A model generated the notes under the pieces. It was not told where the DNA came from, did no database searches, and saw only the letters and a program-made list of their open reading frames with translations. Shown here one piece after another: positions 1 to 64,000 of a stretch of DNA of 64,000 nt (positions are counted from its first letter, which is position 1; every line of letters starts with the position of its first letter). Made by a program: the position numbers and the translations under genes. The stretch spans positions 1 through 64,000 of the forward strand of contig NZ_BJZT01000007.1 in the NCBI RefSeq assembly GCF_007992175.1, in the 5' to 3' direction. This DNA comes from Methylobacterium haplocladii. GTDB lineage: Bacteria > Pseudomonadota > Alphaproteobacteria > Rhizobiales > Beijerinckiaceae.

Positions 1-2167
1 CGGCGGGCCGCGAGCCGGTGCGGTCGATGAGGCCGGGACCGAAGGTACCCAGCAACGCGGCGTAGCCCGGATCCTCGACCAGCGCCTCCATCTCCTGCCG
101 GGCGGCGCGGAAGAACTCGGCGGCGAAATCCGCTTCGGCATAGATCGGATCGCCACCCTCACGCTTGGCTGCCGGCGCATCGTTGATGACATAGTCGGCG
201 AAGGCGTCGTCGTCCGTCAGTTCGTCCGCGAAGACGTGCTCGGCGATCCGAGAGACGCTGGCGCGGGCAAGTGGACCTGAGCCGAACATCAGATAGCCGT
301 CGGAGCCCTGGAAGCTCGATTCGAGCCGCACCTTGATCCCCGCCGCCCGGTTCTTCTCGCGGGCGCCCTCGGGGGCGAGGTAGGCGAGGCGGTCGGACAG
401 GCTGGTCGGATGCGCGCCGCGCCCGATCGACTCGCCGTGCGTGTCGAAGATCACGAGCTCGACGTCGGCGAGGTCGTTCTGCGCCATCAGCTCGGTGATG
501 CGCAGGCGCAGGCGCTCGATCCAGAAGGTCGCGGCGAGCTGGCCGACATAGCGGCCGGAATCCGAATAGCCGAACTGCACGCAGAGCCGGCCGAGGCGCT
601 TGAGGTGGCGGCGCCAATGCGGGTTGCGGAGCGCATCGTCGAGGACGCGGATGCCCTGTTCGAGGGCACTGGCGGTCTCGAAGAGCGGCGTGATCTCAAG
701 CTTGTCGGCGACACCGTAATGGCGCGCGAGCCAGAGCGCGGCCAGCAGCGTGTAGCCGGTCTCGGTCTCGGCGATCAGGAAGCGGACCGGGTGCGTGCCG
801 TCGACGTGCTTGAGGATCTGCGCGATCGTCATCATCAGCCGCGCGGCCGAGGCGCGCTCGGCGGCGAGCGCCCCGAAATCCACCGGCACCGGCTGCACGT
901 CGTTGAGCAGGGTGTTGATCGTCGAGAGGTGCGAGCGGCGCTGCGCGGCGTCGGTGGGCTCGCCTTCGAGGTCGATCACCCGGCGCACGGCGTTGTGGAT
1001 CTGGCTGGCGTTGAGCCGGAAATGTGGCAGGGCGTTCGAGAGGCCGTGCGCCGCGATGCCGGAGCGCAGCACCGCGATGGTGCGCCGGTCGGCATCCGAA
1101 TCGGCCGCGCTGATCGCCGCGGTGAGGCCGGCGAGCAGCGGGCCGGAATCGACCTGCGCGCGCTCCCGTTCGATGATCAGCGCCAGGGCGAAGCGGTGCA
1201 CGGCTTCAAGCGTCGGCTTGGTGCCGAGCAGCGGGGCGCCGGCGAGCTGACGCTTGACCGAGTCGAGAGCGCCCGCCGTCAGGTCCCGCGCCACGCGGGT
1301 CGCCGGCACGTCGGGCAGGTCGCGCAGGACGCGCTCGAACTGCATCCGCTTCGAGATCAGCCGGTAGCGGAGCGTGTCCCACCAGCCGATATCGGTGCGC
1401 CCGTCGGTGTCGCAGCCGACCCAGGAGGCGATGGCGAAGGGCTTCGGGACGGTCTCGGTCCAGCGGTCGGGCCAGCGCTCGCGGGCCGCGTCGAGGAGCG
1501 CGCCGTTGAAGACGTCGAGCGCACTGCGACCGTGATTGGCCGCGATGCAGGCCTGCTCGAACTCGTCGTCGAGGCTGATCTTCGGATCGGGCCGGGTCGA
1601 GAGCGAGGCAGCCTTCTCGACGAGCGCGGATCGGGCGGCCGTGTCCGTCGTCGAGGCGGCCGAGGCGATCGCGGCGGCGACGGCCTTCGGCATGCCGAAG
1701 GTCGGGTGCGCCGTGAACACCGCCGCGAAGGCGGTGCGGCCGACGAGATCGCGAAACGCCTCCAGGTCGCCCTGGCGCCGGGCGATCCCTGCCACCAGTC
1801 GCCCGGCGAGATCCGCCTCCACGCCGTCGGCTGCGTCGTCCCCGAGCCCGACATAGGCGCGCAGCCGCCCGGCCCGCTCGTCGAGGGCGTGGCGCCTGAG
1901 GCGTGCGAACAGCGCGTCGAGATCGTCCTCGCCGATCTCCTCGCGGTCGAACCGCCGGGTGATCGCCAGCGTCACCGCGAGCACGGGATTGCGAAAGGGA
2001 TCCTCGGCCGCCTGGGCGCGCGACTGCGCAACCAGTTCGAGCAGCGCGATCTCCAAGTCCTCCGGAGTGGCCGGGATCGGGCGCGCGGGGGAGCGATCGT
2101 CGGGCATCGCGGTCACCGGGTCTTCGCCGAGAAAGAGGGAATCCGTGGAGCGGTCGTCGAGGGGCAT
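1..2167 (-). CDS. phosphoenolpyruvate carboxylase-like protein, divergent (C-terminus outside window)
   Basis: About 722 codons are visible; the gene runs off the left edge, so the C-terminus is missing. PEP carboxylase adds bicarbonate to PEP to give oxaloacetate. The family signatures are recognisable but altered: FTAHPT near residue 151 matches the catalytic-histidine motif (TAHPTE), VGCDTDGRTDIGWWD near 247 stands where GGDRDGNP is expected, SDSGRYVG near 531 replaces SDSAKDAG, and FDTHGESIGRGAHP near 575 replaces FHGRGGTVGRGGGP. The start at 2167 has a good Shine-Dalgarno sequence (GGAAGG) just upstream; ATG 2107 is an alternative. Methylotrophs using the serine cycle have a canonical PEP carboxylase elsewhere, so this is probably a second, divergent copy. 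Family assignment is fairly sure; catalytic activity is not. Confidence 0.75.
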   Translation of the reverse strand, partial: MPLDDRSTDSLFLGEDPVTAMPDDRSPARPIPATPEDLEIALLELVAQSRAQAAEDPFRNPVLAVTLAITRRFDREEIGEDDLDALFARLRRHALDERAGRLRAYVGLGDDAADGVEADLAGRLVAGIARRQGDLEAFRDLVGRTAFAAVFTAHPTFGMPKAVAAAIASAASTTDTAARSALVEKAASLSTRPDPKISLDDEFEQACIAANHGRSALDVFNGALLDAARERWPDRWTETVPKPFAIASWVGCDTDGRTDIGWWDTLRYRLISKRMQFERVLRDLPDVPATRVARDLTAGALDSVKRQLAGAPLLGTKPTLEAVHRFALALIIERERAQVDSGPLLAGLTAAISAADSDADRRTIAVLRSGIAAHGLSNALPHFRLNASQIHNAVRRVIDLEGEPTDAAQRRSHLSTINTLLNDVQPVPVDFGALAAERASAARLMMTIAQILKHVDGTHPVRFLIAETETGYTLLAALWLARHYGVADKLEITPLFETASALEQGIRVLDDALRNPHWRRHLKRLGRLCVQFGYSDSGRYVGQLAATFWIERLRLRITELMAQNDLADVELVIFDTHGESIGRGAHPTSLSDRLAYLAPEGAREKNRAAGIKVRLESSFQGSDGYLMFGSGPLARASVSRIAEHVFADELTDDDAFADYVINDAPAAKREGGDPIYAEADFAAEFFRAARQEMEALVEDPGYAALLGTFGPGLIDRTGSRPA

Positions 2168-2331
2168 CGGAAAACCTTCCGCCGTCGTCGGTGCCGCGCC
2201 CGTCACGGCCGCGGTGTTCTCATCGTCGGGCGGGCGACGCAAGGACCGTTCCTCGGCGGCCCGTCCTGCCGCCGGCGCGCGCACGTGCCGGGTGCAACCG
2301 GGAGCGAGGTGGAGTAACGCTGTCTGCGGCC

Positions 2332-2682
2332 ATGGAAACGCTCCTGATCCTCGTCGCGATCGCGGTCGCCGGTCTCGCCCTGGCCTTTGCCGCGGCGATG
2401 TCGGCGCAGGCCCGTCGGCCGCCCCTGCGCATGCAGCGCGAGGTGGATCTCGCCGAGGGCGACGAGGACTTGCTGATCCGATCCCTGCGCCCTGCCCCGC
2501 GGAGCCCGATCGACCGCACGCGCCCCATCGTCGATGCCGAATGGAGCGATGCCGGACCGGCGGACGGTACCGTGATCGACGTGAAGACCATCGAGGCTGA
2601 GATGATCGAAGCCAAGCTGATCGACGACCCGTCGGAGATACCGGCCCGGCCCGGCAATCGACGCGGGCGCCCGGTGCGATGA
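2332..2682 (+). CDS. small membrane-anchored hypothetical protein
   Basis: A 116-residue protein. Residues 2-22 form one hydrophobic segment (METLLILVAIAVAGLALAF), followed by a basic stretch and a polar, acidic tail, so it is probably anchored in the inner membrane by its N-terminus. No catalytic motif or known domain is recognised. Its end overlaps the start of the next gene by four bases (ATGA), which implies an operon with the secreted protein downstream. The frame stays open further upstream, but the hydrophobic start makes ATG 2332 the natural choice; its ribosome binding site is weak. Function unknown. Confidence 0.6.
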   Translation: METLLILVAIAVAGLALAFAAAMSAQARRPPLRMQREVDLAEGDEDLLIRSLRPAPRSPIDRTRPIVDAEWSDAGPADGTVIDVKTIEAEMIEAKLIDDPSEIPARPGNRRGRPVR

Positions 2683-3512
2683 TGGTGCGGTCGTGTCTGA
2701 GAGGCGCGCTCGTTGCCGCGGCGCTGCTGTCGGCCGGCGTGGCCCTGGGCCAGGAGCCCGAGGCGGCCGCCCCGTCGCCCACCGCCGACGCGCCCGCCAA
2801 GTCGAAGCCGCGTCCCAAGCCGAATCCGAAGCCCAAACCCGCTCCCAAGGCCGAGACCGGCACGCCGGAACTCCGCACGGGCGCCGACGAATCACCCGTG
2901 CCGGCCGCGAGCGCGCCGGCCTCGCCGTCGCAGGGCACCTTCGCCGCGCCGCTCGTCGCCTGCGATCCGGATCAGGCGGTGCAGTATGACGGGCCGAAGG
3001 GGTTCTCGCTCTGGGTGACCCGGGCGGGCTCGGTCACCATCGACAATCCCCTGCGGCCGCTGACGCCGGACGTCACTCGGGTCCTCCAGCTCGTCATCGG
3101 CGACAAGCTCGCCACCGCCTATGGACGCGACCTCACGGCGTTGCGCCGCGGCGCCTCGCCGGCCGCGCTGGAGGGCCTGCTCGGCGGCCCGATCCGCTGG
3201 GGCGCCGCGCTCGGCAGCCTGCCGGACGGCTTCGACATCGTCTCCGACGCCGGCACGCCTCTGGCGCAGATGCGCTTCAAGGCCTGCGGCACCGCACCGG
3301 CCGCCAAGGCACCGCCCGCGCCGGTGGCCCGAAAGGACGGCAAGGCGCGGCCCTTGAAGAAGGCCACGGCCGACCAGACCGGTTCTCCGCCTCCCGCCTC
3401 CCTCGGCCGTCCCCCTGCCTCCCTCGGCGCAGCCTCGCCGGGCGCGCCGTCACCGCGGCCTGCCGTGCAGCAGCGACAATTCAATTTACCTCAGGGCGCC
3501 CTCTCCGAGTGA
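2679..3512 (+). CDS. secreted Pro/Ala/Lys-rich hypothetical protein
   Basis: A 277-residue protein with a clear Sec signal peptide (residues 1-25, ending near VALGQ). After it comes a low-complexity Pro/Lys/Ala stretch at about 40-60 (KPRPKPNPKPKPAPK type), a globular middle of about 120 residues (85-210) containing two cysteines, and another Pro/Ala/Ser-rich tail. The lysine/proline spacer resembles cell-wall- or membrane-spanning linkers of periplasmic proteins such as TonB, but no TonB domain is seen. It overlaps the preceding membrane-protein gene by four bases, so the two are probably co-expressed. Function unknown. Confidence 0.6.
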   Translation: MMVRSCLRGALVAAALLSAGVALGQEPEAAAPSPTADAPAKSKPRPKPNPKPKPAPKAETGTPELRTGADESPVPAASAPASPSQGTFAAPLVACDPDQAVQYDGPKGFSLWVTRAGSVTIDNPLRPLTPDVTRVLQLVIGDKLATAYGRDLTALRRGASPAALEGLLGGPIRWGAALGSLPDGFDIVSDAGTPLAQMRFKACGTAPAAKAPPAPVARKDGKARPLKKATADQTGSPPPASLGRPPASLGAASPGAPSPRPAVQQRQFNLPQGALSE

Positions 3513-3827
3513 GACCGGTCGATCGGGATCGGTCGCCGCACCGCTCCTCGCCCGGTGGGCGAGGGGGACCGCGCGCAGCGCTGTGGAGTGGGCCGCGTTT
3601 TGACCCCGCGAGGCCGCAAACCACCACGCCGCCGCCTCCGTCCGCTGCGCGGCCATCTCCCTCGAAGATGGAGGGAGACGTGCCGCATACCGATCCCATC
3701 GACCGAAATCGGTAAGAGACCGGCGGCGGTAGCCGTCGCCTCGTCGCCGACAGGCCTGGCTGCGCGCGTTGGACGTCTCGTGCGCTATAAGGGCTGGCTC
3801 GTGCCCGAGCTGGGGGGAAGACCGCGG
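3513..3827. other. intergenic region with imperfect inverted repeat
   Basis: No gene is supported in these 315 bases. The outer parts are imperfectly complementary: the segment around 3513-3535 (ACCGGTCGATCGGGATCGGT) mirrors the segment around 3689-3712 (ACCGATCCCATCGACCG), and the inner parts are also partly complementary, so the whole can fold into one long imperfect hairpin. It looks like a degenerate member of the palindromic intergenic repeats seen elsewhere in the window. Confidence 0.45.
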
Positions 3828-4265
3828 ATGATGGACGAGCTCAGCGCCGTCGAGGTGATCACGATCCTCGGCCTGCGGCCGCATCCGGAGGGCGGCCATT
3901 ATCGCGAGACGTTTCGTGATGCCCGCGAGATCGACGGCCGCTCGGTCGGCACCGCGATCTACTATCTGCTCGACGTCGGCGAGGTCTCGGCCTGGCACCG
4001 GGTCGACGCCGCCGAGATCTGGCACTGGTATGCCGGTGCGCCGCTGGTGATCACGATGAGCGGCAACGGCCACGACGCCGAGGCTCATCATCTCGGCCCG
4101 GACCTCACGCGTCGCCAGCGCCCGCAGCTCGTGGTGCCGGCCGGCCATTGGCAGACCTGCGTGAGCCTGGGGGCCTGGACCCTCGTCGGCTGCACCGTCT
4201 CGCCGGGCTTCAGCTTCGCGGGCTTCGAGATCGCCCCACCGGACTGGCGGCCTATGCCGCGCTAG
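3828..4265 (+). CDS. cupin, DUF985 family
   Basis: A 145-residue single-domain protein of the DUF985 (Cupin_5) family: a small beta-barrel with the family pattern HPEGGHYRETFR near residue 16 and an AWHRVDAAEIWHWYAGAPL stretch near 55 that carries the conserved histidines. Related proteins of known structure are small cupins of uncertain substrate. The start is one of two adjacent ATG codons (3828, 3831) preceded by a strong GGGGGGAAG ribosome binding site. It is a single gene, convergent with the broken aldo/keto reductase gene. Biochemical role unknown; family call is firm. Confidence 0.85.
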   Translation: MMDELSAVEVITILGLRPHPEGGHYRETFRDAREIDGRSVGTAIYYLLDVGEVSAWHRVDAAEIWHWYAGAPLVITMSGNGHDAEAHHLGPDLTRRQRPQLVVPAGHWQTCVSLGAWTLVGCTVSPGFSFAGFEIAPPDWRPMPR

Positions 4266-4318
4266 AGAATCGTCCTGAACGGCCGCCGCCGGTTCTCGGA
4301 ACGTCGGATGCGCACGGC

Positions 4319-5245
4319 TCAACCGTTCGGCGGCAGTGCCGAATCCTGGGCCTCTTTGCCCGATCCGATCGCGCCGAGCCGCGCGACCTGCTCCGGTGGG
4401 ATCCGCAGCGAGGCGGCCTTCAGGTTGTCGCGCAGATGCGCCACCGACGACGTGCCGGGGATCAGCAGGATATTGGGCGCGCGCTGCAGCAGCCAGGCAA
4501 GCGCGACCTGCAGCGGCGTGGCCTCCAGCTCGGTCGCCACCTCCGACAACGTCGCGGATTGCAGCGGCGAAAACCCGCCGAGCGGGAAATACGGCACGTA
4601 AGCGATGCCGTCGGCCGCAAGGCTATCGACCAGGGCGTCGTCCGAGCGGTGGGCGAGGTTGTACTGGTTCTACACGCAGACGATCTCGGTGATCGCCCGC
4701 GCCGCCTGGACCTGACCCGCCGTCACGTGGCTCAGGCCGATGTTGCGCACGAGGCCTCGTTGCTTGAGCTCGACGAGGGTGTCCAACGGCTCTTCGATCG
4801 GGCCGTCGACCGGGTGGTGGTGGCCCGCCGACATCCGCAGGTTCACCACGTCGAGGGCGTCGAGCCCGAGGTTGCGCAGGTTGTCGTGGACGGCCGAGGT
4901 CAGTTCCGCCTTCGACAAGGCTGCCGGCCAGGATTTGTCCTCGCCCCGCCGCGCGCCGATCTTGGTGACGATGGTCAGCTCGGCCGGATAGGGGTGCAGC
5001 GCCTCGCGGATGATCCGGTTGGTGACGTGCGGGCCGTAGAAGTCCGAGGTGTCGATGTGGTCGACCCCGAGGCTCACCGCCTCGCGCAGCACGGCCAGAG
5101 CCCCGTCCTTGTCGCGCGGCGGCCCGAAGACGCCGGGTCCGGCGAGTTGCATGGCGCCGTAGCCGAGGCGGTTCAGCGTCAGCGACGTGCCCGGCAGGGT
5201 GAAGCGGCCGCCGAGATCGGTTTTGGAGTTCTGGGTCTGGGCCAT
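4319..5245 (-). pseudogene. aldo/keto reductase interrupted by an in-frame TAG
   Basis: The frame encodes a complete aldo/keto reductase of about 308 residues (MAQTQNSKTDLGG start; VDHIDTSDFYGPH catalytic-tyrosine region near 60; KIGARRGEDKSW; FPLGGFSP and IPGTSSVAHLRDN cofactor-binding motifs near the end). Codon 4670-4672 is TAG where the family has glutamine: the reading is EIVCV-stop-NQYNLAHR, and both sides are in the same frame. A single C-to-T change of CAG explains it. As it stands the product would be truncated after about 191 residues and lose the C-terminal part of the barrel with NADPH-binding residues. Either a recent pseudogene, a sequencing error, or suppressed amber. It is divergent from a LysR regulator that probably controlled it. 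Confidence 0.85.
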
Positions 5246-5259
5246 GATGCGCCTCTCAC

Positions 5260-5277
5260 ATGTTTCACGGGAAACAT
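5260..5277. promoter_or_regulatory. near-perfect palindrome: parS-like or LysR operator
   Basis: ATGTTTCACGGGAAACAT differs from the perfect 18-base palindrome at one central base (CACGGG instead of CACGTG). It matches the parS core TGTTTCACGTGAAACA in 15 of 16 positions, and true parS sites occur at 50-58 kb. It also lies in the 108-base gap between the divergent reductase and LysR genes and fits the T-N11-A pattern of LysR operators, so either role is possible. Confidence 0.5.
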
Positions 5278-5353
5278 CTGCGAGGGATATGCGCCACGGA
5301 GCATCGTGCGATAACCCGGCTCGACGCGTACGCCTTGTCCGGAAATCCGCACG

Positions 5354-6256
5354 ATGCCCGACCCGAACCTCGCGGACCTCGATGCCTTCGTCGCGGTGGC
5401 CCGCGCCAGCAGCTTTCGTGGGGCGGCGAAGCTCCAGGGCGCCTCGGCCTCGGCCCTCAGCGACGCCCTGCGCCGGCTGGAGGCCCGGCTCGGTGCACGG
5501 CTCCTCAACCGCACGACCCGCAGCGTCACGCCGACGGAAGCCGGCGCGCGGCTCTTGGAACGCCTCGGCCCTGCGGTGCGCGAGATCGCCGACGCGCTGG
5601 CGGCCGTGAACGGCTCCGCCGACAGTCCGGCCGGGACTCTCCGGCTCAATGCGCCGACGGTGGTGGCGCGACACGTCCTGCCCGACATCGTCGCGCGCTT
5701 CCTCGCGGCCTATCCCGGGGTCAGCCTGGAGGTGGAGACCAACGACAGCTTCATCGACGTGCTGGCGGAGGGGTGCGATGCCGGCATCCGCTACGAGGAG
5801 CGCGTCGAGCGCGACATGGTCGCCGTGCCCATCGGCCCCCGTCGGCAGCGTTTCGTGCTTGCCGGCGCACCCGGCTACCTCGCCGCGCGCGGCATGCCGC
5901 GGGATCCCCGCGACCTCCTCGGCCACGCCTGCATCCGCCATCGCTTCGCCAGCCGCGTGACGGCGCAATGGGAGTTCGAGAAGGACGGAGAGACGGTCCG
6001 CATCGCAGCCTCCGGGCCGCTCGTCGCGACGACGCCGGAACTCGAAGTCCACGCGGCCCGCGCGGGCCTCGGCCTCGTCTGCACCTTCGAGGAGTATCTG
6101 TCGGTCGACCTGAAGGCCGGCACTCTCGTGCCGCTCCTGCAGGACTGGCTGCCGAGCTTTTCCGGGCCGCGGCTCTACTACGCCAGCCGCCGGCACATGC
6201 CCGCACCGCTACGAGCCTTCGTCGATTTCATCAGGGCGGATGGACGCGATGGCTGA
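5354..6256 (+). CDS. LysR-family transcriptional regulator
   Basis: A 300-residue protein with typical LysR layout: an N-terminal winged helix-turn-helix (residues 4-62, with FVAVARASSFRGAAKLQGAS and LEARLGARLLNRTTRSVTPT) and a C-terminal effector-binding domain from about 90 (GTLRLNAPTVVARHVLPDIVARF). It is transcribed divergently from the amber-interrupted aldo/keto reductase, the classical arrangement for a LysR protein and its target. The intergenic palindrome at 5260-5277 is a candidate operator. The inducer is not evident from the sequence. Confidence 0.92.
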   Translation: MPDPNLADLDAFVAVARASSFRGAAKLQGASASALSDALRRLEARLGARLLNRTTRSVTPTEAGARLLERLGPAVREIADALAAVNGSADSPAGTLRLNAPTVVARHVLPDIVARFLAAYPGVSLEVETNDSFIDVLAEGCDAGIRYEERVERDMVAVPIGPRRQRFVLAGAPGYLAARGMPRDPRDLLGHACIRHRFASRVTAQWEFEKDGETVRIAASGPLVATTPELEVHAARAGLGLVCTFEEYLSVDLKAGTLVPLLQDWLPSFSGPRLYYASRRHMPAPLRAFVDFIRADGRDG

Positions 6257-6269
6257 CGTCTTGGCGCGG

Positions 6270-6412
6270 AACCCTCTCCCCTCTGCGGGAGAGGGTGGCC
6301 TTCGCGTCGGCGAAGGTCGGGAGAGGGGAGCGCCGCTCCCGGAGAATGCAGAGCCAGCCCCTCTCCCGCCCTGCATCCGCAGGGCACCCTCCCCCGCAGA
6401 GGGGGGAGGGTT
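6270..6412. repeat. palindromic intergenic repeat (family D, CCCTCTCCC type)
   Basis: A 143-base imperfect inverted repeat with ends AACCCTCTCCCCTCTGCGGG and CCCGCAGAGGGGGGAGGGTT, with inner complementary parts. It lies between the convergent LysR and phaB genes. Repeats with these CCCTCTCCC/GGGAGAGGG ends are common between genes in many proteobacteria. It may also end transcription from both sides. Confidence 0.75.
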
Positions 6413-6438
6413 ATTTGCGGCCGACGACCTCTATCGAC

Positions 6439-7167
6439 TCAAGCGATGTACTGGCCGCCGTTGATGGTGATCGTCGAGCCGGTGACGAAGCCGGAATCCT
6501 CGGCTGCGAGATACTCGACGGCACGCGCGATCTCTTCCGCCTCGCCGAGACGTCCGACGGGGATCGTGGAGATGATCTTGTTGCGGATGTCCTCGGCCAC
6601 AGCCATCACCATCTCGGTGGCGACATAGCCCGGTGCGATCACGTTGACGGTGATGCCCTTGCCCGCGCTCTCTTGGGCCAGCGCCTTGGCGAAGCCGATC
6701 ACGCCGGCCTTGGCGGCGGAGTAGTTGGTCTGGCCGGCCTGGCCCTTCTGGCCGTTGATCGACGAGATCAGGATGATGCGGCCGAAATTGCGCGAGCGCA
6801 TGCCCTCGATCAGCGGACGGGTGCAGGTGAACATCGAGTCGAGGTTGGTCTTGATGACCGCCTGCCACTTCTCGAAGCTCATCTTGTGGAAGGCGCCGTC
6901 GCGGGTGATGCCGGCGTTGTTCACGAGGATGTCGATCGGGCCGACCTCGGCCTCGATCTGCTTGATGCCGGCCTCGCAGGCGGCGTAATCGCCGACGTCG
7001 AACTTGAAGACCGGGATGCCGGTCTCGGCCTTGAAGGCGTTGGCGGCCTCGTCGTTGCCGCCGTAATTGGCGGCGACCTTGTAGCCCTTGGCCTGAAGAC
7101 CCTTCGCGATGGCGGCGCCGATGCCGCGCGTTCCACCCGTGACGAGGGCGACGCGTTCCTGAGCCAT
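6439..7167 (-). CDS. phaB: acetoacetyl-CoA reductase PhaB
   Basis: A 242-residue short-chain dehydrogenase that reduces acetoacetyl-CoA to (R)-3-hydroxybutyryl-CoA with NADPH, the second step of polyhydroxybutyrate synthesis in the cytoplasm. Visible motifs are the cofactor glycine motif TGGTRGIG at residues 10-17, NNAG near 87, the catalytic serine in ILISSINGQKG and the YxxxK pair in TNYSAAKAG, with the C-terminal GGQYIA ending typical of PhaB. The start at 7167 follows a strong GGAGGAAATC ribosome binding site. It lies directly downstream of phaA on the same strand, 195 bases away, with a strong hairpin in the gap. Confidence 0.96.
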   Translation of the reverse strand: MAQERVALVTGGTRGIGAAIAKGLQAKGYKVAANYGGNDEAANAFKAETGIPVFKFDVGDYAACEAGIKQIEAEVGPIDILVNNAGITRDGAFHKMSFEKWQAVIKTNLDSMFTCTRPLIEGMRSRNFGRIILISSINGQKGQAGQTNYSAAKAGVIGFAKALAQESAGKGITVNVIAPGYVATEMVMAVAEDIRNKIISTIPVGRLGEAEEIARAVEYLAAEDSGFVTGSTITINGGQYIA

Positions 7168-7320
7168 GATTTCCTCCGTTTTTTGTTTGAATTTCGTCGA
7201 AACGCCCGGCGCGGCGCTCAAGCCCGCCGGGGGATGTCGCATTCTGCCGGCTGCCGTCACCGCCTGCACGGCATTTAAATTTCAGCGCCCTTCAAAGGCT
7301 TTTGGCTGAATTTTTCTTGA

Positions 7321-7352
7321 GGCGATGGGACGGGCGCTCCCGTCCCATCGCC
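7321..7352 (-). terminator. strong hairpin between phaA and phaB
   Basis: A near-perfect 14-base-pair stem (GGCGATGGGACGGG with CCCGTCCCATCGCC) and a CGCT loop sits just after the phaA stop codon. There is no T-run after it on the minus strand, so it may be a weak or Rho-independent-like terminator, or may protect the phaA transcript end and lower phaB expression. Confidence 0.55.
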
Positions 7353-7362
7353 GCGACGGCGC

Positions 7363-8544
<1,182 letters not shown>

Positions 8545-8852
8545 CTCGCTTGTCTCCTCACCGGGGCGCGGCTTCGCTCTTGTCGGCGTCCGCGCACTTG
8601 CCGTGCCTGACGGAAGAAAGCTCTGGCCCCGGCGATGTCAAGCAGCCTCGTGGCCGGAACGGGCATCTCACCCGGGTCAAACCCGCATCGATGCGCGAGA
8701 ATGTGCGGGAAACCGGGTCAGATTGCTGTTTTCGTCGCGCTGCGAAAGCCTTAAGGTTGCCCATTGCGGATGGGCGGGCGCCGACGGGGCCGCGTTCTTG
8801 CGGGGCTTTGACGATGCGCGCCATCACGAACGCAGCGGGGAGTGCCGCGGGT
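8545..8852. other. divergent promoter region between phaA and phaR
   Basis: These 308 bases separate the divergent phaA and phaR genes and must hold both promoters. No gene is supported. Autoregulation by PhaR is known in relatives, but no clear operator repeat could be picked out by eye. Confidence 0.5.
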
Positions 8853-9455
8853 ATGGCGGACAACGGCAAGTCGCATCAGACCGTCATCAAGAAATACGCC
8901 AATCGCCGGCTCTATCACACCGGCACATCGACCTATGTCACGCTGGAGGATCTCGCGGGCATGGTGCAGAGCGGCGAGGATTTCGTCGTCTACGATGCCC
9001 GCTCCGGCGACGACATCACCCGTTCGGTCCTGACGCAGATCATCTTCGAGCAGGAGAACAAGGCGGGCGAGGACAATCTGCTGCCGGTGGCCTTCCTGCG
9101 CCAGCTGATCCGCTTCTACGGCGACAGCATGCGGATCATGGTGCCGAGCTTCCTGGAATTCTCGATGGCGAACTTCGCCAAGGACCAGGACGGCCTGCGC
9201 GAGAAATTCTCGCAGAGCTTCCAGAGCTTCGGGCCCGGGGTGTTCCAGCAGGCGCTGCAGGAGCAGGTGCGGGCCAACATGAGCTTCTTCGGCGACGCCA
9301 TGAAGATGTTCACCGGCGGCTTCACGCCACCGGGGGCGAAGCCGGGCGCCTCGGTTCCGGCGACCACGGCCGCCCCGGCCTCGTCCGATTTCGACGATCT
9401 GAAGCGTCAGATGCTCGAGATGCAGGCCCGCCTCGACGCGCTCGCCAAGAAATAG
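8853..9455 (+). CDS. phaR: polyhydroxyalkanoate synthesis repressor PhaR
   Basis: A 200-residue DNA-binding regulator of PHB metabolism. The N-terminal PHB/PHA accumulation regulator domain is highly typical (QTVIKKYANRRLYHTGTSTYVTLEDLA split across residues 8-35), followed by the granule-binding central region (FLRQLIRFYGDSMRIMVPSFL) and a C-terminal region with short coiled-coil character (DDLKRQMLEMQARLDALAKK). PhaR binds both PHB granules and phasin/PHB gene promoters and responds to carbon flux. The ATG at 8853 (MADNGK) fits homologue starts and follows GGGGAG; ATG 8814 would add 13 residues. Divergent from phaA. Confidence 0.95.
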   Translation: MADNGKSHQTVIKKYANRRLYHTGTSTYVTLEDLAGMVQSGEDFVVYDARSGDDITRSVLTQIIFEQENKAGEDNLLPVAFLRQLIRFYGDSMRIMVPSFLEFSMANFAKDQDGLREKFSQSFQSFGPGVFQQALQEQVRANMSFFGDAMKMFTGGFTPPGAKPGASVPATTAAPASSDFDDLKRQMLEMQARLDALAKK

Positions 9456-10016
9456 CGCTTCGCTGGGGCCGTGCGCGGCTCCGAGCCCTCGTTCGATCGC
9501 GCTTTTTTCCGGCGAACCGGGTCCGGTTGGCCGGAGGGCACTTTGAGGCGGTAACCTTTTCGTAAGGATCGGCAAAGAAACCTTGCGATCGGCCTCGACC
9601 TTGCGCAGTTGTCTTCATACAGCGCGCGGAGGCGACGGCGATGGACCGGGTTGGGACGCAGGATGAGGGTGGGGCGGAGAATCCGTGCCGCGCTCTCGTC
9701 GTCGTCTCCCCGGGAGACGGCCGTGACGAGCCAGCCCGCCGGGCTTCTGGCGGGCGCCCGATGGCAGGCTTCCTGGCGCAACTGATCGTCGATACGAATC
9801 CGGCACTGCGGGTCGCGCGCTCGGAGCGGACGCGGACGGCCGTTGCGCTCTACGCACGGGTGGCAGGTGTCACTCGCGGGAGGCAGCGCGCCTGACGCGC
9901 CCGCCCCCGATTAGAATCTTACGTCAGTTAGCTGTCGGAGCGATCCGCCGCATGAGCGGCGCATCGTCGTTGCCCTTGCCGATCGCCGATAGTGTCGATG
10001 CCGGCGGCCTTAGCTA
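9456..10016. other. long intergenic region between phaR and rpmF
   Basis: A 561-base stretch between convergent phaR and rpmF. The only coding candidate is a very short frame at 9761-9895, listed separately. No tRNA, repeat of the named families or clear terminator was seen. Confidence 0.4.
9761..9895 (+). CDS. possible small protein, 44 aa
   Basis: MAGFLAQLIVDTNPALRVAR begins a 44-residue basic peptide that ends RGRQRA. The first half could form an amphipathic helix, and the codon choice looks coding. The frame also stays open upstream to ATG 9641 (84 residues), but that part is of low complexity. No family is recognised. It is reported because small basic proteins like this occur in this group, but the evidence is thin. 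Confidence 0.3.
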   Translation: MAGFLAQLIVDTNPALRVARSERTRTAVALYARVAGVTRGRQRA

Positions 10017-10205
10017 TCAGGCCTCGGCCGACTTCACCTTGAGCACCTGACGGCCGCGATACATGCCGGTCTTCAGGTCGATGTGGTGCGGACGGCGCAG
10101 CTCGCCCGAATCCTTGTCCTCGACATAGGTCGGCGCCTTGAGGGCGTCGGCCGAGCGGCGCATGCCGCGCCGGGAGGGGGAGGTCTTGCGCTTCGGAACG
10201 GCCAT
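10017..10205 (-). CDS. rpmF: 50S ribosomal protein L32
   Basis: A 62-residue basic protein beginning [20 protein letters not shown], the diagnostic start of bacterial L32, a component of the large ribosomal subunit. The alphaproteobacterial form, with [18 protein letters not shown] at the C-terminal end, lacks the zinc-binding cysteines found in some other lineages. Length and start are standard. It stands alone; in many relatives it lies next to plsX or a MAPEG/DUF gene, but here a DoxX gene is upstream on the same strand. Confidence 0.96.
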
Positions 10206-10302
10206 CGGGGTCTTCTCAAGGCAAAAGCGGTGCTCTGACGGGCCGCCTTCGTCGAGGCAGACCGCCGGCACCGCGAATGGGACATCGGGTTCGAGGCGGG
10301 GC

Positions 10303-10827
10303 TTATACCCGCGCCGGTTCCGACTGGCTAGATGGGTTCGCGCGCCGCCGAATGCTGGATTCCGAGCCGGTCATGCGCTGCAGGAGATGGTCGAGCGAGA
10401 CGGGACCGGGGCCGGCGACCCCGAGCCAGCCGAACAGCGCCATGTAGGCGACTTCCTCGAAACCGAGCAGCGTCTCCAGGGAATCGGCCTGATCGAGCTT
10501 GGCCGCGATGGTGGCGACGACCATCACGACGACCAGCATGGGCGCAGCGATCCGGGTGAACAGGCCGAGCAGCAGCAGAAGCCCGCCGACGAATTCCACG
10601 CCCGACACGAACGGCGTCATGACCTCCGGATACGGGATGCCCCATTCCGAGAAGTTCTGGATCATCTGCGGCAGGTTGTGGAGCTTGGTCCAACCGCTCC
10701 AGAGAAACACCCAGCCGACCACGATCCGCGCCGCGAGCGGCCCGAGGAAGAGCAGCGGCCGCGACAGCCGCTCCGGACTGTCGATGAAAGTTCGGACGAT
10801 CGCGTTCACGGGGCTCTCCAGTCGCAA
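10303..10827 (-). CDS. DoxX family membrane protein
   Basis: A 174-residue inner-membrane protein with four hydrophobic segments (around residues 28-46, 75-92, 95-112 and 125-145). The [21 protein letters not shown] opening of the domain (residues 29-49) and the [18 protein letters not shown] stretch are typical of the DoxX family, whose members are linked to quinone-dependent or redox membrane processes; the exact role here is unknown. Same strand as rpmF, 97 bases upstream of it. Confidence 0.85.
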
Positions 10828-10983
10828 GGGGACGAGCCGGGCGGGCTCCGTGAGCCTATACGGACGCCGTCGGCGATCCGTTACGGCGCGCGATCGGATT
10901 TCCGCCGTTCAATCGCGGTTCAAGCACCGCCGTGCAGAACGCTGCGGCACGGCGATCACGATCCGCCGTCGGGAGACCCGTCC

Positions 10984-11337
10984 ATGATGTCCATGTCCCT
11001 GCGCGCGCTGGCCCTTCTCGCCTGCCTTGCCGCCACACCCGTCCTCGCCCAGTCGGCGAGCCCCGCCACGCCCCCGATGAAGGCCTCCCCGTCCGCGGCA
11101 CCCGCCGCCGCGCCGGCCAAGGATGCGGCCAAGGATTCCGCAAAGACCCCGCTGCTCGACCTGAACAGCGCCACCGCCGAAGAACTGAGCAAGCTCAAGG
11201 GCATCGGCGACGTCCGCTCCGCGGCGATCGTCAAGGGCCGCCCCTACAAGGGCAAGGACGAGCTGGTGCAGAAGAAGATCATCCCCGAGGGCGTCTATGC
11301 GGGGATCAAGGACCAGATCATCGCCAAGCAGAAGTAG
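10984..11337 (+). CDS. exported helix-hairpin-helix protein (ComEA-like)
   Basis: A 117-residue protein with a signal peptide (residues 1-23, LLACLAATPVLAQ), an Ala/Pro/Lys linker, and a C-terminal helix-hairpin-helix domain (LDLNSATAEELSKLKGIGDV at about 57-76, then KGRPYKGKDELVQKKIIPEG). This layout is that of ComEA-type periplasmic DNA-binding proteins used in DNA uptake, though many small HhH proteins annotated like this have no proven role. It is divergent from the DoxX gene and is followed by a strong hairpin at 11352-11375. Confidence 0.85.
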   Translation: MMSMSLRALALLACLAATPVLAQSASPATPPMKASPSAAPAAAPAKDAAKDSAKTPLLDLNSATAEELSKLKGIGDVRSAAIVKGRPYKGKDELVQKKIIPEGVYAGIKDQIIAKQK

Positions 11338-11351
11338 TTTCTTGGGTTTTT

Positions 11352-11375
11352 CGCGCGGGGTTCGGTCCCCGCGCG
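11352..11375 (+). terminator. hairpin downstream of the HhH protein gene
   Basis: A perfect 9-base-pair stem CGCGCGGGG / CCCCGCGCG with a TTCGGT loop lies 14 bases after the stop codon. It lacks a T-run on the downstream side, but the position and stability make it a plausible transcript end. Confidence 0.5.
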
Positions 11376-11482
11376 CTTCCGCAAGGCTGCGCGACCGCGC
11401 ACCCTTGTCCGCCCGATCCCGGCGGTGCTAGGCGCGGAAGACGCGCGGTCTTCGCGCACCAGCGCGAAACCATCGAAGTAGA

Positions 11483-12109
11483 ATGCCAGCCCAACCGATC
11501 ATCCGCCTGCACCGCGGCGACCTGCCTGCCGATTTCGAGCCCGGCAGCGCCATCGCCATCGACACCGAGACGCTCGGGCTCAACCCGCACCGGGACCGGC
11601 TCTGCGTCGTGCAGATCTCGCGCGGCGACGGGAATGCCGAAGTGGTGCAGATCCCCCTCGGCGGTCCGGATCCCACGAACCTCAAACGCGTCCTGGGCGA
11701 TCCGAGCATCCAAAAAATCTTCCACTTCGCGCGGTTCGATCTCGCGGTGCTGTTTCGCGCGCTCGGCGTGATGCCGGGGCCGGTCTACTGCACCAAGATC
11801 GCCTCGAAGCTCGCCCGGACCTACACCGACCGGCACGGGCTCAAGGACGTGGTCCGCGAACTCGTCGGCGTCGATCTCTCGAAGCAGCAGCAATCCTCGG
11901 ATTGGGGCGCCGAGACGCTGAGCCAGGCCCAGCTCGACTATGCGGCCTCCGACGTGCTGCATCTGCACGCCGCCCGCGACCGTCTGAACACGATGCTCGC
12001 CCGCGAGGGCCGCACCGACCTCGCCCAGGCCTGTTTCGACTTCCTGCCCACACGCGCGAAGCTGGACCTCGCCGGCTGGGCGGAGGCCGATATTTTCGCG
12101 CATACCTGA
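11483..12109 (+). CDS. rnd: RNase D-type 3'-5' exonuclease
   Basis: A 208-residue DEDD exonuclease. ExoI motif IAIDTETLGL (residues 24-33), ExoII region KIFHFARFDLAVL near 78-90 and ExoIII YAASDVLHLHAARD near 152-165 (DEDDy type, with the tyrosine four residues before the aspartate) are all present. It is the short form common in alphaproteobacteria: the HRDC domains of E. coli RNase D are missing. It likely trims 3' ends of structured RNAs. It lies upstream of lptC, as in many Hyphomicrobiales. Confidence 0.93.
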   Translation: MPAQPIIRLHRGDLPADFEPGSAIAIDTETLGLNPHRDRLCVVQISRGDGNAEVVQIPLGGPDPTNLKRVLGDPSIQKIFHFARFDLAVLFRALGVMPGPVYCTKIASKLARTYTDRHGLKDVVRELVGVDLSKQQQSSDWGAETLSQAQLDYAASDVLHLHAARDRLNTMLAREGRTDLAQACFDFLPTRAKLDLAGWAEADIFAHT

Positions 12110-12368
12110 CCCTGATGGGCCGTCCGCTGCATCGGCGGCGGCGCGCAGTCGTGCTTGCCAGAGCACGATGGCCTTGTTCGTGAGATCTTCGCCTTAAAGC
12201 CACACGGCCCGCCCATGTGCCGGCGCGCACCCGCCCGCGATTGATCATTCTTCGAAGTCGAGGCCATAACTTCGCCACCGCCCGTGGGCATGGCGGTTGC
12301 AGTGCCATGCCCCGACCGTCGGTGTGGGAGAGGACGCACTCGCGGACTTGAAGCCTCTCAGGAAGCCG

Positions 12369-13136
12369 ATGCAGGTGGCCGACACCATCGAGACGTTCGC
12401 GGGCGCCGCCAACGAGAATGCGCGCCGCACGCGGGCGCATGGCCGCGCCGTGCGTCACTCCGCGCGGGTGCGGGTGCTGCGCCGGATCATCCCGGTCACG
12501 GCGGGAATCGCCGTGCTCGGCATCGCGGGCGTCGTACTCTGGAGCCCGTTCGCCGGCAGCATCCCCAGTGTCAGCATCGGCCCGGTCAGCGTCTCGGGCA
12601 CCAAGGTGACCATGGAGAACCCGAAGCTCTCGGGCTTCAAGAAGGGCGAGCGCGGCTACGAGGTCACGGCCGATTCGGCGCTGCAGGACGTGCGCAAGCC
12701 GGCGCTGATCGAGCTTCAGGCCATGAAGGGCCATATCGCCACCGACGACAAGGGCGGCCTCGCCCATCTTGAGGCGAAGGGCGGCCTGTTCGATTCGAGC
12801 AAGGAATCGCTCACCCTCCACGACAACATCCGCCTCTGGACCGACAAGGGCGAGGAAGCCCGGCTCCAGTCGGCCTCCGTCGATTTCAAGGCCGGCTCGG
12901 TGAAGTCGTCCGAGACGGTAACGGTCACGGTGCCGAACGGCTCGGTCACCGCCGACAGCCTCGACGTGGTCGAGAGCGGCAAGGTGATCTCCTTCATCGG
13001 CAACGTCCACGCCCAGTTCCAGGGGACCGGCAAGGGGACGGACAAGACGAAGGCTCCCGCGGGCGGCGAGGCGTCCGAGCGCGTCCGCACCTCTGCGGCG
13101 GAGGCGCCGAAGGATGGCGCGGAGGTCCGGCCATGA
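12369..13136 (+). CDS. lptC: LPS export ABC transporter periplasmic protein LptC
   Basis: A 255-residue bitopic protein. A long cytoplasmic N-terminus (1-40) precedes one transmembrane helix (about 45-65, [19 protein letters not shown]), then a periplasmic beta-jellyroll with the repeats seen in LptC ([33 protein letters not shown]). LptC connects the LptBFG motor to LptA in the lipopolysaccharide bridge. ATG 12369 has an AGGAAG ribosome binding site six bases upstream; a start at 12297 would add 24 residues. It overlaps lptA by four bases, so translation is probably coupled. Confidence 0.92.
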
Positions 13137-13876
13137 GCGTGCGTGTGCTGGCCCTCATCCTGGCCCTCGGGCTGGCATTCGCCCCTGCGGCTCCGGTCGC
13201 CTTCGCGAAGGACGCCAAGGACAAGTCCGAATCGCCTCTCGGGGCCCTCGGCGGCAGCGGCAAGGAGCCGATCAAGATCGACGCCGACCGCCTCGACGTG
13301 TTCGACAAGGAGAACAAGGCGATCTTCGCCGGCAACGTCGTGGCGGTGCAGGGCGACGCCACCATCCGCTGCTCGGCGCTTACCGTGTTCTACAAGCGCG
13401 GCAAGGACAAGGACGCCAAGAAGACCGACAAGCCGGACGACAAGGGCGACGACGAGGCGGCCGGCAAGAGCCAGGCCGAGATGGCCGAGAACGGCATCCG
13501 CAAGGTCGATTGCGCCGGCCCGGTCACCGTCGTGCAGAAGGACCAGGTCGCCACCGGCGACAACGCCACCTTCGATCAGGTCGCCCGCCGCATCGTTCTG
13601 ACCGGCAACGTCGTGCTGAGCCAGTGCCGCAACGTTACCCGCGGCTCGCGCCTCGTCTACGACATGGATTCCGGCCGCGCGAACATGGATCCCGGCAGCA
13701 ACGGCCGCGTCTCGGCGATGTTCGTGCCCGGCGAAAAGGCCGATGCCGCCGGCGGCAAGGGTGCCTCCAAGGGTTGCGCGCAGCCGCCGGCTGTCGCTGG
13801 CAAGCCGAAGCCGGCGGAGGCCGCGGCACCGCCGCCCGAAAAGCCATCCGGCAAGACGCGGGCGCAGGCGAACTGA
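13133..13876 (+). CDS. lptA: LPS transport periplasmic protein LptA
   Basis: A 247-residue OstA-family protein with a signal peptide (1-25, ending PVAFAK). The LptA jellyroll is clear in [20 protein letters not shown] near 47-66 and in [20 protein letters not shown] near 140-160. Unlike short enterobacterial LptA, it carries a very charged Lys/Asp insertion (about 88-115) inside the fold and an Ala/Pro-rich tail of about 50 residues. LptA forms the periplasmic bridge carrying LPS to LptDE. Overlaps lptC (ATGA); lptB follows two bases after its stop. Confidence 0.93.
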
Positions 13877-13878
13877 GC

Positions 13879-14778
<900 letters not shown>

Positions 14779-15324
14779 CGACCGCGGCTTCGAAGGCGGG
14801 TTTAGGCCGGTTGCCTCGGTGTTTCTCACACACGCTCGTCATTCCGGGGCCGCGTAGCGGAGCCCGGAATCCAGATCCGCCGCGTGTGCCGAACATGGCT
14901 CCGTCGGCGGCTCTGGATCCTGGGTTCGCCTGCGGCGCCCCAGGATGACGACGCGCGTGTCGTCGACCACCTGAACAGCGATGTATCGCTCGGGATCCGA
15001 GGCCCTGCGTAGGGCTCTCCGCTAACGCCTCGCGAACCAAGATCACGGCGGCCCGCACCGGTCTGCGTGGCGGCAAGCCTTTCTTGAGAGATCCGGGCGG
15101 AATCTCGCCTGCACCCGTGCTTCGTGGACGAGACGGCGGTGCCTGTGGCCGTGCTGCCGCCATGCACGGCATTCACGGTTCCACGGTACAAACACGCTTT
15201 GACGCGCGGTGCCGTTGGGTCTAAGCCTTGAAGAGTTAGAAGAAGCAAGAATTGTGCCGACAGCCGATCCGGCTCGCTCGCTGCCGGATCTCGTTCGTTC
15301 CACAACGGAGAATCGGGCTTCGCG
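14779..15324. other. intergenic region between lptB and rpoN
   Basis: This 546-base gap holds a family-B palindromic repeat (14837-14950) and the region upstream of rpoN. No gene or RNA gene is supported. In many bacteria lptB and rpoN are close together; here the repeat has separated them. Confidence 0.5.
14837..14950. repeat. palindromic intergenic repeat, family B
   Basis: A 114-base element with terminal inverted sequences CGTCATTCCGGGGCCGCG and GGCGCCCCAGGATGACG. Two further copies are at 41012-41125 (also 114 bases) and 48281-48398. All copies are between genes. Confidence 0.85.
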
Positions 15325-16884
15325 ATGAGTCTGCTGCAACGGCTCGAGATGCGTCAGGGCCAGGCCCTGGTGATGACGCCGCAGCTTCTGCAGGCGATCA
15401 AGCTGCTGCAGCTCTCGCAGCTCGATCTCGCAGCCTATGTCGATGCCGAACTCGAACGCAATCCGCTGCTGGAGCGCATCGAGGGCGAGCCGGCCTCGGC
15501 CCATGACCAACCCGAGCCGGCGGCCGAGGCCGACGTCGCCTATGACCGCGAGCCGTCGGAGCCCGGCGAGACCGAGTCGTGGCTCGCGAGCGACCTGAGC
15601 CAGAGCTCCAGCGAGATGGAGGGCGTCCTCGACACGCGCCTCGACAACGTCTTCGCCGACGAGAACCCGATGCCGCGCGAATCCGGGTCGGGCGACCAGC
15701 TCTCGCTGACGCCCGCACCCTATGGCAGCACCGGCGGCAGCTTCGACGGCGAGCTTCCCGATTTCGAGGCGAGCCTCACCGCCGAGATCTCCCTGCGCGA
15801 GCACCTCGTCGCCCAGCTCGACCTCGCGACGCGCGATCCGCAGGACCGGCTGATCGGCGGGTTCCTGATCGATGCCGTCGACGAGGCCGGCTACTTTCGC
15901 GAGTCCCTCGATCTCGTCGCCGAGCGCCTCGGCGCGCGCCTCGACCGCGTGGCGCGGGTGCTCCGGCTCGTCCAGACCTTCGATCCGCCGGGCGTCGCCG
16001 CCCGCGACCTCGCCGAATGCCTGGCAATTCAGTTGCGCGAACAAAACCGGTTCGATCCGGCGATGCAGGCGCTGGTCTCGCGCCTCGACCTCGTGGCCAA
16101 GCGCGATTTTCCCGCGCTGCGCCGGCTCTGCGGGGTCGACGACGAGGATCTCGTCGAGATGCTCTCGGAGATCCGCCGGCTCGACCCGAAGCCCGGCCGG
16201 GCCTTCGGCGCCCATGCCGTCGAGGTGCTGATCCCGGACGTGTTCGTGCGCGCCGCGCCGGACGGCTCCTGGCTGATCGAGCTGAATTCCGAGACGCTGC
16301 CGCGGGTCCTGGTCAACCAGAGCTACTATGCCCGGGTGTCGAAGGGTGCGGTTGCCGAGGGCGACAAGTCCTTCCTCTCGGAATGCCTGCAGACCGCGAA
16401 CTGGCTGACCCGCTCGCTTGAGCAGCGGGCGCGCACCATCCTTAAGGTCGCCACCGAGATCGTGCGCCAGCAGGACGCGTTCTTCGTGCACGGCGTGGCG
16501 CATCTGCGCCCGCTCAACCTCAAGACGGTCGCCGAAGCCATCGGCATGCACGAGTCGACGGTCTCGCGGGTGACCTCGAACAAGTCGATCGGCACCAGCC
16601 GCGGCACGCTGGAGATGAAGTACTTCTTCACCGCCGCGATCCCCGGCGCGGCCGGAGCGGCCTCGCATTCTTCCGAGGCCGTCCGCCACCGCATCAAGCA
16701 GCTCGTCGACGCCGAGGCCGGCGACGTACTCTCCGACGACGCCCTGGTGCAGCGCCTGCACGGCGAGGGTATCGAGATCGCCCGGCGCACGGTGGCGAAG
16801 TACCGCGAATCCCTGCGGATTCCCTCCTCGATCGAGCGCCGCCGCGAGCGCTCGGCGCAGGTCGCGTCGCACACGGCGCATTGA
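15325..16884 (+). CDS. rpoN: RNA polymerase sigma-54 factor RpoN
   Basis: A 519-residue sigma-54. Region I is a Gln/Leu-rich activator-interacting segment (MTPQLLQAIKLLQLSQLDLA at about 17-36), region II is acidic and variable (55-135), the core-binding domain follows, then the helix-turn-helix (NLKTVAEAIGMHESTVSRVT near 400) and the diagnostic RpoN box ARRTVAKYRESL near residue 490. It recognises -24/-12 promoters and needs an AAA+ activator; typical targets are nitrogen and carbon metabolism genes. It heads the rpoN-hpf-ptsN cluster. Confidence 0.97.
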   Translation: MSLLQRLEMRQGQALVMTPQLLQAIKLLQLSQLDLAAYVDAELERNPLLERIEGEPASAHDQPEPAAEADVAYDREPSEPGETESWLASDLSQSSSEMEGVLDTRLDNVFADENPMPRESGSGDQLSLTPAPYGSTGGSFDGELPDFEASLTAEISLREHLVAQLDLATRDPQDRLIGGFLIDAVDEAGYFRESLDLVAERLGARLDRVARVLRLVQTFDPPGVAARDLAECLAIQLREQNRFDPAMQALVSRLDLVAKRDFPALRRLCGVDDEDLVEMLSEIRRLDPKPGRAFGAHAVEVLIPDVFVRAAPDGSWLIELNSETLPRVLVNQSYYARVSKGAVAEGDKSFLSECLQTANWLTRSLEQRARTILKVATEIVRQQDAFFVHGVAHLRPLNLKTVAEAIGMHESTVSRVTSNKSIGTSRGTLEMKYFFTAAIPGAAGAASHSSEAVRHRIKQLVDAEAGDVLSDDALVQRLHGEGIEIARRTVAKYRESLRIPSSIERRRERSAQVASHTAH

Positions 16885-17044
16885 GCCCGGTGGCCGAGCC
16901 TGCGGAGGCTGGTGCCGGCCACCGGGGCCGGGGCGGGAAGAGCCGATGGACCGTCGGATCCCCGACCGATCCGGCTCCACCTCCGTTTGACTCGGGCTCG
17001 CGCCCTTCCTAACTCTGATCGACTTTGGTCGATCGGAGACGTTC

Positions 17045-17653
17045 ATGGCGGGTCTGCGGGTTACGGGTCACGGCGTCGACCTCGGCGAGGCGCTGCGTGG
17101 CCGCGTCGACGACCGAATGGCCGCCACGCTCTCGAAGTACCTCGACAGCCACATGAGCGGCTCCTGCACGGGCCACGTCACGCTCCGGCGCGACGGCACC
17201 GGCTATCGCACCGATTGCGTCCTGCACCTCGTCTCGGGGCTGACCCTGGAAGCCTCCGGCGGCGCCCACGACCCCTACGCGAGCTTCGAGCAGACCGCCG
17301 ACAAACTCGAGAAGCGCCTGCGCCGCTACAAGCACCGCCTCAAGGACCACGGCGCGGCGAACCACAACGGCGGCCGCAGCCCGGCGGATATCGAGGCGGC
17401 CTATGCCGTCATCGCCGCACCGCCGGACGAGGAGCACGACGAGCTCCCCTCCGAGGAGGAGGCGCACCCGCCCGTCGTCGCCGAGAGCACCAAGACCCTG
17501 CGGCGGCAGTCCGTCAGCGAGGCCGTGACCGCCCTCGACCTCACCGGCGCGCCCGTCGTGGTCTTCGTTCACGCTGGCACCGGCCGCATCAACGTCGTAT
17601 ACCGGCGTGGTGACGGCGCGATCGGTTGGGTCGATCCGCCGGACCGGGCCTGA
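17045..17653 (+). CDS. hpf: ribosome hibernation-promoting factor, long form
   Basis: A 202-residue long-type HPF. The N-terminal S30AE domain (residues 2-100: LRVTGHGVDLGEALRGRVDD, then GLTLEASGGAHDPYASFEQ) binds the decoding centre, and the C-terminal domain (about 140-200, SVSEAVTALDLTGAPVVVFV and GRINVVYRRGDGAIGWVDP) mediates 70S dimerisation. It silences ribosomes in stationary phase. Position after rpoN and before ptsN is the conserved order of the family. Start ATG 17045 follows CGGAGACGTTC. Confidence 0.95.
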   Translation: MAGLRVTGHGVDLGEALRGRVDDRMAATLSKYLDSHMSGSCTGHVTLRRDGTGYRTDCVLHLVSGLTLEASGGAHDPYASFEQTADKLEKRLRRYKHRLKDHGAANHNGGRSPADIEAAYAVIAAPPDEEHDELPSEEEAHPPVVAESTKTLRRQSVSEAVTALDLTGAPVVVFVHAGTGRINVVYRRGDGAIGWVDPPDRA

Positions 17654-17799
17654 TCGGGGCGACGTCCCCGCTCTCGCCGAGGAACGCCGCCGCGAGGCGG
17701 CCGATTGAAGATCGGGGCTTTTGGCGCATTCGGTGCCGGCCCCACCGCTCGGGACTGGATCTCCGGTCCCGGGTTTCGTCGATGGGACAACGGTCCTTC

Positions 17800-18267
17800 A
17801 TGCCAGTTCTGGAATTCCTGAGTCCGGATTCGGTGATCCCGAATCTGAGGGCACGGGCCAAGAAGCAGATCCTGCTGGAGCTCGCGGCGCAGGCCGCCCG
17901 CCGGCTCCCCCTCCTCGACGAGCGCGAGATCTTCGAGACGCTCCTGCAGCGCGAACGGCTCGGCTCCACCGGCATCGGCGACGGCGTCGCCATTCCCCAT
18001 GGCAAGCTCGCCCAGCTCGACCGCCTGTTCGGGCTGGTGGCGCGGCTGGAGAAGCCCACGGATTTCGAGGCGCTCGACGGCCAGGGGGTCGACGTCGTGT
18101 TCCTCCTGCTCGCCCCCGAGAATGCGGGCGCGGACCACCTGAAGGCGCTGGCCCAGGTGGCGCGCATCCTGCGCGAACCCGGCATCCTAGAGCGCATCCG
18201 CAATGCCCGCGACGGCAATGCGCTCTACGCGCTGCTGACCAACCGGTCGGCCTCGCAGGCGGCGTGA
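17800..18267 (+). CDS. ptsN: nitrogen-regulatory phosphotransferase protein PtsN (EIIA-Ntr)
   Basis: A 155-residue PTS EIIA type-2 protein. The phosphorylated histidine is His67 in GIGDGVAIPHGKL. PtsN is the output of the nitrogen phosphotransferase chain (PtsP-NPr-PtsN) and regulates potassium transport, stress response and PHB-linked metabolism rather than sugar uptake. The start at 17800 (MPVLEFLSPDSV) fits the family; ATG 17782 would add six residues. It follows hpf by 146 bases and is itself followed closely by a small secreted-protein gene. Confidence 0.93.
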   Translation: MPVLEFLSPDSVIPNLRARAKKQILLELAAQAARRLPLLDEREIFETLLQRERLGSTGIGDGVAIPHGKLAQLDRLFGLVARLEKPTDFEALDGQGVDVVFLLLAPENAGADHLKALAQVARILREPGILERIRNARDGNALYALLTNRSASQAA

Positions 18268-18275
18268 TCGAGAGG

Positions 18276-18629
18276 ATGGGGGCATCCTTGGCAGGACGAA
18301 GCAGACATCCGATCGCGAGCCTTTTGGCGATCGGTCTGGTCGCGGGCACGGCATCGTTCGCCCGGGCTCAGGGCGAGGCGGCCTGCGCCCGCGACGTCCT
18401 CATCGCGAATTCGATGCAGCGCCAGGCGCTCGACCAACTCGAAGGGGCCGGTGACGACCAGGCCGGGCAGTGCCGCGTCTGGCGTCGCCACGTCGACACG
18501 ATGCGGCGCATCGCCGGCGTCTACGGCCGCTGCCTGTCGGGCCCCGAGCGCAAGGAAAAGCTCGCCCAGGTCCAGGGCTCCGAGAGCGAATTCGGCGGCC
18601 TCGTGCGCAGCCGCTGCAAGGGTCTCTGA
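18276..18629 (+). CDS. small secreted hypothetical protein
   Basis: A 117-residue protein with a signal peptide (about 1-30, ASLLAIGLVAGTASFARAQ). The mature part contains three cysteines (ACARD, GQCRVW, GRCLSG) plus a fourth at the end (SRCKGL), suggesting two disulfide bonds in the periplasm. No family recognised. The GTG at 18264 overlapping the ptsN stop is an alternative start that would couple translation to ptsN. It probably belongs to the ptsN transcript. Confidence 0.6.
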   Translation: MGASLAGRSRHPIASLLAIGLVAGTASFARAQGEAACARDVLIANSMQRQALDQLEGAGDDQAGQCRVWRRHVDTMRRIAGVYGRCLSGPERKEKLAQVQGSESEFGGLVRSRCKGL

Positions 18630-18720
18630 GCGAAGCGGCGACGCGGCTTTCCCGGGCGTCGCCACCTGCCCCCCGCCGCCGCCCCTTGCACCCGACGCCC
18701 GTGCCCCTCAGAACGCGCCC

Positions 18721-20589
<1,869 letters not shown>

Positions 20590-20636
20590 ATCGCCGCATC
20601 CGATCCGGGTTCGCGCGCACTGGTGTCGAATCCCGC

Positions 20637-20728
20637 CGTCATTGCGAGCCGAAGGCGAAGCAAGCCAGGGCCGCTACCCGGACGTTGCGGTCCTGGCCCT
20701 GGGTTGCTTCGCTGCGCTCGCAATGACG
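20637..20728. repeat. palindromic intergenic repeat, family A
   Basis: A 92-base inverted repeat beginning CGTCATTGCGAGCCGAAGG and ending CTGCGCTCGCAATGACG, with an internal CCAGGGCC / GGCCCTGG pair. It lies between the convergent ABC-F and porin genes. Other full-length 92-base copies are at 54539, 58879 and 60611. Confidence 0.9.
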
Positions 20729-20765
20729 GAAGCGGGTCCGATCGCCGGTCGAGCCCGGACGCCGA

Positions 20766-22316
20766 TCAATAATTGATCTGCAGCTGACCTCGAAAAATGT
20801 CGCCCTCGGCGCGGCCGAAGCGGCGTTCGTCGGCTTCGCGGCGGCGCATCTTGGCGTAGGCGATGGTCAGCTCGACCTGCTTGATCGGCTGGAATTCGAG
20901 GCCGACTTCGAGCTCGTCGGTCTCTAGCCGCGGCGTGTTGGTGCCGACCTTCCAGCCGCCGTCGTAATGCTGGGCGCGGATGTAGGGGTAGAACGGGCCC
21001 ACCGGCGAGTCGTCGACCTTGTACATCGCCTGGATGTAGCCGCCTTCGAGCCCCTTGCTCTGGATCGTCCGGGTGGCGACGTCGAATTCCGGTCCGACGC
21101 CCCAGTTCCATTCGGCCTGGATGCCGAAGGGCTGCGGGTACAGGATCGCGTGGAGGCCGAGGCGCGCATCCTCGAAATCCGTGGTGCCGATGGCGGTCGT
21201 CGTGCCGGCGCGGACCTCGGGCCGGAACCGGTTGTGATAGGCCGAGGCGCCGAGTTCGAGCACCTGGCCCTTGGCCCAGCCGCCGAGCCCGTCGAGTTCG
21301 AACGGCCAGGTCACCATGCCGGCGACCATCAGGCTGTCGTTCTGCTCCACCCGGTTGATGGTCTGGCCGTTGTAGATGCCGACGCCGAAGGCGCCGTAAT
21401 TGCCGAACAGCTTCTGGCCGCCCTTGGCGAGGCGGTCCCAGATCGCCTGGACGTGCCACGGCGTGTAATAGGCGGTGATGCCGATGTCGCGCTCGCCGGG
21501 GATCGCGCTGTTGATCGCGTCCGAGCGGTCGAGCGTCAGGCGGTTCTGCGAGGATTGCAGGTTCTCCCAGCCGTAGGGCACCTTCTGCTGGCCGAAGCGC
21601 AGCTTGGTCCGGCGCTCGTCGTCGAGGAAGACGTCGGCGAAGGCGTCGCGCAGCTGCGCGAAGTGCAGGCGCTGCTCGGAGCCGGCCTGATTGTTCACGC
21701 TGACCGCGAAATCGGGCTGCAGGTAGAGGAAGACGCGCTCGTGGATGTCGCCCTGGATGATCAGGCGCACCCGGCGGAAGGTGAAGTTGTTCTTGTCGGT
21801 GATGCCGCCGTCATGGACGGAGCGCAGGCGCGATAGGCCAGCCGGCGCGGAGCGGTCGCCGGCGATGAACTCGTTGCCGCGCAGCTGGGTGTAGCCGCGG
21901 ATCTGGATCCGCTCGAACCAGGTCTTTGGCCTGCCGTCCGGCTTGTCGACCAGCGGGTCGTAGTCCGGCGGCACGATCGCGGGCCACCAGGTCTCCGGGT
22001 CCTCGATGACGAAGGGGTGCTCGGCGGCGTGTTCGGCGGCGGTCTTTTGGTGTTTCGGCGGCGAAACCGCCGACACCACTGGCCGTCCGGCGGCCGGGAC
22101 GGTGCCGGCATCGGTGTTCCGGGCGGTCAGGACCATGCCCCGGGGCCCGCGACGCGGGGCGGCCGCCTGTCGCGTGTTGGCGGCCTGCGCGGCGACGAGC
22201 GCCTTCAGCTCGTTGATCTGCTTCTGCAGCTCCGCGACCGTCTGCGCCTGGGCGCCGGCGGACGGCAGCGTCAGGGCGCTCAGGCCCAGCGTCGCCGCAA
22301 AGATGTGCTGTTTCAT
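20766..22316 (-). CDS. outer-membrane porin, phosphate-selective OprO/OprP family
   Basis: A 516-residue protein with a signal peptide (1-24), a short coiled-coil segment (TVAELQKQINELKALVAAQ, about 26-45) that often serves for trimerisation or peptidoglycan contact, a Pro/Thr-rich linker, and a long beta-barrel domain (about 130-516) rich in alternating aromatic and charged residues, ending in the outer-membrane motif QLQINY with a terminal tyrosine. The pattern FTFRRVRLIIQGDIHERVFLY is typical of the OprO/OprP porin family. Substrate specificity cannot be told from the sequence. Confidence 0.88.
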   Translation of the reverse strand: MKQHIFAATLGLSALTLPSAGAQAQTVAELQKQINELKALVAAQAANTRQAAAPRRGPRGMVLTARNTDAGTVPAAGRPVVSAVSPPKHQKTAAEHAAEHPFVIEDPETWWPAIVPPDYDPLVDKPDGRPKTWFERIQIRGYTQLRGNEFIAGDRSAPAGLSRLRSVHDGGITDKNNFTFRRVRLIIQGDIHERVFLYLQPDFAVSVNNQAGSEQRLHFAQLRDAFADVFLDDERRTKLRFGQQKVPYGWENLQSSQNRLTLDRSDAINSAIPGERDIGITAYYTPWHVQAIWDRLAKGGQKLFGNYGAFGVGIYNGQTINRVEQNDSLMVAGMVTWPFELDGLGGWAKGQVLELGASAYHNRFRPEVRAGTTTAIGTTDFEDARLGLHAILYPQPFGIQAEWNWGVGPEFDVATRTIQSKGLEGGYIQAMYKVDDSPVGPFYPYIRAQHYDGGWKVGTNTPRLETDELEVGLEFQPIKQVELTIAYAKMRRREADERRFGRAEGDIFRGQLQINY

Positions 22317-22729
22317 CGCTCGGTCTTTCTTCGGCTAACCTTGGAACCTGCGCGACAGAGCAGGTGAATGCCGCGCCGCGTCTGATGCCGGCACCGAAGA
22401 TCGCGGTTGCAAGCATTCATGGCGGCCAACTAGCATTGCGGCCGGAACCGAGAAAGTGGACTCAGAGTTGTTCGGAGTGTGTGTCTCATCGAAACCATAG
22501 TGATTTTGATCGATATAGTGCGGAATCGATCTAAGTAATCGTATTCGATGTCGTAAGCTCGTCATAATGCTTTTGTGTAGGGATTATGACGTGCGGATAA
22601 CCGTGGAGGTCCGTGCCGGACGGGCGCCGAAGTGGCGGAGCTCGGCATCGCCTGGAGCCGTTGCCGGCGCGGGCGGCACAAACCTCCGGCTCCGGCGTTG
22701 TCGCGCGATCTCCGCCACGCGAGCCAGCC
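22317..22729. other. divergent intergenic region with low-GC segment
   Basis: This 413-base gap separates the divergent porin and hydrolase genes. The part at about 22480-22600 is clearly AT-richer than its surroundings, and it contains an exact 9-base inverted repeat (22560-22591, listed separately). No gene is supported. Confidence 0.5.
22560..22591. promoter_or_regulatory. inverted repeat CGTCATAAT...ATTATGACG
   Basis: An exact 9-base inverted repeat with a 14-base spacer in the AT-rich section between the divergent porin and hydrolase genes. It could be an operator for a dimeric regulator or a small stem-loop. No regulator is identified. Confidence 0.45.
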
Positions 22730-23740
22730 ATGCGCGAAACGCCGAACCGCCGATTCACCCGGTCAGCAGGACCCGCCGCCAAGGCGCTCGCCCTGTTGCC
22801 GCTGGCGGCCGCCGGCGCCTGGATCGCGGCGAGCCACCTCCGGCGGAACCGGCCGGCCCTGCCGCCGGCCCTGTCGGGCCGCCGACGCGTGTTGCGCACC
22901 AAGGCCGGCGCGGTGAGCTTCTACGCCTCCGACACGCGGGCCGGCGTGCCGCTTCTGCTGATCCACTCGGTCAACGCCGCCGCCAACGCCTACGAGGTCC
23001 GGCCGCTCTACGAGCATTATCGCACGCGCCGTCCGGTCTACGCCCTCGACCTGCCGGGCTTCGGCTTCTCGGAGCGCTCGGACCGGAGCTACACGCCGCG
23101 CCTGATGACCGATGCGATCCACGCCATCACGGCCGAGATCCGCAACCGGCACGGCGGCCCGGCGATCGACACCCTCGCCCTGTCGCTGCCGAGCGCCTAC
23201 CTCGCCCGTGCCGCGCTCGAGCGCCCCTCCGACTATGCCAGCCTCGCGATGATCAGCCCGCCGGGCTTCGACGACCGGCTCTCGGGCTTCGGGCCGGACG
23301 GCTGCGACCGCCGAAAGCCGCTGGCGCGCGAGATCGTCGGCTTCCCGCTCTGGGGGCGCCCGCTCTTCGACGCCCTCGTGAGCCGGCCGAGCATGCGCTA
23401 CTTCCTGGAGCGGACCTGGGGCTCGAAGGATATCGACGAGGGCCTGCTCGAATACGACCAGCTCTCCGTGCGCCAGCCCGGCGCCGAATACGCACCGTTC
23501 TCGTTCCTGTCCGGCTATCTGTTCCCCACCGACGTCACCCGGCTCTACGAAAAACTGCGGCTGCCGGTCTGGATGCTGCGCGGGGCGCGCGGCGACTTCG
23601 TCGATTACGACCGGATCGGCGAGGCGGTGGCCCGGCCGAACTGGACGGTGCGGCGGCTCCCCACCGGCGCCTTCCCGCACTTCGAAGACGGGAAAGCGGT
23701 TTTCCAACTCTACGATGATTTCCTGCGCCGGATCGGCTGA
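22730..23740 (+). CDS. alpha/beta-hydrolase with unusual nucleophile elbow
   Basis: A 336-residue alpha/beta-hydrolase fold protein with one N-terminal hydrophobic segment (about 17-34), probably a membrane anchor. The oxyanion region PLLLIHSVNAAANAYEVRPL (74-93), YALDLPGFGFSERSD (104-118) and a late histidine in GAFPHFEDG fit the family. The nucleophile elbow reads LALSLPSAYLA, with Ser152 in A-L-S-L-P in place of the usual G-x-S-x-G. The cap region is of normal length. Substrate unknown. ATG 22730 is chosen because it directly precedes the hydrophobic anchor. Confidence 0.85.
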   Translation: MRETPNRRFTRSAGPAAKALALLPLAAAGAWIAASHLRRNRPALPPALSGRRRVLRTKAGAVSFYASDTRAGVPLLLIHSVNAAANAYEVRPLYEHYRTRRPVYALDLPGFGFSERSDRSYTPRLMTDAIHAITAEIRNRHGGPAIDTLALSLPSAYLARAALERPSDYASLAMISPPGFDDRLSGFGPDGCDRRKPLAREIVGFPLWGRPLFDALVSRPSMRYFLERTWGSKDIDEGLLEYDQLSVRQPGAEYAPFSFLSGYLFPTDVTRLYEKLRLPVWMLRGARGDFVDYDRIGEAVARPNWTVRRLPTGAFPHFEDGKAVFQLYDDFLRRIG

Positions 23741-23876
23741 GCTCCGGCGGTCGCGCAACCTATGGGGCGCTGTATTCCTGCACCGCCCGAGCGAATTCCG
23801 GAGGTGGTGACTTGCTGGCGCTCGGTTGTCTCATGATGATCGAACGCGAATCGCTTCATGCGGGCAGGATGCGATC

Positions 23877-25664
<1,788 letters not shown>

Positions 25665-25679
25665 GCGCAACGCGGCGCC

Positions 25680-26912
25680 TTACGCCTTCGGGATCTCGGC
25701 TGCGATCAACTCGGGCAGGGGCGGCAGCCGCGAGAGCCGGATCGCGATCAGGAGGGCCAGAACGTAGAGCCCCCCGAAGAAGCCGGCCACGCCCGGCCAG
25801 CCGGCATGGGCGAAGAACCAGCCCCCCGTGGTGCCGAGCACGGAGGAGCCGAGATAGTACAGGCACAGGTAGATCGAGGAGGCCTGGGCGCGGTCGGTCA
25901 TGGCGCGCCGGCCGATCCAGCTCGACGCCACCGAATGCGCGCCGAAGAAGCTGATCGTGATGACGACGATGCCGGCGATGATCGCGATCAGATTGTCGGA
26001 CAGCGTCAGCCCGATGCCGCCGAGGCCGAGCAGGATCGCGAGCCACAGCACCTTGCGCCGCCCGAGCCGGCTCGCGATCTCGCCGGTGATCGCCGAACTC
26101 GCCGTGCCGGCGAGGTAGACCACGAAGATCGCGCCGATGGCGGTCTGGCTCAGCGAGAACGGCGGTTCGAGCAGGCGGAAGCCGACGTAGTTGTAGACGC
26201 AGACGAACCCGCCCATCAGCAGGAAGGACTCGGCGAACAGCCAGGGCAGCCCGGCATCGTTGAAATGATGCCCGAAGCTTGCCGGCACCTCGCGCCAGCG
26301 CATCCGGTGCGCTTTGAAGTGTCGCGAGGCGGGCAGGGCAAACTGGAAGGCGACGGCCGCCAGGAGCGCCAGCACGCCGATCAGCCCCAGTCCCAGCCGC
26401 CAAGAGGCGTGGTCGGCGATGATGCCGGCCAAGAGCCGTCCGACCATGCCGCCGAGCGCGTTGCCGCCGATCAGGAGGCCCATGGACAGGCCGATGGCGC
26501 GGCCATGCATCTCCTCGCCGAGATAGGCCATGGCCACCGCCGGCAGCCCGCTCGCGGCAATGCCCGTCAGCGCGCGCAGCAGCAGGAAGCCGTGCCAGCT
26601 CGGCATCATCACGGCGGCGATGGTGAGGAGGGCGGAGGCGAACAGCGAGACCGCCATCACCGGCTTGCGGCCGATGACCTCGGAGAGGGGGCTGACGATC
26701 AGCAGGGAAACCGCCAGCGTCGCACAGGGCAGCGACAGGGCGAGGCTGCTCTCGGCCGGCGAGACGTGGAAGGCGTCGGCAAAGACCGGCATCAGCGGTT
26801 GCACGCCGTAGAGTACGGCGAAGGTCGAAAACCCGGCGGCGAAGAGGGCCAGGGTGGTGCGGCGGAAGTCCGGCGTCCCGGCCTCGATCAACCGGTGGGG
26901 CGCCTCGTCCAT
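25680..26912 (-). CDS. MFS transporter (drug/proton antiporter-like)
   Basis: A 410-residue protein with 12 predicted transmembrane helices. The first loop after helix 2 carries SEVIGRKPVM (the MFS DxxGRR/K motif variant) and helix 4 has LLRALTGIAASGLPAVAMAYL; helix 5 contains GLLIGGNALGGMVGRLLAGI, similar to the antiporter motif C of drug exporters. It therefore most resembles exporters of the YnfM-like or multidrug group; substrate unknown. The start ATG at 26912 is the first Met before the hydrophobic region. Convergent with the histidine kinase gene. Confidence 0.88.
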   Translation of the reverse strand: MDEAPHRLIEAGTPDFRRTTLALFAAGFSTFAVLYGVQPLMPVFADAFHVSPAESSLALSLPCATLAVSLLIVSPLSEVIGRKPVMAVSLFASALLTIAAVMMPSWHGFLLLRALTGIAASGLPAVAMAYLGEEMHGRAIGLSMGLLIGGNALGGMVGRLLAGIIADHASWRLGLGLIGVLALLAAVAFQFALPASRHFKAHRMRWREVPASFGHHFNDAGLPWLFAESFLLMGGFVCVYNYVGFRLLEPPFSLSQTAIGAIFVVYLAGTASSAITGEIASRLGRRKVLWLAILLGLGGIGLTLSDNLIAIIAGIVVITISFFGAHSVASSWIGRRAMTDRAQASSIYLCLYYLGSSVLGTTGGWFFAHAGWPGVAGFFGGLYVLALLIAIRLSRLPPLPELIAAEIPKA

Positions 26913-26949
26913 CGTTTTCGGCCGTCCTGTTCCTGTCGCGGCGGCGAGG

Positions 26950-27094
26950 ATCCCCCACCAATACCCCCTCGTCCCAAGGTGCCCGCGTGAGCGGGTCTCG
27001 AAGGAGGGCCCCAGACATCGCAGGGCTGGCTGGAGCCCTCCCTCGAGGCCTCCGCTTCGCTCCGGCACCTCGGGATGCGGGGTGTTGGTGGGAT
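26950..27094. repeat. palindromic intergenic repeat, family C
   Basis: A 145-base inverted repeat with ends ATCCCCCACCAATACCCC and GGGGTGTTGGTGGGAT and inner parts GGTGCCCGCG / CCGGCACC. Related elements are at 50829-50955 and 57795-57899; all contain a TGCCCGCG...CCTCGAAGG-type core. Confidence 0.8.
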
Positions 27095-27207
27095 AGGTCT
27101 TCCGGCGTTGCGGGCGCCTACCGCTAAACTGGCCTCTCATATCCGCACGATCAGGGGAGCGCGCACAAGGCGGACCCGCCATTGCCGCATGCCCCCTCAA
27201 ACGAGAC

Positions 27208-27227
27208 CGGCCCGCATCTCTGCGGGC
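27208..27227 (-). terminator. hairpin downstream of the OmpA-family gene
   Basis: Perfect 8-base-pair stem GGCCCGCA / TGCGGGCC with a TCTC loop, 14 bases after the stop codon on the minus strand and followed there by a short pyrimidine/T-containing stretch. Likely transcription terminator. Confidence 0.6.
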
Positions 27228-27241
27228 CGACGATCGTTCGT

Positions 27242-29572
27242 TCAGCGCGGCGGTGCCGGCGGCGGCGGTGCCTGCTGATCCGCCTGTTGCTGGAGCAGCG
27301 GCGTGATCCGGCGGACGGTGACGCGGCGGTTCTCGCGGTTGGCGTCCTGGGTGTTCACCTTCAGGTACTGCTCGCCGTAGCCCTGGGTGGTCAGGTTCTC
27401 GGGCGGCACCTGGAAGGATTGCGTCAGGATCGTCGCCACCGACTGAGCGCGGCGGTCGGAGAGCGAGAGATTGTCGACGTCGGCGCCCACCGCATCGGTA
27501 TAGCCCTCGATCAGGAACACCTCCTGCGGGTTGGCCTGGACCGTCTGGTTGATCGCGTCGGCGATGTTCTTGAGCTGCCGCCCCTGTTCCGGCGTCACCG
27601 TGAACGATCCCGAATCGAAGGTGATCGTATTGATGTCGACGCTCGGCATGCGGGCGCGCAGCTGCGGGCTGTAGCGCACCTGATCGAGCGTGTAGCGGCG
27701 GTCGATCGCCATCACTGGCGGGGCCGAGAGAGCCCCGTACACGGCGCGGGCATCGGCCCGCTCGTAATCGACGACATAGCGGTCGCGCGGGATGCGGATG
27801 TCCGGTGGGGGCAGGTCGACCACGTCGTCGTAGATCGGGCGCGGGCCGCCGGGGCCGTAGCTGTTGTTGATCAGGATGACCTCGCGGCCGTCGCGGAAGC
27901 GGCGCGAGCGGCGCACGAGCCGACCGTCGTCGTCGACGATGGTGATGATCTGTTCGCCGCCCGGACGGTCGACATAGCTGTAGGTTTCGCTGCCGCGACG
28001 CTCGCTGCGATAGCCGCGCCGGTCGAGATCGCGGAAGCGCTCGTTCTCGTCGTGGCGGATGTAGTAGTTGTCGCGGTCGCGCACGATGATGCGGCCGGGC
28101 TCGCGATAGTAGCTGCGCCCGTCGACTTCGTATTCGCGGCGGTCACGCCGAACCCGGTCGTAATCGCGGATGTCGTCGTCCTCGCGGCTGTCGCGGAAGC
28201 CTCCGGGGATGTAGCCGGGGCGTCCGGGTGCGTTGAAATTGTCGCGCGGGCCGCCGCCACGACGATCGTAGCCGTCGCGGCGATCGTCGTCGTTGCGGCC
28301 GTCGCGCCGGTCGCCATCGCGTCGGTCGCTGTCGCTGCGGCCATCCCGGCGATCGTTGTCGAGGCCGGGACCGCGGCGGTCCCCGTCACGACCGGCTGCG
28401 CCCGGTTGCTGCCCCGGCTGGAGCTGGTTCTGCTGCAGCGTGTTCGGCTGCTGGCCCGGCGGCACCTGCCCCGGCTGAGCCGGATTGGGCTGGACTTGCC
28501 CGGGACCGGGCTGGCCCGGCTGCCGCCGCTGGTTCGGATCCTGGCCCGGCGCTGCGCCCAGCTCGCCTCCAGGCGCAACACCCGGCTGACCGGGCGCGGT
28601 ACCCGGCTGTACGGTGTTGGGCTGCTGGCCCGGCGGCGTGAACGGACGGCCCGGCACGCCGGGACGCTGGTTCGGGGCGGCATTCGGAGCCGCGCCCGGC
28701 GGCGTGCCCGGTGGCGTCGCCGCGTTCGGTTGGGCCGGCTGCTGGCGGTTCTGCGGCGCAGGCGCCTGCGGATCGGCCGGACGGCCGGGCTGTGTCGTCG
28801 TCGGAGGAGCGGCGGCCGGGGGCGTCGGTGCGTCCGGGGCACGGCGCTGGGCGGGCGTGGGAGCCGTCTGCGGCTGTGCGGCAGGCGGCGTCGCCGGCGC
28901 GGTCGGGCGCGTCGGTGCGGTCCGCGTCGGCTCCTCGCTCGACGGAGGGGTCGGCCGCGTCGGCTGGGCGGGTGCGGTGGGACGCTCGGGCGCCTCGCGC
29001 CCTGCGGGGGCCTGACGCGGCTCGGGCCGCTCGCGCGCAGCCGGCGGTGTCGTCGGCTCGGGACGTTCGCGAGCGGCAGGCGCCTGACGGGGTTCCGGAC
29101 GCTCGCGCGCCGCTGGTGGCGTTGCCGGCTCCGGGCGTTCGCGGGCAGCCGGTGCCTGACGGGGTTCGGGGCGCTCACGCGCGGCCGGCGGCTCCGGCCG
29201 TTCACGGGCGGCGGGTGCCTGACGCGGCTCGGGGCGCTCGCGTGCCGCAGGTGCCTCGGGACGTTCGCGAACGGCCGGGGCCTCCGGCCGTTCACGGGCG
29301 GCAGGCGCCTGACGCGGCTCGGGTCGCTCGCGGGCCGCCGGGGCTTCCGGACGCTCGCGCGCCGCCGGCCCGCCACCGCCGCGCTCCGGACCACCGCCGC
29401 CACCACGCGGGCCGCCGCCGCCGCCGCGTCCGGCCGGGCCATCCTCACCGAGCTGTGCCAGTTCCATCCGGGCGGATGGAGCTTCGCCGGCGGAGCGTGC
29501 CCAGGACGGCGCGTTCAGAATCAGCGCCGGCAGAATCGTGCCGGTCAGAAGCAGCGAGCGGGTCATCCGCAT
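27242..29572 (-). CDS. OmpA-family protein with Pro/Arg/Glu tandem repeats
   Basis: A 776-residue exported protein. After a signal peptide (1-26) comes a Gly-rich stretch (about 50-68), then many tandem copies of the 12-residue unit AARERPEPRQAP and its shorter form (about 69-190), a Pro/Gln/Ala-rich part (to about 390), a charged Asp/Arg repeat zone of the DRRDGDRRDG type, and finally a globular OmpA-like peptidoglycan-binding domain (about 655-770; EGYTDAVGADVDNLSLSDRR, TQGYGEQYLKVNTQDANREN RRV). The disordered middle could span the periplasm. No beta-barrel is evident, so it is probably periplasmic or lipid-independent cell-wall-linked. Repeat number may vary between strains. Confidence 0.88.
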   Translation of the reverse strand: MRMTRSLLLTGTILPALILNAPSWARSAGEAPSARMELAQLGEDGPAGRGGGGGPRGGGGGPERGGGGPAARERPEAPAARERPEPRQAPAARERPEAPAVRERPEAPAARERPEPRQAPAARERPEPPAARERPEPRQAPAARERPEPATPPAARERPEPRQAPAARERPEPTTPPAARERPEPRQAPAGREAPERPTAPAQPTRPTPPSSEEPTRTAPTRPTAPATPPAAQPQTAPTPAQRRAPDAPTPPAAAPPTTTQPGRPADPQAPAPQNRQQPAQPNAATPPGTPPGAAPNAAPNQRPGVPGRPFTPPGQQPNTVQPGTAPGQPGVAPGGELGAAPGQDPNQRRQPGQPGPGQVQPNPAQPGQVPPGQQPNTLQQNQLQPGQQPGAAGRDGDRRGPGLDNDRRDGRSDSDRRDGDRRDGRNDDDRRDGYDRRGGGPRDNFNAPGRPGYIPGGFRDSREDDDIRDYDRVRRDRREYEVDGRSYYREPGRIIVRDRDNYYIRHDENERFRDLDRRGYRSERRGSETYSYVDRPGGEQIITIVDDDGRLVRRSRRFRDGREVILINNSYGPGGPRPIYDDVVDLPPPDIRIPRDRYVVDYERADARAVYGALSAPPVMAIDRRYTLDQVRYSPQLRARMPSVDINTITFDSGSFTVTPEQGRQLKNIADAINQTVQANPQEVFLIEGYTDAVGADVDNLSLSDRRAQSVATILTQSFQVPPENLTTQGYGEQYLKVNTQDANRENRRVTVRRITPLLQQQADQQAPPPPAPPR
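28980..29370 (-). repeat. in-gene tandem repeat coding for AARERPEPRQAP
   Basis: Roughly ten imperfect 24- and 36-base units within the OmpA-family gene, seen as recurring GGCTCCGGCCGTTC / GACGCGGCTCGGG sequence on the plus strand. Units differ at synonymous sites, so the array is old enough to have diverged while conserving the protein pattern. Confidence 0.8.
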
Positions 29573-29790
29573 TCAGTCACCTTCGTCCAAAGCCGTCGAA
29601 ACCCGATCGGGGCTTCCGAACGGTGTCCGTGCGATATGGTTCCGAATTCGAAGGCGTCAAATCGCGGGAGGCCTCGGCCCGATGCGGGTGAGCCGGATCG
29701 CGAGCCGAAGACATGTCGTCGTTTTAGGGGCTTGGCTCCGCGTCGGCGGGTGCGGCCGGGCGTGTCCGATTAAGGCCATGCGACCGGCCC

Positions 29791-30795
29791 TCAAGGCGCG
29801 CCGGTGCGGGCCGGGACCGGAATCATCGACGGCTCGATCACCCGGACGTTCGTGCGGTCCTGGTTCGCCTTGGCCACGGCGAGTGCGGCATCGACCGGGC
29901 CGGCCGTGCCAGTGGCCGCGACGTCGGGTCCGGTGCGGCTGGCTGCGTCGGCCGCGAGTTCGGCGGCGGTCTTGTCGGCCCGGCCGACCAGGGTCAGACG
30001 CACCTTCGGCGGCCGCGACAGGCGTTCCGCCTGCATCGGCGTCACGAAGATGTCGCCCTTGTGCCGGACCAGCATGCTCTCGGCCTTGGCGAGCGACTGC
30101 GCCCAACTCTGGCCCTCGCGCTTGCAGGAGCAGTTCGGCTCGAAGCTCGTGCGGAACTTGAAGGCGGTCTTCAGCGCCGCGTAGGCGCGGCTGCCCTTGA
30201 TGGTGGCCGCCGAGCGCAGGCCCTCGTCGCTGTTCGGCATCGAATAGGCGACGGCCTCGGTGCCCGGGCACAGCGCCTGGCACATCTCGTCCGCCCCGCT
30301 GCGCCCGTCCGGCAGGTTGTTCATCGGGAAATACGAGCCGTCGCAGGTCTTGACGCAGATCACCTTGGCGCCGCCGCGCGCCGTCTGCGAGACCGGATCG
30401 CCGTCGACCGGCATGTTCGGATCGGTGCACGCGGTGCCGATCGCCGCCATGAGCTGACGCCGGCGCGCCGCGACGACCTCGCCGTTCTGCGCGCCGTAGC
30501 CGGCATTGAGCGCGCGGATGCGCTGCTCGACGGCGCCGCATTGGGGTGGGCGCGTGTCGAAGAACAGGAACTTGCCGCCCTCGCAGTTGAGGGAGCGGAA
30601 ATAGGATTCGAGCCGGCCGATCTCGCTCTGCAGGGCGCGTTGCGTGGCGCCGTTGTCGTTCAAGCTCGCGAGTTCGGCCTTGTAGCGCTGGCAGGCGAAG
30701 GGGTTCGCGGAAGCCGGCAGGGCCGCGCCGAGGGCGAGCACGCCCAGCGCTACGGCGGCGACGCGTCGGCGAAAAATCGGGGCGATCAGCGGCAT
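29791..30795 (-). CDS. DUF2865 domain-containing exported protein
   Basis: A 334-residue protein with a signal peptide (1-30, LGALALGAALPASA-type). Residues about 31-245 match the DUF2865 pattern of Hyphomicrobiales: a conserved start with CQRYKAELASL, a helical part, then VICVKTCDGSYFPMNN and a cysteine-rich section (ADEMCQALCPGTEAVAYSM, NCSCKREG). The six or more cysteines suggest disulfides and a periplasmic or surface location. The C-terminal 60 residues are Ala-rich. Function unknown in the family. Start chosen at MPLIAPIFRRR. Confidence 0.85.
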   Translation of the reverse strand: MPLIAPIFRRRVAAVALGVLALGAALPASANPFACQRYKAELASLNDNGATQRALQSEIGRLESYFRSLNCEGGKFLFFDTRPPQCGAVEQRIRALNAGYGAQNGEVVAARRRQLMAAIGTACTDPNMPVDGDPVSQTARGGAKVICVKTCDGSYFPMNNLPDGRSGADEMCQALCPGTEAVAYSMPNSDEGLRSAATIKGSRAYAALKTAFKFRTSFEPNCSCKREGQSWAQSLAKAESMLVRHKGDIFVTPMQAERLSRPPKVRLTLVGRADKTAAELAADAASRTGPDVAATGTAGPVDAALAVAKANQDRTNVRVIEPSMIPVPARTGAP

Positions 30796-30947
30796 GGTGA
30801 GAACGCGATGCGTGTCACGGGAGGGCGATGTCCGGCTCTTGGGAATCGGGGCGCGGCCGTGTCGACTGCCGGACAGGATAGACCCCCTCGCGCGGCGGCG
30901 ACAGACACACCACATCCGTGCGGCCGAGTTTGGAGGGGAATGGTGCG

Positions 30948-31478
30948 ATGATGTGGCGAACGGGCACCATGCGGTGCGGACTGGCCCTGCTCGGGGCGCT
31001 GGCTCTGGCGGGCGCGACGGTACCGGCGCGAGCGGAAGACCCCGACCGGATCTTCGACAAGTCGACGGTCTGGCGGCCGCTGACGCCGAACGACAAGCTC
31101 GTCGTCTACGGCATCGACGACCCGGTCGTGAGCGGCGTCGCCTGCTGGTACACGCAGCCGGAGAAGGGCGGGATCAAGGGCACGCTCGGGCTGGCCGAGG
31201 ACGTCTCCGACATCTCGCTCGCCTGTCGGCAGACCGGGCCGGTGGTGTTCAAGGAGAAGTTCAAACAGGGCGAGGTGGTGTTCAGCGAGCGCCGCTCGCT
31301 GATCTTCAAGTCGATGCAGATCGTGCGCGGCTGCGACGCGAAGCGCAACACGCTGATCTACATGGTCTATTCGGACCGGGTGATCCAGGGCTCGCCGAAG
31401 AACTCGACCTCGGCGGTGCCGCTGATGCCGTGGGGGACGGAGCCGTCGCAGAAGTGCGGGGATTTTGCGAAGGGGTAA
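30948..31478 (+). CDS. CreA family protein
   Basis: A 176-residue protein of the CreA family: signal peptide (about 1-28, ending VPARAE), then the typical KLVVYGIDDPVVSGVACWYT and DISLACRQTGPV motifs and the late VRGCDAKRNTLIYMVYSDRV. Four cysteines are conserved. The family is widespread and periplasmic, named after the cre locus of E. coli, but its molecular role is unknown. The ATG at 30948 follows GGAGGGG by nine bases. It is a single gene, convergent with the yoeB gene six bases away. Confidence 0.92.
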   Translation: MMWRTGTMRCGLALLGALALAGATVPARAEDPDRIFDKSTVWRPLTPNDKLVVYGIDDPVVSGVACWYTQPEKGGIKGTLGLAEDVSDISLACRQTGPVVFKEKFKQGEVVFSERRSLIFKSMQIVRGCDAKRNTLIYMVYSDRVIQGSPKNSTSAVPLMPWGTEPSQKCGDFAKG

Positions 31479-31484
31479 CGCGCA

Positions 31485-31757
31485 CTACGATTGGTAATGC
31501 AGGCGGCACGAGGCGATTTCCAGGCCCTGGTCAGCGCCCTTGCCCCCCACGCGATAGACGAGCCGATGGGTTACGGTGATCCTGCGTGACCACCACCCTG
31601 CGAGACGTCCCCTCAGCGGCTCGGGCTTCCCGATGCCTTCGAGCGGGGTTCGTCTTGCATTCGCGATCAGAGCGTTGATCCGATCGACGACATCCGGGTC
31701 CGATTTCTGCCAGTGCAGATAGTCGTCCCAGGCATCGCCCGACCAGATCACCTTCAC
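31485..31757 (-). CDS. yoeB: toxin of the Txe/YoeB family
   Basis: A 90-residue RelE-superfamily mRNA interferase. The YoeB pattern is complete: WSGDAWDDYLHWQ at the start, the catalytic glutamate in GKPEPLRG, arginine in GWWSRRITVTHRLVYRV, and the C-terminal RLHYQS carrying the catalytic histidine and tyrosine. The family cleaves mRNA in the ribosomal A site. Six residues longer than E. coli YoeB. It overlaps the antitoxin gene by four bases, so translation is coupled. Confidence 0.95.
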   Translation of the reverse strand: MKVIWSGDAWDDYLHWQKSDPDVVDRINALIANARRTPLEGIGKPEPLRGRLAGWWSRRITVTHRLVYRVGGKGADQGLEIASCRLHYQS

Positions 31758-32008
31758 GGTTCGATCAGGTCGTGTTCGGTTCCGCGTCCTGCATCGAGTT
31801 CGGCGATCGACCGGAGCAGCCTTTCCGCGTTCACCGGCGAACTCATGAGATGCATCGTCTCGCGAAGCCCTTCGAGTTCCGCCAGCGGCAGGATCACCAT
31901 GTCCTCATGGTTCTGCCGCGTCACGACGAGCTCGGTGCGATCGCTCTCGACGCGGTCGAGATGGGTCGCGAGATTCTTTCGCAGTTCGGTGAAGCCGACA
32001 TGGGCCAT
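31754..32008 (-). CDS. yefM: antitoxin of the Phd/YefM family
   Basis: An 84-residue antitoxin. The N-terminal DNA-binding and dimerisation part has the YefM signature FTELRKNLATHLDRVESDRTE (here slightly split) and the LVVTRQNHEDMVILPLAELEGLRET motif; the C-terminal part (VNAERLLRSIAEL) neutralises YoeB. It is the first gene of the pair. Upstream, at 32024-32041, lies an operator-like TGTACG/CGTACA inverted repeat with a candidate promoter. Confidence 0.95.
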   Translation of the reverse strand: MAHVGFTELRKNLATHLDRVESDRTELVVTRQNHEDMVILPLAELEGLRETMHLMSSPVNAERLLRSIAELDAGRGTEHDLIEP

Positions 32009-32023
32009 GATGTGGATCCGATC

Positions 32024-32041
32024 TGTACGCACTAACGTACA
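32024..32041. promoter_or_regulatory. yefM-yoeB operator candidate (TGTACG-N6-CGTACA)
   Basis: Perfect inverted repeat of six bases with a six-base spacer, 16 bases before the yefM start. In E. coli the YefM-YoeB complex binds repeats with TGTACA cores, so this fits the expected autoregulatory operator closely. Confidence 0.7.
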
Positions 32042-32066
32042 TATGATCGTGTCGCCTTGTCGACAA
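32038..32066 (-). promoter_or_regulatory. candidate promoter of yefM-yoeB
   Basis: On the minus strand TTGTCG (32066-32061) and TATGTA (32043-32038) are 17 bases apart, matching sigma-70 -35/-10 spacing. The -10 element overlaps the operator at 32024-32041, as expected for repression by the antitoxin complex. Confidence 0.55.
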
Positions 32067-32107
32067 GCCGCTGCCGTCGTTGCGGCGACCAAAGAAGCCC
32101 GAAAGAA

Positions 32108-32437
32108 TCAATCCTGGCAGGTGATGCGGATCGGGCGTTCGGCGGCCTTGCGGACCGGGACGGCATCGATGGCGCCGGTATACTCGTCCTGGGCGGCAAC
32201 CCCGTAAGAGGTGGCGGAGGCGAAGCCCTGCGACTCGCACCAGGCGTTGGCGACGACCTGGCCGCATTCGCTGTTGCCGCCGGTGAGGCACTCGCCGGTG
32301 CCGTAGCCGTCGTTGGCCGGGATCAGGAAGGCCTTCTCGACATGCGGCGCGGCGCTGGCGTTCTCGCCGGCGTTGGCCTGGGTCGCGGCGGCGGAGACCA
32401 GGGCGAGAGCGAAGAAGGCAGCGGCCTGAAGGCGCAT
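32108..32437 (-). CDS. small secreted hypothetical protein with cysteines
   Basis: A 109-residue protein with a signal peptide (1-24, ending TQANA). The mature part includes GECLTGGNSECGQVVANAWCESQGFA and a final ITCQD, giving four cysteines, probably forming two disulfides in the periplasm. Similar small proteins with the CxxVVANAWCE pattern are common in Hyphomicrobiales; none has a known role. It is 100 bases downstream of nothing on its strand and stands alone next to the divergent cysS. Confidence 0.65.
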   Translation of the reverse strand: MRLQAAAFFALALVSAAATQANAGENASAAPHVEKAFLIPANDGYGTGECLTGGNSECGQVVANAWCESQGFASATSYGVAAQDEYTGAIDAVPVRKAAERPIRITCQD

Positions 32438-32757
32438 GGTCGGGACCTCGTAAATCGGTTTCGCGCGATTGCGGAGTGTTCGATCGGCTCGGTAAACAAA
32501 CCCTTGCCGGCCACGCTCATCGTCGGGCGATCGGCCGGGTCGTTCTCGAATCGATCACCGTTTTGGGGTAGCGGATGCAGGCGGCCCCGACCGTCGCCGA
32601 CGCGCCACAGCCGCGTCGGGCAATGGGGCGGGACGGTGGCAGGGACGATGGAGCCGGAGACGGGTCCGTCGCGAAAGCGGCCACGGCACAACGGGATAGG
32701 AGCCCAGTCCGGCGCAGGCGGCGCGGGGCAGGGCGGCTCCGAGCGGGATGGACTCTG

Positions 32758-34140
32758 ATGGCGCCGATGTTGCGGCTCTACAACACCCTGACGCGCGAGA
32801 AGGCGCCCTTCGCGCCGATCGATCCGACGAACGTGCGCGTCTACGCCTGCGGCCCGACGGTCTACGACGCAGCCCATATCGGCAATGCGCGCCCGATCAT
32901 CGTCTTCGATCTGCTGTTCCGGCTGCTGCGCCACCTCTACGGGCCGGCCCACGTCACCTACGCCCGCAACGTCACGGACGTGGATGACAAGATCAACGCG
33001 CGGGCGGCGCTCCGCGGCATCACCATCCGCGAACTGACCGACGAGACGCTGAAGGCCTTCCACGCGGATGTACGCGATCTCGGCGTACTGATGCCCGATG
33101 ACGTGAACGTGCCGGGGGCGCGCGCGCGCTTCATCGAGCCCCGCGCCACCGACCACATCGTCGAGATGGTCACGCTGATCGAGGGACTGGTCGCGGCCGG
33201 CCACGCCTACGTCGCGCAAGACCACGTGCTGTTCGACGTGCCCTCGATGCCGGATTACGGCGGCCTCTCGCGGCGTCCCCTCGACGAGATGGAGGCCGGC
33301 GCCCGCGTCGAGGTCGCGCCCTACAAGCGCTCGCCCCTCGACTTCGTGCTGTGGAAGCCCTCGAAGCCGGGCGAGCCCTCCTGGCCCTCACCCGCGGACA
33401 TCGCGGCACCGGGGCGGCCGGGCTGGCACATCGAGTGCTCCGCGATGTCGTGGAAGCATCTCGGACAGACCTTCGACATCCATGCCGGCGGTATCGACCT
33501 GATCTTTCCACACCACGAGAACGAGGTCGCCCAGTCGCGCTGCTGCTTCGGCACCGCCGTCATGGCCAATGTCTGGCTGCACAACGGCTTCCTCCAGGTG
33601 GAGGGGGAGAAGATGTCGAAGTCGCTCGGCAACTTCATCACCATCCGCGAGGTCCTGGCCGACTGGCCGGGCGAGGTGGTGCGGCTGGCGATGCTGAAGA
33701 CGCATTATCGCCAGCCGATCGACTGGACGCTGCGGGGCCTCGAGGAGGCGAGCCGCACACTGGATCGCTGGTACGGTGCTGTCGGCGATGCTTCGCCGGC
33801 TCAGCACATGCCGCCCGCGGTGCTGGAGCCGTTGCTCGACGACCTCAACACGGCCGCAGCTCTGGCCGAGCTTCACCGACTGGACGACCCCGCCACGCTC
33901 AAGGCCGGTGCGAGCCTGCTCGGCTTGCTCGGGCAGACGCAGAGCGGCCGCGCACAAGCGAGTGTCCAGGCGGCGGGCATCGATGTCGGAAAAGTCGAGG
34001 CGCTGATCGAAGAACGCCGCGCCGCCCGCGCCGCCAAGGACTGGGCGGCCTCGGACCGGGTACGGGATGCGCTCCTCGCGATGGGCGTCGCGGTGAAGGA
34101 CAACAAGGACGGCACGACGACGTGGAGCGTGGTGACGTAG
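32758..34140 (+). CDS. cysS: cysteinyl-tRNA synthetase
   Basis: A 460-residue class I aminoacyl-tRNA synthetase that charges tRNA-Cys. The HIGH motif is HIGNAR near residue 40, preceded by YACGPTVYD whose cysteine is a zinc ligand; further zinc ligands are in WHIECSAMS and FPHHENE near 240-270, and the KMSKS motif is [10 protein letters not shown] near 288. The C-terminal DALR/anticodon region is present. The start MAPMLRLYN at 32758 is chosen over ATG 32767; both are plausible. Length is normal. Confidence 0.96.
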
Positions 34141-34240
34141 CGGGTAGGTGGCGCATCTCGATGCGATCCACCGGGAACCGATCACCGTCGAATTCGCCGC
34201 GCGCCAGCCGAAATGCGCCGCCCCGCTCGCCAGGACCGGT

Positions 34241-34987
34241 TCACGCGTCCTTCGGCATCGCCGACTGGATGAAGCGGTCCGAGCCGAGGTCCTCCTCGTC
34301 GTAGCCCAGCAGTTCGGCGAGGCGGCCGCGGGCGCGGCTGACGCGGCTCTTCACGGTGCCGACCTTGCAGCCCATGATGGTGGCGGCCTCCTCGTAGGAG
34401 ACGCCCTCGGCGCCCACCAGCACCAGCGCCTCGCGCTGGTCCGGCGGCAGCTTGGCGAGCGCGGTCTGCAGGTCCTCGACGTCGAGCCGGTCGCCCTGGT
34501 GCGGGGCGGTGGCGAGGCGGGCGGCGTAGGAGCCGTCCTGATCCTCGACCTCGCGCACCCGCTTGCGGTGGTCCGAGTAGAAGATGTTCCGCAGGATCGT
34601 GAACAGCCAGGCGTTCAGGTTGGTGCCGGGCTGGAAGCGGGCGCGATGCTGCCAGCCCTTCATCAGCGTGTCCTGGACGAGGTCGTCCGAACGCGCGGGG
34701 TTCGAGGTCAGCGACAGGGCGAAGGCGCGCAAGGAGGGCACCGCCGCGAGCAGGCCGTTGCGGAATTCGGGGTCGACCCGCTCGCCCTGCGCCTTGAGCG
34801 CGGCTTCGAGCTTCTCGATGAGGTCGGCGAAGCGGGCCGTGACTTCATCCGGGGTGCCGAGCGCCTCGTAGACGGTGCGCAACTGGTCACCGAGATGGGT
34901 GCGGATGTTGGCCGAGAGGGCCGGACGCCCCTCAGCGCCGTCCTCGGCGGGATGATCGAGGGTGGCGTCGGTCTCGGTGCGGCTCAT
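34241..34987 (-). CDS. NepR-EcfG fusion: general stress sigma factor with N-terminal anti-sigma-like domain
   Basis: A 248-residue protein. Residues 77-228 are an EcfG-type (ECF15) sigma factor: region 2 has SDDLVQDTLMKGWQHRARFQ and NAWLFTILRNIFYSDHRKR, region 4 has LPPDQREALVLVGAEGVSYE and GTVKSRVSRARGRLAEL. Residues 27-66 (THLGDQLRTVYEALGTPDEV then TARFADLIEKLEAAL) match NepR, the small anti-sigma factor of the alphaproteobacterial general stress response, normally a separate gene next to ecfG. There is no start codon between the two parts, so they form one chain. phyR and other stress-response genes are not nearby. Confidence 0.85.
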   Translation of the reverse strand: MSRTETDATLDHPAEDGAEGRPALSANIRTHLGDQLRTVYEALGTPDEVTARFADLIEKLEAALKAQGERVDPEFRNGLLAAVPSLRAFALSLTSNPARSDDLVQDTLMKGWQHRARFQPGTNLNAWLFTILRNIFYSDHRKRVREVEDQDGSYAARLATAPHQGDRLDVEDLQTALAKLPPDQREALVLVGAEGVSYEEAATIMGCKVGTVKSRVSRARGRLAELLGYDEEDLGSDRFIQSAMPKDA

Positions 34988-35167
34988 GATGATTTAAGCG
35001 TGCTTCGGTCGGTGGGCGTCGGGCGGCGCGGTCCGTGTCCCCTGCGAGACGGAGGGAACCTTACCGCATCGCGGGGCCGAGCGCATCCCGAGGGGCGGGG
35101 TCGGCGGGGAGCTTGACCGGACTTTCCGACTTTTTCTGGCCGCCGGGCGGCGACGATCGGGAATGCC

Positions 35168-35986
35168 TCAATCGCAGCCGCACGGCAGCGCGACCGAGAC
35201 CGCGCGACGCCCCGGCCGCAACAGCCGTACGGCCCCGTCCTTGAACACCACCGTGTCGCCGCGGGCGAGTTCGGTCCAGGTCTCGTCGCGGGTCAGCGCC
35301 CGCGTGGCGATCATGGTGACCACGTCGGTCTCCTTGGTCTCCTGCGCGAAGTCGACCCGCCAGTCCTCGTCGATCAGGGTCGCCGTGCCGAAGGGCGCGC
35401 AGCGGGTCAGGTAGCAGAGCCGCTTGCCGCAATGGGCGTAGAGCACCCGGCTGTCCGACAGCAGCATGTTGAAGACGCCGAGCCCGTTGAGGTCGAGGCA
35501 GAGCTCGGCCAAGGCCGCGTCGAGCTGCGCCGGCCGGGGCGCCTTCGGCCAGCGCTCCTCGAGCCGCGACATGATCCAACAGAAGGCATACTCGCTGTCG
35601 GTGGAGCCGACGGGCTCGAAGCGGCCGAGCGGGCGCTTCTTGATGCCCTTGAGCTGGCCGTTATGGGCGAAGGTCCAGCGCCGGCCCCAGAGCTCGCGGC
35701 TGAAGGGATGGGTGTTTTCGAGGCTCACCCGGCCGCGATTGGCCTTGCGGACATGGGCGACGACGATGCGGCTCTTGATCGCATAGCGCTTGAGGAGCTT
35801 GGCCAGCTCCGATTGCGCGCTCGGGTCCGGATCGTGGAACGAACGGCAGCCGCGGCCGCCCTCGTAGAAGGTGATGCCCCAGCCGTCGGCATGCGGCCCG
35901 GTCTCGCCGCCGCGCTTGGCCAGCCCCGCGAAGGAGAACCGGATGTCGGTGGGCACGTTCGCGCTCATGCCGAGCAGTTCGCACAT
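35168..35986 (-). CDS. class II glutamine amidotransferase (YafJ-like)
   Basis: A 272-residue Ntn-hydrolase. After removal of Met1 the N-terminal nucleophile is Cys2 (MCELLGMSAN); GGETGPHADGWGITFYEGG, IVVAHVRKANRG, FAHNGQLKG and GSTDSEYAFCWI are the typical glutaminase-fold motifs. The protein is a stand-alone glutaminase domain with no synthase domain, like E. coli YafJ and DUG3-type proteins, which act on gamma-glutamyl substrates. Specific substrate not known. Ends with CGCD. Confidence 0.92.
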   Translation of the reverse strand: MCELLGMSANVPTDIRFSFAGLAKRGGETGPHADGWGITFYEGGRGCRSFHDPDPSAQSELAKLLKRYAIKSRIVVAHVRKANRGRVSLENTHPFSRELWGRRWTFAHNGQLKGIKKRPLGRFEPVGSTDSEYAFCWIMSRLEERWPKAPRPAQLDAALAELCLDLNGLGVFNMLLSDSRVLYAHCGKRLCYLTRCAPFGTATLIDEDWRVDFAQETKETDVVTMIATRALTRDETWTELARGDTVVFKDGAVRLLRPGRRAVSVALPCGCD

Positions 35987-36092
35987 GGGGACTTCGACGA
36001 CTTGTGTTCACGCGGGTCAGAGCCCTGCCGGTGTAGTGCAGGCGCATCCGGGTTGAAAAGCGCTTGGCGTCCCCGACGGTTGCGATCGGTCG

Positions 36093-37262
36093 TCAGGAAG
36101 GCGGCGGTGCCGGACCGGATGGGGCCTCTCCGATGAGGAGCCCCGGGAAAAACCGGCGCGCCAGCGGCTGCAATCCGATCGCGAGACCCGCCACGCCGAC
36201 GAAGGCCAGGGCGTCGACGAGCGTGAGTGCGAACGTGCCGCGCAGGGATGGCGTCACGAACCAGGCGAGGGCGAGCATCTGGACGACGAGGGCGAGCGCC
36301 GCGACGAGACGGGCGCGGTACTCGCCGGGCTTCAGGGTATTGGCGGCTGCAAGCAGCACCACGGCCCCGGCGACGAGGGCGAGCGCGCGACCCTGCGCGT
36401 TTCCGCGGGCGCCGTACCAGGCGGCGGCCTCCGTCAGCGCCGTGGGGCGAAGGATGAACGCCTGCACCAGATGCATGGCGGCCCAGATCGCCAGCAGGAT
36501 GGCGAGCGGGGTCAGCCGGTCGAGCCGGCGCCGCGAGGGACCGACATCCGGCGGTGCGACCAGGATCGCGGCACTGAGCGCGAGGCTGCTCCAGCCCGCC
36601 ATCAGCAGCAGGCCGGACAGGCTCGACTGGAAGCGCCCCGAGACGGCCATCACCAGATCGCCCGCCATCAGGGATCCGAACAGTATGTGCAGGCCGAGAC
36701 CGAGTACGGCGCGGCCGTCGTCGATGCGGCCGGCCTTGCCCCAGGGCTCTCCGCCGCGGCGGGCGAAGACGATCGCCAGCGCGATCCAGACCGTGAAGGC
36801 GAGGGCGACCCGCGCGAGGACGAACGGCGTGGTGAACCAGATCGCCGCCAGCGGGCTCGACTGGGGCGCGCCCGCCGCCCAGGGATAGAGGACGGGCAGG
36901 GCGAACAGGATCGGCAGGCCGAGAAGCGCCGCGACCGGCATCAGCGTGAGCAGCCAGCGCAGAGTCTCCAGCAGCGCCGTTTCGGGCTGCGGCCGCCAGG
37001 CATCAGCCCGCTCGACCATGATCACCACGGGCAGCGCCCCCGCCGGCAGCGCGAGCAGGCAGAGCCAGGCGGGGAGGTAGGAGATCATCCCGTTCCGCCA
37101 GCCGCCGAGGAGAAAGGCCAGCAGCAGGGCCGCGGCGCCGATGCCGAGGCCCACGGTGGCGCGCCGCCGGGGATCGAGGGCGAAGGCGCGGGCCGTGCGC
37201 GGCAGGGCCGTCACCGCACGCCCGCGCACGCCTCCCGGCGGACGGTGGACCTCGGGGCTCAT
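36093..37262 (-). CDS. ActF-like membrane subunit of alternative complex III
   Basis: A 389-residue protein with about ten transmembrane helices. The pattern fits ActF of alternative complex III, a quinol-oxidising complex that replaces cytochrome bc1: PILFALPVLYPWAAG near 118 (ActF has ILGLP-LYPWA), IWFTTPFVLARVALAFTVWIAL and HILFGSLMAGDLVMAVSGRF with SSLSGLLLMAGW (ActF: DWVMSL...WYSTIYGLLV). Conserved residues are partly changed (DWVMSL to DLVMAV). It overlaps the upstream ActC-ActD fusion gene by four bases and is translated with it. No ActA, ActB or ActE in the window. Confidence 0.7.
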   Translation of the reverse strand: MSPEVHRPPGGVRGRAVTALPRTARAFALDPRRRATVGLGIGAAALLLAFLLGGWRNGMISYLPAWLCLLALPAGALPVVIMVERADAWRPQPETALLETLRWLLTLMPVAALLGLPILFALPVLYPWAAGAPQSSPLAAIWFTTPFVLARVALAFTVWIALAIVFARRGGEPWGKAGRIDDGRAVLGLGLHILFGSLMAGDLVMAVSGRFQSSLSGLLLMAGWSSLALSAAILVAPPDVGPSRRRLDRLTPLAILLAIWAAMHLVQAFILRPTALTEAAAWYGARGNAQGRALALVAGAVVLLAAANTLKPGEYRARLVAALALVVQMLALAWFVTPSLRGTFALTLVDALAFVGVAGLAIGLQPLARRFFPGLLIGEAPSGPAPPPS

Positions 37263-39268
37263 CGCGGCACCCGATCGATCGCCAGGGGACGGCCGCCATC
37301 GCCGCGGAGGCTTGCAAGACGCTGGGCGACGCGTTCGGCATCGTCCGTGCCGTCGCGGATCTCGGCCGTCAGGCGGAAGCGGTTCGGGCCGGACCGCGGA
37401 AAGCCGGGACCGTCGAAAGGCGGAGGGCTCCGCTGCGGCAGCCGGCTGCGCACGAGCAGCGTGACCAGGATCGCCAGCGTGCCCGTCGTCAGCGCCACCG
37501 CGATGCTCGGTAGCACGAAGAACGGCCAGGATGCCTGGAGCCGCGCGCTGGTGCCGAGGGGGGAGAGCCAGAGCGCAGCCGCGAGGCAGAGCGCCAGGAA
37601 CCCGAAGCCGCCGGCGAGCGCGCTGACCAGCGCCGTGCGGCGGATCGGATGCTCGCTCGGCCGTAGAGCCTCGAACACGCTCGGCATCGGCACGGGGCCG
37701 AACGCGTCGAGGCGCAATGTCCGGTCACGCCCGAGGAGCGCGTTGACGGCCGCAGCCAGGGCTTTCTCCGAGGCGAAGGCGGCGCCGATCCGCCGGATCG
37801 GGACGTCGGTGCGGTCCGGGTCGATCAGGGGCATGGCCGTTTCGGCCGCCTCGGATGCGTTGTGGGCGATGGCGAGCTGGCGCGTCTGCGCGATCGAGAC
37901 GATCGGCAGGCTGCGCAGGACGAGGAGCAGGAGTGCCAGGAACAAGCCGATCGATCCCGCGAAGGTGACGACGTGCCCGAGTCCGGGGGCGTTCGCCTCC
38001 GCCGGAAGCGGCACGCTCTCGTTCTGCAGCGAGACGACGAGGACCATGACGTGGTCGGCATAGGCGCCGATCGCCACGAGGGCGCCGACCACGGCGATGA
38101 GCAGACCGGAGCGGCGGGCCCGCGGCAGCCAGAACACCTGCACCGGCAGCAGCCCGCAGGCGACGATCGTCCAATAGATCCAGGCGAGATCGCCCTCGAA
38201 GCCGCGCGCCGCGATCTCACGCGCGAAGGCGTCGCCATACAAGAGCGTCGAGAGGAGCGCGGTGACGTGGCAATAGAGGCTGGCGAGGCCGAGCACGAGG
38301 ATCATCCGGGCCAGGACGTCGAGGTGGCGCCGGGTGATGAGGCCGCCGAGCCCGTAGGCCGCGCGGATGGCCACGACGAGCGCCGCCGTCACGCCGACGC
38401 CGGAGAGCACCGCGCCGACGAGGAACGTCACCGGCAGCAGGGTGTCGTGCCGGCCGGGGGGCGCCGAGCCCACCAGTTCCACCGAGGCGCCGCCCTGGAG
38501 CACGATCACGAGCAGCGCCCCGAGCAGGGCGACGGCGCGATAGGCCTCGACCCAGCGCTGCCATTGCACGGCCGAGCCGCGCCAGCCCACCGCGACCAGG
38601 CTGTAGAACCGCGCCCGCAGACGGGGCGGCGCGCGTCCGGCGCCAGGCTCTCCGGCTCGGTTTCGTGCCGCTTCGACCACGCCGTCGCGCAGGGTGGCGA
38701 GGTCGGGCAGTAGCCCGACATACCAGAGGCCGGCGCAGACCACGACGCAGCAGGCGAGGCCCGTCGCATCCCAGGCCGCGGGCGAACCGAACGGCGGCAA
38801 CACGCCGACGGTGCCGCGCCAGGGCAGGGCCGGATCGAGCCAGCCCGGTCGCCCGAGGGGCAGCAGGGCGTAGAACCCGGCCACGATCGCGCCGAGCAGC
38901 GCGACCGTCTCGGCGATCCGGATCACGGCGCAGCGCCACTCGACGCCGGCGAGCAGCAGCACGGCGGCGACCAGCAGGCTGCCATGGGCGATCCCGACCC
39001 ACCAATCGTAGCTCGCGATGGCGAGTGCCGAGACGACCGGCGTCCCGGCCTGCCCGGCCCCGAGATGAACCAGCGAGACGGCGAACAGGCCGATCAACCC
39101 GGCGGCTCCGGCGAAGGCGATCCACCAGCGCGGCGGGGCGGACGGAGCCAGCACGATGCCGGTCATCGTCCGGCCGATGCCCTCGACGGTCTCGCCGGCC
39201 GCGATGATGCGTTCGCCGTAGAGCTTTTTCGGATCGTGCGTGGGGTTCGCGGGATCGTCGTGCGGCAA
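37259..39268 (-). CDS. ActC-ActD fusion: NrfD-family membrane subunit with C-terminal DUF3341 domain
   Basis: About 669 residues. The N-terminal 500 residues form an NrfD/PsrC-type quinone-interacting membrane protein of about ten helices (SYDWWVGIAHGSLLVAAVLLL, GLWYVGLLPDLATLRD, GGLITRRHLDVLARMILVLG), the ActC subunit of alternative complex III. The last 180 residues match ActD (DUF3341): RIGAAFASEKALAAAVNALL, DAFGPVPMPSVFEAL, two helices, then GPGFPRSGPNRFRLTAEI. In known complexes ActC and ActD are separate. Start is uncertain: TTG 39268 keeps coding-like GERIIAAGETVEGIGRTM; the first ATG is 39166. Overlaps the ActF gene (ATGA). ActB, which carries Fe-S and the molybdopterin-like domain, is absent. 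Confidence 0.75.
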   Translation of the reverse strand: MPHDDPANPTHDPKKLYGERIIAAGETVEGIGRTMTGIVLAPSAPPRWWIAFAGAAGLIGLFAVSLVHLGAGQAGTPVVSALAIASYDWWVGIAHGSLLVAAVLLLAGVEWRCAVIRIAETVALLGAIVAGFYALLPLGRPGWLDPALPWRGTVGVLPPFGSPAAWDATGLACCVVVCAGLWYVGLLPDLATLRDGVVEAARNRAGEPGAGRAPPRLRARFYSLVAVGWRGSAVQWQRWVEAYRAVALLGALLVIVLQGGASVELVGSAPPGRHDTLLPVTFLVGAVLSGVGVTAALVVAIRAAYGLGGLITRRHLDVLARMILVLGLASLYCHVTALLSTLLYGDAFAREIAARGFEGDLAWIYWTIVACGLLPVQVFWLPRARRSGLLIAVVGALVAIGAYADHVMVLVVSLQNESVPLPAEANAPGLGHVVTFAGSIGLFLALLLLVLRSLPIVSIAQTRQLAIAHNASEAAETAMPLIDPDRTDVPIRRIGAAFASEKALAAAVNALLGRDRTLRLDAFGPVPMPSVFEALRPSEHPIRRTALVSALAGGFGFLALCLAAALWLSPLGTSARLQASWPFFVLPSIAVALTTGTLAILVTLLVRSRLPQRSPPPFDGPGFPRSGPNRFRLTAEIRDGTDDAERVAQRLASLRGDGGRPLAIDRVPR

Positions 39269-39559
39269 GCCGTCGGTTTCCGTGAGGCACGGACAAGACG
39301 GCGCCCCTCGGGAGCGGACCCTAACGGCACCGGGCCCGTCCAAAAAGCCGCTGCGACCGAATCTCCAACATGTCGCACGGCCCTGCCCGGCTATTCGGCG
39401 CCCGAACCCCGGTGAACGAACGGCAATCCTCCCGCCGCCGGTGCGACGCTCGTCGGGCCGGGGCCCGGTTCGCCTTCCGCCTCGCCGAGGCGTCCGGGAA
39501 AGGGCTGTTGCATCGAACCGGCCAGCCGGGAACGGCATGGGTCGACGAAGGGAGAGGAT

Positions 39560-40936
39560 CTACACCACGCCGGCGAGATGGAGGGCGATGCCGATGGCCG
39601 AGCAGGCGAGGAGGGTCGGTATCATCCCGGCCTTGAAGCGCAGCACGGCGACCACCGCCGCGATCGTCAGCAGGAGCGCCGGCCCGTTCACGCTCCCCGG
39701 CACCGGCACCTCGATCGCCAGCCCGAGACCCGGCCGCAGGATCGCGACGCGGGCGAACAGGGTGTGGAGCGCGAACCAGACCGCGAGGTTGAGGATCACA
39801 CCGACGACGGCCGCCGTGATGGCCGCGAGGGCGCCCGACAGAGCCCGGTTGCCCCGCAGCGCCTCGACATACGGCGCGCCGGCAAAGATCCAGAGGAAGC
39901 AGGGGACGAAGGTGACCCAGGTGGTCAGCAGGCCGCCGAGGATTGCGGCGAGGTAGGGATTGAGCCCGCCGGGCGCGCGATAGGCGCCGAGGAAGCCGAC
40001 GAACTGCGTGACCATGATCAGCGGCCCCGGCGTGGTCTCGGCCATGCCGAGCCCGTCGAGCATCTCGCCGGGCTTCAGCCAGCCATAGGTCTCGACGCCG
40101 GCCTGCGCCACGTAGGCGAGGACGGCATAGGCACCCCCGAAGGTGACGAGCGCCATCTTGGAGAAGAACACGGCGATGTCGGCGAAGGCGTTGCCGGTGC
40201 CGAGCCCCGCGACGAGGACGATCACCGGAGCCAGCCACAAGGCCGCGAGCACCGCCCCGACGCGCAGAGACCAGGCCGCATCGGGCCGGGCATGGGCCGG
40301 CACGCTCTCGCCGAGCAGGCTCTCGGCGTCGGAGAGACCGGCGGCTCCAGTCCCGCCGTGGCCGCCGGCCTGGAAGGCGGCGGATCCCAGGCGGGTGCCG
40401 AGATAGCCCGCGATCCCGGCGGCCAGGACGATCAGCGGAAAGGGGACGGACAGGACGAAGATCGCGAAGAAGGCGAGCGCCGCGATGGCGCGCAGGGTGC
40501 CGTTGCGCAGCGCCCGCGACCCGACCCGGACGACCGCCTGCAGGACGACGGCCAGAACCGCGCATTTCAAACCGAAGAAAAACCCGGCGACGAGGCCGGT
40601 CTGGCCGAAGGCCACGTAGACGAGGCTGAGCGCCATGATCGCCACGGCGCCCGGCAGCACGAACAGGATGCCGGCGATCAGCCCGCCGGCAGTCCGGTGC
40701 ATCAGCCAGCCGATATAGATCGCGAGTTGCTGTGCCTCCGGGCCGGGCAGGAGGGTGCAGTAGGAGAGGGCGTGCAGGAACCGCTGCTCACCGATCCAGC
40801 GGCGCTCGTCGACCAGGATGCGATGCATCACCGCGATCTGCCCGGCCGGTCCGCCGAAGCTCAGGAGCGCGATCCGCGCCCAGACCCGCGTGGCTTCGGC
40901 AAGGGTGACGCCGTGGCGGTCGTTCGCGTCGGCCAT
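39560..40936 (-). CDS. chrA: chromate transporter ChrA, bidomain
   Basis: A 458-residue long-chain CHR protein with two homologous halves. The first half has LLSFGGPAGQIAVMHRILVD and SYCTLLPGPEAQQLAIYIG, the second MALVTFGGAYAVLAYVAQAG and GMAETTPGPLIMVTQFVGFL, both with the FGGP/FGGA and PGP motifs of the CHR superfamily. Members export chromate using the proton gradient. The two hydrophobic domains each hold six or seven helices. The ATG at 40936 (MADANDRHG) is chosen because the hydrophobic part follows directly. Confidence 0.93.
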   Translation of the reverse strand: MADANDRHGVTLAEATRVWARIALLSFGGPAGQIAVMHRILVDERRWIGEQRFLHALSYCTLLPGPEAQQLAIYIGWLMHRTAGGLIAGILFVLPGAVAIMALSLVYVAFGQTGLVAGFFFGLKCAVLAVVLQAVVRVGSRALRNGTLRAIAALAFFAIFVLSVPFPLIVLAAGIAGYLGTRLGSAAFQAGGHGGTGAAGLSDAESLLGESVPAHARPDAAWSLRVGAVLAALWLAPVIVLVAGLGTGNAFADIAVFFSKMALVTFGGAYAVLAYVAQAGVETYGWLKPGEMLDGLGMAETTPGPLIMVTQFVGFLGAYRAPGGLNPYLAAILGGLLTTWVTFVPCFLWIFAGAPYVEALRGNRALSGALAAITAAVVGVILNLAVWFALHTLFARVAILRPGLGLAIEVPVPGSVNGPALLLTIAAVVAVLRFKAGMIPTLLACSAIGIALHLAGVV

Positions 40937-41011
40937 GGCGTGAGAGAGCCTCAGGTTCGGATCGACGCCACGCGGCTTGCAGGTCCGCGCATTGCAGGAT
41001 GCTCCGCGGAT

Positions 41012-41125
41012 CGTCATTCCGGGGCGCCGCAGGCGAGCCCGGAACCCACGACCGGTTTCGACGCCGTGGCGCAGCGCTGCATCGCGGGTGGATTCCGGGT
41101 TCTGCTGCGCAGCCCCGGAATAACG
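41012..41125. repeat. palindromic intergenic repeat, family B
   Basis: A 114-base element, CGTCATTCCGGGGCGCCGC at the left and GCAGCCCCGGAATAACG at the right, with inner CGGAACCC / GGGTTCTG pairing. Lies between glyQ and chrA (tandem on the minus strand). Same length as the copy at 14837. Confidence 0.85.
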
Positions 41126-41171
41126 GAATCGCAGTGATTGTCGCCATTATGAGCCGGCTACTGACCTCGAC

Positions 41172-42104
41172 TCAGGCGGCTATGACTCCGCCGGCTTCCG
41201 TCCGCAGCCAAGCCGCGCCGCAGGCCTTGGCCAGTTCGCGCACTCTCAAGATGTAGCTCTGGCGCTCGGTCACCGATATCACGCCGCGGGCGTCGAGCAG
41301 GTTGAAGACGTGGCTCGCCTTGATGCACTGGTCGTAGGCCGGCTGGGCCATCCTGTGCCGCTGGCCTTCGCCTGGATCGCCCGCGTCGAGATAGCTCCGG
41401 CAGGCCTTTTCGGCATCGGTGAACTGGCGGAACAGCATCGCCGTATCGGCGGCCTCGAAGTTGTGGCGCGAGTATTCCTGCTCGGCCTGGAGGAACACGT
41501 CGCCGTAGGTGACTTTTTCCGCGCCCTGCCCGCCGTTGAAGTTCAGGTCGTAGACGTTCTCGACACCCTGCACGTACATGGCAAGGCGCTCCAGACCGTA
41601 GGTGAGCTCGCCCGCCACCGGCGCGCATTCGAAGCCGGCGACCTGCTGGAAGTAGGTGAACTGGCTCACCTCCATGCCGTCGCACCAGCACTCCCAGCCG
41701 AGTCCCCAGGCGCCGAGCGTCGGGCTCTCCCAGTCGTCCTCGACGAAGCGGATGTCGTGGAGCCCGAGATCCACGCCGATCGCCGCGAGGGATTCGAGGT
41801 AGAGCTCCTGCAGGTTCGGCGGGTTCGGCTTCAGGATCACCTGGAACTGGTAGTAGTGCTGCAGCCGGTTCGGGTTCTCGCCGTAGCGCCCGTCCTTCGG
41901 CCGCCGCGAGGGCTGCACGTAGGCCGCCTTCCAGGGCCGGGGGCCGAGGGCGCGCAGCGTCGTCGCCGGATGGAAGGTGCCGGCCCCGACCTCCATGTCG
42001 TAGGGCTGCAGGATCACGCAGCCCTTCGCCGCCCAGAAGCGCTGGAGCGTGAGGATCAGCCCCTGGAACGAGGTCTTTGGCGCGAGATCGGCATCGCTCG
42101 ACAT
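41172..42104 (-). CDS. glyQ: glycyl-tRNA synthetase alpha subunit
   Basis: A 310-residue class II synthetase alpha chain. The characteristic [28 protein letters not shown] opening is split over residues 16-43, with [41 protein letters not shown] and [20 protein letters not shown] following. It needs the beta chain GlyS to charge tRNA-Gly; glyS is not adjacent in this window, where a repeat and chrA follow instead. ATG 42104 ([10 protein letters not shown]) is the chosen start. Confidence 0.96.
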
Positions 42105-42229
42105 GGTCGGTCCGGGCTTCGAGGAGTGCGGACCGTTTAGGGGTGGGGGAGGGGGTGTCAAGCGAGCCCGCGCGTAACCGCGCGATGCGGCCTGGCGAAG
42201 TCGGGTTCGTGTCCCTCAGGATCCGAACC

Positions 42230-42901
42230 ATGCGCCCTCTCCTCCTCGCCGCCGCCCTGCTCGCGGCGCCCGTCGCGCGGGCGGCGGAACGGCCCGTCGT
42301 CGTCGAGCTGTTCACCTCGCAGGGCTGCTCGTCCTGCCCGCCGGCCGATGCCTATCTCACCGATCTGACGAGCCGGCGCGACGTGCTGCCGTTGGCCTTC
42401 CACGTGACCTACTGGAACGGCCTCGGCTGGCGCGACCCGTACGCGCTGGCAGCGGCGACCGCGCGGCAGGAAGGCTATGCCGGCCGACTCGGCGAGACGG
42501 CGTTCACGCCGCAGATGGTGATCGACGGGCGCAGCAGCGTCATCGGGTCCCGCCGGGGCGAGGCCGGAGCGGCCATTGCCCAAGCGAAGGAGCAGGCATC
42601 GGACGGCGTGCCGGTGAGCGTCAGCCGGAGCGGAGCCGGACTGGCGATCGCGGTGGGGCAGGGCGCCGGCGCAGGCCGTGTGCTGCTCGTCGGCTTCGAC
42701 AGGCGGCGCACCACCCCGGTCGGGCGTGGCGAGAACAGCGGCCGCACGCTGACGGAATCGAACATCGTCCGCTCGATCCGCGAGGTCGGCGCCTGGCGCG
42801 GGTCGTCGCTTAGCGTCAACGAGGCGGTGCCGGCGGGCGAGGACGCCGCGGTGATCGTCCAGGCTGCGGATGGCCGGATCCTGGGCGCGGCGCGCCTGTA
42901 A
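42230..42901 (+). CDS. DUF1223 thioredoxin-fold periplasmic protein
   Basis: A 223-residue DUF1223 protein with a signal peptide (about 1-19, ending APVARAA). Immediately after it is VVVELFTSQGCSSCPPADAYL, a thioredoxin-like CxxC motif (Cys-Ser-Ser-Cys), then AFHVTYWNGLGWRDPY and TPQMVIDGRSSVIGS. The family is thought to be a secreted redox protein; role unproven. The stop codon at 42899-42901 lies within the SigF-like promoter candidate for the next gene. ATG 42178-type upstream starts are possible, but 42230 directly precedes the signal peptide. Confidence 0.9.
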   Translation: MRPLLLAAALLAAPVARAAERPVVVELFTSQGCSSCPPADAYLTDLTSRRDVLPLAFHVTYWNGLGWRDPYALAAATARQEGYAGRLGETAFTPQMVIDGRSSVIGSRRGEAGAAIAQAKEQASDGVPVSVSRSGAGLAIAVGQGAGAGRVLLVGFDRRRTTPVGRGENSGRTLTESNIVRSIREVGAWRGSSLSVNEAVPAGEDAAVIVQAADGRILGAARL

Positions 42902-42922
42902 CCGGCGGCAGGCCGGCGCGAA
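42898..42922 (+). promoter_or_regulatory. SigF-like ECF promoter upstream of the MXKDX gene
   Basis: GTAACC (42898-42903) and CGAA (42919-42922), spaced by 15 bases, match the reported Caulobacter SigF promoter (GTAACC, about 16 bases, CGAA). The -35 box overlaps the stop codon of the DUF1223 gene. The ECF sigma and NrsF-like genes just downstream are the expected pair to control it. Confidence 0.55.
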
Positions 42923-42976
42923 TGAGTCGTCGAGGCGCCCGGAGCGGGTCCCTCCCAAACCCTGGAGATCTTCCCG

Positions 42977-43213
42977 ATGCGCCACCCCGTGATGACCGTC
43001 CTGTCGGCGGCCCTGCTGTCGCTGTCCGTCGCAACCCTCCCTGCCCTCGCCGTCGAGCCGATGAAGGAACAGGCGCCCAAGGCCGACGCGATGAAGGGCG
43101 ATGCGATGAAGAAGGACACCATGATGAGGGGCGACGCCATGAAGAAGGATTCGATGCACAAGGACGGCATGATGAAATCCGACGGCAAGACGGATTCGAT
43201 GCAGAAGCACTGA
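42977..43213 (+). CDS. pentapeptide MXKDX repeat protein
   Basis: A 78-residue protein with a signal peptide (about 1-25, ATLPALAVE) and a mature part made of imperfect MKxDxM-type repeats (DAMKGDAMKKDTMMRGDAMK and following). This is the MXKDX repeat family: short, methionine- and lysine-rich exported proteins frequently encoded next to ECF sigma and DUF1109-type anti-sigma genes. Methionine clusters suggest binding of copper or scavenging of oxidants; this is inference. It is the first gene of the predicted sigma-dependent unit. Confidence 0.92.
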   Translation: MRHPVMTVLSAALLSLSVATLPALAVEPMKEQAPKADAMKGDAMKKDTMMRGDAMKKDSMHKDGMMKSDGKTDSMQKH

Positions 43214-43361
43214 CGCGCCCCTCCCGTCCTGGCCGGGTGCCGTACCCGGCCGATCGGATCATGCGATGCACCTCTCCCCGACCGGAGCCGCGCTCCACGT
43301 CCACTCCGCTGGCACGGCACCGGCATCTCTGCTTCCCGTGGGCGGGCTCCGAGCGCTAACA

Positions 43362-43964
43362 ATGCGCATGGAAAGGCGCGCCGGATCAGCCAACGGGCTC
43401 GAAGAGACGCTGTCGGCGGCGATGGCGGCGGCGCAGGCCGGCGACGCCGATGCCTATCGCGATCTGCTGCGCGCCTGCATGCCGGTGATCGCGGCGGCGG
43501 CGCGGGCGAAGGGCATCCGGGGCGAGGCGGTCGAGGACGTGGTGCAGGACACGCTGATGACGGTGCACCGGGCTCGGGCGAGCTACGATCCGGCCCGGCC
43601 GTTCCTGCCCTGGTTGCGGGCCATCGCGCAGCGGCGGGCCGTCGACCTGCTGCGCCATCAGGGCCGGCGCCCGAAGGAGGCGCACGATCCGATCGCCTAC
43701 GAGGGCCGCGCCGACGACAGCCAGCCCGCAGCGGGCCAGGGCGTCGAGGAGCGCGAGCGCAACTCCCGGCTGGCACGGGCGGTCGCGGCCCTGCCCGAGG
43801 GGCAGCGGCAGGCCGTCGAGCACCTGAGCCTGCGCGAGCGTTCCCTGACCGAGGCGTCCGCGCTGACGGGGCGCAGCACCGGCGCGCTCAAGGTCAACCT
43901 CCACCGCGCCTTGAAGGCGCTGCGATCGGCGCTCGCCCAGGATAGGAGGGATGGGGATGTCTGA
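43362..43964 (+). CDS. ECF sigma factor (SigF/NrsF-associated type)
   Basis: About 200 residues. Region 2 reads RGEAVEDVVQDTLMTVHRAR (residues 55-74) with FLPWLRAIAQRRAVDLLR, and region 4 LPEGQRQAVEHLSLRERSLT with GALKVNLHRALKALRSAL. It is transcribed with the following NrsF-like gene, which begins 14 bases before its stop, so the two are translationally coupled. Such sigma factors respond to heavy metals or oxidative stress in relatives. Start ATG 43362 is uncertain; ATG 43368 is two codons downstream. Confidence 0.9.
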   Translation: MRMERRAGSANGLEETLSAAMAAAQAGDADAYRDLLRACMPVIAAAARAKGIRGEAVEDVVQDTLMTVHRARASYDPARPFLPWLRAIAQRRAVDLLRHQGRRPKEAHDPIAYEGRADDSQPAAGQGVEERERNSRLARAVAALPEGQRQAVEHLSLRERSLTEASALTGRSTGALKVNLHRALKALRSALAQDRRDGDV

Positions 43965-44652
43965 TTCTCTCCGCCTCGACAGCCTCGTCGACGACCTCGC
44001 CGGGGACCTCAAGCCTGTACGCCGGCTCGCGCCGCCTACCTTTCGGGCGCTGGGCTGGTTCGCCGCCGTGCTGGCTCTGGCCGTTGTGCTGTCTCCCCTC
44101 GCCGACCTTCACGCTATGCGCGAGCGGCTCGGCGTTCCCGATCTCTGCGTCGCGGCGATCGGCGCGGTGCTGACCGCGCTCTGCGCGGCGCTCGCCGCCT
44201 TCCAGACCAGCGTGCCGGGCCGCTCGCGGCTCTGGGCGCTGTTGCCGCTACCCCCGCTGGCACTCTGGATCGGCGCGAGCAGCCTCGGCTGCCTGCGGGC
44301 CTGGATCGCGCCGGATTCGAACATCGCCGACACGGCTGAAATGCGCGGCTGCCTGTATTTCCTGCTCGGCGTCTCGCTGCCGCTCTCGGTGCTGCTGGTG
44401 CTGATGCTGCGCCGGGCTTGCCCGACGCGACCGAACCTGACGGCGGCGCTCGCCGGCCTTGCTACGGCCGGCGCGGCCGCGGCCCTGCTGGTGCCGTTCC
44501 ATCCGCACGATGCGACGGCGAGCGACCTCGCCATGCATGCGCTGGCGGTTGCCGTGATCATCGGGCTGAACGGGCTGGCGGGGGGACGGCTGCTCGATCG
44601 GGGGACATCAAGGACGACGGGCGGTCCCGCGCCATCGGCACCTCGCCGCTGA
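43951..44652 (+). CDS. NrsF-type anti-sigma factor (DUF1109)
   Basis: A 233-residue membrane protein with six hydrophobic segments (about 32-50, 66-84, 92-112, 132-152, 163-180, 192-210) after a cytoplasmic N-terminus (LDSLVDDLAGDLKPVRRLAP), the DUF1109 layout. NrsF holds its ECF sigma factor at the membrane and releases it on metal or oxidative stress; conserved cysteines sense the signal. Five cysteines (66, 78, 114, 134, 157) are present. It overlaps the sigma gene by 14 bases. Confidence 0.88.
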   Translation: MGMSDSLRLDSLVDDLAGDLKPVRRLAPPTFRALGWFAAVLALAVVLSPLADLHAMRERLGVPDLCVAAIGAVLTALCAALAAFQTSVPGRSRLWALLPLPPLALWIGASSLGCLRAWIAPDSNIADTAEMRGCLYFLLGVSLPLSVLLVLMLRRACPTRPNLTAALAGLATAGAAAALLVPFHPHDATASDLAMHALAVAVIIGLNGLAGGRLLDRGTSRTTGGPAPSAPRR

Positions 44653-44655
44653 CCC

Positions 44656-44685
44656 CGTCATTGCTTCGCTTCGCTCGCAATGACG
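44656..44685. repeat. truncated palindromic repeat, family A
   Basis: A 30-base piece (CGTCATTGCTTCGC ... CTCGCAATGACG) that keeps both outer ends of the 92-base family-A element but lacks the centre. It ends four bases after the NrsF-like gene and separates it from the convergent lipoprotein gene. Confidence 0.75.
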
Positions 44686-44715
44686 GAAGGAGGTCGCCGT
44701 GCATCCGAAAGCCGA

Positions 44716-45201
44716 TCAGCGGCCACCGGTCTCCGGCAAATTCGTCAGGATCGAGAATGGGACGTTGCCGCCGCCTTGCGGAGCGAAGCGCGGGTTCAGC
44801 GCCACTACGGCGAGGACCGAGCGGTTGTCCGGGCTGGTATAGGCGAAGGACCAGGCGACGGGGTTCTCGGTGAGGACGAACTCCTTCCAGCCCTGCCCGG
44901 CGATCATCGCCTTGTCGTAGTAATCCTTGATCGGTGCGGGGTCGGCATCGCTGTCGATGCTGCGCGGCAGGACGCGGAGGTTCTTGCCGAAGCGCGAGGC
45001 GAGCTGTTCGACGATCGCCGCCTGCGCGTCCCGGTCGGCCGTGCGGACGACCTCGCTGAAGGCCCCGGTCCTCGCCGGCTCGACGCCCGGCGGGTCGGGC
45101 GGGAGACCCGTCGCGCTGCCACATGCCGCGACCGTGCCGACGATCACGGCTACCGTGAGCAGCCCGAGGGCGCGCCGGCGGGTCGTCGTCTCAACGGCCA
45201 T
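44716..45201 (-). CDS. probable lipoprotein, unknown function
   Basis: A 161-residue protein with a lipoprotein signal: RRRALGLLTVAVIVGTVAACGSA, where the lipobox is VAAC with Cys27. The mature part (PARTGAFSEVVRTADRDAQ, then ENPVAWSFAYTSPDNRSVLAV) has no recognised domain. Its start overlaps the stop of the GNAT gene (TGATG), so it is the third gene of the decarboxylase-GNAT operon. Role unknown; membrane or outer-membrane attached. Confidence 0.75.
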   Translation of the reverse strand: MAVETTTRRRALGLLTVAVIVGTVAACGSATGLPPDPPGVEPARTGAFSEVVRTADRDAQAAIVEQLASRFGKNLRVLPRSIDSDADPAPIKDYYDKAMIAGQGWKEFVLTENPVAWSFAYTSPDNRSVLAVVALNPRFAPQGGGNVPFSILTNLPETGGR

Positions 45202-45827
45202 CAAGCCTCCGGAAACGGATCGCCCGTCACCACCAGCACCGGCTCCGGTGGCCGGCCCCAGGCCGCGGGCTGGTCCTGCGATCCGGTGCCCAGCGGGCAC
45301 TGAACCATGACGCTGTCGCTCCAGCGCCCGTACTTGTAGCCGATGGCGGGCAGGTATCCGACTCGGGTGAAGCCGCAGGCCTCGTGCAGGCGGAGCGAGG
45401 CCTCGTTGCGGGCGTCGATATAGCCGATCATCTGCCGGTAACCGCCGGCCGAGCAGGCCTCGATCAGGGCCGGCAGCAGGCGCCGGCCGATGCCGGAATG
45501 CAGGTGGTCGGGGTGGACGTAGATCGAGTGCTTGAGGGTGTAGCGATAGGCCGGGCGCTTGCGGAACGGCACGGCGTAGGCATAGCCCGCCACCAGCCCC
45601 ATGCACTCGGCGACGAGGTGGGGCAGACGCTTCTTGCGCATGGTCTTGCGCCTGCGCTTGAGATCGTCGGGGAGCAGGCGCTCCTCTTCGAAGTCGCCGA
45701 CATCGCCGACGCCGCGGCGGATGTGGTGCTCGTAGATCGCCACCATCGGCGCGACGTCGCCGTCCGAGGACGGCCGGATGACGATGTCGGGCCAGTGCGC
45801 GGCCGGAACCGCCGGCTGCGCCGTCAT
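45201..45827 (-). CDS. GNAT family N-acetyltransferase (phosphinothricin-type)
   Basis: A 208-residue GNAT protein. The acetyl-CoA loop is YVHPDHLHSGIGRRLLPALI near 103-122 (motif A, Q/RxxGxG/A), with VAECMGLVAGYAYAVPFRKR before and YIDARNEASLRLHEACGFTRVGY after, as in phosphinothricin/methionine-sulfoximine acetyltransferases. The gene overlaps the decarboxylase gene by four bases, so acetylation of an amine made by the decarboxylase, such as a polyamine, is a reasonable guess, but not shown by the sequence. Confidence 0.85.
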   Translation of the reverse strand: MTAQPAVPAAHWPDIVIRPSSDGDVAPMVAIYEHHIRRGVGDVGDFEEERLLPDDLKRRRKTMRKKRLPHLVAECMGLVAGYAYAVPFRKRPAYRYTLKHSIYVHPDHLHSGIGRRLLPALIEACSAGGYRQMIGYIDARNEASLRLHEACGFTRVGYLPAIGYKYGRWSDSVMVQCPLGTGSQDQPAAWGRPPEPVLVVTGDPFPEA

Positions 45828-48169
45828 TGGCCCTCGCGCAGGACGTAGGTGAAGAAGCGGATGCGCCCGTCCGGCTCGACCTGGCGGTAGACGCCCTGGA
45901 TCTCGGCCTCGAAGCCCGGGAACAGGTTGGCGGAGCGCTCGAACATCTTGAAGTAGTCGAGCATGGGCTTGGCCCGCTCGTCCAGGCGCTCGCCGGGCAG
46001 CACCGTGCCGATGCCCGGCGGATAGACCAGCATCAGCGTGGTGGCGACGCGGCCCTCGGCTTCCGCGATCGGCACGAAGTCGACGTGGTTGCGGGTCAGC
46101 ATCTGGGCGGCGGCCTTCGGGGCCATCACCATCTCCGGCAGGTGGTTGGGCTCGAACTGCTTGCGCTGCAGCTTCGAGGTGCCGGCCTCCCGGTGGAAGT
46201 TGTGGAAGTCGGAGCAGAGATCACGCAGGCGCACCCCCTGATAGCGGTTGGGCCGGCGCCGGACGAATTCCGGCATGGCCTCTTCGAGCGGCACGTTGTC
46301 GTCGTGCAGGCGCTTGAAGGCGACGAGGCCCGAGATCAGCGTGCCGGCCTTCGACGACTCGACGCCGGGGGTGAGCAGGAAGAGCAGGGAGTTCAGGTCG
46401 TTCTTCTCGGCGACGATGCGGTTCTCACGCAGATATTGCGCCACGATCGGGGCCGGCACGCCGTGCTCGGCATAATCGCCGGTCTTCCGGTCGAAGCCGG
46501 GCGTGAGGACCGTCAGCTTGTTCGGGTCGGTCATGGCGTAGCCCGGCGCCACCTGCGTGAAGCCGTGCCAGCGGGCGCCGGGCTTCAGTTCCCAGTGCTT
46601 CGGGTCCGAGGCGAGCACGTCCGTCGGCAGGCTCTCCCAGGGCACCTCGTCGCCATCGGCATTCGTCGCGAGATCCGGCACGAAGGGGTCGAAGAACCAG
46701 CGGCGCTTCGGGTCGCCCTCCTTCTCCTCGAACTCGCGGCGGATGGCGCGAACCTTCTTGCGCCACTCGATGCCGAGCCGGATCGTGTCGTCCCACAGGA
46801 TCATGCCGGAGCGGCCCTTCATCATCTGCGCGCCGACGTCGAGCGAGGCGAAGATCGGGTAGAAGGGTGAGGTCGAGGCGTGGACGAGGAAGCTCTCGTT
46901 GAGCCGGCGGTGCTCGACGCGCCGCGTCTGACCGCGGATGTGGCTGTCCTTGGTGTGGATCTGCGAGGCTTGTGAGAAGCTCGCGAGCTGCTTGTGGGTC
47001 GACTGCGTGGCGATGACGCCCGGCGAGGTCTCGTCGAGCCCGGTCAGGCCCATGGCGAAGTGGCCGGCGAAGAGCGGGTGGAACTTCATGAAGCCCGCCC
47101 AGGCCTCGTCGAACAGGATGTAGTCGCAGAGGTGGCCGATCTTCTCGACGATCATCCGCGCGTCGTAGATCGTGCCGTCATAGGTGCATTGCTCGATCAC
47201 CGCGACGCGGAACGGCCGCTCGCGCCGCCAGGCTTCCTTGTCCGTCACCAGCGGGTTGTGCTTGATCTTCTTGCGGATCGCCTTCTCGTCGAGGGCGTCG
47301 TGATAGATCGGCCCGATCAGGCCATAGGCGTTCCGGTCGGTCTCCAGAAAGATCGGGATGCCGCCGGCGAGCATCAGGGCACCGTGATGGGCGGCCTTGT
47401 GATTGTTGCGGTCGAACAGGACGAGATCGCCCTCGGCCACGAGCGAGCCGAGCACGACCTTGTTCGAGGCCGAGGTGCCGTTGAGCACGAAGTAGGTTTT
47501 CTCCGCCCCGAAGATCGCGGCGGCCTCCTTCTGGGCCTTCAGGGCCGGACCCTCGTGGGTCAGCAGATCGCCGAGATCGAGGACCGAGTTGTCGAGATCG
47601 TCGCGAAAGATCGCCTCGCCGAGATGCTCGACGAAGATTCGGCCGATCGGCGAGCGGTTGTAGAAGATGCCGCCGTTATGGCCCGGGCAGGTCCAGAGCT
47701 GGTTGCCCATCTCGGCGTAGTCCACGAGCGCGCCGAAGAACGGCGTCTTGAGGGTCTCGGCATATTGCGTCACCCGGCTGACGAGGCCGCGGGCGATGAA
47801 TTCCGGGGTCTCTTCCGCGAGGAAGATGTAGCCGTCGATGAAGTCGAGCAGCTCGACCGGAATGTCTTCCAGCCGCTTGCGGCGCACCATGATGACGATC
47901 GGCATCTCCAGGCCGCGTTTGCGCATCATGTCGATGAGCGCCGCCGCCTTGCCGTCGAGGCCGCGCTTGCCCCAGTCCACGACCATGCAGCCGATGGCCG
48001 CGTCGGTCTGCACCGCGATCGAGGCGTCCTCGACGCGGCGCGCCCGGATCACCTCGAAGCCCCGGCCCTCGACCGCCGCCACGATCTGGTTGACGCGCAC
48101 GCCTTCGAGATCGTCCGGGTCGAAGGTCGGCGTGCACATCAGCACGGTAAAGCGGCGATGGAAGTCCAT
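45824..48169 (-). CDS. Orn/Lys/Arg decarboxylase, PLP-dependent
   Basis: A 781-residue fold-type-I decarboxylase with the N-terminal wing/response-regulator-like domain (1-130), a PLP domain (about 150-570) and a C-terminal domain. The PLP lysine is in ATQSTHKQLASFSQ near residue 390, with ILFDEAWAGFMKFHP before it, and TCPGHNGGIFYNRSP near 170. It makes putrescine, cadaverine or agmatine from ornithine, lysine or arginine; alphaproteobacterial relatives are usually ornithine- or lysine-preferring, which cannot be settled here. Head of a three-gene operon with GNAT and lipoprotein genes. Confidence 0.93.
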   Translation of the reverse strand: MDFHRRFTVLMCTPTFDPDDLEGVRVNQIVAAVEGRGFEVIRARRVEDASIAVQTDAAIGCMVVDWGKRGLDGKAAALIDMMRKRGLEMPIVIMVRRKRLEDIPVELLDFIDGYIFLAEETPEFIARGLVSRVTQYAETLKTPFFGALVDYAEMGNQLWTCPGHNGGIFYNRSPIGRIFVEHLGEAIFRDDLDNSVLDLGDLLTHEGPALKAQKEAAAIFGAEKTYFVLNGTSASNKVVLGSLVAEGDLVLFDRNNHKAAHHGALMLAGGIPIFLETDRNAYGLIGPIYHDALDEKAIRKKIKHNPLVTDKEAWRRERPFRVAVIEQCTYDGTIYDARMIVEKIGHLCDYILFDEAWAGFMKFHPLFAGHFAMGLTGLDETSPGVIATQSTHKQLASFSQASQIHTKDSHIRGQTRRVEHRRLNESFLVHASTSPFYPIFASLDVGAQMMKGRSGMILWDDTIRLGIEWRKKVRAIRREFEEKEGDPKRRWFFDPFVPDLATNADGDEVPWESLPTDVLASDPKHWELKPGARWHGFTQVAPGYAMTDPNKLTVLTPGFDRKTGDYAEHGVPAPIVAQYLRENRIVAEKNDLNSLLFLLTPGVESSKAGTLISGLVAFKRLHDDNVPLEEAMPEFVRRRPNRYQGVRLRDLCSDFHNFHREAGTSKLQRKQFEPNHLPEMVMAPKAAAQMLTRNHVDFVPIAEAEGRVATTLMLVYPPGIGTVLPGERLDERAKPMLDYFKMFERSANLFPGFEAEIQGVYRQVEPDGRIRFFTYVLREGQ

Positions 48170-48280
48170 GGGGCAACGGCTCCGCTGGGGTTGGCCGCGC
48201 CCTGTTGCCGGATGCTCGGTGACGATTCAATGACGAAGGTGGGGGAGGGGCAGGAAACGGTGTTTTGGGTGCCCGACACC

Positions 48281-48398
48281 CGTCATTCCGGGGCCGCGCA
48301 GCGGAACCCGGAACCTACGACTGGCCTCGACGGCACGTACCAGCCGCGCATCACCGGTGGGTTCCGGGTTCTCGCCTTCGGCGAGCCCCGGAATGACG
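48281..48398. repeat. palindromic intergenic repeat, family B
   Basis: A 118-base element with ends CGTCATTCCGGGGCCGCGC and GGCGAGCCCCGGAATGACG, the third copy of family B in the window. It lies between parB and the decarboxylase gene (both minus strand). Confidence 0.88.
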
Positions 48399-48414
48399 GT
48401 GGTGTGGTCTGGTG

Positions 48415-49323
48415 TCAGGCCACGCCCGCATCGAGCTTCCGGCAAAGCGTCTCGAACTCGTCGGCGTTGCTGTAGCGGATGCGGATTTCGCCCTCGCCTG
48501 TGGGGCGGGCCTTCACGGAGACGCCGAAGCCGAGGGCCCGGGCGAGCGTCTGCTCCAGGGTGCGGAGGCCGGCATCCTTCTCCGCGACACGACGCGTGCT
48601 CGCGGCGTGCATGGCTTCCGGGGCGTTGGCGTCCGCATCGGCCTCGGCGGCTGCGATCGCCTCGATCTCGCGCACCGACAGACCTTCGCTGACGATACGC
48701 CGGGCCACGGCCTCGGGATCGCGCACCGACAGCAGGGCACGGGCATGACCGGCGCTGATTTCTGCGTTGGTGACACGGTCCTGGATCACTGCCGGGAGTT
48801 GCAGCAGGCGAAGCGTGTTGGCGAGGTGGCTGCGGCTTTTCCCTAAGATCTCGGCAAGTTCGCGCTGCGTGTACTTGAACTCGCTCATCAGGCGCTCGTA
48901 GCCCGAGGCCTCCTCGATGGCATTGAGGTCGGCGCGCTGGATGTTCTCGAGGATCGCGTATTCGAGCGAGGCCTTGTCGTCGAGGTGCAGGACGACGATC
49001 GGCACCTCGGTGTGCCCGGCGATCTGTGCCGCGCGCCAGCGGCGCTCACCCGCGACGATCTCATAGGTGCCCGGTACGCCCGGCAGCGGCCGCACCACCA
49101 CCGGCTGGATGACGCCGCGCATGCGGATCGACTCGGACAGCTCCTTGAGCTCGATCTCCGAAAAGCTGCGGCGCGGGTTGCGCGGGTTCGGCCGCAGGAA
49201 CTCCACCGCGACCTTGCGCTGCTCACGGTCGTAGGTGCCGCGGGTCTCGGTGGGAAAGTCGCCGATCAGGGCTGCGAGACCGCGTCCCAGCCTCGGCCGT
49301 GCCGTGTCATCCGCCATCGCCAT
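48415..49323 (-). CDS. parB: chromosome partitioning protein ParB
   Basis: A 302-residue ParB. The CTP-binding region carries YEIVAGERRWRAAQIAGH (GERRxRA motif near 92-98) and ENIQRADLNAIEEASGY; the helix-turn-helix YTQRELAEILGKSRSHLANT near 150-169 binds parS, and the C-terminal dimerisation region follows. ParB loads on parS sites, which occur here at 50520, 50753 and 57738, and works with ParA to segregate the chromosome. The start follows GGAGTACCTCG. Gap to parA is 29 bases. Confidence 0.97.
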   Translation of the reverse strand: MAMADDTARPRLGRGLAALIGDFPTETRGTYDREQRKVAVEFLRPNPRNPRRSFSEIELKELSESIRMRGVIQPVVVRPLPGVPGTYEIVAGERRWRAAQIAGHTEVPIVVLHLDDKASLEYAILENIQRADLNAIEEASGYERLMSEFKYTQRELAEILGKSRSHLANTLRLLQLPAVIQDRVTNAEISAGHARALLSVRDPEAVARRIVSEGLSVREIEAIAAAEADADANAPEAMHAASTRRVAEKDAGLRTLEQTLARALGFGVSVKARPTGEGEIRIRYSNADEFETLCRKLDAGVA

Positions 49324-49352
49324 CGAGGTACTCCGTTACGCTGTTCGTGTGT

Positions 49353-50177
49353 TCAGGCGGCGGCGGCGGGCGGCGGCAGGCGGCCCTCGCGCTGGATCAC
49401 CTCGGAGGCGAGGCGCAGATAGGCCTGCGAGCCGGCGCATTTCAGATCGTAGAGCAACACCGGTTTGCCGTGCGAAGGCGCCTCCGAGACGCGCACGTTG
49501 CGCGGGATGGTGGTGCCGTAGACCTTGTCGCCGAGGAAACCCCGCACGTCCGCCTCGACCTGGGTCGAGAGGTTGTTGCGCGGGTCGTACATGGTGAGCA
49601 CCACGCCCTGGATCTCCAGGCGCGGGTTCAGCGCGGTCTTGACCTGGTCGACGGTGCGCAGGAGCTGGCTCAGGCCTTCGAGGGCGAAAAACTCGCATTG
49701 CAGCGGCACCAGCACGGCGTCGGCGGCGGCCAGCGCGTTGATGGTCAGCAGGTTCAGCGAGGGCGGGCAGTCGATCAGGACGTAGGTGACGGCCTGTGTC
49801 GCGGGGTGGGCCTTGATGTCCTGCAGCACGCCGCGCAGGCGATGCGCCCGGTCGGGCAGGCTCGCCATTTCGAGTTCGAGGCCGAGCAGGTCCATGGTCG
49901 AGGGCGCCACCGAGAGGCGCGGTACCGCCGTCGGCACGATGGCCTGGGCGAGCGAAGCTTCGCCCGCCATGACATGATAGGTCGAGACATCACGGTTGCG
50001 GCGGTCGATGCCGAGGCCCGTCGAGGCGTTGCCCTGCGGATCGAGATCGATGACGAGCACGTTCTCGCCGATGGCGGCAAGCGCCGTGCCGAGATTGATG
50101 GCGGTGGTAGTCTTGCCGACGCCACCCTTCTGGTTGGCGAGCGCCAGAATGCGCAGGGGCCGTCTCGGATCGGTCAT
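49353..50177 (-). CDS. parA: chromosome partitioning ATPase ParA (Soj)
   Basis: A 274-residue Walker-type ATPase. The deviant Walker A ANQKGGVGKTTTAINL lies at residues 14-29, then VIDLDPQGNASTGL, IDCPPSL and the switch-like regions. It moves ParB-parS complexes to the cell pole. ATG 50177 overlaps the rsmG stop by four bases (ATGA), typical of the mnmG-rsmG-parA-parB operon in alphaproteobacteria. No Met-starting alternative upstream is convincing. Confidence 0.97.
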   Translation of the reverse strand: MTDPRRPLRILALANQKGGVGKTTTAINLGTALAAIGENVLVIDLDPQGNASTGLGIDRRNRDVSTYHVMAGEASLAQAIVPTAVPRLSVAPSTMDLLGLELEMASLPDRAHRLRGVLQDIKAHPATQAVTYVLIDCPPSLNLLTINALAAADAVLVPLQCEFFALEGLSQLLRTVDQVKTALNPRLEIQGVVLTMYDPRNNLSTQVEADVRGFLGDKVYGTTIPRNVRVSEAPSHGKPVLLYDLKCAGSQAYLRLASEVIQREGRLPPPAAAA

Positions 50178-50809
50178 GAATCCACGCGGGAGAGGGCCGT
50201 GACTCGCAGGATCCGCGCCTGAGAGTCGGTCCGGCTCGGGATCGAATCGTAGGTGAGACTCCACTTACGCAGTGCCTCGGTCAATTCCGTGGCTGCATCA
50301 CGCCCCTTCGGAAACAGCCCTATCGTACCGGTTTTCAACAGGGGCTCGGTCCAATCGAGCAGTTGGGCCAAAGGTGCAAGTGCACGGGCGCAGACGACGT
50401 CCGTGTCGGTCTGCTCCGCGATGACGGTTTCTATGCGGGCGTTCAGCACCGTGACCGGCGCGCCGGTCAGGCGGGCGGTTTCGGTGAGGAAGGCACATTT
50501 GCGCGCGTTGCTCTCCAAAAGTTTCACGTGAAACATTTTGCGCTCGCGCCCGGCGATAGCCAGGATCAGGCCGGGGATGCCGGCGCCCGAGCCGAGATCG
50601 AGCCAGCGCGTCGCGTTGGGCGCGAGCGCCAGGAGTTGCAGCGCGTCGGCGACATGACGCGTCCAGACCTCCGACAGCGTCGCCGGCCCCACGAGGTTCT
50701 TCACCGTCTGCCAGCGCTTCAGTTGCTCCACGTAGATGTCGAGTCGTCGCGATGTTTCACGTGAAACATCGTGCTCGGCCAGGACTCGTTCGCGCTCGGT
50801 GGCTGCCAT
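50174..50809 (-). CDS. rsmG: 16S rRNA 7-methylguanosine methyltransferase RsmG
   Basis: A 211-residue SAM-dependent methyltransferase that makes m7G527 in 16S rRNA. The SAM-binding loop WLDLGSGAGIPGLILAI lies near 69-85, with VTVLNARIETV and CARALAPLAQLLDWTEP later. Two parS-type sequences fall inside this coding sequence: at 50753-50768, coding DVSRET near the N-terminus, and at 50520-50535, coding FHVKL. It lies between mnmG and parA in the conserved order. Confidence 0.96.
   Translation of the reverse strand: MAATERERVLAEHDVSRETSRRLDIYVEQLKRWQTVKNLVGPATLSEVWTRHVADALQLLALAPNATRWLDLGSGAGIPGLILAIAGRERKMFHVKLLESNARKCAFLTETARLTGAPVTVLNARIETVIAEQTDTDVVCARALAPLAQLLDWTEPLLKTGTIGLFPKGRDAATELTEALRKWSLTYDSIPSRTDSQARILRVTALSRVDS
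50520..50535. promoter_or_regulatory. parS: parS-type site inside rsmG
   Basis: AGTTTCACGTGAAACA matches TGTTTCACGTGAAACA in 15 of 16 positions (first base differs) and contains the full CACGTG centre. It lies within the rsmG coding sequence, 1.2 kb from parB. Confidence 0.8.
50753..50768. promoter_or_regulatory. parS: parS site inside rsmG (perfect palindrome)
   Basis: TGTTTCACGTGAAACA is a perfect match to the parS consensus TGTTNCACGTGAAACA, and palindromy extends to 20 bases (50751-50770). It lies in the coding sequence of rsmG near its start. Confidence 0.92.
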
Positions 50810-50828
50810 CGACTTTCACATTCGCCCG

Positions 50829-50955
50829 ACCCAAGTCCTCACCCTGAGGTGCCCGCGAAGGGGACCTCGAAGGGTCCTCCAATAGCCTCAGCGCAAAATG
50901 GATGCCCCTTCGAGGCCACCGCTGCGCTTCGGGACCTCAGGGTGAAGACTTGGGT
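50829..50955. repeat. palindromic intergenic repeat, family C
   Basis: A 127-base inverted repeat with ends ACCCAAGTCCTCACCCTGAG and CTCAGGGTGAAGACTTGGGT and an inner CCTTCGAGG pair. It fills most of the gap between mnmG and rsmG (50810-50977). Confidence 0.88.
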
Positions 50956-50977
50956 GGGATATCCAAATCCCGTCTCT

Positions 50978-52861
<1,884 letters not shown>

Positions 52862-53174
52862 GCCTGTGATTAGGCGCGCCCGAGCCGAATCGTCAACGGA
52901 GCCGGGATGTTGCGACACGGGTCTCCAGCACCCGATCGATCCCGCCTTCGGCCGAGGCCGTCATCGCGAAGATCCGGCCGCGCAACATGTGTCGGCATCA
53001 AGACCCGAGCCCATTCCTGGCACCGTCGTTGCATTAACGAATTCTGAACGGTTCCCCTTGCCTTCCCAACCAGCGCCTCCGCGAGCTGCGGCAGGCACGC
53101 TCGGCGTGTCGAAGGCAGGACCCGTTTCCCGGTCAATGACGACCGTGGTCTCATTGACGAGACGGAGACGATGC
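52862..53174. other. intergenic region upstream of mnmG
   Basis: No gene is supported in these 313 bases between the divergent mnmG and the small gene at 53175. It is where mnmE stands in many relatives; no mnmE remnant could be recognised. It must contain the mnmG promoter. Confidence 0.4.
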
Positions 53175-53333
53175 ATGGGCGTTTTGGCGATCGGGGTCGG
53201 TGCGGCTTTGTGCGGGAGCGGAGCCGTGGCGCATTTCCGCGAGAGGACCCCGCGAAACGAGATGCTGTTGGCCCTGGGCGGCTTCTGCTTCCTGCTCGCC
53301 GGACTGTTCGTCACCCGCTCCGGGCATTTCTGA
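53175..53333 (+). CDS. small membrane protein, 52 aa
   Basis: MGVLAIGVGAALCGSGAVAH starts a 52-residue protein with two hydrophobic segments (about 2-17 and 30-47) separated by a charged turn (FRERTPRNE), so a small hairpin in the inner membrane. GGAG lies eight to eleven bases upstream. It is too short for family recognition. It is convergent with holA and divergent from mnmG. Confidence 0.5.
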   Translation: MGVLAIGVGAALCGSGAVAHFRERTPRNEMLLALGGFCFLLAGLFVTRSGHF

Positions 53334-53496
53334 GAGCCGAACCCTCACGGTGCCCGCTTCAGCCCCGGCACCGAAGCCGCCAGCCTGTCCTTGGTCGATC
53401 GTCGTGGCGGTCTGGTCGGCACTATCTCCGTCATCGCGCGCACTACAGGCGAGGCAATTCGGGGCCGAACCTGAAACGCCGGAGAGTTAGTGCTGG

Positions 53497-54528
53497 CTAA
53501 GCTGCCCGCCGCGCTGCAGCCCCGGCGATGCGCAGCAGCGCGGCCGAGGCGTGGGCATGGGCGAGACCGGCCTCGGCCCGGCGGCAGGCCAGCACCGCCT
53601 CCTGCAAAGCTGCCACGGCTTGGCGCAGGCCGGCGGGAGACCAGCGGGCGAACTGGGTCTCGATGATCGCCTTGCGGCGGAAATGCAGGCCGCGCCAGTT
53701 GGCGACGAGACTGCCCGGGGTGCCGCCGGGGTCGTCGAGGCGGGCGGCGAGCAGGGCCAGCGCGTGCCGGAGTGCCGCGCCGAGCATCACCGACGCGTCT
53801 AGACCCTCCTGGCGGAAGCGCCGCGATTCACGCTCGGCCTCCGCCATCCGGCCGGCGAAGGCGGCGTCGATCAGCGTGTTGAGCACGCTCGCGCCGACAT
53901 CGCTGACGATGGCCTCAACGTCCTCGATCTCGACCCGCTCGCGGCCGGCCGCGTAGAGCGCGAGCTTCTCGATCTCCGACAGGCTGGCGCGGCGGTCGGC
54001 GCCGAGGCTGGTGGCGAGGAGTTCGCGGGCATCGCGATCGATGCCGAGGCCGCGCTCGCGCAGGGTCGCCTCGATGAGCTCGGCGAGGGCGCGTGGGTCG
54101 TCGGCGTAGCAGGGGATGGCGAGGGCGCGGGACGACTTTTCGCAGAGCGTACGCAGCGGCGAGGACTTTGCCAGATCGCCCCCCTCGACCACGATGCGGG
54201 CGCCCTCCGGCTCGCTCTTGAGCACGGCGTCGACGGCGGGGGCGTAGTTGCGGCTTCCCGACCGCACCCAGATCGTGCGGCTTCCGCCGAACAGGCCGAT
54301 GGTGCCGGCTTCGTCGACGAGACGGCCCGGATCGGAGGCGAGGGTGTCGCCGTCGAGCTTCACCATCGCGAACGGGTCGTCGGGGTCGGCGCCCATGCCC
54401 TTGACCAGCTTGGCGGCGCGCTCGGCCACCAGGCCGGTATCGGGGCCGTAGACGAGGACGACGAGGATGCGCGGCTCGGGGCCTCGCCGCAGCAGGCCCT
54501 CGATGTCGCCGGGACGGACGGCGGTCAT
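53497..54528 (-). CDS. holA: DNA polymerase III delta subunit HolA
   Basis: A 343-residue clamp-loader delta subunit. The N-terminal part (VVLVYGPDTGLVAERAAKLV; FAMVKLDGDTL; GTIGLFGGSRTIWV) and the later helical domains (LLATSLGADRRASLSEIEKL, VLNTLIDAAFAGRMAEAERE, LQEAVLACRRAEAG) follow the HolA pattern. HolA opens the beta clamp so that it can be loaded on DNA. In this group holA is often linked to lptE or leuS; here the parB-mnmG block is beside it. Standard length. Confidence 0.92.
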   Translation of the reverse strand: MTAVRPGDIEGLLRRGPEPRILVVLVYGPDTGLVAERAAKLVKGMGADPDDPFAMVKLDGDTLASDPGRLVDEAGTIGLFGGSRTIWVRSGSRNYAPAVDAVLKSEPEGARIVVEGGDLAKSSPLRTLCEKSSRALAIPCYADDPRALAELIEATLRERGLGIDRDARELLATSLGADRRASLSEIEKLALYAAGRERVEIEDVEAIVSDVGASVLNTLIDAAFAGRMAEAERESRRFRQEGLDASVMLGAALRHALALLAARLDDPGGTPGSLVANWRGLHFRRKAIIETQFARWSPAGLRQAVAALQEAVLACRRAEAGLAHAHASAALLRIAGAAARRAA

Positions 54529-54538
54529 GCGACGCCTC

Positions 54539-54630
54539 CGTCATGGCGAGCCGCAGGCGAAGCCATCCAGGGCCATCGCGCAAACGTCGCGATTGCGGCC
54601 CTGGATGGCTTCGCTTCGCTCGCAATGACG
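54539..54630. repeat. palindromic intergenic repeat, family A
   Basis: A 92-base inverted repeat, CGTCATGGCGAGCCGCAGG at the left and CTTCGCTCGCAATGACG at the right, with the inner pair CCAGGGCC / GGCCCTGG. It lies in the gap between holA and the MFS gene (tandem on the minus strand). Confidence 0.9.
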
Positions 54631-54731
54631 CCGGCGGGGTCGATGACAGGCAGTCCCAAACGCATCGACCCGTCACCTCGTCCGCATCGCCTACCGCTCG
54701 ATAGCAGGGTTCCGGGCCGACAGGCAGACCG

Positions 54732-56210
54732 TCAGGCAGCCGCGAGCGGCCTCGAGACGTCCTCCAGCGAACGGCCTTCGGCCGCCGTCCCCCAGATCCA
54801 CCCCACCACGGAGGCCACCGCCATGAGCGCGGCGCCGATGAGGTACCCGACCAGCACCCAATCGCGAGAGCCGCTCTCCACGAGAGCGCCGAACAGCAGC
54901 GGACCGGACACGCCGCCGATGCCGGTGCCGATGGCGTAGAAGGTGGCGATGGCGAGCGCCCGGATCTCCAGCGGGAAGGTCTCGGCCACCGTGAGGTAAG
55001 CCGAACTCGCCGCGGCGGACGCAAAGAAGAACACCACCATCCACACTGCCGTCTGGCCGACGGGCCCGAACACCTCGATCTTGAACAGGTAGCCCGCGAC
55101 GGCGAGGAGCACCGCCGAAATACCGTAGGTGAAGGCGATCATCGGACGCCGGCCGACGGTGTCGAACAGCCGCCCGAGCAGCAGCGGGCCCATGAAGGAG
55201 CCAAGGGCGAAGGGCAGCAGGTACCAGCCGACCTTGTCGCCGGGCACGCCGTAGAAGCGCTCCAGCACCAGAGCGTAGGTGAAGAACAGGGCGTTGTAGA
55301 AGAAGGCCTGCGCGATCATCAGGGCGAGGCCGACGAAGGTCTGCGTCCGGCTCGTCACCAGCATGGCCGAGGCGACCTCGGAAAGCGGCGTGTGGCTGCG
55401 CGTCTTCACCTTCATCCGCTTCTTCGGATCGACCGGCGGCAGGGTGATGCCCTCGTCGGTGAAGCGCTTCTCGATGCCCGAGACCACGCGGTCGGCCTCC
55501 GCCGTGTAGCCGTGGGTGGCGAGCCAGCGCGGGCTCTCGGGGATCCAGCTTCGCAGGAACAGGATGACGAGGCCGATTCCGCCGCCGACGAAGAAGGCGA
55601 TGCGCCAGCCATAGACTGGGTCGACCCATTCCGGCTTCAGCACGGCGATGGAGAGGAAGGAGCCCAGCGCCGCGCCGATCCAGAACGAGCCGTTGATGAC
55701 GAGGTCGGTCCAGCCGCGCACGCGGGCCGGGACCAGCTCCTGGATCGTCGAGTTGATCGCGGTGTACTCGCCGCCGATCCCCGCCCCCGTCAGGAAGCGA
55801 AACACGCAAAAACTCCAGATGTCCCAGGACAGGCCGGAGGCGGCCGTCGCCACGAGGTAGAGGGCCAGCGTGATGAAGAAGAGCTTCTTCCGGCCGATCC
55901 GGTCTGTGAGCCAGCCGAAGCCGAGCGCGCCGACGACGGCGCCGACGAGGTAGGAACTCGCCGCCAACCCGACATCGAATTCCGAAAAGGACATCGGCGC
56001 CTTGCGGAGCGCCCCGACGAGGGAGCCCGCCAGCGTCACCTCGAGCCCATCGAGCACCCAGGTGATGCCGAGTGCAATAATGACGAGGACGTGGAAGCGG
56101 CCCCAGGGCAGTCGGTCGAGCCGGGCGGCGATATCGGTGTCGATCACGGTGCCCATCGGCACGCGCTCGGGCGCCGTGGCCCCGGATTGGCCTTCGACCT
56201 TGCTCGCCAT
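54732..56210 (-). CDS. MFS transporter, sugar/metabolite:H+ symporter type
   Basis: A 492-residue protein with 12 membrane helices. Typical motifs of the sugar porter-like MFS group are GWLTDRIGRKKLFF (loop 2-3, near 98-112), FRFLTGAGIGGEYTAINSTI in helix 4 and the linker PESPRWLATHGY. The GRLFDTVGRRPM loop in the second half and TVAETFPLEIRAL near 420 complete the pattern. It resembles the AAHS/sugar transport branch that imports organic acids or sugars. Substrate not fixed by the sequence. Confidence 0.88.
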   Translation of the reverse strand: MASKVEGQSGATAPERVPMGTVIDTDIAARLDRLPWGRFHVLVIIALGITWVLDGLEVTLAGSLVGALRKAPMSFSEFDVGLAASSYLVGAVVGALGFGWLTDRIGRKKLFFITLALYLVATAASGLSWDIWSFCVFRFLTGAGIGGEYTAINSTIQELVPARVRGWTDLVINGSFWIGAALGSFLSIAVLKPEWVDPVYGWRIAFFVGGGIGLVILFLRSWIPESPRWLATHGYTAEADRVVSGIEKRFTDEGITLPPVDPKKRMKVKTRSHTPLSEVASAMLVTSRTQTFVGLALMIAQAFFYNALFFTYALVLERFYGVPGDKVGWYLLPFALGSFMGPLLLGRLFDTVGRRPMIAFTYGISAVLLAVAGYLFKIEVFGPVGQTAVWMVVFFFASAAASSAYLTVAETFPLEIRALAIATFYAIGTGIGGVSGPLLFGALVESGSRDWVLVGYLIGAALMAVASVVGWIWGTAAEGRSLEDVSRPLAAA

Positions 56211-56328
56211 GACGCCTCGTTAACTTTGCTTGAAGACAGTTGTGGGAACGCACGGCGAATCGATTCGGACTCATCGGGTCGGAAAGGCGCGTGACGGCTC
56301 AATGGCTCGTCTCACGGGCCATGCCACC

Positions 56329-56631
56329 ATGTCAGCCACCCTTCGCATCACCACCCTGCTTCTGGCCGCGGGCTTGACCGGAGCCATGGGGATCACCGCC
56401 GCTCCTCCGAAGGCCGCGGACGGTACGCTGGGCCGTGACCGCGCGGTCGTCGACCTCTCCGGTGCCGAGCGCTGGGCGCTACGCCCCACCAGGGTCACCG
56501 CCGCCGCAAACCTGACGCAGCGGCCGGGCTCCAAGACGATCGCGCTCTCGGATCTCCCGACCGAGCGGCGCACGGTGCGGGTGATCTACCAGGGCTACAT
56601 GACGGCGGAGGCCATCAGCGCGGCTCGCTGA
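56329..56631 (+). CDS. small secreted hypothetical protein
   Basis: A 100-residue protein with a signal peptide (about 1-28, LLLAAGLTGAMGITAAPPKA). The mature part (DRAVVDLSGAERWALRPTRV, LSDLPTERRTVRVIYQGYMT) shows no known domain. Its last 17 bases overlap the end of the convergent permease gene. ATG 56302 would add nine residues. Function unknown. Confidence 0.55.
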   Translation: MSATLRITTLLLAAGLTGAMGITAAPPKAADGTLGRDRAVVDLSGAERWALRPTRVTAAANLTQRPGSKTIALSDLPTERRTVRVIYQGYMTAEAISAAR

Positions 56632-57727
56632 GGCGTGGATCGAGCGCATCGGCAAGCCCATCGCCCAGCAGGTTCAGGCTGACGAGGCTCACCACCAGAA
56701 GGCCAGCCGGAGCGGCGAGCATCCAGGGCGCGGATTCCAGTGCCCGCGAGCCTTCCGCGATCAGCACACCCCACGAAGTCGCCGGCTCCTGCACGCCGAG
56801 ACCGAGGAACGACAGGAAACTCTCCAGCAGGATGACGCGCGGCACCAGCAGCGTCGCGGCCACCACGATCGGTCCCAACGTGTTCGGGACGATGTGGCGG
56901 GCGAGGATGGCCGGCGTGGTCAGGCCCAGCGCCTGTGCCGCGCGGACGAAATCGCGGCTCTTGAGGCTCATCGTCTGGGTACGGACGATGCGGGCCATGT
57001 CGAGCCACTCCACCGCCGCCACCGCCACCAGTACCAGCCAGAGGCCGGCGCGAAAGAACACCAGCAGCACGATCACGAAGAACACGAAGGGCAGGGCGTA
57101 GAGGATGTCGACCACGCGCATCATCAGCGCATCGACTGCCCCGCCGAGCATCCCCGACACCGCTCCATAGGTGACGCCGACGAGCAGCGCGGCGAGGGTC
57201 GCCGTCAGGCCGATCAGCAGCGAGATGCGGCCCGCCACGAGGCAGCGGGTGAGGAGGTCTCGCCCGAGGACGTCGGTGCCGAGCAGGAAATGCAGTTTCT
57301 GGACGCGTGCCTCGACGACGAGCCGGCGTCCGTCTTCCGAGCGTTCCAGGATGGTCGGCGGCCCGAACAGGTCGGAGCGGGGCAGGTAGCTCAGGCTGCG
57401 CTCGTCGATTCTTTGTGAGGCTGTGAGCGCGAGGCGAACGATACCGTCCCGTTCCGAAAAATCCTCGACGGTCAGTCGCATGCGGAAGGCGAGCCGGTCG
57501 ATCGCCGGCCGCACCGTCTCGGGCCGCGGATGAGCCTCGAAGCCGGGCGCGGTCCGCACGAGATCCGGATAGATCCGCTCCGGCGTGTGGCCCGTCATGA
57601 ACGGACCGAGCAGGCAGGCGAGGGCCACCGCAACGAGCGTGAGAAGCGCTGCGAAGGCCGGGCGGTTGCGGATCAGGCGTCGGCGGGCGAGGCCGGCGAG
57701 CGATGTAGCCGGGGTAGCGGTGCTCAT
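56615..57727 (-). CDS. peptide-type ABC transporter permease (OppC/DppC family)
   Basis: A 370-residue permease with an unusually long periplasmic insert (about 50-145) between helix 1 and the core. The core has six-helix DppC character with the EAA-type loop ALGLTTPAILARHIVPNTLG near 290, and the ending LNLLGDGLADALDPRL typical of OppC-like permeases. It forms a heterodimer with the OppB-like permease upstream (57930-58853). No ATPase gene is in the window, so the transporter must use ATPases encoded elsewhere. Confidence 0.9.
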   Translation of the reverse strand: MSTATPATSLAGLARRRLIRNRPAFAALLTLVAVALACLLGPFMTGHTPERIYPDLVRTAPGFEAHPRPETVRPAIDRLAFRMRLTVEDFSERDGIVRLALTASQRIDERSLSYLPRSDLFGPPTILERSEDGRRLVVEARVQKLHFLLGTDVLGRDLLTRCLVAGRISLLIGLTATLAALLVGVTYGAVSGMLGGAVDALMMRVVDILYALPFVFFVIVLLVFFRAGLWLVLVAVAAVEWLDMARIVRTQTMSLKSRDFVRAAQALGLTTPAILARHIVPNTLGPIVVAATLLVPRVILLESFLSFLGLGVQEPATSWGVLIAEGSRALESAPWMLAAPAGLLVVSLVSLNLLGDGLADALDPRLSEPR

Positions 57728-57737
57728 CGGACCGGAA

Positions 57738-57753
57738 TGTTCCACGTGAAACA
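57738..57753. promoter_or_regulatory. parS: parS site
   Basis: TGTTCCACGTGAAACA is an exact match to the classical bacterial parS sequence. It lies 11 bases upstream of the OppC-like start codon. If translation began at 57754 it would be coding (MFHVEH), but the start at 57727 makes it intergenic. Confidence 0.92.
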
Positions 57754-57794
57754 TTCGCGGCCGTGGCGGCTCTCCGGCTCGGTTCGCTCATGCT

Positions 57795-57899
57795 GACGTG
57801 CCCGCGCAGCTGGCCTCGAAGGAGGCCTCCAGCCAGCCGCGCGATCCCTTGGGGCCGCCTGCGAGGCGTTCTCGTCGCTGCGACACCTCAGGAAGCGGG
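57795..57899. repeat. palindromic intergenic repeat, family C, degenerate
   Basis: A roughly 105-base relative of the repeats at 26950 and 50829: it begins GACGTGCCCGCGCAGC and ends GCTGCGACACCTCAGGAAGC, with inner GGCCTCGAAGGAGGCC. It fills the gap between the two permease genes. Confidence 0.6.
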
Positions 57900-57929
57900 G
57901 GCTTGTTTGGAGAGCCGTCCCACCAGCTG

Positions 57930-58853
57930 TCATGCCCCGAGCCTCAGCCGCGGGTCCAAGACGGCCGCCAGCAGATCCGCAACGAGGTTGAACGCCACCA
58001 CCATCACCGCGACGAGCACCACGGTCCCCATCACCAACGTGTAGTCCCGGTTCAGCGCCCCATCGACGAAGTAGCGCCCGATCCCCGGTAGCCCGAAGAT
58101 GGTCTCGACGATGACGGAGCCGGTCAGCAGGGCTGCCGCCACCGGGCCGAGGGTCGAGAGTACCGGGAGCAGCGCCCCGCGCAGGGCCTGCAGGGCGACG
58201 CGCCAGGGAGGCAGACCCATGGCGCGGAGCGTGCGGATATGCGGCTGCGTCAGCACCTCGTTGAGGGCCGAGCGCGTGAGCCGGGCAATGGCGGCGATCT
58301 GCGGCAGCGCCAGGGTGATCACCGGCAGCACCAGGTTTCTGGGGTTGCCGCCGTCCCAGCCGCCGACCGGGAGCCAGGCGAGGCTGAGCCCGAAGACGAT
58401 CTGCAGCAACGGGGCCGTGACGAAGGTCGGAACGGCGAGGCCGAGAGAGGCGCCGATCCCGACGAGGCGGTCCGCCATGCGTCCGCGCCGGAAGGCGGCA
58501 AGGGTGCCGAAGCCCAGCCCCAGCAAGAGGGCCAGCGCCAAGGCGAGGCTTCCGAGCGTCGCCGAAACCGGCAGGCCGCGGGCAAAGAGATCATTCACGG
58601 TGAGGTCGCGAAACGAGAAGGACGGCCCGAGATCGCCTTTGGCCAGCGAGAGCAGGTACCGGCCGTATTGCACGATCAGCGGCTGATCGAGCCCGTAGAG
58701 CCGCTTGAGGTTCTCCATCGCTGCCGGCGGCAGCGGCCGTTCCAGATCGAACGGGCCGCCGGGGGCGAGCCGGATCAGGAAGAAGCTCAGCGTCACCACG
58801 ACGAAGAGGGTCGGAATGGCCTGAAGCAGCCGGCGGAGGGCGTAGGCGATCAT
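57930..58853 (-). CDS. peptide-type ABC transporter permease (OppB/DppB family)
   Basis: A 307-residue permease. The opening IAYALRRLLQAIPTLFVVVT at 2-21 is the typical DppB first helix, followed by LYGLDQPLIVQYGRYLLSLAKGDLG, the periplasmic loop GPSFSFRD, and the EAA-like loop LRAMGLPPWRVALQALRGAL. The ending NLVADLLAAVLDPRLRLG is characteristic of this family. Partner of the OppC-like permease downstream (202 bases away, with a parS site and repeat in between). Confidence 0.92.
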   Translation of the reverse strand: MIAYALRRLLQAIPTLFVVVTLSFFLIRLAPGGPFDLERPLPPAAMENLKRLYGLDQPLIVQYGRYLLSLAKGDLGPSFSFRDLTVNDLFARGLPVSATLGSLALALALLLGLGFGTLAAFRRGRMADRLVGIGASLGLAVPTFVTAPLLQIVFGLSLAWLPVGGWDGGNPRNLVLPVITLALPQIAAIARLTRSALNEVLTQPHIRTLRAMGLPPWRVALQALRGALLPVLSTLGPVAAALLTGSVIVETIFGLPGIGRYFVDGALNRDYTLVMGTVVLVAVMVVAFNLVADLLAAVLDPRLRLGA

Positions 58854-58878
58854 CGGCCGGGATGTCCCGCACACACAC

Positions 58879-58970
58879 CGTCATTGCGAGCCGCAGGCGA
58901 AGCAATCCAGGACCAACAGGCCGACGTCACACACGCGGCCCTGGATTGCTTCGCTGCGCTCGCAATGACG
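58879..58970. repeat. palindromic intergenic repeat, family A
   Basis: A 92-base inverted repeat, CGTCATTGCGAGCCGCAGG at the left and CTGCGCTCGCAATGACG at the right. It lies between the binding-protein gene and the OppB-like gene. Confidence 0.92.
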
Positions 58971-58988
58971 GCGTTGGACATTACTCAC

Positions 58989-60587
58989 CTACGACAGCGA
59001 CAGAAAGCGCGTCGGCGCAACGTTGCGCAGGTTCGGGTGGACGCCATGCAGCCGGGGCGAGACCAGCGCTTTCGAGCGGTAGTGCAGCACCGGGATCCAA
59101 GGCAGTTCGTTCACCACGATGGTTTCCGCCTCGAACAGGAGACCGGCGCGCCGGGCGACGTCGCGCTCGGAGGCAGCCTTAACCAGCAATCCATCGAATG
59201 TCGGGCTCGACCACTTCCCGGCGTTGAACCCGTCATTGCCGGTCTTCAGCAGAAACAAGAAGTTCTGCGGGTCGGCATAATCGGCGTACCAGGAGTAGCG
59301 GGCGAGGTCGAAATCGCCGCCGTCCCGCAGGTAGGCGAAGTGGGTCTTGGCGTCCGTGTTGACGAGCCGGGTCTCGATGCCGAGGCCGCGCCACATGTCG
59401 GCCAGCGCCACCGCCGTGTTGCGGTTGTTGTCGGTCGTGTTGAAGCGGTACTCGATTGTGAGCGGTGTCTTGCCGGACCCGTATCCGGCCTCCGCCAGCA
59501 GCGCCCGCGCCTGCTCCTCGCGGTCGATCGGCAGGATCTCGCGGCCCGGCAGTTCCGGTGGATCGCGGTAGTTGTCGAGGCCCGGCGGGCAGAGCGAGTA
59601 GGCCGGCCCCATGGTCTCGCCCCAGACGGCCTGGGCTAGGAATTCGCGGTCGATCATCAGCGACAGCGCGCGGCGGATGCGGACGTCGTCGAACGGTTTC
59701 TTCCGCACATTCACCGCGATCGCCATCAATCCCAGCACCGGGCTGAGCTGGACCTGATCGCCGAAGCGCCGCCGCAGCGACACCATCTGGTCGGCCGGAA
59801 GGTCCGACAGGGAATCGACCTCGCCGGCCGCGTAGCGCCGCACGGCGGCCGAGAGATCCGGCGTCGGGATAAAGGCGACGGTCTCGATCGGGATCGCGGC
59901 GCTGTCGCGAAAATGCGGGTTCTTCGTCAGCGTGATGCGGTCGTTCGGCACCATGTCGACGAGGGCGTAGGAGCCGTTCGAGACGAGCCGGCCGGGCCGG
60001 GTGAAGGCGTCGCCGTATTGCGCGATCGAGGGCCGGTGCACCGGCAGCGAGGTCTGGTGCGTCAGGAGTTCGAGCAGGTAGGGCACCGGCTCGGCGAGGA
60101 CGATCACCACGGTCCGCGGATCCGGCGCGGTCACGCCGAGCGTCTCCGGCGCCGCCTCCCCGCGGTTCACCGCGGCGGCGCCCCGGATCGGATAGAGCAC
60201 CTCGGCATATTTCGCCGCCGTCTTCGGATCGAGAATGCGGCGCAGGCCGAACACGAAGTCTTCGGCCGTGACCGGATCGCCGTTCGACCAGCGCCCGTCG
60301 GAGCGTAGGGTGAACGTGTAGGTCAGGCGGTCGTCCGAGACGATCCAGCTCTCGGCCGCACCCGGGATGATCGTGCCATAGTTGTCGTAGGTGAGAAGCC
60401 CCTCGTAGAGGTCGCGCAGGATATGCGCTTCGGCCACCGTCGAGGCCTTGTGCGGATCGAGCGTCTCCGGATCGGCATCGTTGCCGCGCCGGTAGTTTTT
60501 GGTGCTAGCCTGCGCGGGTTGCCCCAGGGACAGGCCGAGCCCCAGCGCCGCACTGCCCTTGAGCCAGGAGCGCCGGGCGATCGTCAT
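58989..60587 (-). CDS. ABC transporter periplasmic peptide-binding protein (family 5)
   Basis: A 532-residue solute-binding protein of the OppA/DppA family. N-terminal RRSWLKGSAALGLGLSLG resembles a twin-arginine signal, ending QPAQA. The family-5 start is NDADPETLDPHKASTVAEAH, with GLLTYDNYGTIIPGAAESW, FTLRSDGRWSNGDPVTAEDF, and YSWYADYADPQNFLFL near the ligand pocket. It delivers ligand, probably peptides, to the two permeases downstream. ATG 60587 is chosen as the start of the signal. Confidence 0.93.
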   Translation of the reverse strand: MTIARRSWLKGSAALGLGLSLGQPAQASTKNYRRGNDADPETLDPHKASTVAEAHILRDLYEGLLTYDNYGTIIPGAAESWIVSDDRLTYTFTLRSDGRWSNGDPVTAEDFVFGLRRILDPKTAAKYAEVLYPIRGAAAVNRGEAAPETLGVTAPDPRTVVIVLAEPVPYLLELLTHQTSLPVHRPSIAQYGDAFTRPGRLVSNGSYALVDMVPNDRITLTKNPHFRDSAAIPIETVAFIPTPDLSAAVRRYAAGEVDSLSDLPADQMVSLRRRFGDQVQLSPVLGLMAIAVNVRKKPFDDVRIRRALSLMIDREFLAQAVWGETMGPAYSLCPPGLDNYRDPPELPGREILPIDREEQARALLAEAGYGSGKTPLTIEYRFNTTDNNRNTAVALADMWRGLGIETRLVNTDAKTHFAYLRDGGDFDLARYSWYADYADPQNFLFLLKTGNDGFNAGKWSSPTFDGLLVKAASERDVARRAGLLFEAETIVVNELPWIPVLHYRSKALVSPRLHGVHPNLRNVAPTRFLSLS

Positions 60588-60610
60588 GGGCGCCCGGCTC
60601 GCGCCTCGCC

Positions 60611-60702
60611 CGTCATTGCGAGCGCAGCGAAGCAATCCAGGGCCAACGCGCCGACGTCACGGGTGTGGCCCTGGATTGCGTCGCCTCCGGCTCGCAATGA
60701 CG
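60611..60702. repeat. palindromic intergenic repeat, family A
   Basis: A 92-base inverted repeat, CGTCATTGCGAGCGCAGCG at the left and CTCCGGCTCGCAATGACG at the right, inner pair CCAGGGCC / GGCCCTGG. It lies between the binding-protein gene and the GlcG-like gene. Confidence 0.9.
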
Positions 60703-60716
60703 GATGGGTCATTCTG

Positions 60717-61154
60717 TCAGGCCCCGGTCTCCGCGCGAAAGCCCGCGGCCTCGATACCGGCCACCGCGCAGATCTCGTCGTTGTCCGAAGTGTCGCCGGA
60801 GATGCCGACCGCGCCCAGCAGGCGGCCCTCGACGTCACGGATCAGCACGCCGCCGGGCACCGGCACCAACGCATCCGGCCCGACGAGATGGCTCACCGCC
60901 GCCACGAATTCTGGCTGGGCCTCGGCCCGCTTGGCGATGGCCCGCGAGCCGAGGCCGAGCGCCAGCGCGCCATTGGCCTTGCCCCGCGCGATCTCGGCGC
61001 GGCGCAGCGAGGTGCCGTCCTCGGCCGCGAGGCTCTTGAGGGCGCCACGGGCGTCGTAGACCACCACGCAAAGCGGCTTCAGGTCGCGCTCACGCGCGGT
61101 CTGAAGCGCTGTGGCAACGAGGGTCTGTGCCGCGGAGAGCGTCAGGTCGGGCAT
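60717..61154 (-). CDS. GlcG/HbpS family protein
   Basis: A 145-residue protein of the HbpS-like (GlcG) family: MPDLTLSAAQTLVATALQTARE, LCVVVYDARGALKSLAAEDG, and GGVLIRDVEGRLLGAVGISG DTSDNDE with the terminal CAVAGIEAAG. Members bind heme or are encoded with glycolate-oxidation and dehydratase genes. Catalytic role unclear. It is probably cytoplasmic since no signal is seen. It lies upstream of the binding-protein gene on the same strand. Confidence 0.9.
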   Translation of the reverse strand: MPDLTLSAAQTLVATALQTARERDLKPLCVVVYDARGALKSLAAEDGTSLRRAEIARGKANGALALGLGSRAIAKRAEAQPEFVAAVSHLVGPDALVPVPGGVLIRDVEGRLLGAVGISGDTSDNDEICAVAGIEAAGFRAETGA

Positions 61155-61293
61155 CGGACTTCCTCGATCGGTAACGTGGCAAAGGCCAACGTCGATAGCG
61201 CGCGGATGGGCAGGGTTGCAAACACGCGCCCTGGCCGTCGCGTGCGCGCAATCTAGTTGCCGCCACCGACTCCACTTCCGGAAGAGGTCCCGC

Positions 61294-62016
61294 ATGACGA
61301 CGACCGAGCGTCCCCACGTCATCTGTCACATGACGAGTTCGGTGGATGGCCGCATCAAGACGCGGCGCTGGACGACTCTCGACGCCGACGACCACTACGA
61401 GACCATCCACGAGCGCCTCGACGGCGACGCCTGGATGTGCGGCCGCATCACCATGCAGGGCTATGCCGACAGCGCGAAGCCGCTGTCCGAACAGCCCGAC
61501 GCCAGCGAGGCCATCGACCGCTCCGACCACATCGCACGGACCGACGCCGCCGCCTACGCGATCGCGCTGGACGCCCACGGCCGCCTCGACTGGGGTGCCC
61601 GCAACGACATCGAGGGCGACCACGTCGTCGTCGTGCTCACCGCCGCCGTTTCGGACGACCACCTGCGGCGGCTGCGTGCGGGAGGCCAGTCCTACATCAT
61701 AGCCGGCGAAACAACTGTCGACTTCCCGCTGGCCCTCCGGAAGCTGCGCCAGCATTTCGGCATCGCGCGGCTGCTGGTGGAAGGCGGCGGGCGCATCAAC
61801 GGCTCGATGCTGAAGGCCGGCGTGGTGGACGAGCTGAGCCTTCTCGTCGCGCCGGCCGTCGATGGGCTCATCGGCACTCCGGCCCTGTTCGACGTCGAGG
61901 GGGGTGAGGACGAGAGTCTGGCATCCAAGTGCCGGCTGACATTGACGGGTTGCGAGCAACTCGACGGCGGGACCGTGTGGCTGCGCTATGGGATCAGTAC
62001 CGTCGAGGCATCGTAA
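61294..62016 (+). CDS. RibD C-terminal-like reductase
   Basis: A 240-residue stand-alone reductase domain of the dihydrofolate-reductase-like fold, similar to the C-terminal half of RibD: VICHMTSSVDGRIKTRRWTT near residues 9-28, DAWMCGRITMQGY near 44, and LLVEGGGRINGSMLKAGVVD ELSL near 170. It uses NAD(P)H; such free-standing proteins often reduce unknown pyrimidine- or pterin-like substrates. It starts after a clear GGAAGAGG site and is divergent from the GlcG-like gene. A pair of stable hairpins follows at 62025-62076. Confidence 0.9.
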   Translation: MTTTERPHVICHMTSSVDGRIKTRRWTTLDADDHYETIHERLDGDAWMCGRITMQGYADSAKPLSEQPDASEAIDRSDHIARTDAAAYAIALDAHGRLDWGARNDIEGDHVVVVLTAAVSDDHLRRLRAGGQSYIIAGETTVDFPLALRKLRQHFGIARLLVEGGGRINGSMLKAGVVDELSLLVAPAVDGLIGTPALFDVEGGEDESLASKCRLTLTGCEQLDGGTVWLRYGISTVEAS

Positions 62017-62024
62017 GGCTCAAA

Positions 62025-62076
62025 GGCAGGACCGTTCGAATGGAACGGTCCTGCCACCACCGGCGCCTCGCCGGTG
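62025..62076 (+). terminator. tandem hairpins after the RibD-like gene
   Basis: Two stem-loops in a row: a perfect 13-base-pair stem GGCAGGACCGTTC / GAACGGTCCTGCC (62025-62055, loop GAATG) and a second, CCACCGGCG / CGCCGGTGG with a CCT loop (62055-62075). There is no T-run, but the pair, eight bases after the stop codon, is a likely transcript end. Confidence 0.65.
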
Positions 62077-62194
62077 GCAGCCCATCAGCGAGTGTCGCGT
62101 TCCAGGATCGGCCGTAGCCATGCTTCGAGGCCCGCTGGCGTGGGCAACGCAGGATGAGGGGCGTCGTGGCTGCCAAGGAGCGGCAGCGCGATCG

Positions 62195-62722
62195 TCACTG
62201 TCCCGCTAGACAGGTCTGCACCACCTCGCGGTACCCCGCTTCGCCCACATCGCTGCGCTGGAGCCGCACCGTCTTCGGGCCTGCCTGCAACTGCACCTCG
62301 CTCGCCCCCCAGATCGCCTTCCAGACCTCGCCGCCCTTCTCCAGGGCGACGGCGGTGACGTCCCAGTTGAAGGTGTAGTCGGAGAGGGCGACCTTCGAGA
62401 CCTGCAGGCCGAAGCTCGCGCCGCCGGCGGCGACGCTGCCCTTGCCGTTCGCCTTGGCGAAGACGGCGGCGGCCTGCTTGGCGTCGAGGTTATGCACCGT
62501 CGCAAAAAAGTCGCCGGGGGCGGCACAGCCGATCTCGGCGATCAGGCATTCGAGCGCATTGTCCTCGTCGCAGAGCGAATCGTACACGACGATCTTGGCC
62601 GCGGCGTCGTCCTTGACGATGCGGCTGCGCGGCGCGGCTTCCCCCGCGACGGGGGCGAGGCAGAGCAGAACGACGACGAGCCGCTGGATCACGCTGGCGA
62701 TCTCCCGGCGGCTTTTTTGCAA
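62195..62722 (-). CDS. secreted hypothetical protein
   Basis: A 175-residue protein with a signal peptide (about 1-29, VVVLLCLAPVAGEAA). The mature part contains cysteines in DSLCDEDNALECLIAEIGCAA (three in 21 residues) and one near the end (QTCLAGQ), which suggests disulfides. It has no known domain. It lies 33 bases downstream of the Atm1-type gene on the same strand and may be transcribed with it. Confidence 0.65.
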   Translation of the reverse strand: MQKSRREIASVIQRLVVVLLCLAPVAGEAAPRSRIVKDDAAAKIVVYDSLCDEDNALECLIAEIGCAAPGDFFATVHNLDAKQAAAVFAKANGKGSVAAGGASFGLQVSKVALSDYTFNWDVTAVALEKGGEVWKAIWGASEVQLQAGPKTVRLQRSDVGEAGYREVVQTCLAGQ

Positions 62723-62755
62723 GGTGCCGCCGGGACTTCGATACCGCGAAGATGG

Positions 62756-64000
62756 TTAAGGGGCCGCAACCTCGAGCTCGCGTTCGTCCGCGTCGGTCTC
62801 CTCCACCCGGGCCAGCGCCTCGCGCGCCGCATCCTCCTGGCGCTGGCGGTTCCAAAGGGCGGCGTAGACGCCGTTGCGGGCCAGCAGCGTGGTGTGGTCG
62901 CCGCGCTCGACGATGCGGCCGTGGTCGAGCACCAGGATCGCGTCGGCGTTCACCACCGTCGAGAGCCGGTGGGCGATCACCAGCGTGGTGCGGCCCTGGC
63001 TGACCCGGTCGAGGGCCGTCTGGATGTCGCGCTCGGTGAAGCTGTCGAGGGCCGAGGTCGCCTCGTCGAGGACGAGGATCGGCGGGCCTTTCAGGATGGT
63101 GCGGGCGATGGCGACGCGTTGCTTCTCGCCGCCGGACAGCTTCAGCCCGCGCTCGCCCACCGGGGTGTCGTAGCCTTCGGGCAGGCTCTCGATGAAGCGG
63201 TCGATCTGGGCGGAGCGGGCGGCCTCGCGCACCTCCGCCTCGGAGGCCTCCCAGCGGCCGTAGCGGATGTTGTAGCCGATGGTGTCGTTGAACAGCACGG
63301 TGTCCTGCGGGACCATGCCGATGGCCGCGCGCAGCGCATCCTGGCGGATCGCGGAGATGTCCTGGCCGTCGATGAGGATGCGGCCGCCCTGCGGCTCGTA
63401 GAACCGGAACAGCAGGCGCGAGAGCGTCGACTTGCCGGCGCCGGAAGGGCCGACGATGGCCACCGTCTGCCCGGCCGGCACCTCGAACGACACGCCCTTG
63501 AGGATCGGCCGGCTGGGGATGTAGGCGAAGCGCACGTCCTCGAAGCGCACCGTTCCGCGCGGGACCCGGAGCGGGGGGGCGCCGGGCTTGTCCGCGATCT
63601 CGGGGTTCTGGTCGAGGATGCGGAACATGTCGTCGATGTCGATCAGCGCCTGTTTGATCTCGCGGTAGATCATGCCCATGAAGTTGAGCGGCATCGCGAG
63701 CTGCACCAGCATCGTGTTGACGAGCACGAAGCCGCCGATGGTGGCGCGCCCGGCCATGATGTCGGTGGCGGCGAGCCACATCACGCAGGTCATGCCGAGG
63801 GTGAAGATCACCGCCTGACCGGCATTGAGCACGGCGAGCGAGACGTAGGTCTGCGTCGAGGCCTTTTCGTACTTGGCCATCGAGCCGTCGTAGCGCTCGG
63901 TCTCGCGGGACTCGGCGCCGAAGTACTTCACGGTTTCGTAGTTCAGGAGTGAGTCGACGGCCTTGGAGTTGGCGTCGGTGTCGGACGCGTTCATCCGCTT
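62756..64000 (-). CDS. Atm1-type ABC exporter (N-terminus outside window)
   Basis: The C-terminal 415 residues of a half-type ABC exporter; the gene runs off the right edge. The sequence DSLLNYETVKYFGAESRETE with NASDTDANSKAV before it is the signature of Atm1/ABCB7 transporters of mitochondria and alphaproteobacteria, which export glutathione-related compounds linked to Fe-S cluster and heavy-metal handling. The last two helices are followed by the ATPase: Walker A GPSGAGKST near 180 of the visible part, LSGGEKQR, and ILVLDEATSALD. It is the upstream neighbour of the secreted-protein gene. Confidence 0.93.
   Translation of the reverse strand, partial: KRMNASDTDANSKAVDSLLNYETVKYFGAESRETERYDGSMAKYEKASTQTYVSLAVLNAGQAVIFTLGMTCVMWLAATDIMAGRATIGGFVLVNTMLVQLAMPLNFMGMIYREIKQALIDIDDMFRILDQNPEIADKPGAPPLRVPRGTVRFEDVRFAYIPSRPILKGVSFEVPAGQTVAIVGPSGAGKSTLSRLLFRFYEPQGGRILIDGQDISAIRQDALRAAIGMVPQDTVLFNDTIGYNIRYGRWEASEAEVREAARSAQIDRFIESLPEGYDTPVGERGLKLSGGEKQRVAIARTILKGPPILVLDEATSALDSFTERDIQTALDRVSQGRTTLVIAHRLSTVVNADAILVLDHGRIVERGDHTTLLARNGVYAALWNRQRQEDAAREALARVEETDADERELEVAAP

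Follow-up and report, generated by a model that had tools for sequence, protein, structure and literature searches.

The stretch of DNA analysed here (the window) comprises the first 64,000 nucleotides of contig NZ_BJZT01000007.1 of Methylobacterium haplocladii. It carries ecfG1, an open reading frame that begins with an ATG and encodes 248 amino acids plus a stop codon (Table 1). Upstream of this ATG the frame stays open for two more codons only, so the start lies no further up. The in-frame start codons nearest the junction between the N-terminal extension and the sigma factor are a TTG at residue 36, in the NepR part, and a GTG at residue 83, in sigma region 2; none occurs at residues 66-77 of the window's copy. 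The GTG is found in 65 of 81 aligned ecfG1 sequences (the window's copy and 80 loci kept from 90 relatives in a scan of a genome collection). Within the 20 bases that precede the ATG (34988-35007 of the window), a Shine-Dalgarno-like 4-mer was seen in just one of the 80 orthologues, and leaderless, Shine-Dalgarno-independent or differently started translation are candidate readings of this scarcity.

Table 1. Features of the ecfG1 locus, with positions in the window.
Feature	Position	Strand	Evidence
ecfG1, EcfG/ECF15 sigma factor of 248 aa, NepR-like domain at the N terminus	34241..34987	-	ORF, profile matches, genus conservation
NepR-like helix pair, residues 26-67	34787..34912	-	PF18557 at 30-63, hhalign, both AlphaFold2 models, invariant core
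Helix 1, residues 26-42; helix 2, residues 46-66 or 67	within helix pair		AlphaFold2 models
Linker, residues 68-72 (about 5-6 residues)	34772..34786	-	gap between helices in both models; L60-to-P84 spacing
Sigma region 2 domain, residues 73-147	34547..34771	-	PF04542 at 84-145; 5UXX chain A match from 74
Sigma region 4 domain, residues 170-227	34307..34480	-	PF08281 at 172-223

Elsewhere in the window, a second and distant ECF-type sigma factor is encoded on the plus strand at 43398-43952 (31% identity to query P0002, E 1.3e-8). A YefM/YoeB-like antitoxin-toxin pair of 90 aa and up to 112 aa was recognized by eye on the minus strand at 31485-32092.

The 248-aa protein scores 236.5 bits with NF009199, the NCBI model for EcfG-type sigma factors, and passes the cut-off of 219. 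Sigma70 region 2 (PF04542) and region 4 (PF08281) are found by Pfam at residues 84-145 and 172-223 respectively. The closest solved relative is RpoE of Bartonella quintana in complex with NepR (5UXX), which matches residues 74-230 with an E value of 2.7e-52. By its ECF sigma regions 2 and 4, the protein thus belongs to the EcfG/ECF15 group. The gene is identified as EcfG1, the principal sigma factor of the general stress response in Methylobacterium, and this name is used because the gene is conserved genus-wide, with orthologues carrying the NepR-like extension in 110 of 111 genus genomes and at 80 named loci. The usual, non-defining setting of an ecfG gene, beside nepR or phyR and with an EcfG-type promoter, is not seen in the window. 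The EcfG-type promoter motif matches once in the whole window, against a chance mean of 1.27, at a distance of more than 4 kb from ecfG1. In Methylorubrum (Methylobacterium) extorquens AM1, ecfG1 is likewise described as lying away from the phyR-nepR locus without an EcfG-type promoter upstream (PMC4814048); the absence of promoter and neighbours is therefore no argument against EcfG membership.

When the single protein was searched, the NepR model PF18557 matched residues 30-63 with 17.9 bits (E 0.0024), which does not reach the Pfam cut-off of 25.7. The domain is therefore named NepR-like rather than NepR, and because this score is weak, homology was tested with profiles. At E<=0.1, PF18557 was found in 40 of 41 non-redundant sequences, including the window's copy, with a best value of 2.9e-9. 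Alignment of 22 extensions with 28 free NepRs by hhalign, as the one pair of profiles compared, gave a probability of 98.6% (E 6e-16). A free NepR profile aligned with the whole of EcfG1 picked residues 22-63 at 97.2%, and control windows from the sigma-4 region gave 0.3%. The conserved NepR core, I/L-G-x2-L-R-x2-Y followed by R-F-x2-L-x3-L, is present in the extension, with L at position 32 in place of the I of NepR. In a comparison of 33 NepR columns, for which cut-offs and one gap were chosen by the analyst, 12 were at least 80% conserved among 31 free NepRs of the family; eight of these 12 are at least 99% fixed in the EcfG1 extension, where four are expected (hypergeometric p 0.004). Column conservation in the free NepRs and the extension is correlated (Spearman 0.40, p 0.02). 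The P-x-P-D/E-R loop of NepR has lost its first proline and its acidic residue, and the second proline is present in 62 of 81 sequences. These profile comparisons identify the N-terminal domain of EcfG1 as a descendant of NepR.

An earlier, sequence-only reading of this DNA had described a NepR pattern followed by an EcfG sigma domain in one chain. The pattern and the sigma domain are both borne out by the profile and structure matches given above, and their union by the single 248-aa frame that lacks a start codon between residues 66 and 77. Its assignment to Methylobacterium was also correct. The profile search for NepR similarity, which had been named beforehand as a possible refutation, gave significant similarity instead.

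The extension is unevenly conserved across the 81 sequences. Thirteen positions (I28, R29, H31, L32, L36, R37, Y40, R52, F53, L56, L60, E61 and L64) are invariant in all 81, and G33 is the same in 80. Variation is free in the N-terminal tail (residues 1-23) and in the loop at residues 45-51, and the sigma region is nearly unvarying. Within the extension, pairwise dN/dS, pooled over 41 of the 81 sequences by simple counting without a tree, was lowest in helix 2 (0.17), followed by helix 1 (0.46), the N-terminal tail (0.79) and the loop (1.44). The corresponding values were 0.06 for sigma region 2 and 0.04 for sigma region 4, and the extension as a whole gave 0.45 versus 0.04-0.06 for the sigma domain. 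This pattern indicates that the NepR core of EcfG1 is under purifying selection. Spacing was compared in 21 of 29 fused proteins. The distance from L60 to P84 is 24 residues in 18 of the 21, 23 in two and 26 in one. The loop between helix 1 and helix 2 measures 10 residues in 15 of the 21 (range 8-13) and is thus nearly as constant as the linker, which makes constant linker spacing a weak argument. For many fused proteins, identity to the window's copy at the junction drops to 25-45%.

Two AlphaFold2 runs of EcfG1, based on alignments of 41 and 52 sequences, both predicted the two helices at residues 26-42 and 46-66/67 followed by a short linker. Global confidence was low (pTM 0.45 and 0.38), and mean pLDDT in the helix 1 region was 51-58. 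The sigma domains of the first model, taken as a whole, did not superpose on 5UXX (rmsd 18 A), and Foldseek matched the same model to sigma factors with misplaced domains. Confident docking of the extension onto its own sigma2/sigma4 was seen in neither of these low-confidence models. Docking of the NepR-like helices in a swapped dimer would be possible.

Of 111 genus genomes, 110 carry the uninterrupted fusion (E<=1e-100, each match reaching query residue 17 or lower), and G375 is the sole own-genus genome without a match. The 80 named records (kept from 90) all belong to Methylobacterium, Methylorubrum or metagenome-assembled genomes named for these or for Methylobacteriaceae/Beijerinckiaceae, with 82-96% identity over the matched segment. 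The family and the class were scanned with a 24-row profile spanning the NepR-sigma junction. Unbroken full-length fusions occur in at least 44 of 298 family genomes, in four genus groups. Among the matches listed, none of which was weaker than 7.8e-8, fusions were found in 25 of 25 own-genus genomes, in 17 genomes of group g32, and in one genome each of g36 and g17. Any match at all was listed for 23 genomes of g32, including the 17 with the full fusion; the remaining listed family matches cover the NepR part alone or contain a stop. In 385 genomes of the class, with up to 15 first-look candidates scored per genome and hence a miss possible, the fusion was found only in the two own-genus genomes of the sample, and six other genomes matched NepR alone or in separate pieces. 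Used alone as a query, the 57-aa extension is too short and specific: of the 249 genomes searched within the order, it recovered five, all from the own genus. The fusion is also encoded in one frame on two plasmids, one from Microvirga sp. VF16 and one from M. terrae. The M. terrae junction is identical to a g32 junction at 39 of 63 positions, so that g32 may be Microvirga.

The same fusion, which the sequence-only reading had proposed to look for in related genomes, is thus present well beyond this genome. Its suggestion that the gene is a paralogue with a special threshold is rejected, as the gene found in 110 of 111 genomes is the conserved EcfG1 of the genus.

To examine the origin of the fusion, a tree was built from the sigma domains of 75 EcfGs (26 fused and 49 free, retrieved loci only). 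The label fused or free requires two changes on this tree, and an AU test does not reject a single clade of all fused proteins (p-AU 0.35), with inference of a single origin limited by long-branched fused paralogues. One ancient nepR-ecfG fusion event is possible. In genome G036, a lone TAG is all that interrupts the shared frame in which nepR and ecfG match the profile, and canonical nepR-ecfG neighbours suggest a route by which fusion may have occurred. Such neighbours in other genera, with nepR immediately upstream of ecfG and at times in frame behind a stop as in G036, would also fit an assembly or frameshift artefact that joined nepR to ecfG in the present genome. The same unbroken frame, however, recurs in the 80 named records and, with no internal stop, in 110 of 111 genus genomes. 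A frameshift separating the two parts is thereby excluded, and the artefact can practically be dismissed.

At E<=1.3e-53, five EcfG-type genes were found in the genome of M. haplocladii. Four of these have an in-frame extension, namely the window's copy, two genes on contig C39 and one on C42; two of the three fused paralogues gave no match to PF18557 at E<=0.1. The EcfG on contig C31 has no extension and overlaps by 4 bases with a separate nepR before it. This canonical nepR-ecfG pair (C31:21108-21808; L012, L005) coexists with the fused copies. All five own-genus genomes on the tree have an EcfG of the C31 clade that lacks the extension, and an adjacent nepR was seen in all three of these genomes that were searched with PF18557. 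On contig C17, phyR is divergent from a full NepR gene, and the own-genome EcfG search found no ecfG on this contig. The phyR-nepR intergenic region contains one EcfG-type promoter motif per strand, in agreement with the phyR/nepR promoters reported for M. extorquens (PMC4814048).

Four more NepR-like ORFs were observed on contigs C49, C42, C45 and C15 (L013, L015, L016 and L017), with scores of 18.9-24.0 bits as whole proteins, below the Pfam cut-off; the one on C49 exceeds this cut-off in the genome search together with its neighbours. They resemble the additional NepRs described in M. extorquens, which include two PhyR-binding proteins (PMC4814048). At C1:22893-23597 (L014, L229), a NepR-like helix pair (PF18557, 21.7 bits, below the cut-off) lies N-terminal to a receiver domain (PF00072, 41.6 bits). 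Homologues that reach into the NepR part were found in five of five own-genus genomes in a 119-genome sample of the family. This NepR-REC fusion protein could be a phosphorylation-controlled NepR, and none of the titles listed by a literature search (10 of 19) concerned such a protein.

The NepR-EcfG fusion itself is already known from the close relative M. extorquens. The EcfGs of strain AM1 have been reported to carry about 55 extra N-terminal residues that resemble NepR, may reflect an ancient fusion, and are absent elsewhere except in Methylobacteriaceae (PMC4814048). The same source credits the first notice of the extension to a 2009 PNAS paper. AM1 EcfG1, as described there, shares with the window's protein this NepR-like extension of about 55 aa and its conservation across Methylobacterium, and nothing essential was seen to differ. 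A second AM1 isoform lacks 14 residues and keeps the NepR core (PMC4814048); that isoform starts near residue 15, a place at which the window's orthologue lacks an in-frame ATG. Added here to the known fusion are the selection on the NepR core, the partial loss of the Pro-x-Pro loop, the test of origin and the distribution counts.

M. extorquens is the species in which the partner switch was originally identified (PMC8103513), and the grip of NepR has been compared to that of CnrY, which clasps sigma 2 and sigma 4 with a pair of helices (PMC4598750). Both parts of EcfG1 have homologues in the canonical nepR-ecfG operon that works with PhyR. There they are two chains, whereas EcfG1 combines anti-sigma and sigma factor in one chain and free NepR is also kept. 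Two chains likewise make up the B. quintana RpoE-NepR complex in 5UXX, whose sigma domain aligns with EcfG1 residues 74-230. In IutY of Pseudomonas putida, the sigma domain comes first in the chain, and the anti-sigma domain is from a family unrelated to NepR. IutY resembles EcfG1 in that a single polypeptide holds both a sigma and an anti-sigma domain, but its anti-sigma domain is periplasmic and activation occurs by Prc/RseP proteolysis (PMC5411451).

The reading preferred here, to which we give about an even chance, is that the helices of the fused NepR descendant mask the groove at which NepR binds the sigma domain of EcfG1. The two NepR-like helices would fold back onto a sigma domain, either their own or that of a neighbouring copy, and fill the groove otherwise used by free NepR and, in part, by RNA polymerase. 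The outcome would be a weak self-mask, to be displaced by free NepR and core polymerase. Such occlusion in cis might lower basal activity or tune the NepR/PhyR switch, and the mask could be relieved by polymerase, NepR or PhyR. Indirect support comes from the binding and two-hybrid data published for truncated EcfG1 (PMC4814048). NepR bound in vitro only to EcfG1 truncated of its extension, which a groove occupied in cis would explain, and two-hybrid signals appeared only with truncated forms, strong for EcfG1 and weaker for EcfG5. Homology to NepR, selection on the NepR core and the helix pair in both AlphaFold2 models also favour this reading, and the constant linker spacing does so weakly. 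According to the same report, both natural EcfG1 isoforms, which retain the NepR core, were pulled down with NepR in vivo and complemented a sextuple ecfG mutant, so that any self-mask cannot be tight. The partial loss of the P-x-P-D/E-R loop and the lack of confidence in the AlphaFold2 docking also speak against self-masking.

The sequence-only reading had proposed that control would lie within the molecule. Free NepR and PhyR are both present in the genome, and control is therefore not only intramolecular. That EcfG1 is a self-contained switch, with a cis NepR domain lifted by phosphorylated PhyR and free NepR as a second brake, appears unlikely. The fused helices might instead act in trans as a decoy, mainly on PhyR, where phosphorylated PhyR would bind them and so free the sigma domain, as the sequence-only reading had suggested, or they would compete with free NepR for PhyR. 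The kept NepR core positions, the presence of phyR and nepR in this genome and the two M. extorquens NepR homologues that bound PhyR and interacted with no EcfG tested (PMC4814048) are consistent with this role. We nevertheless hold it to be improbable, as no PhyR-EcfG1 interaction was found in the sections consulted of PMC4814048 and PhyR may bind less well to an extension that has lost part of the P-x-P-D loop. A somewhat doubtful explanation is that the extension is a relic of the fusion, its regulatory role gone, and now serves only as a folded cap or to stabilize the sigma factor. Its much faster evolution than the sigma domain (dN/dS 0.45 versus 0.04-0.06) would agree with this, as would the greater distance of the paralogues from NepR, given the two of three that PF18557 does not match. 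The 13 positions invariant in 81 of 81 sequences and the dN/dS of 0.17 in helix 2 argue otherwise, as does the altered NepR binding reported on removal of the extension (PMC4814048).

The unexplained domain of EcfG1 sits on the sigma factor that is central to the partner switch. Should it function as a self-inhibitor, the standard model of three proteins would be incomplete for Methylobacterium. If PhyR lifts the cis domain, the stress response of Methylobacterium would be a one-chain sigma/anti-sigma switch under sigma mimicry.
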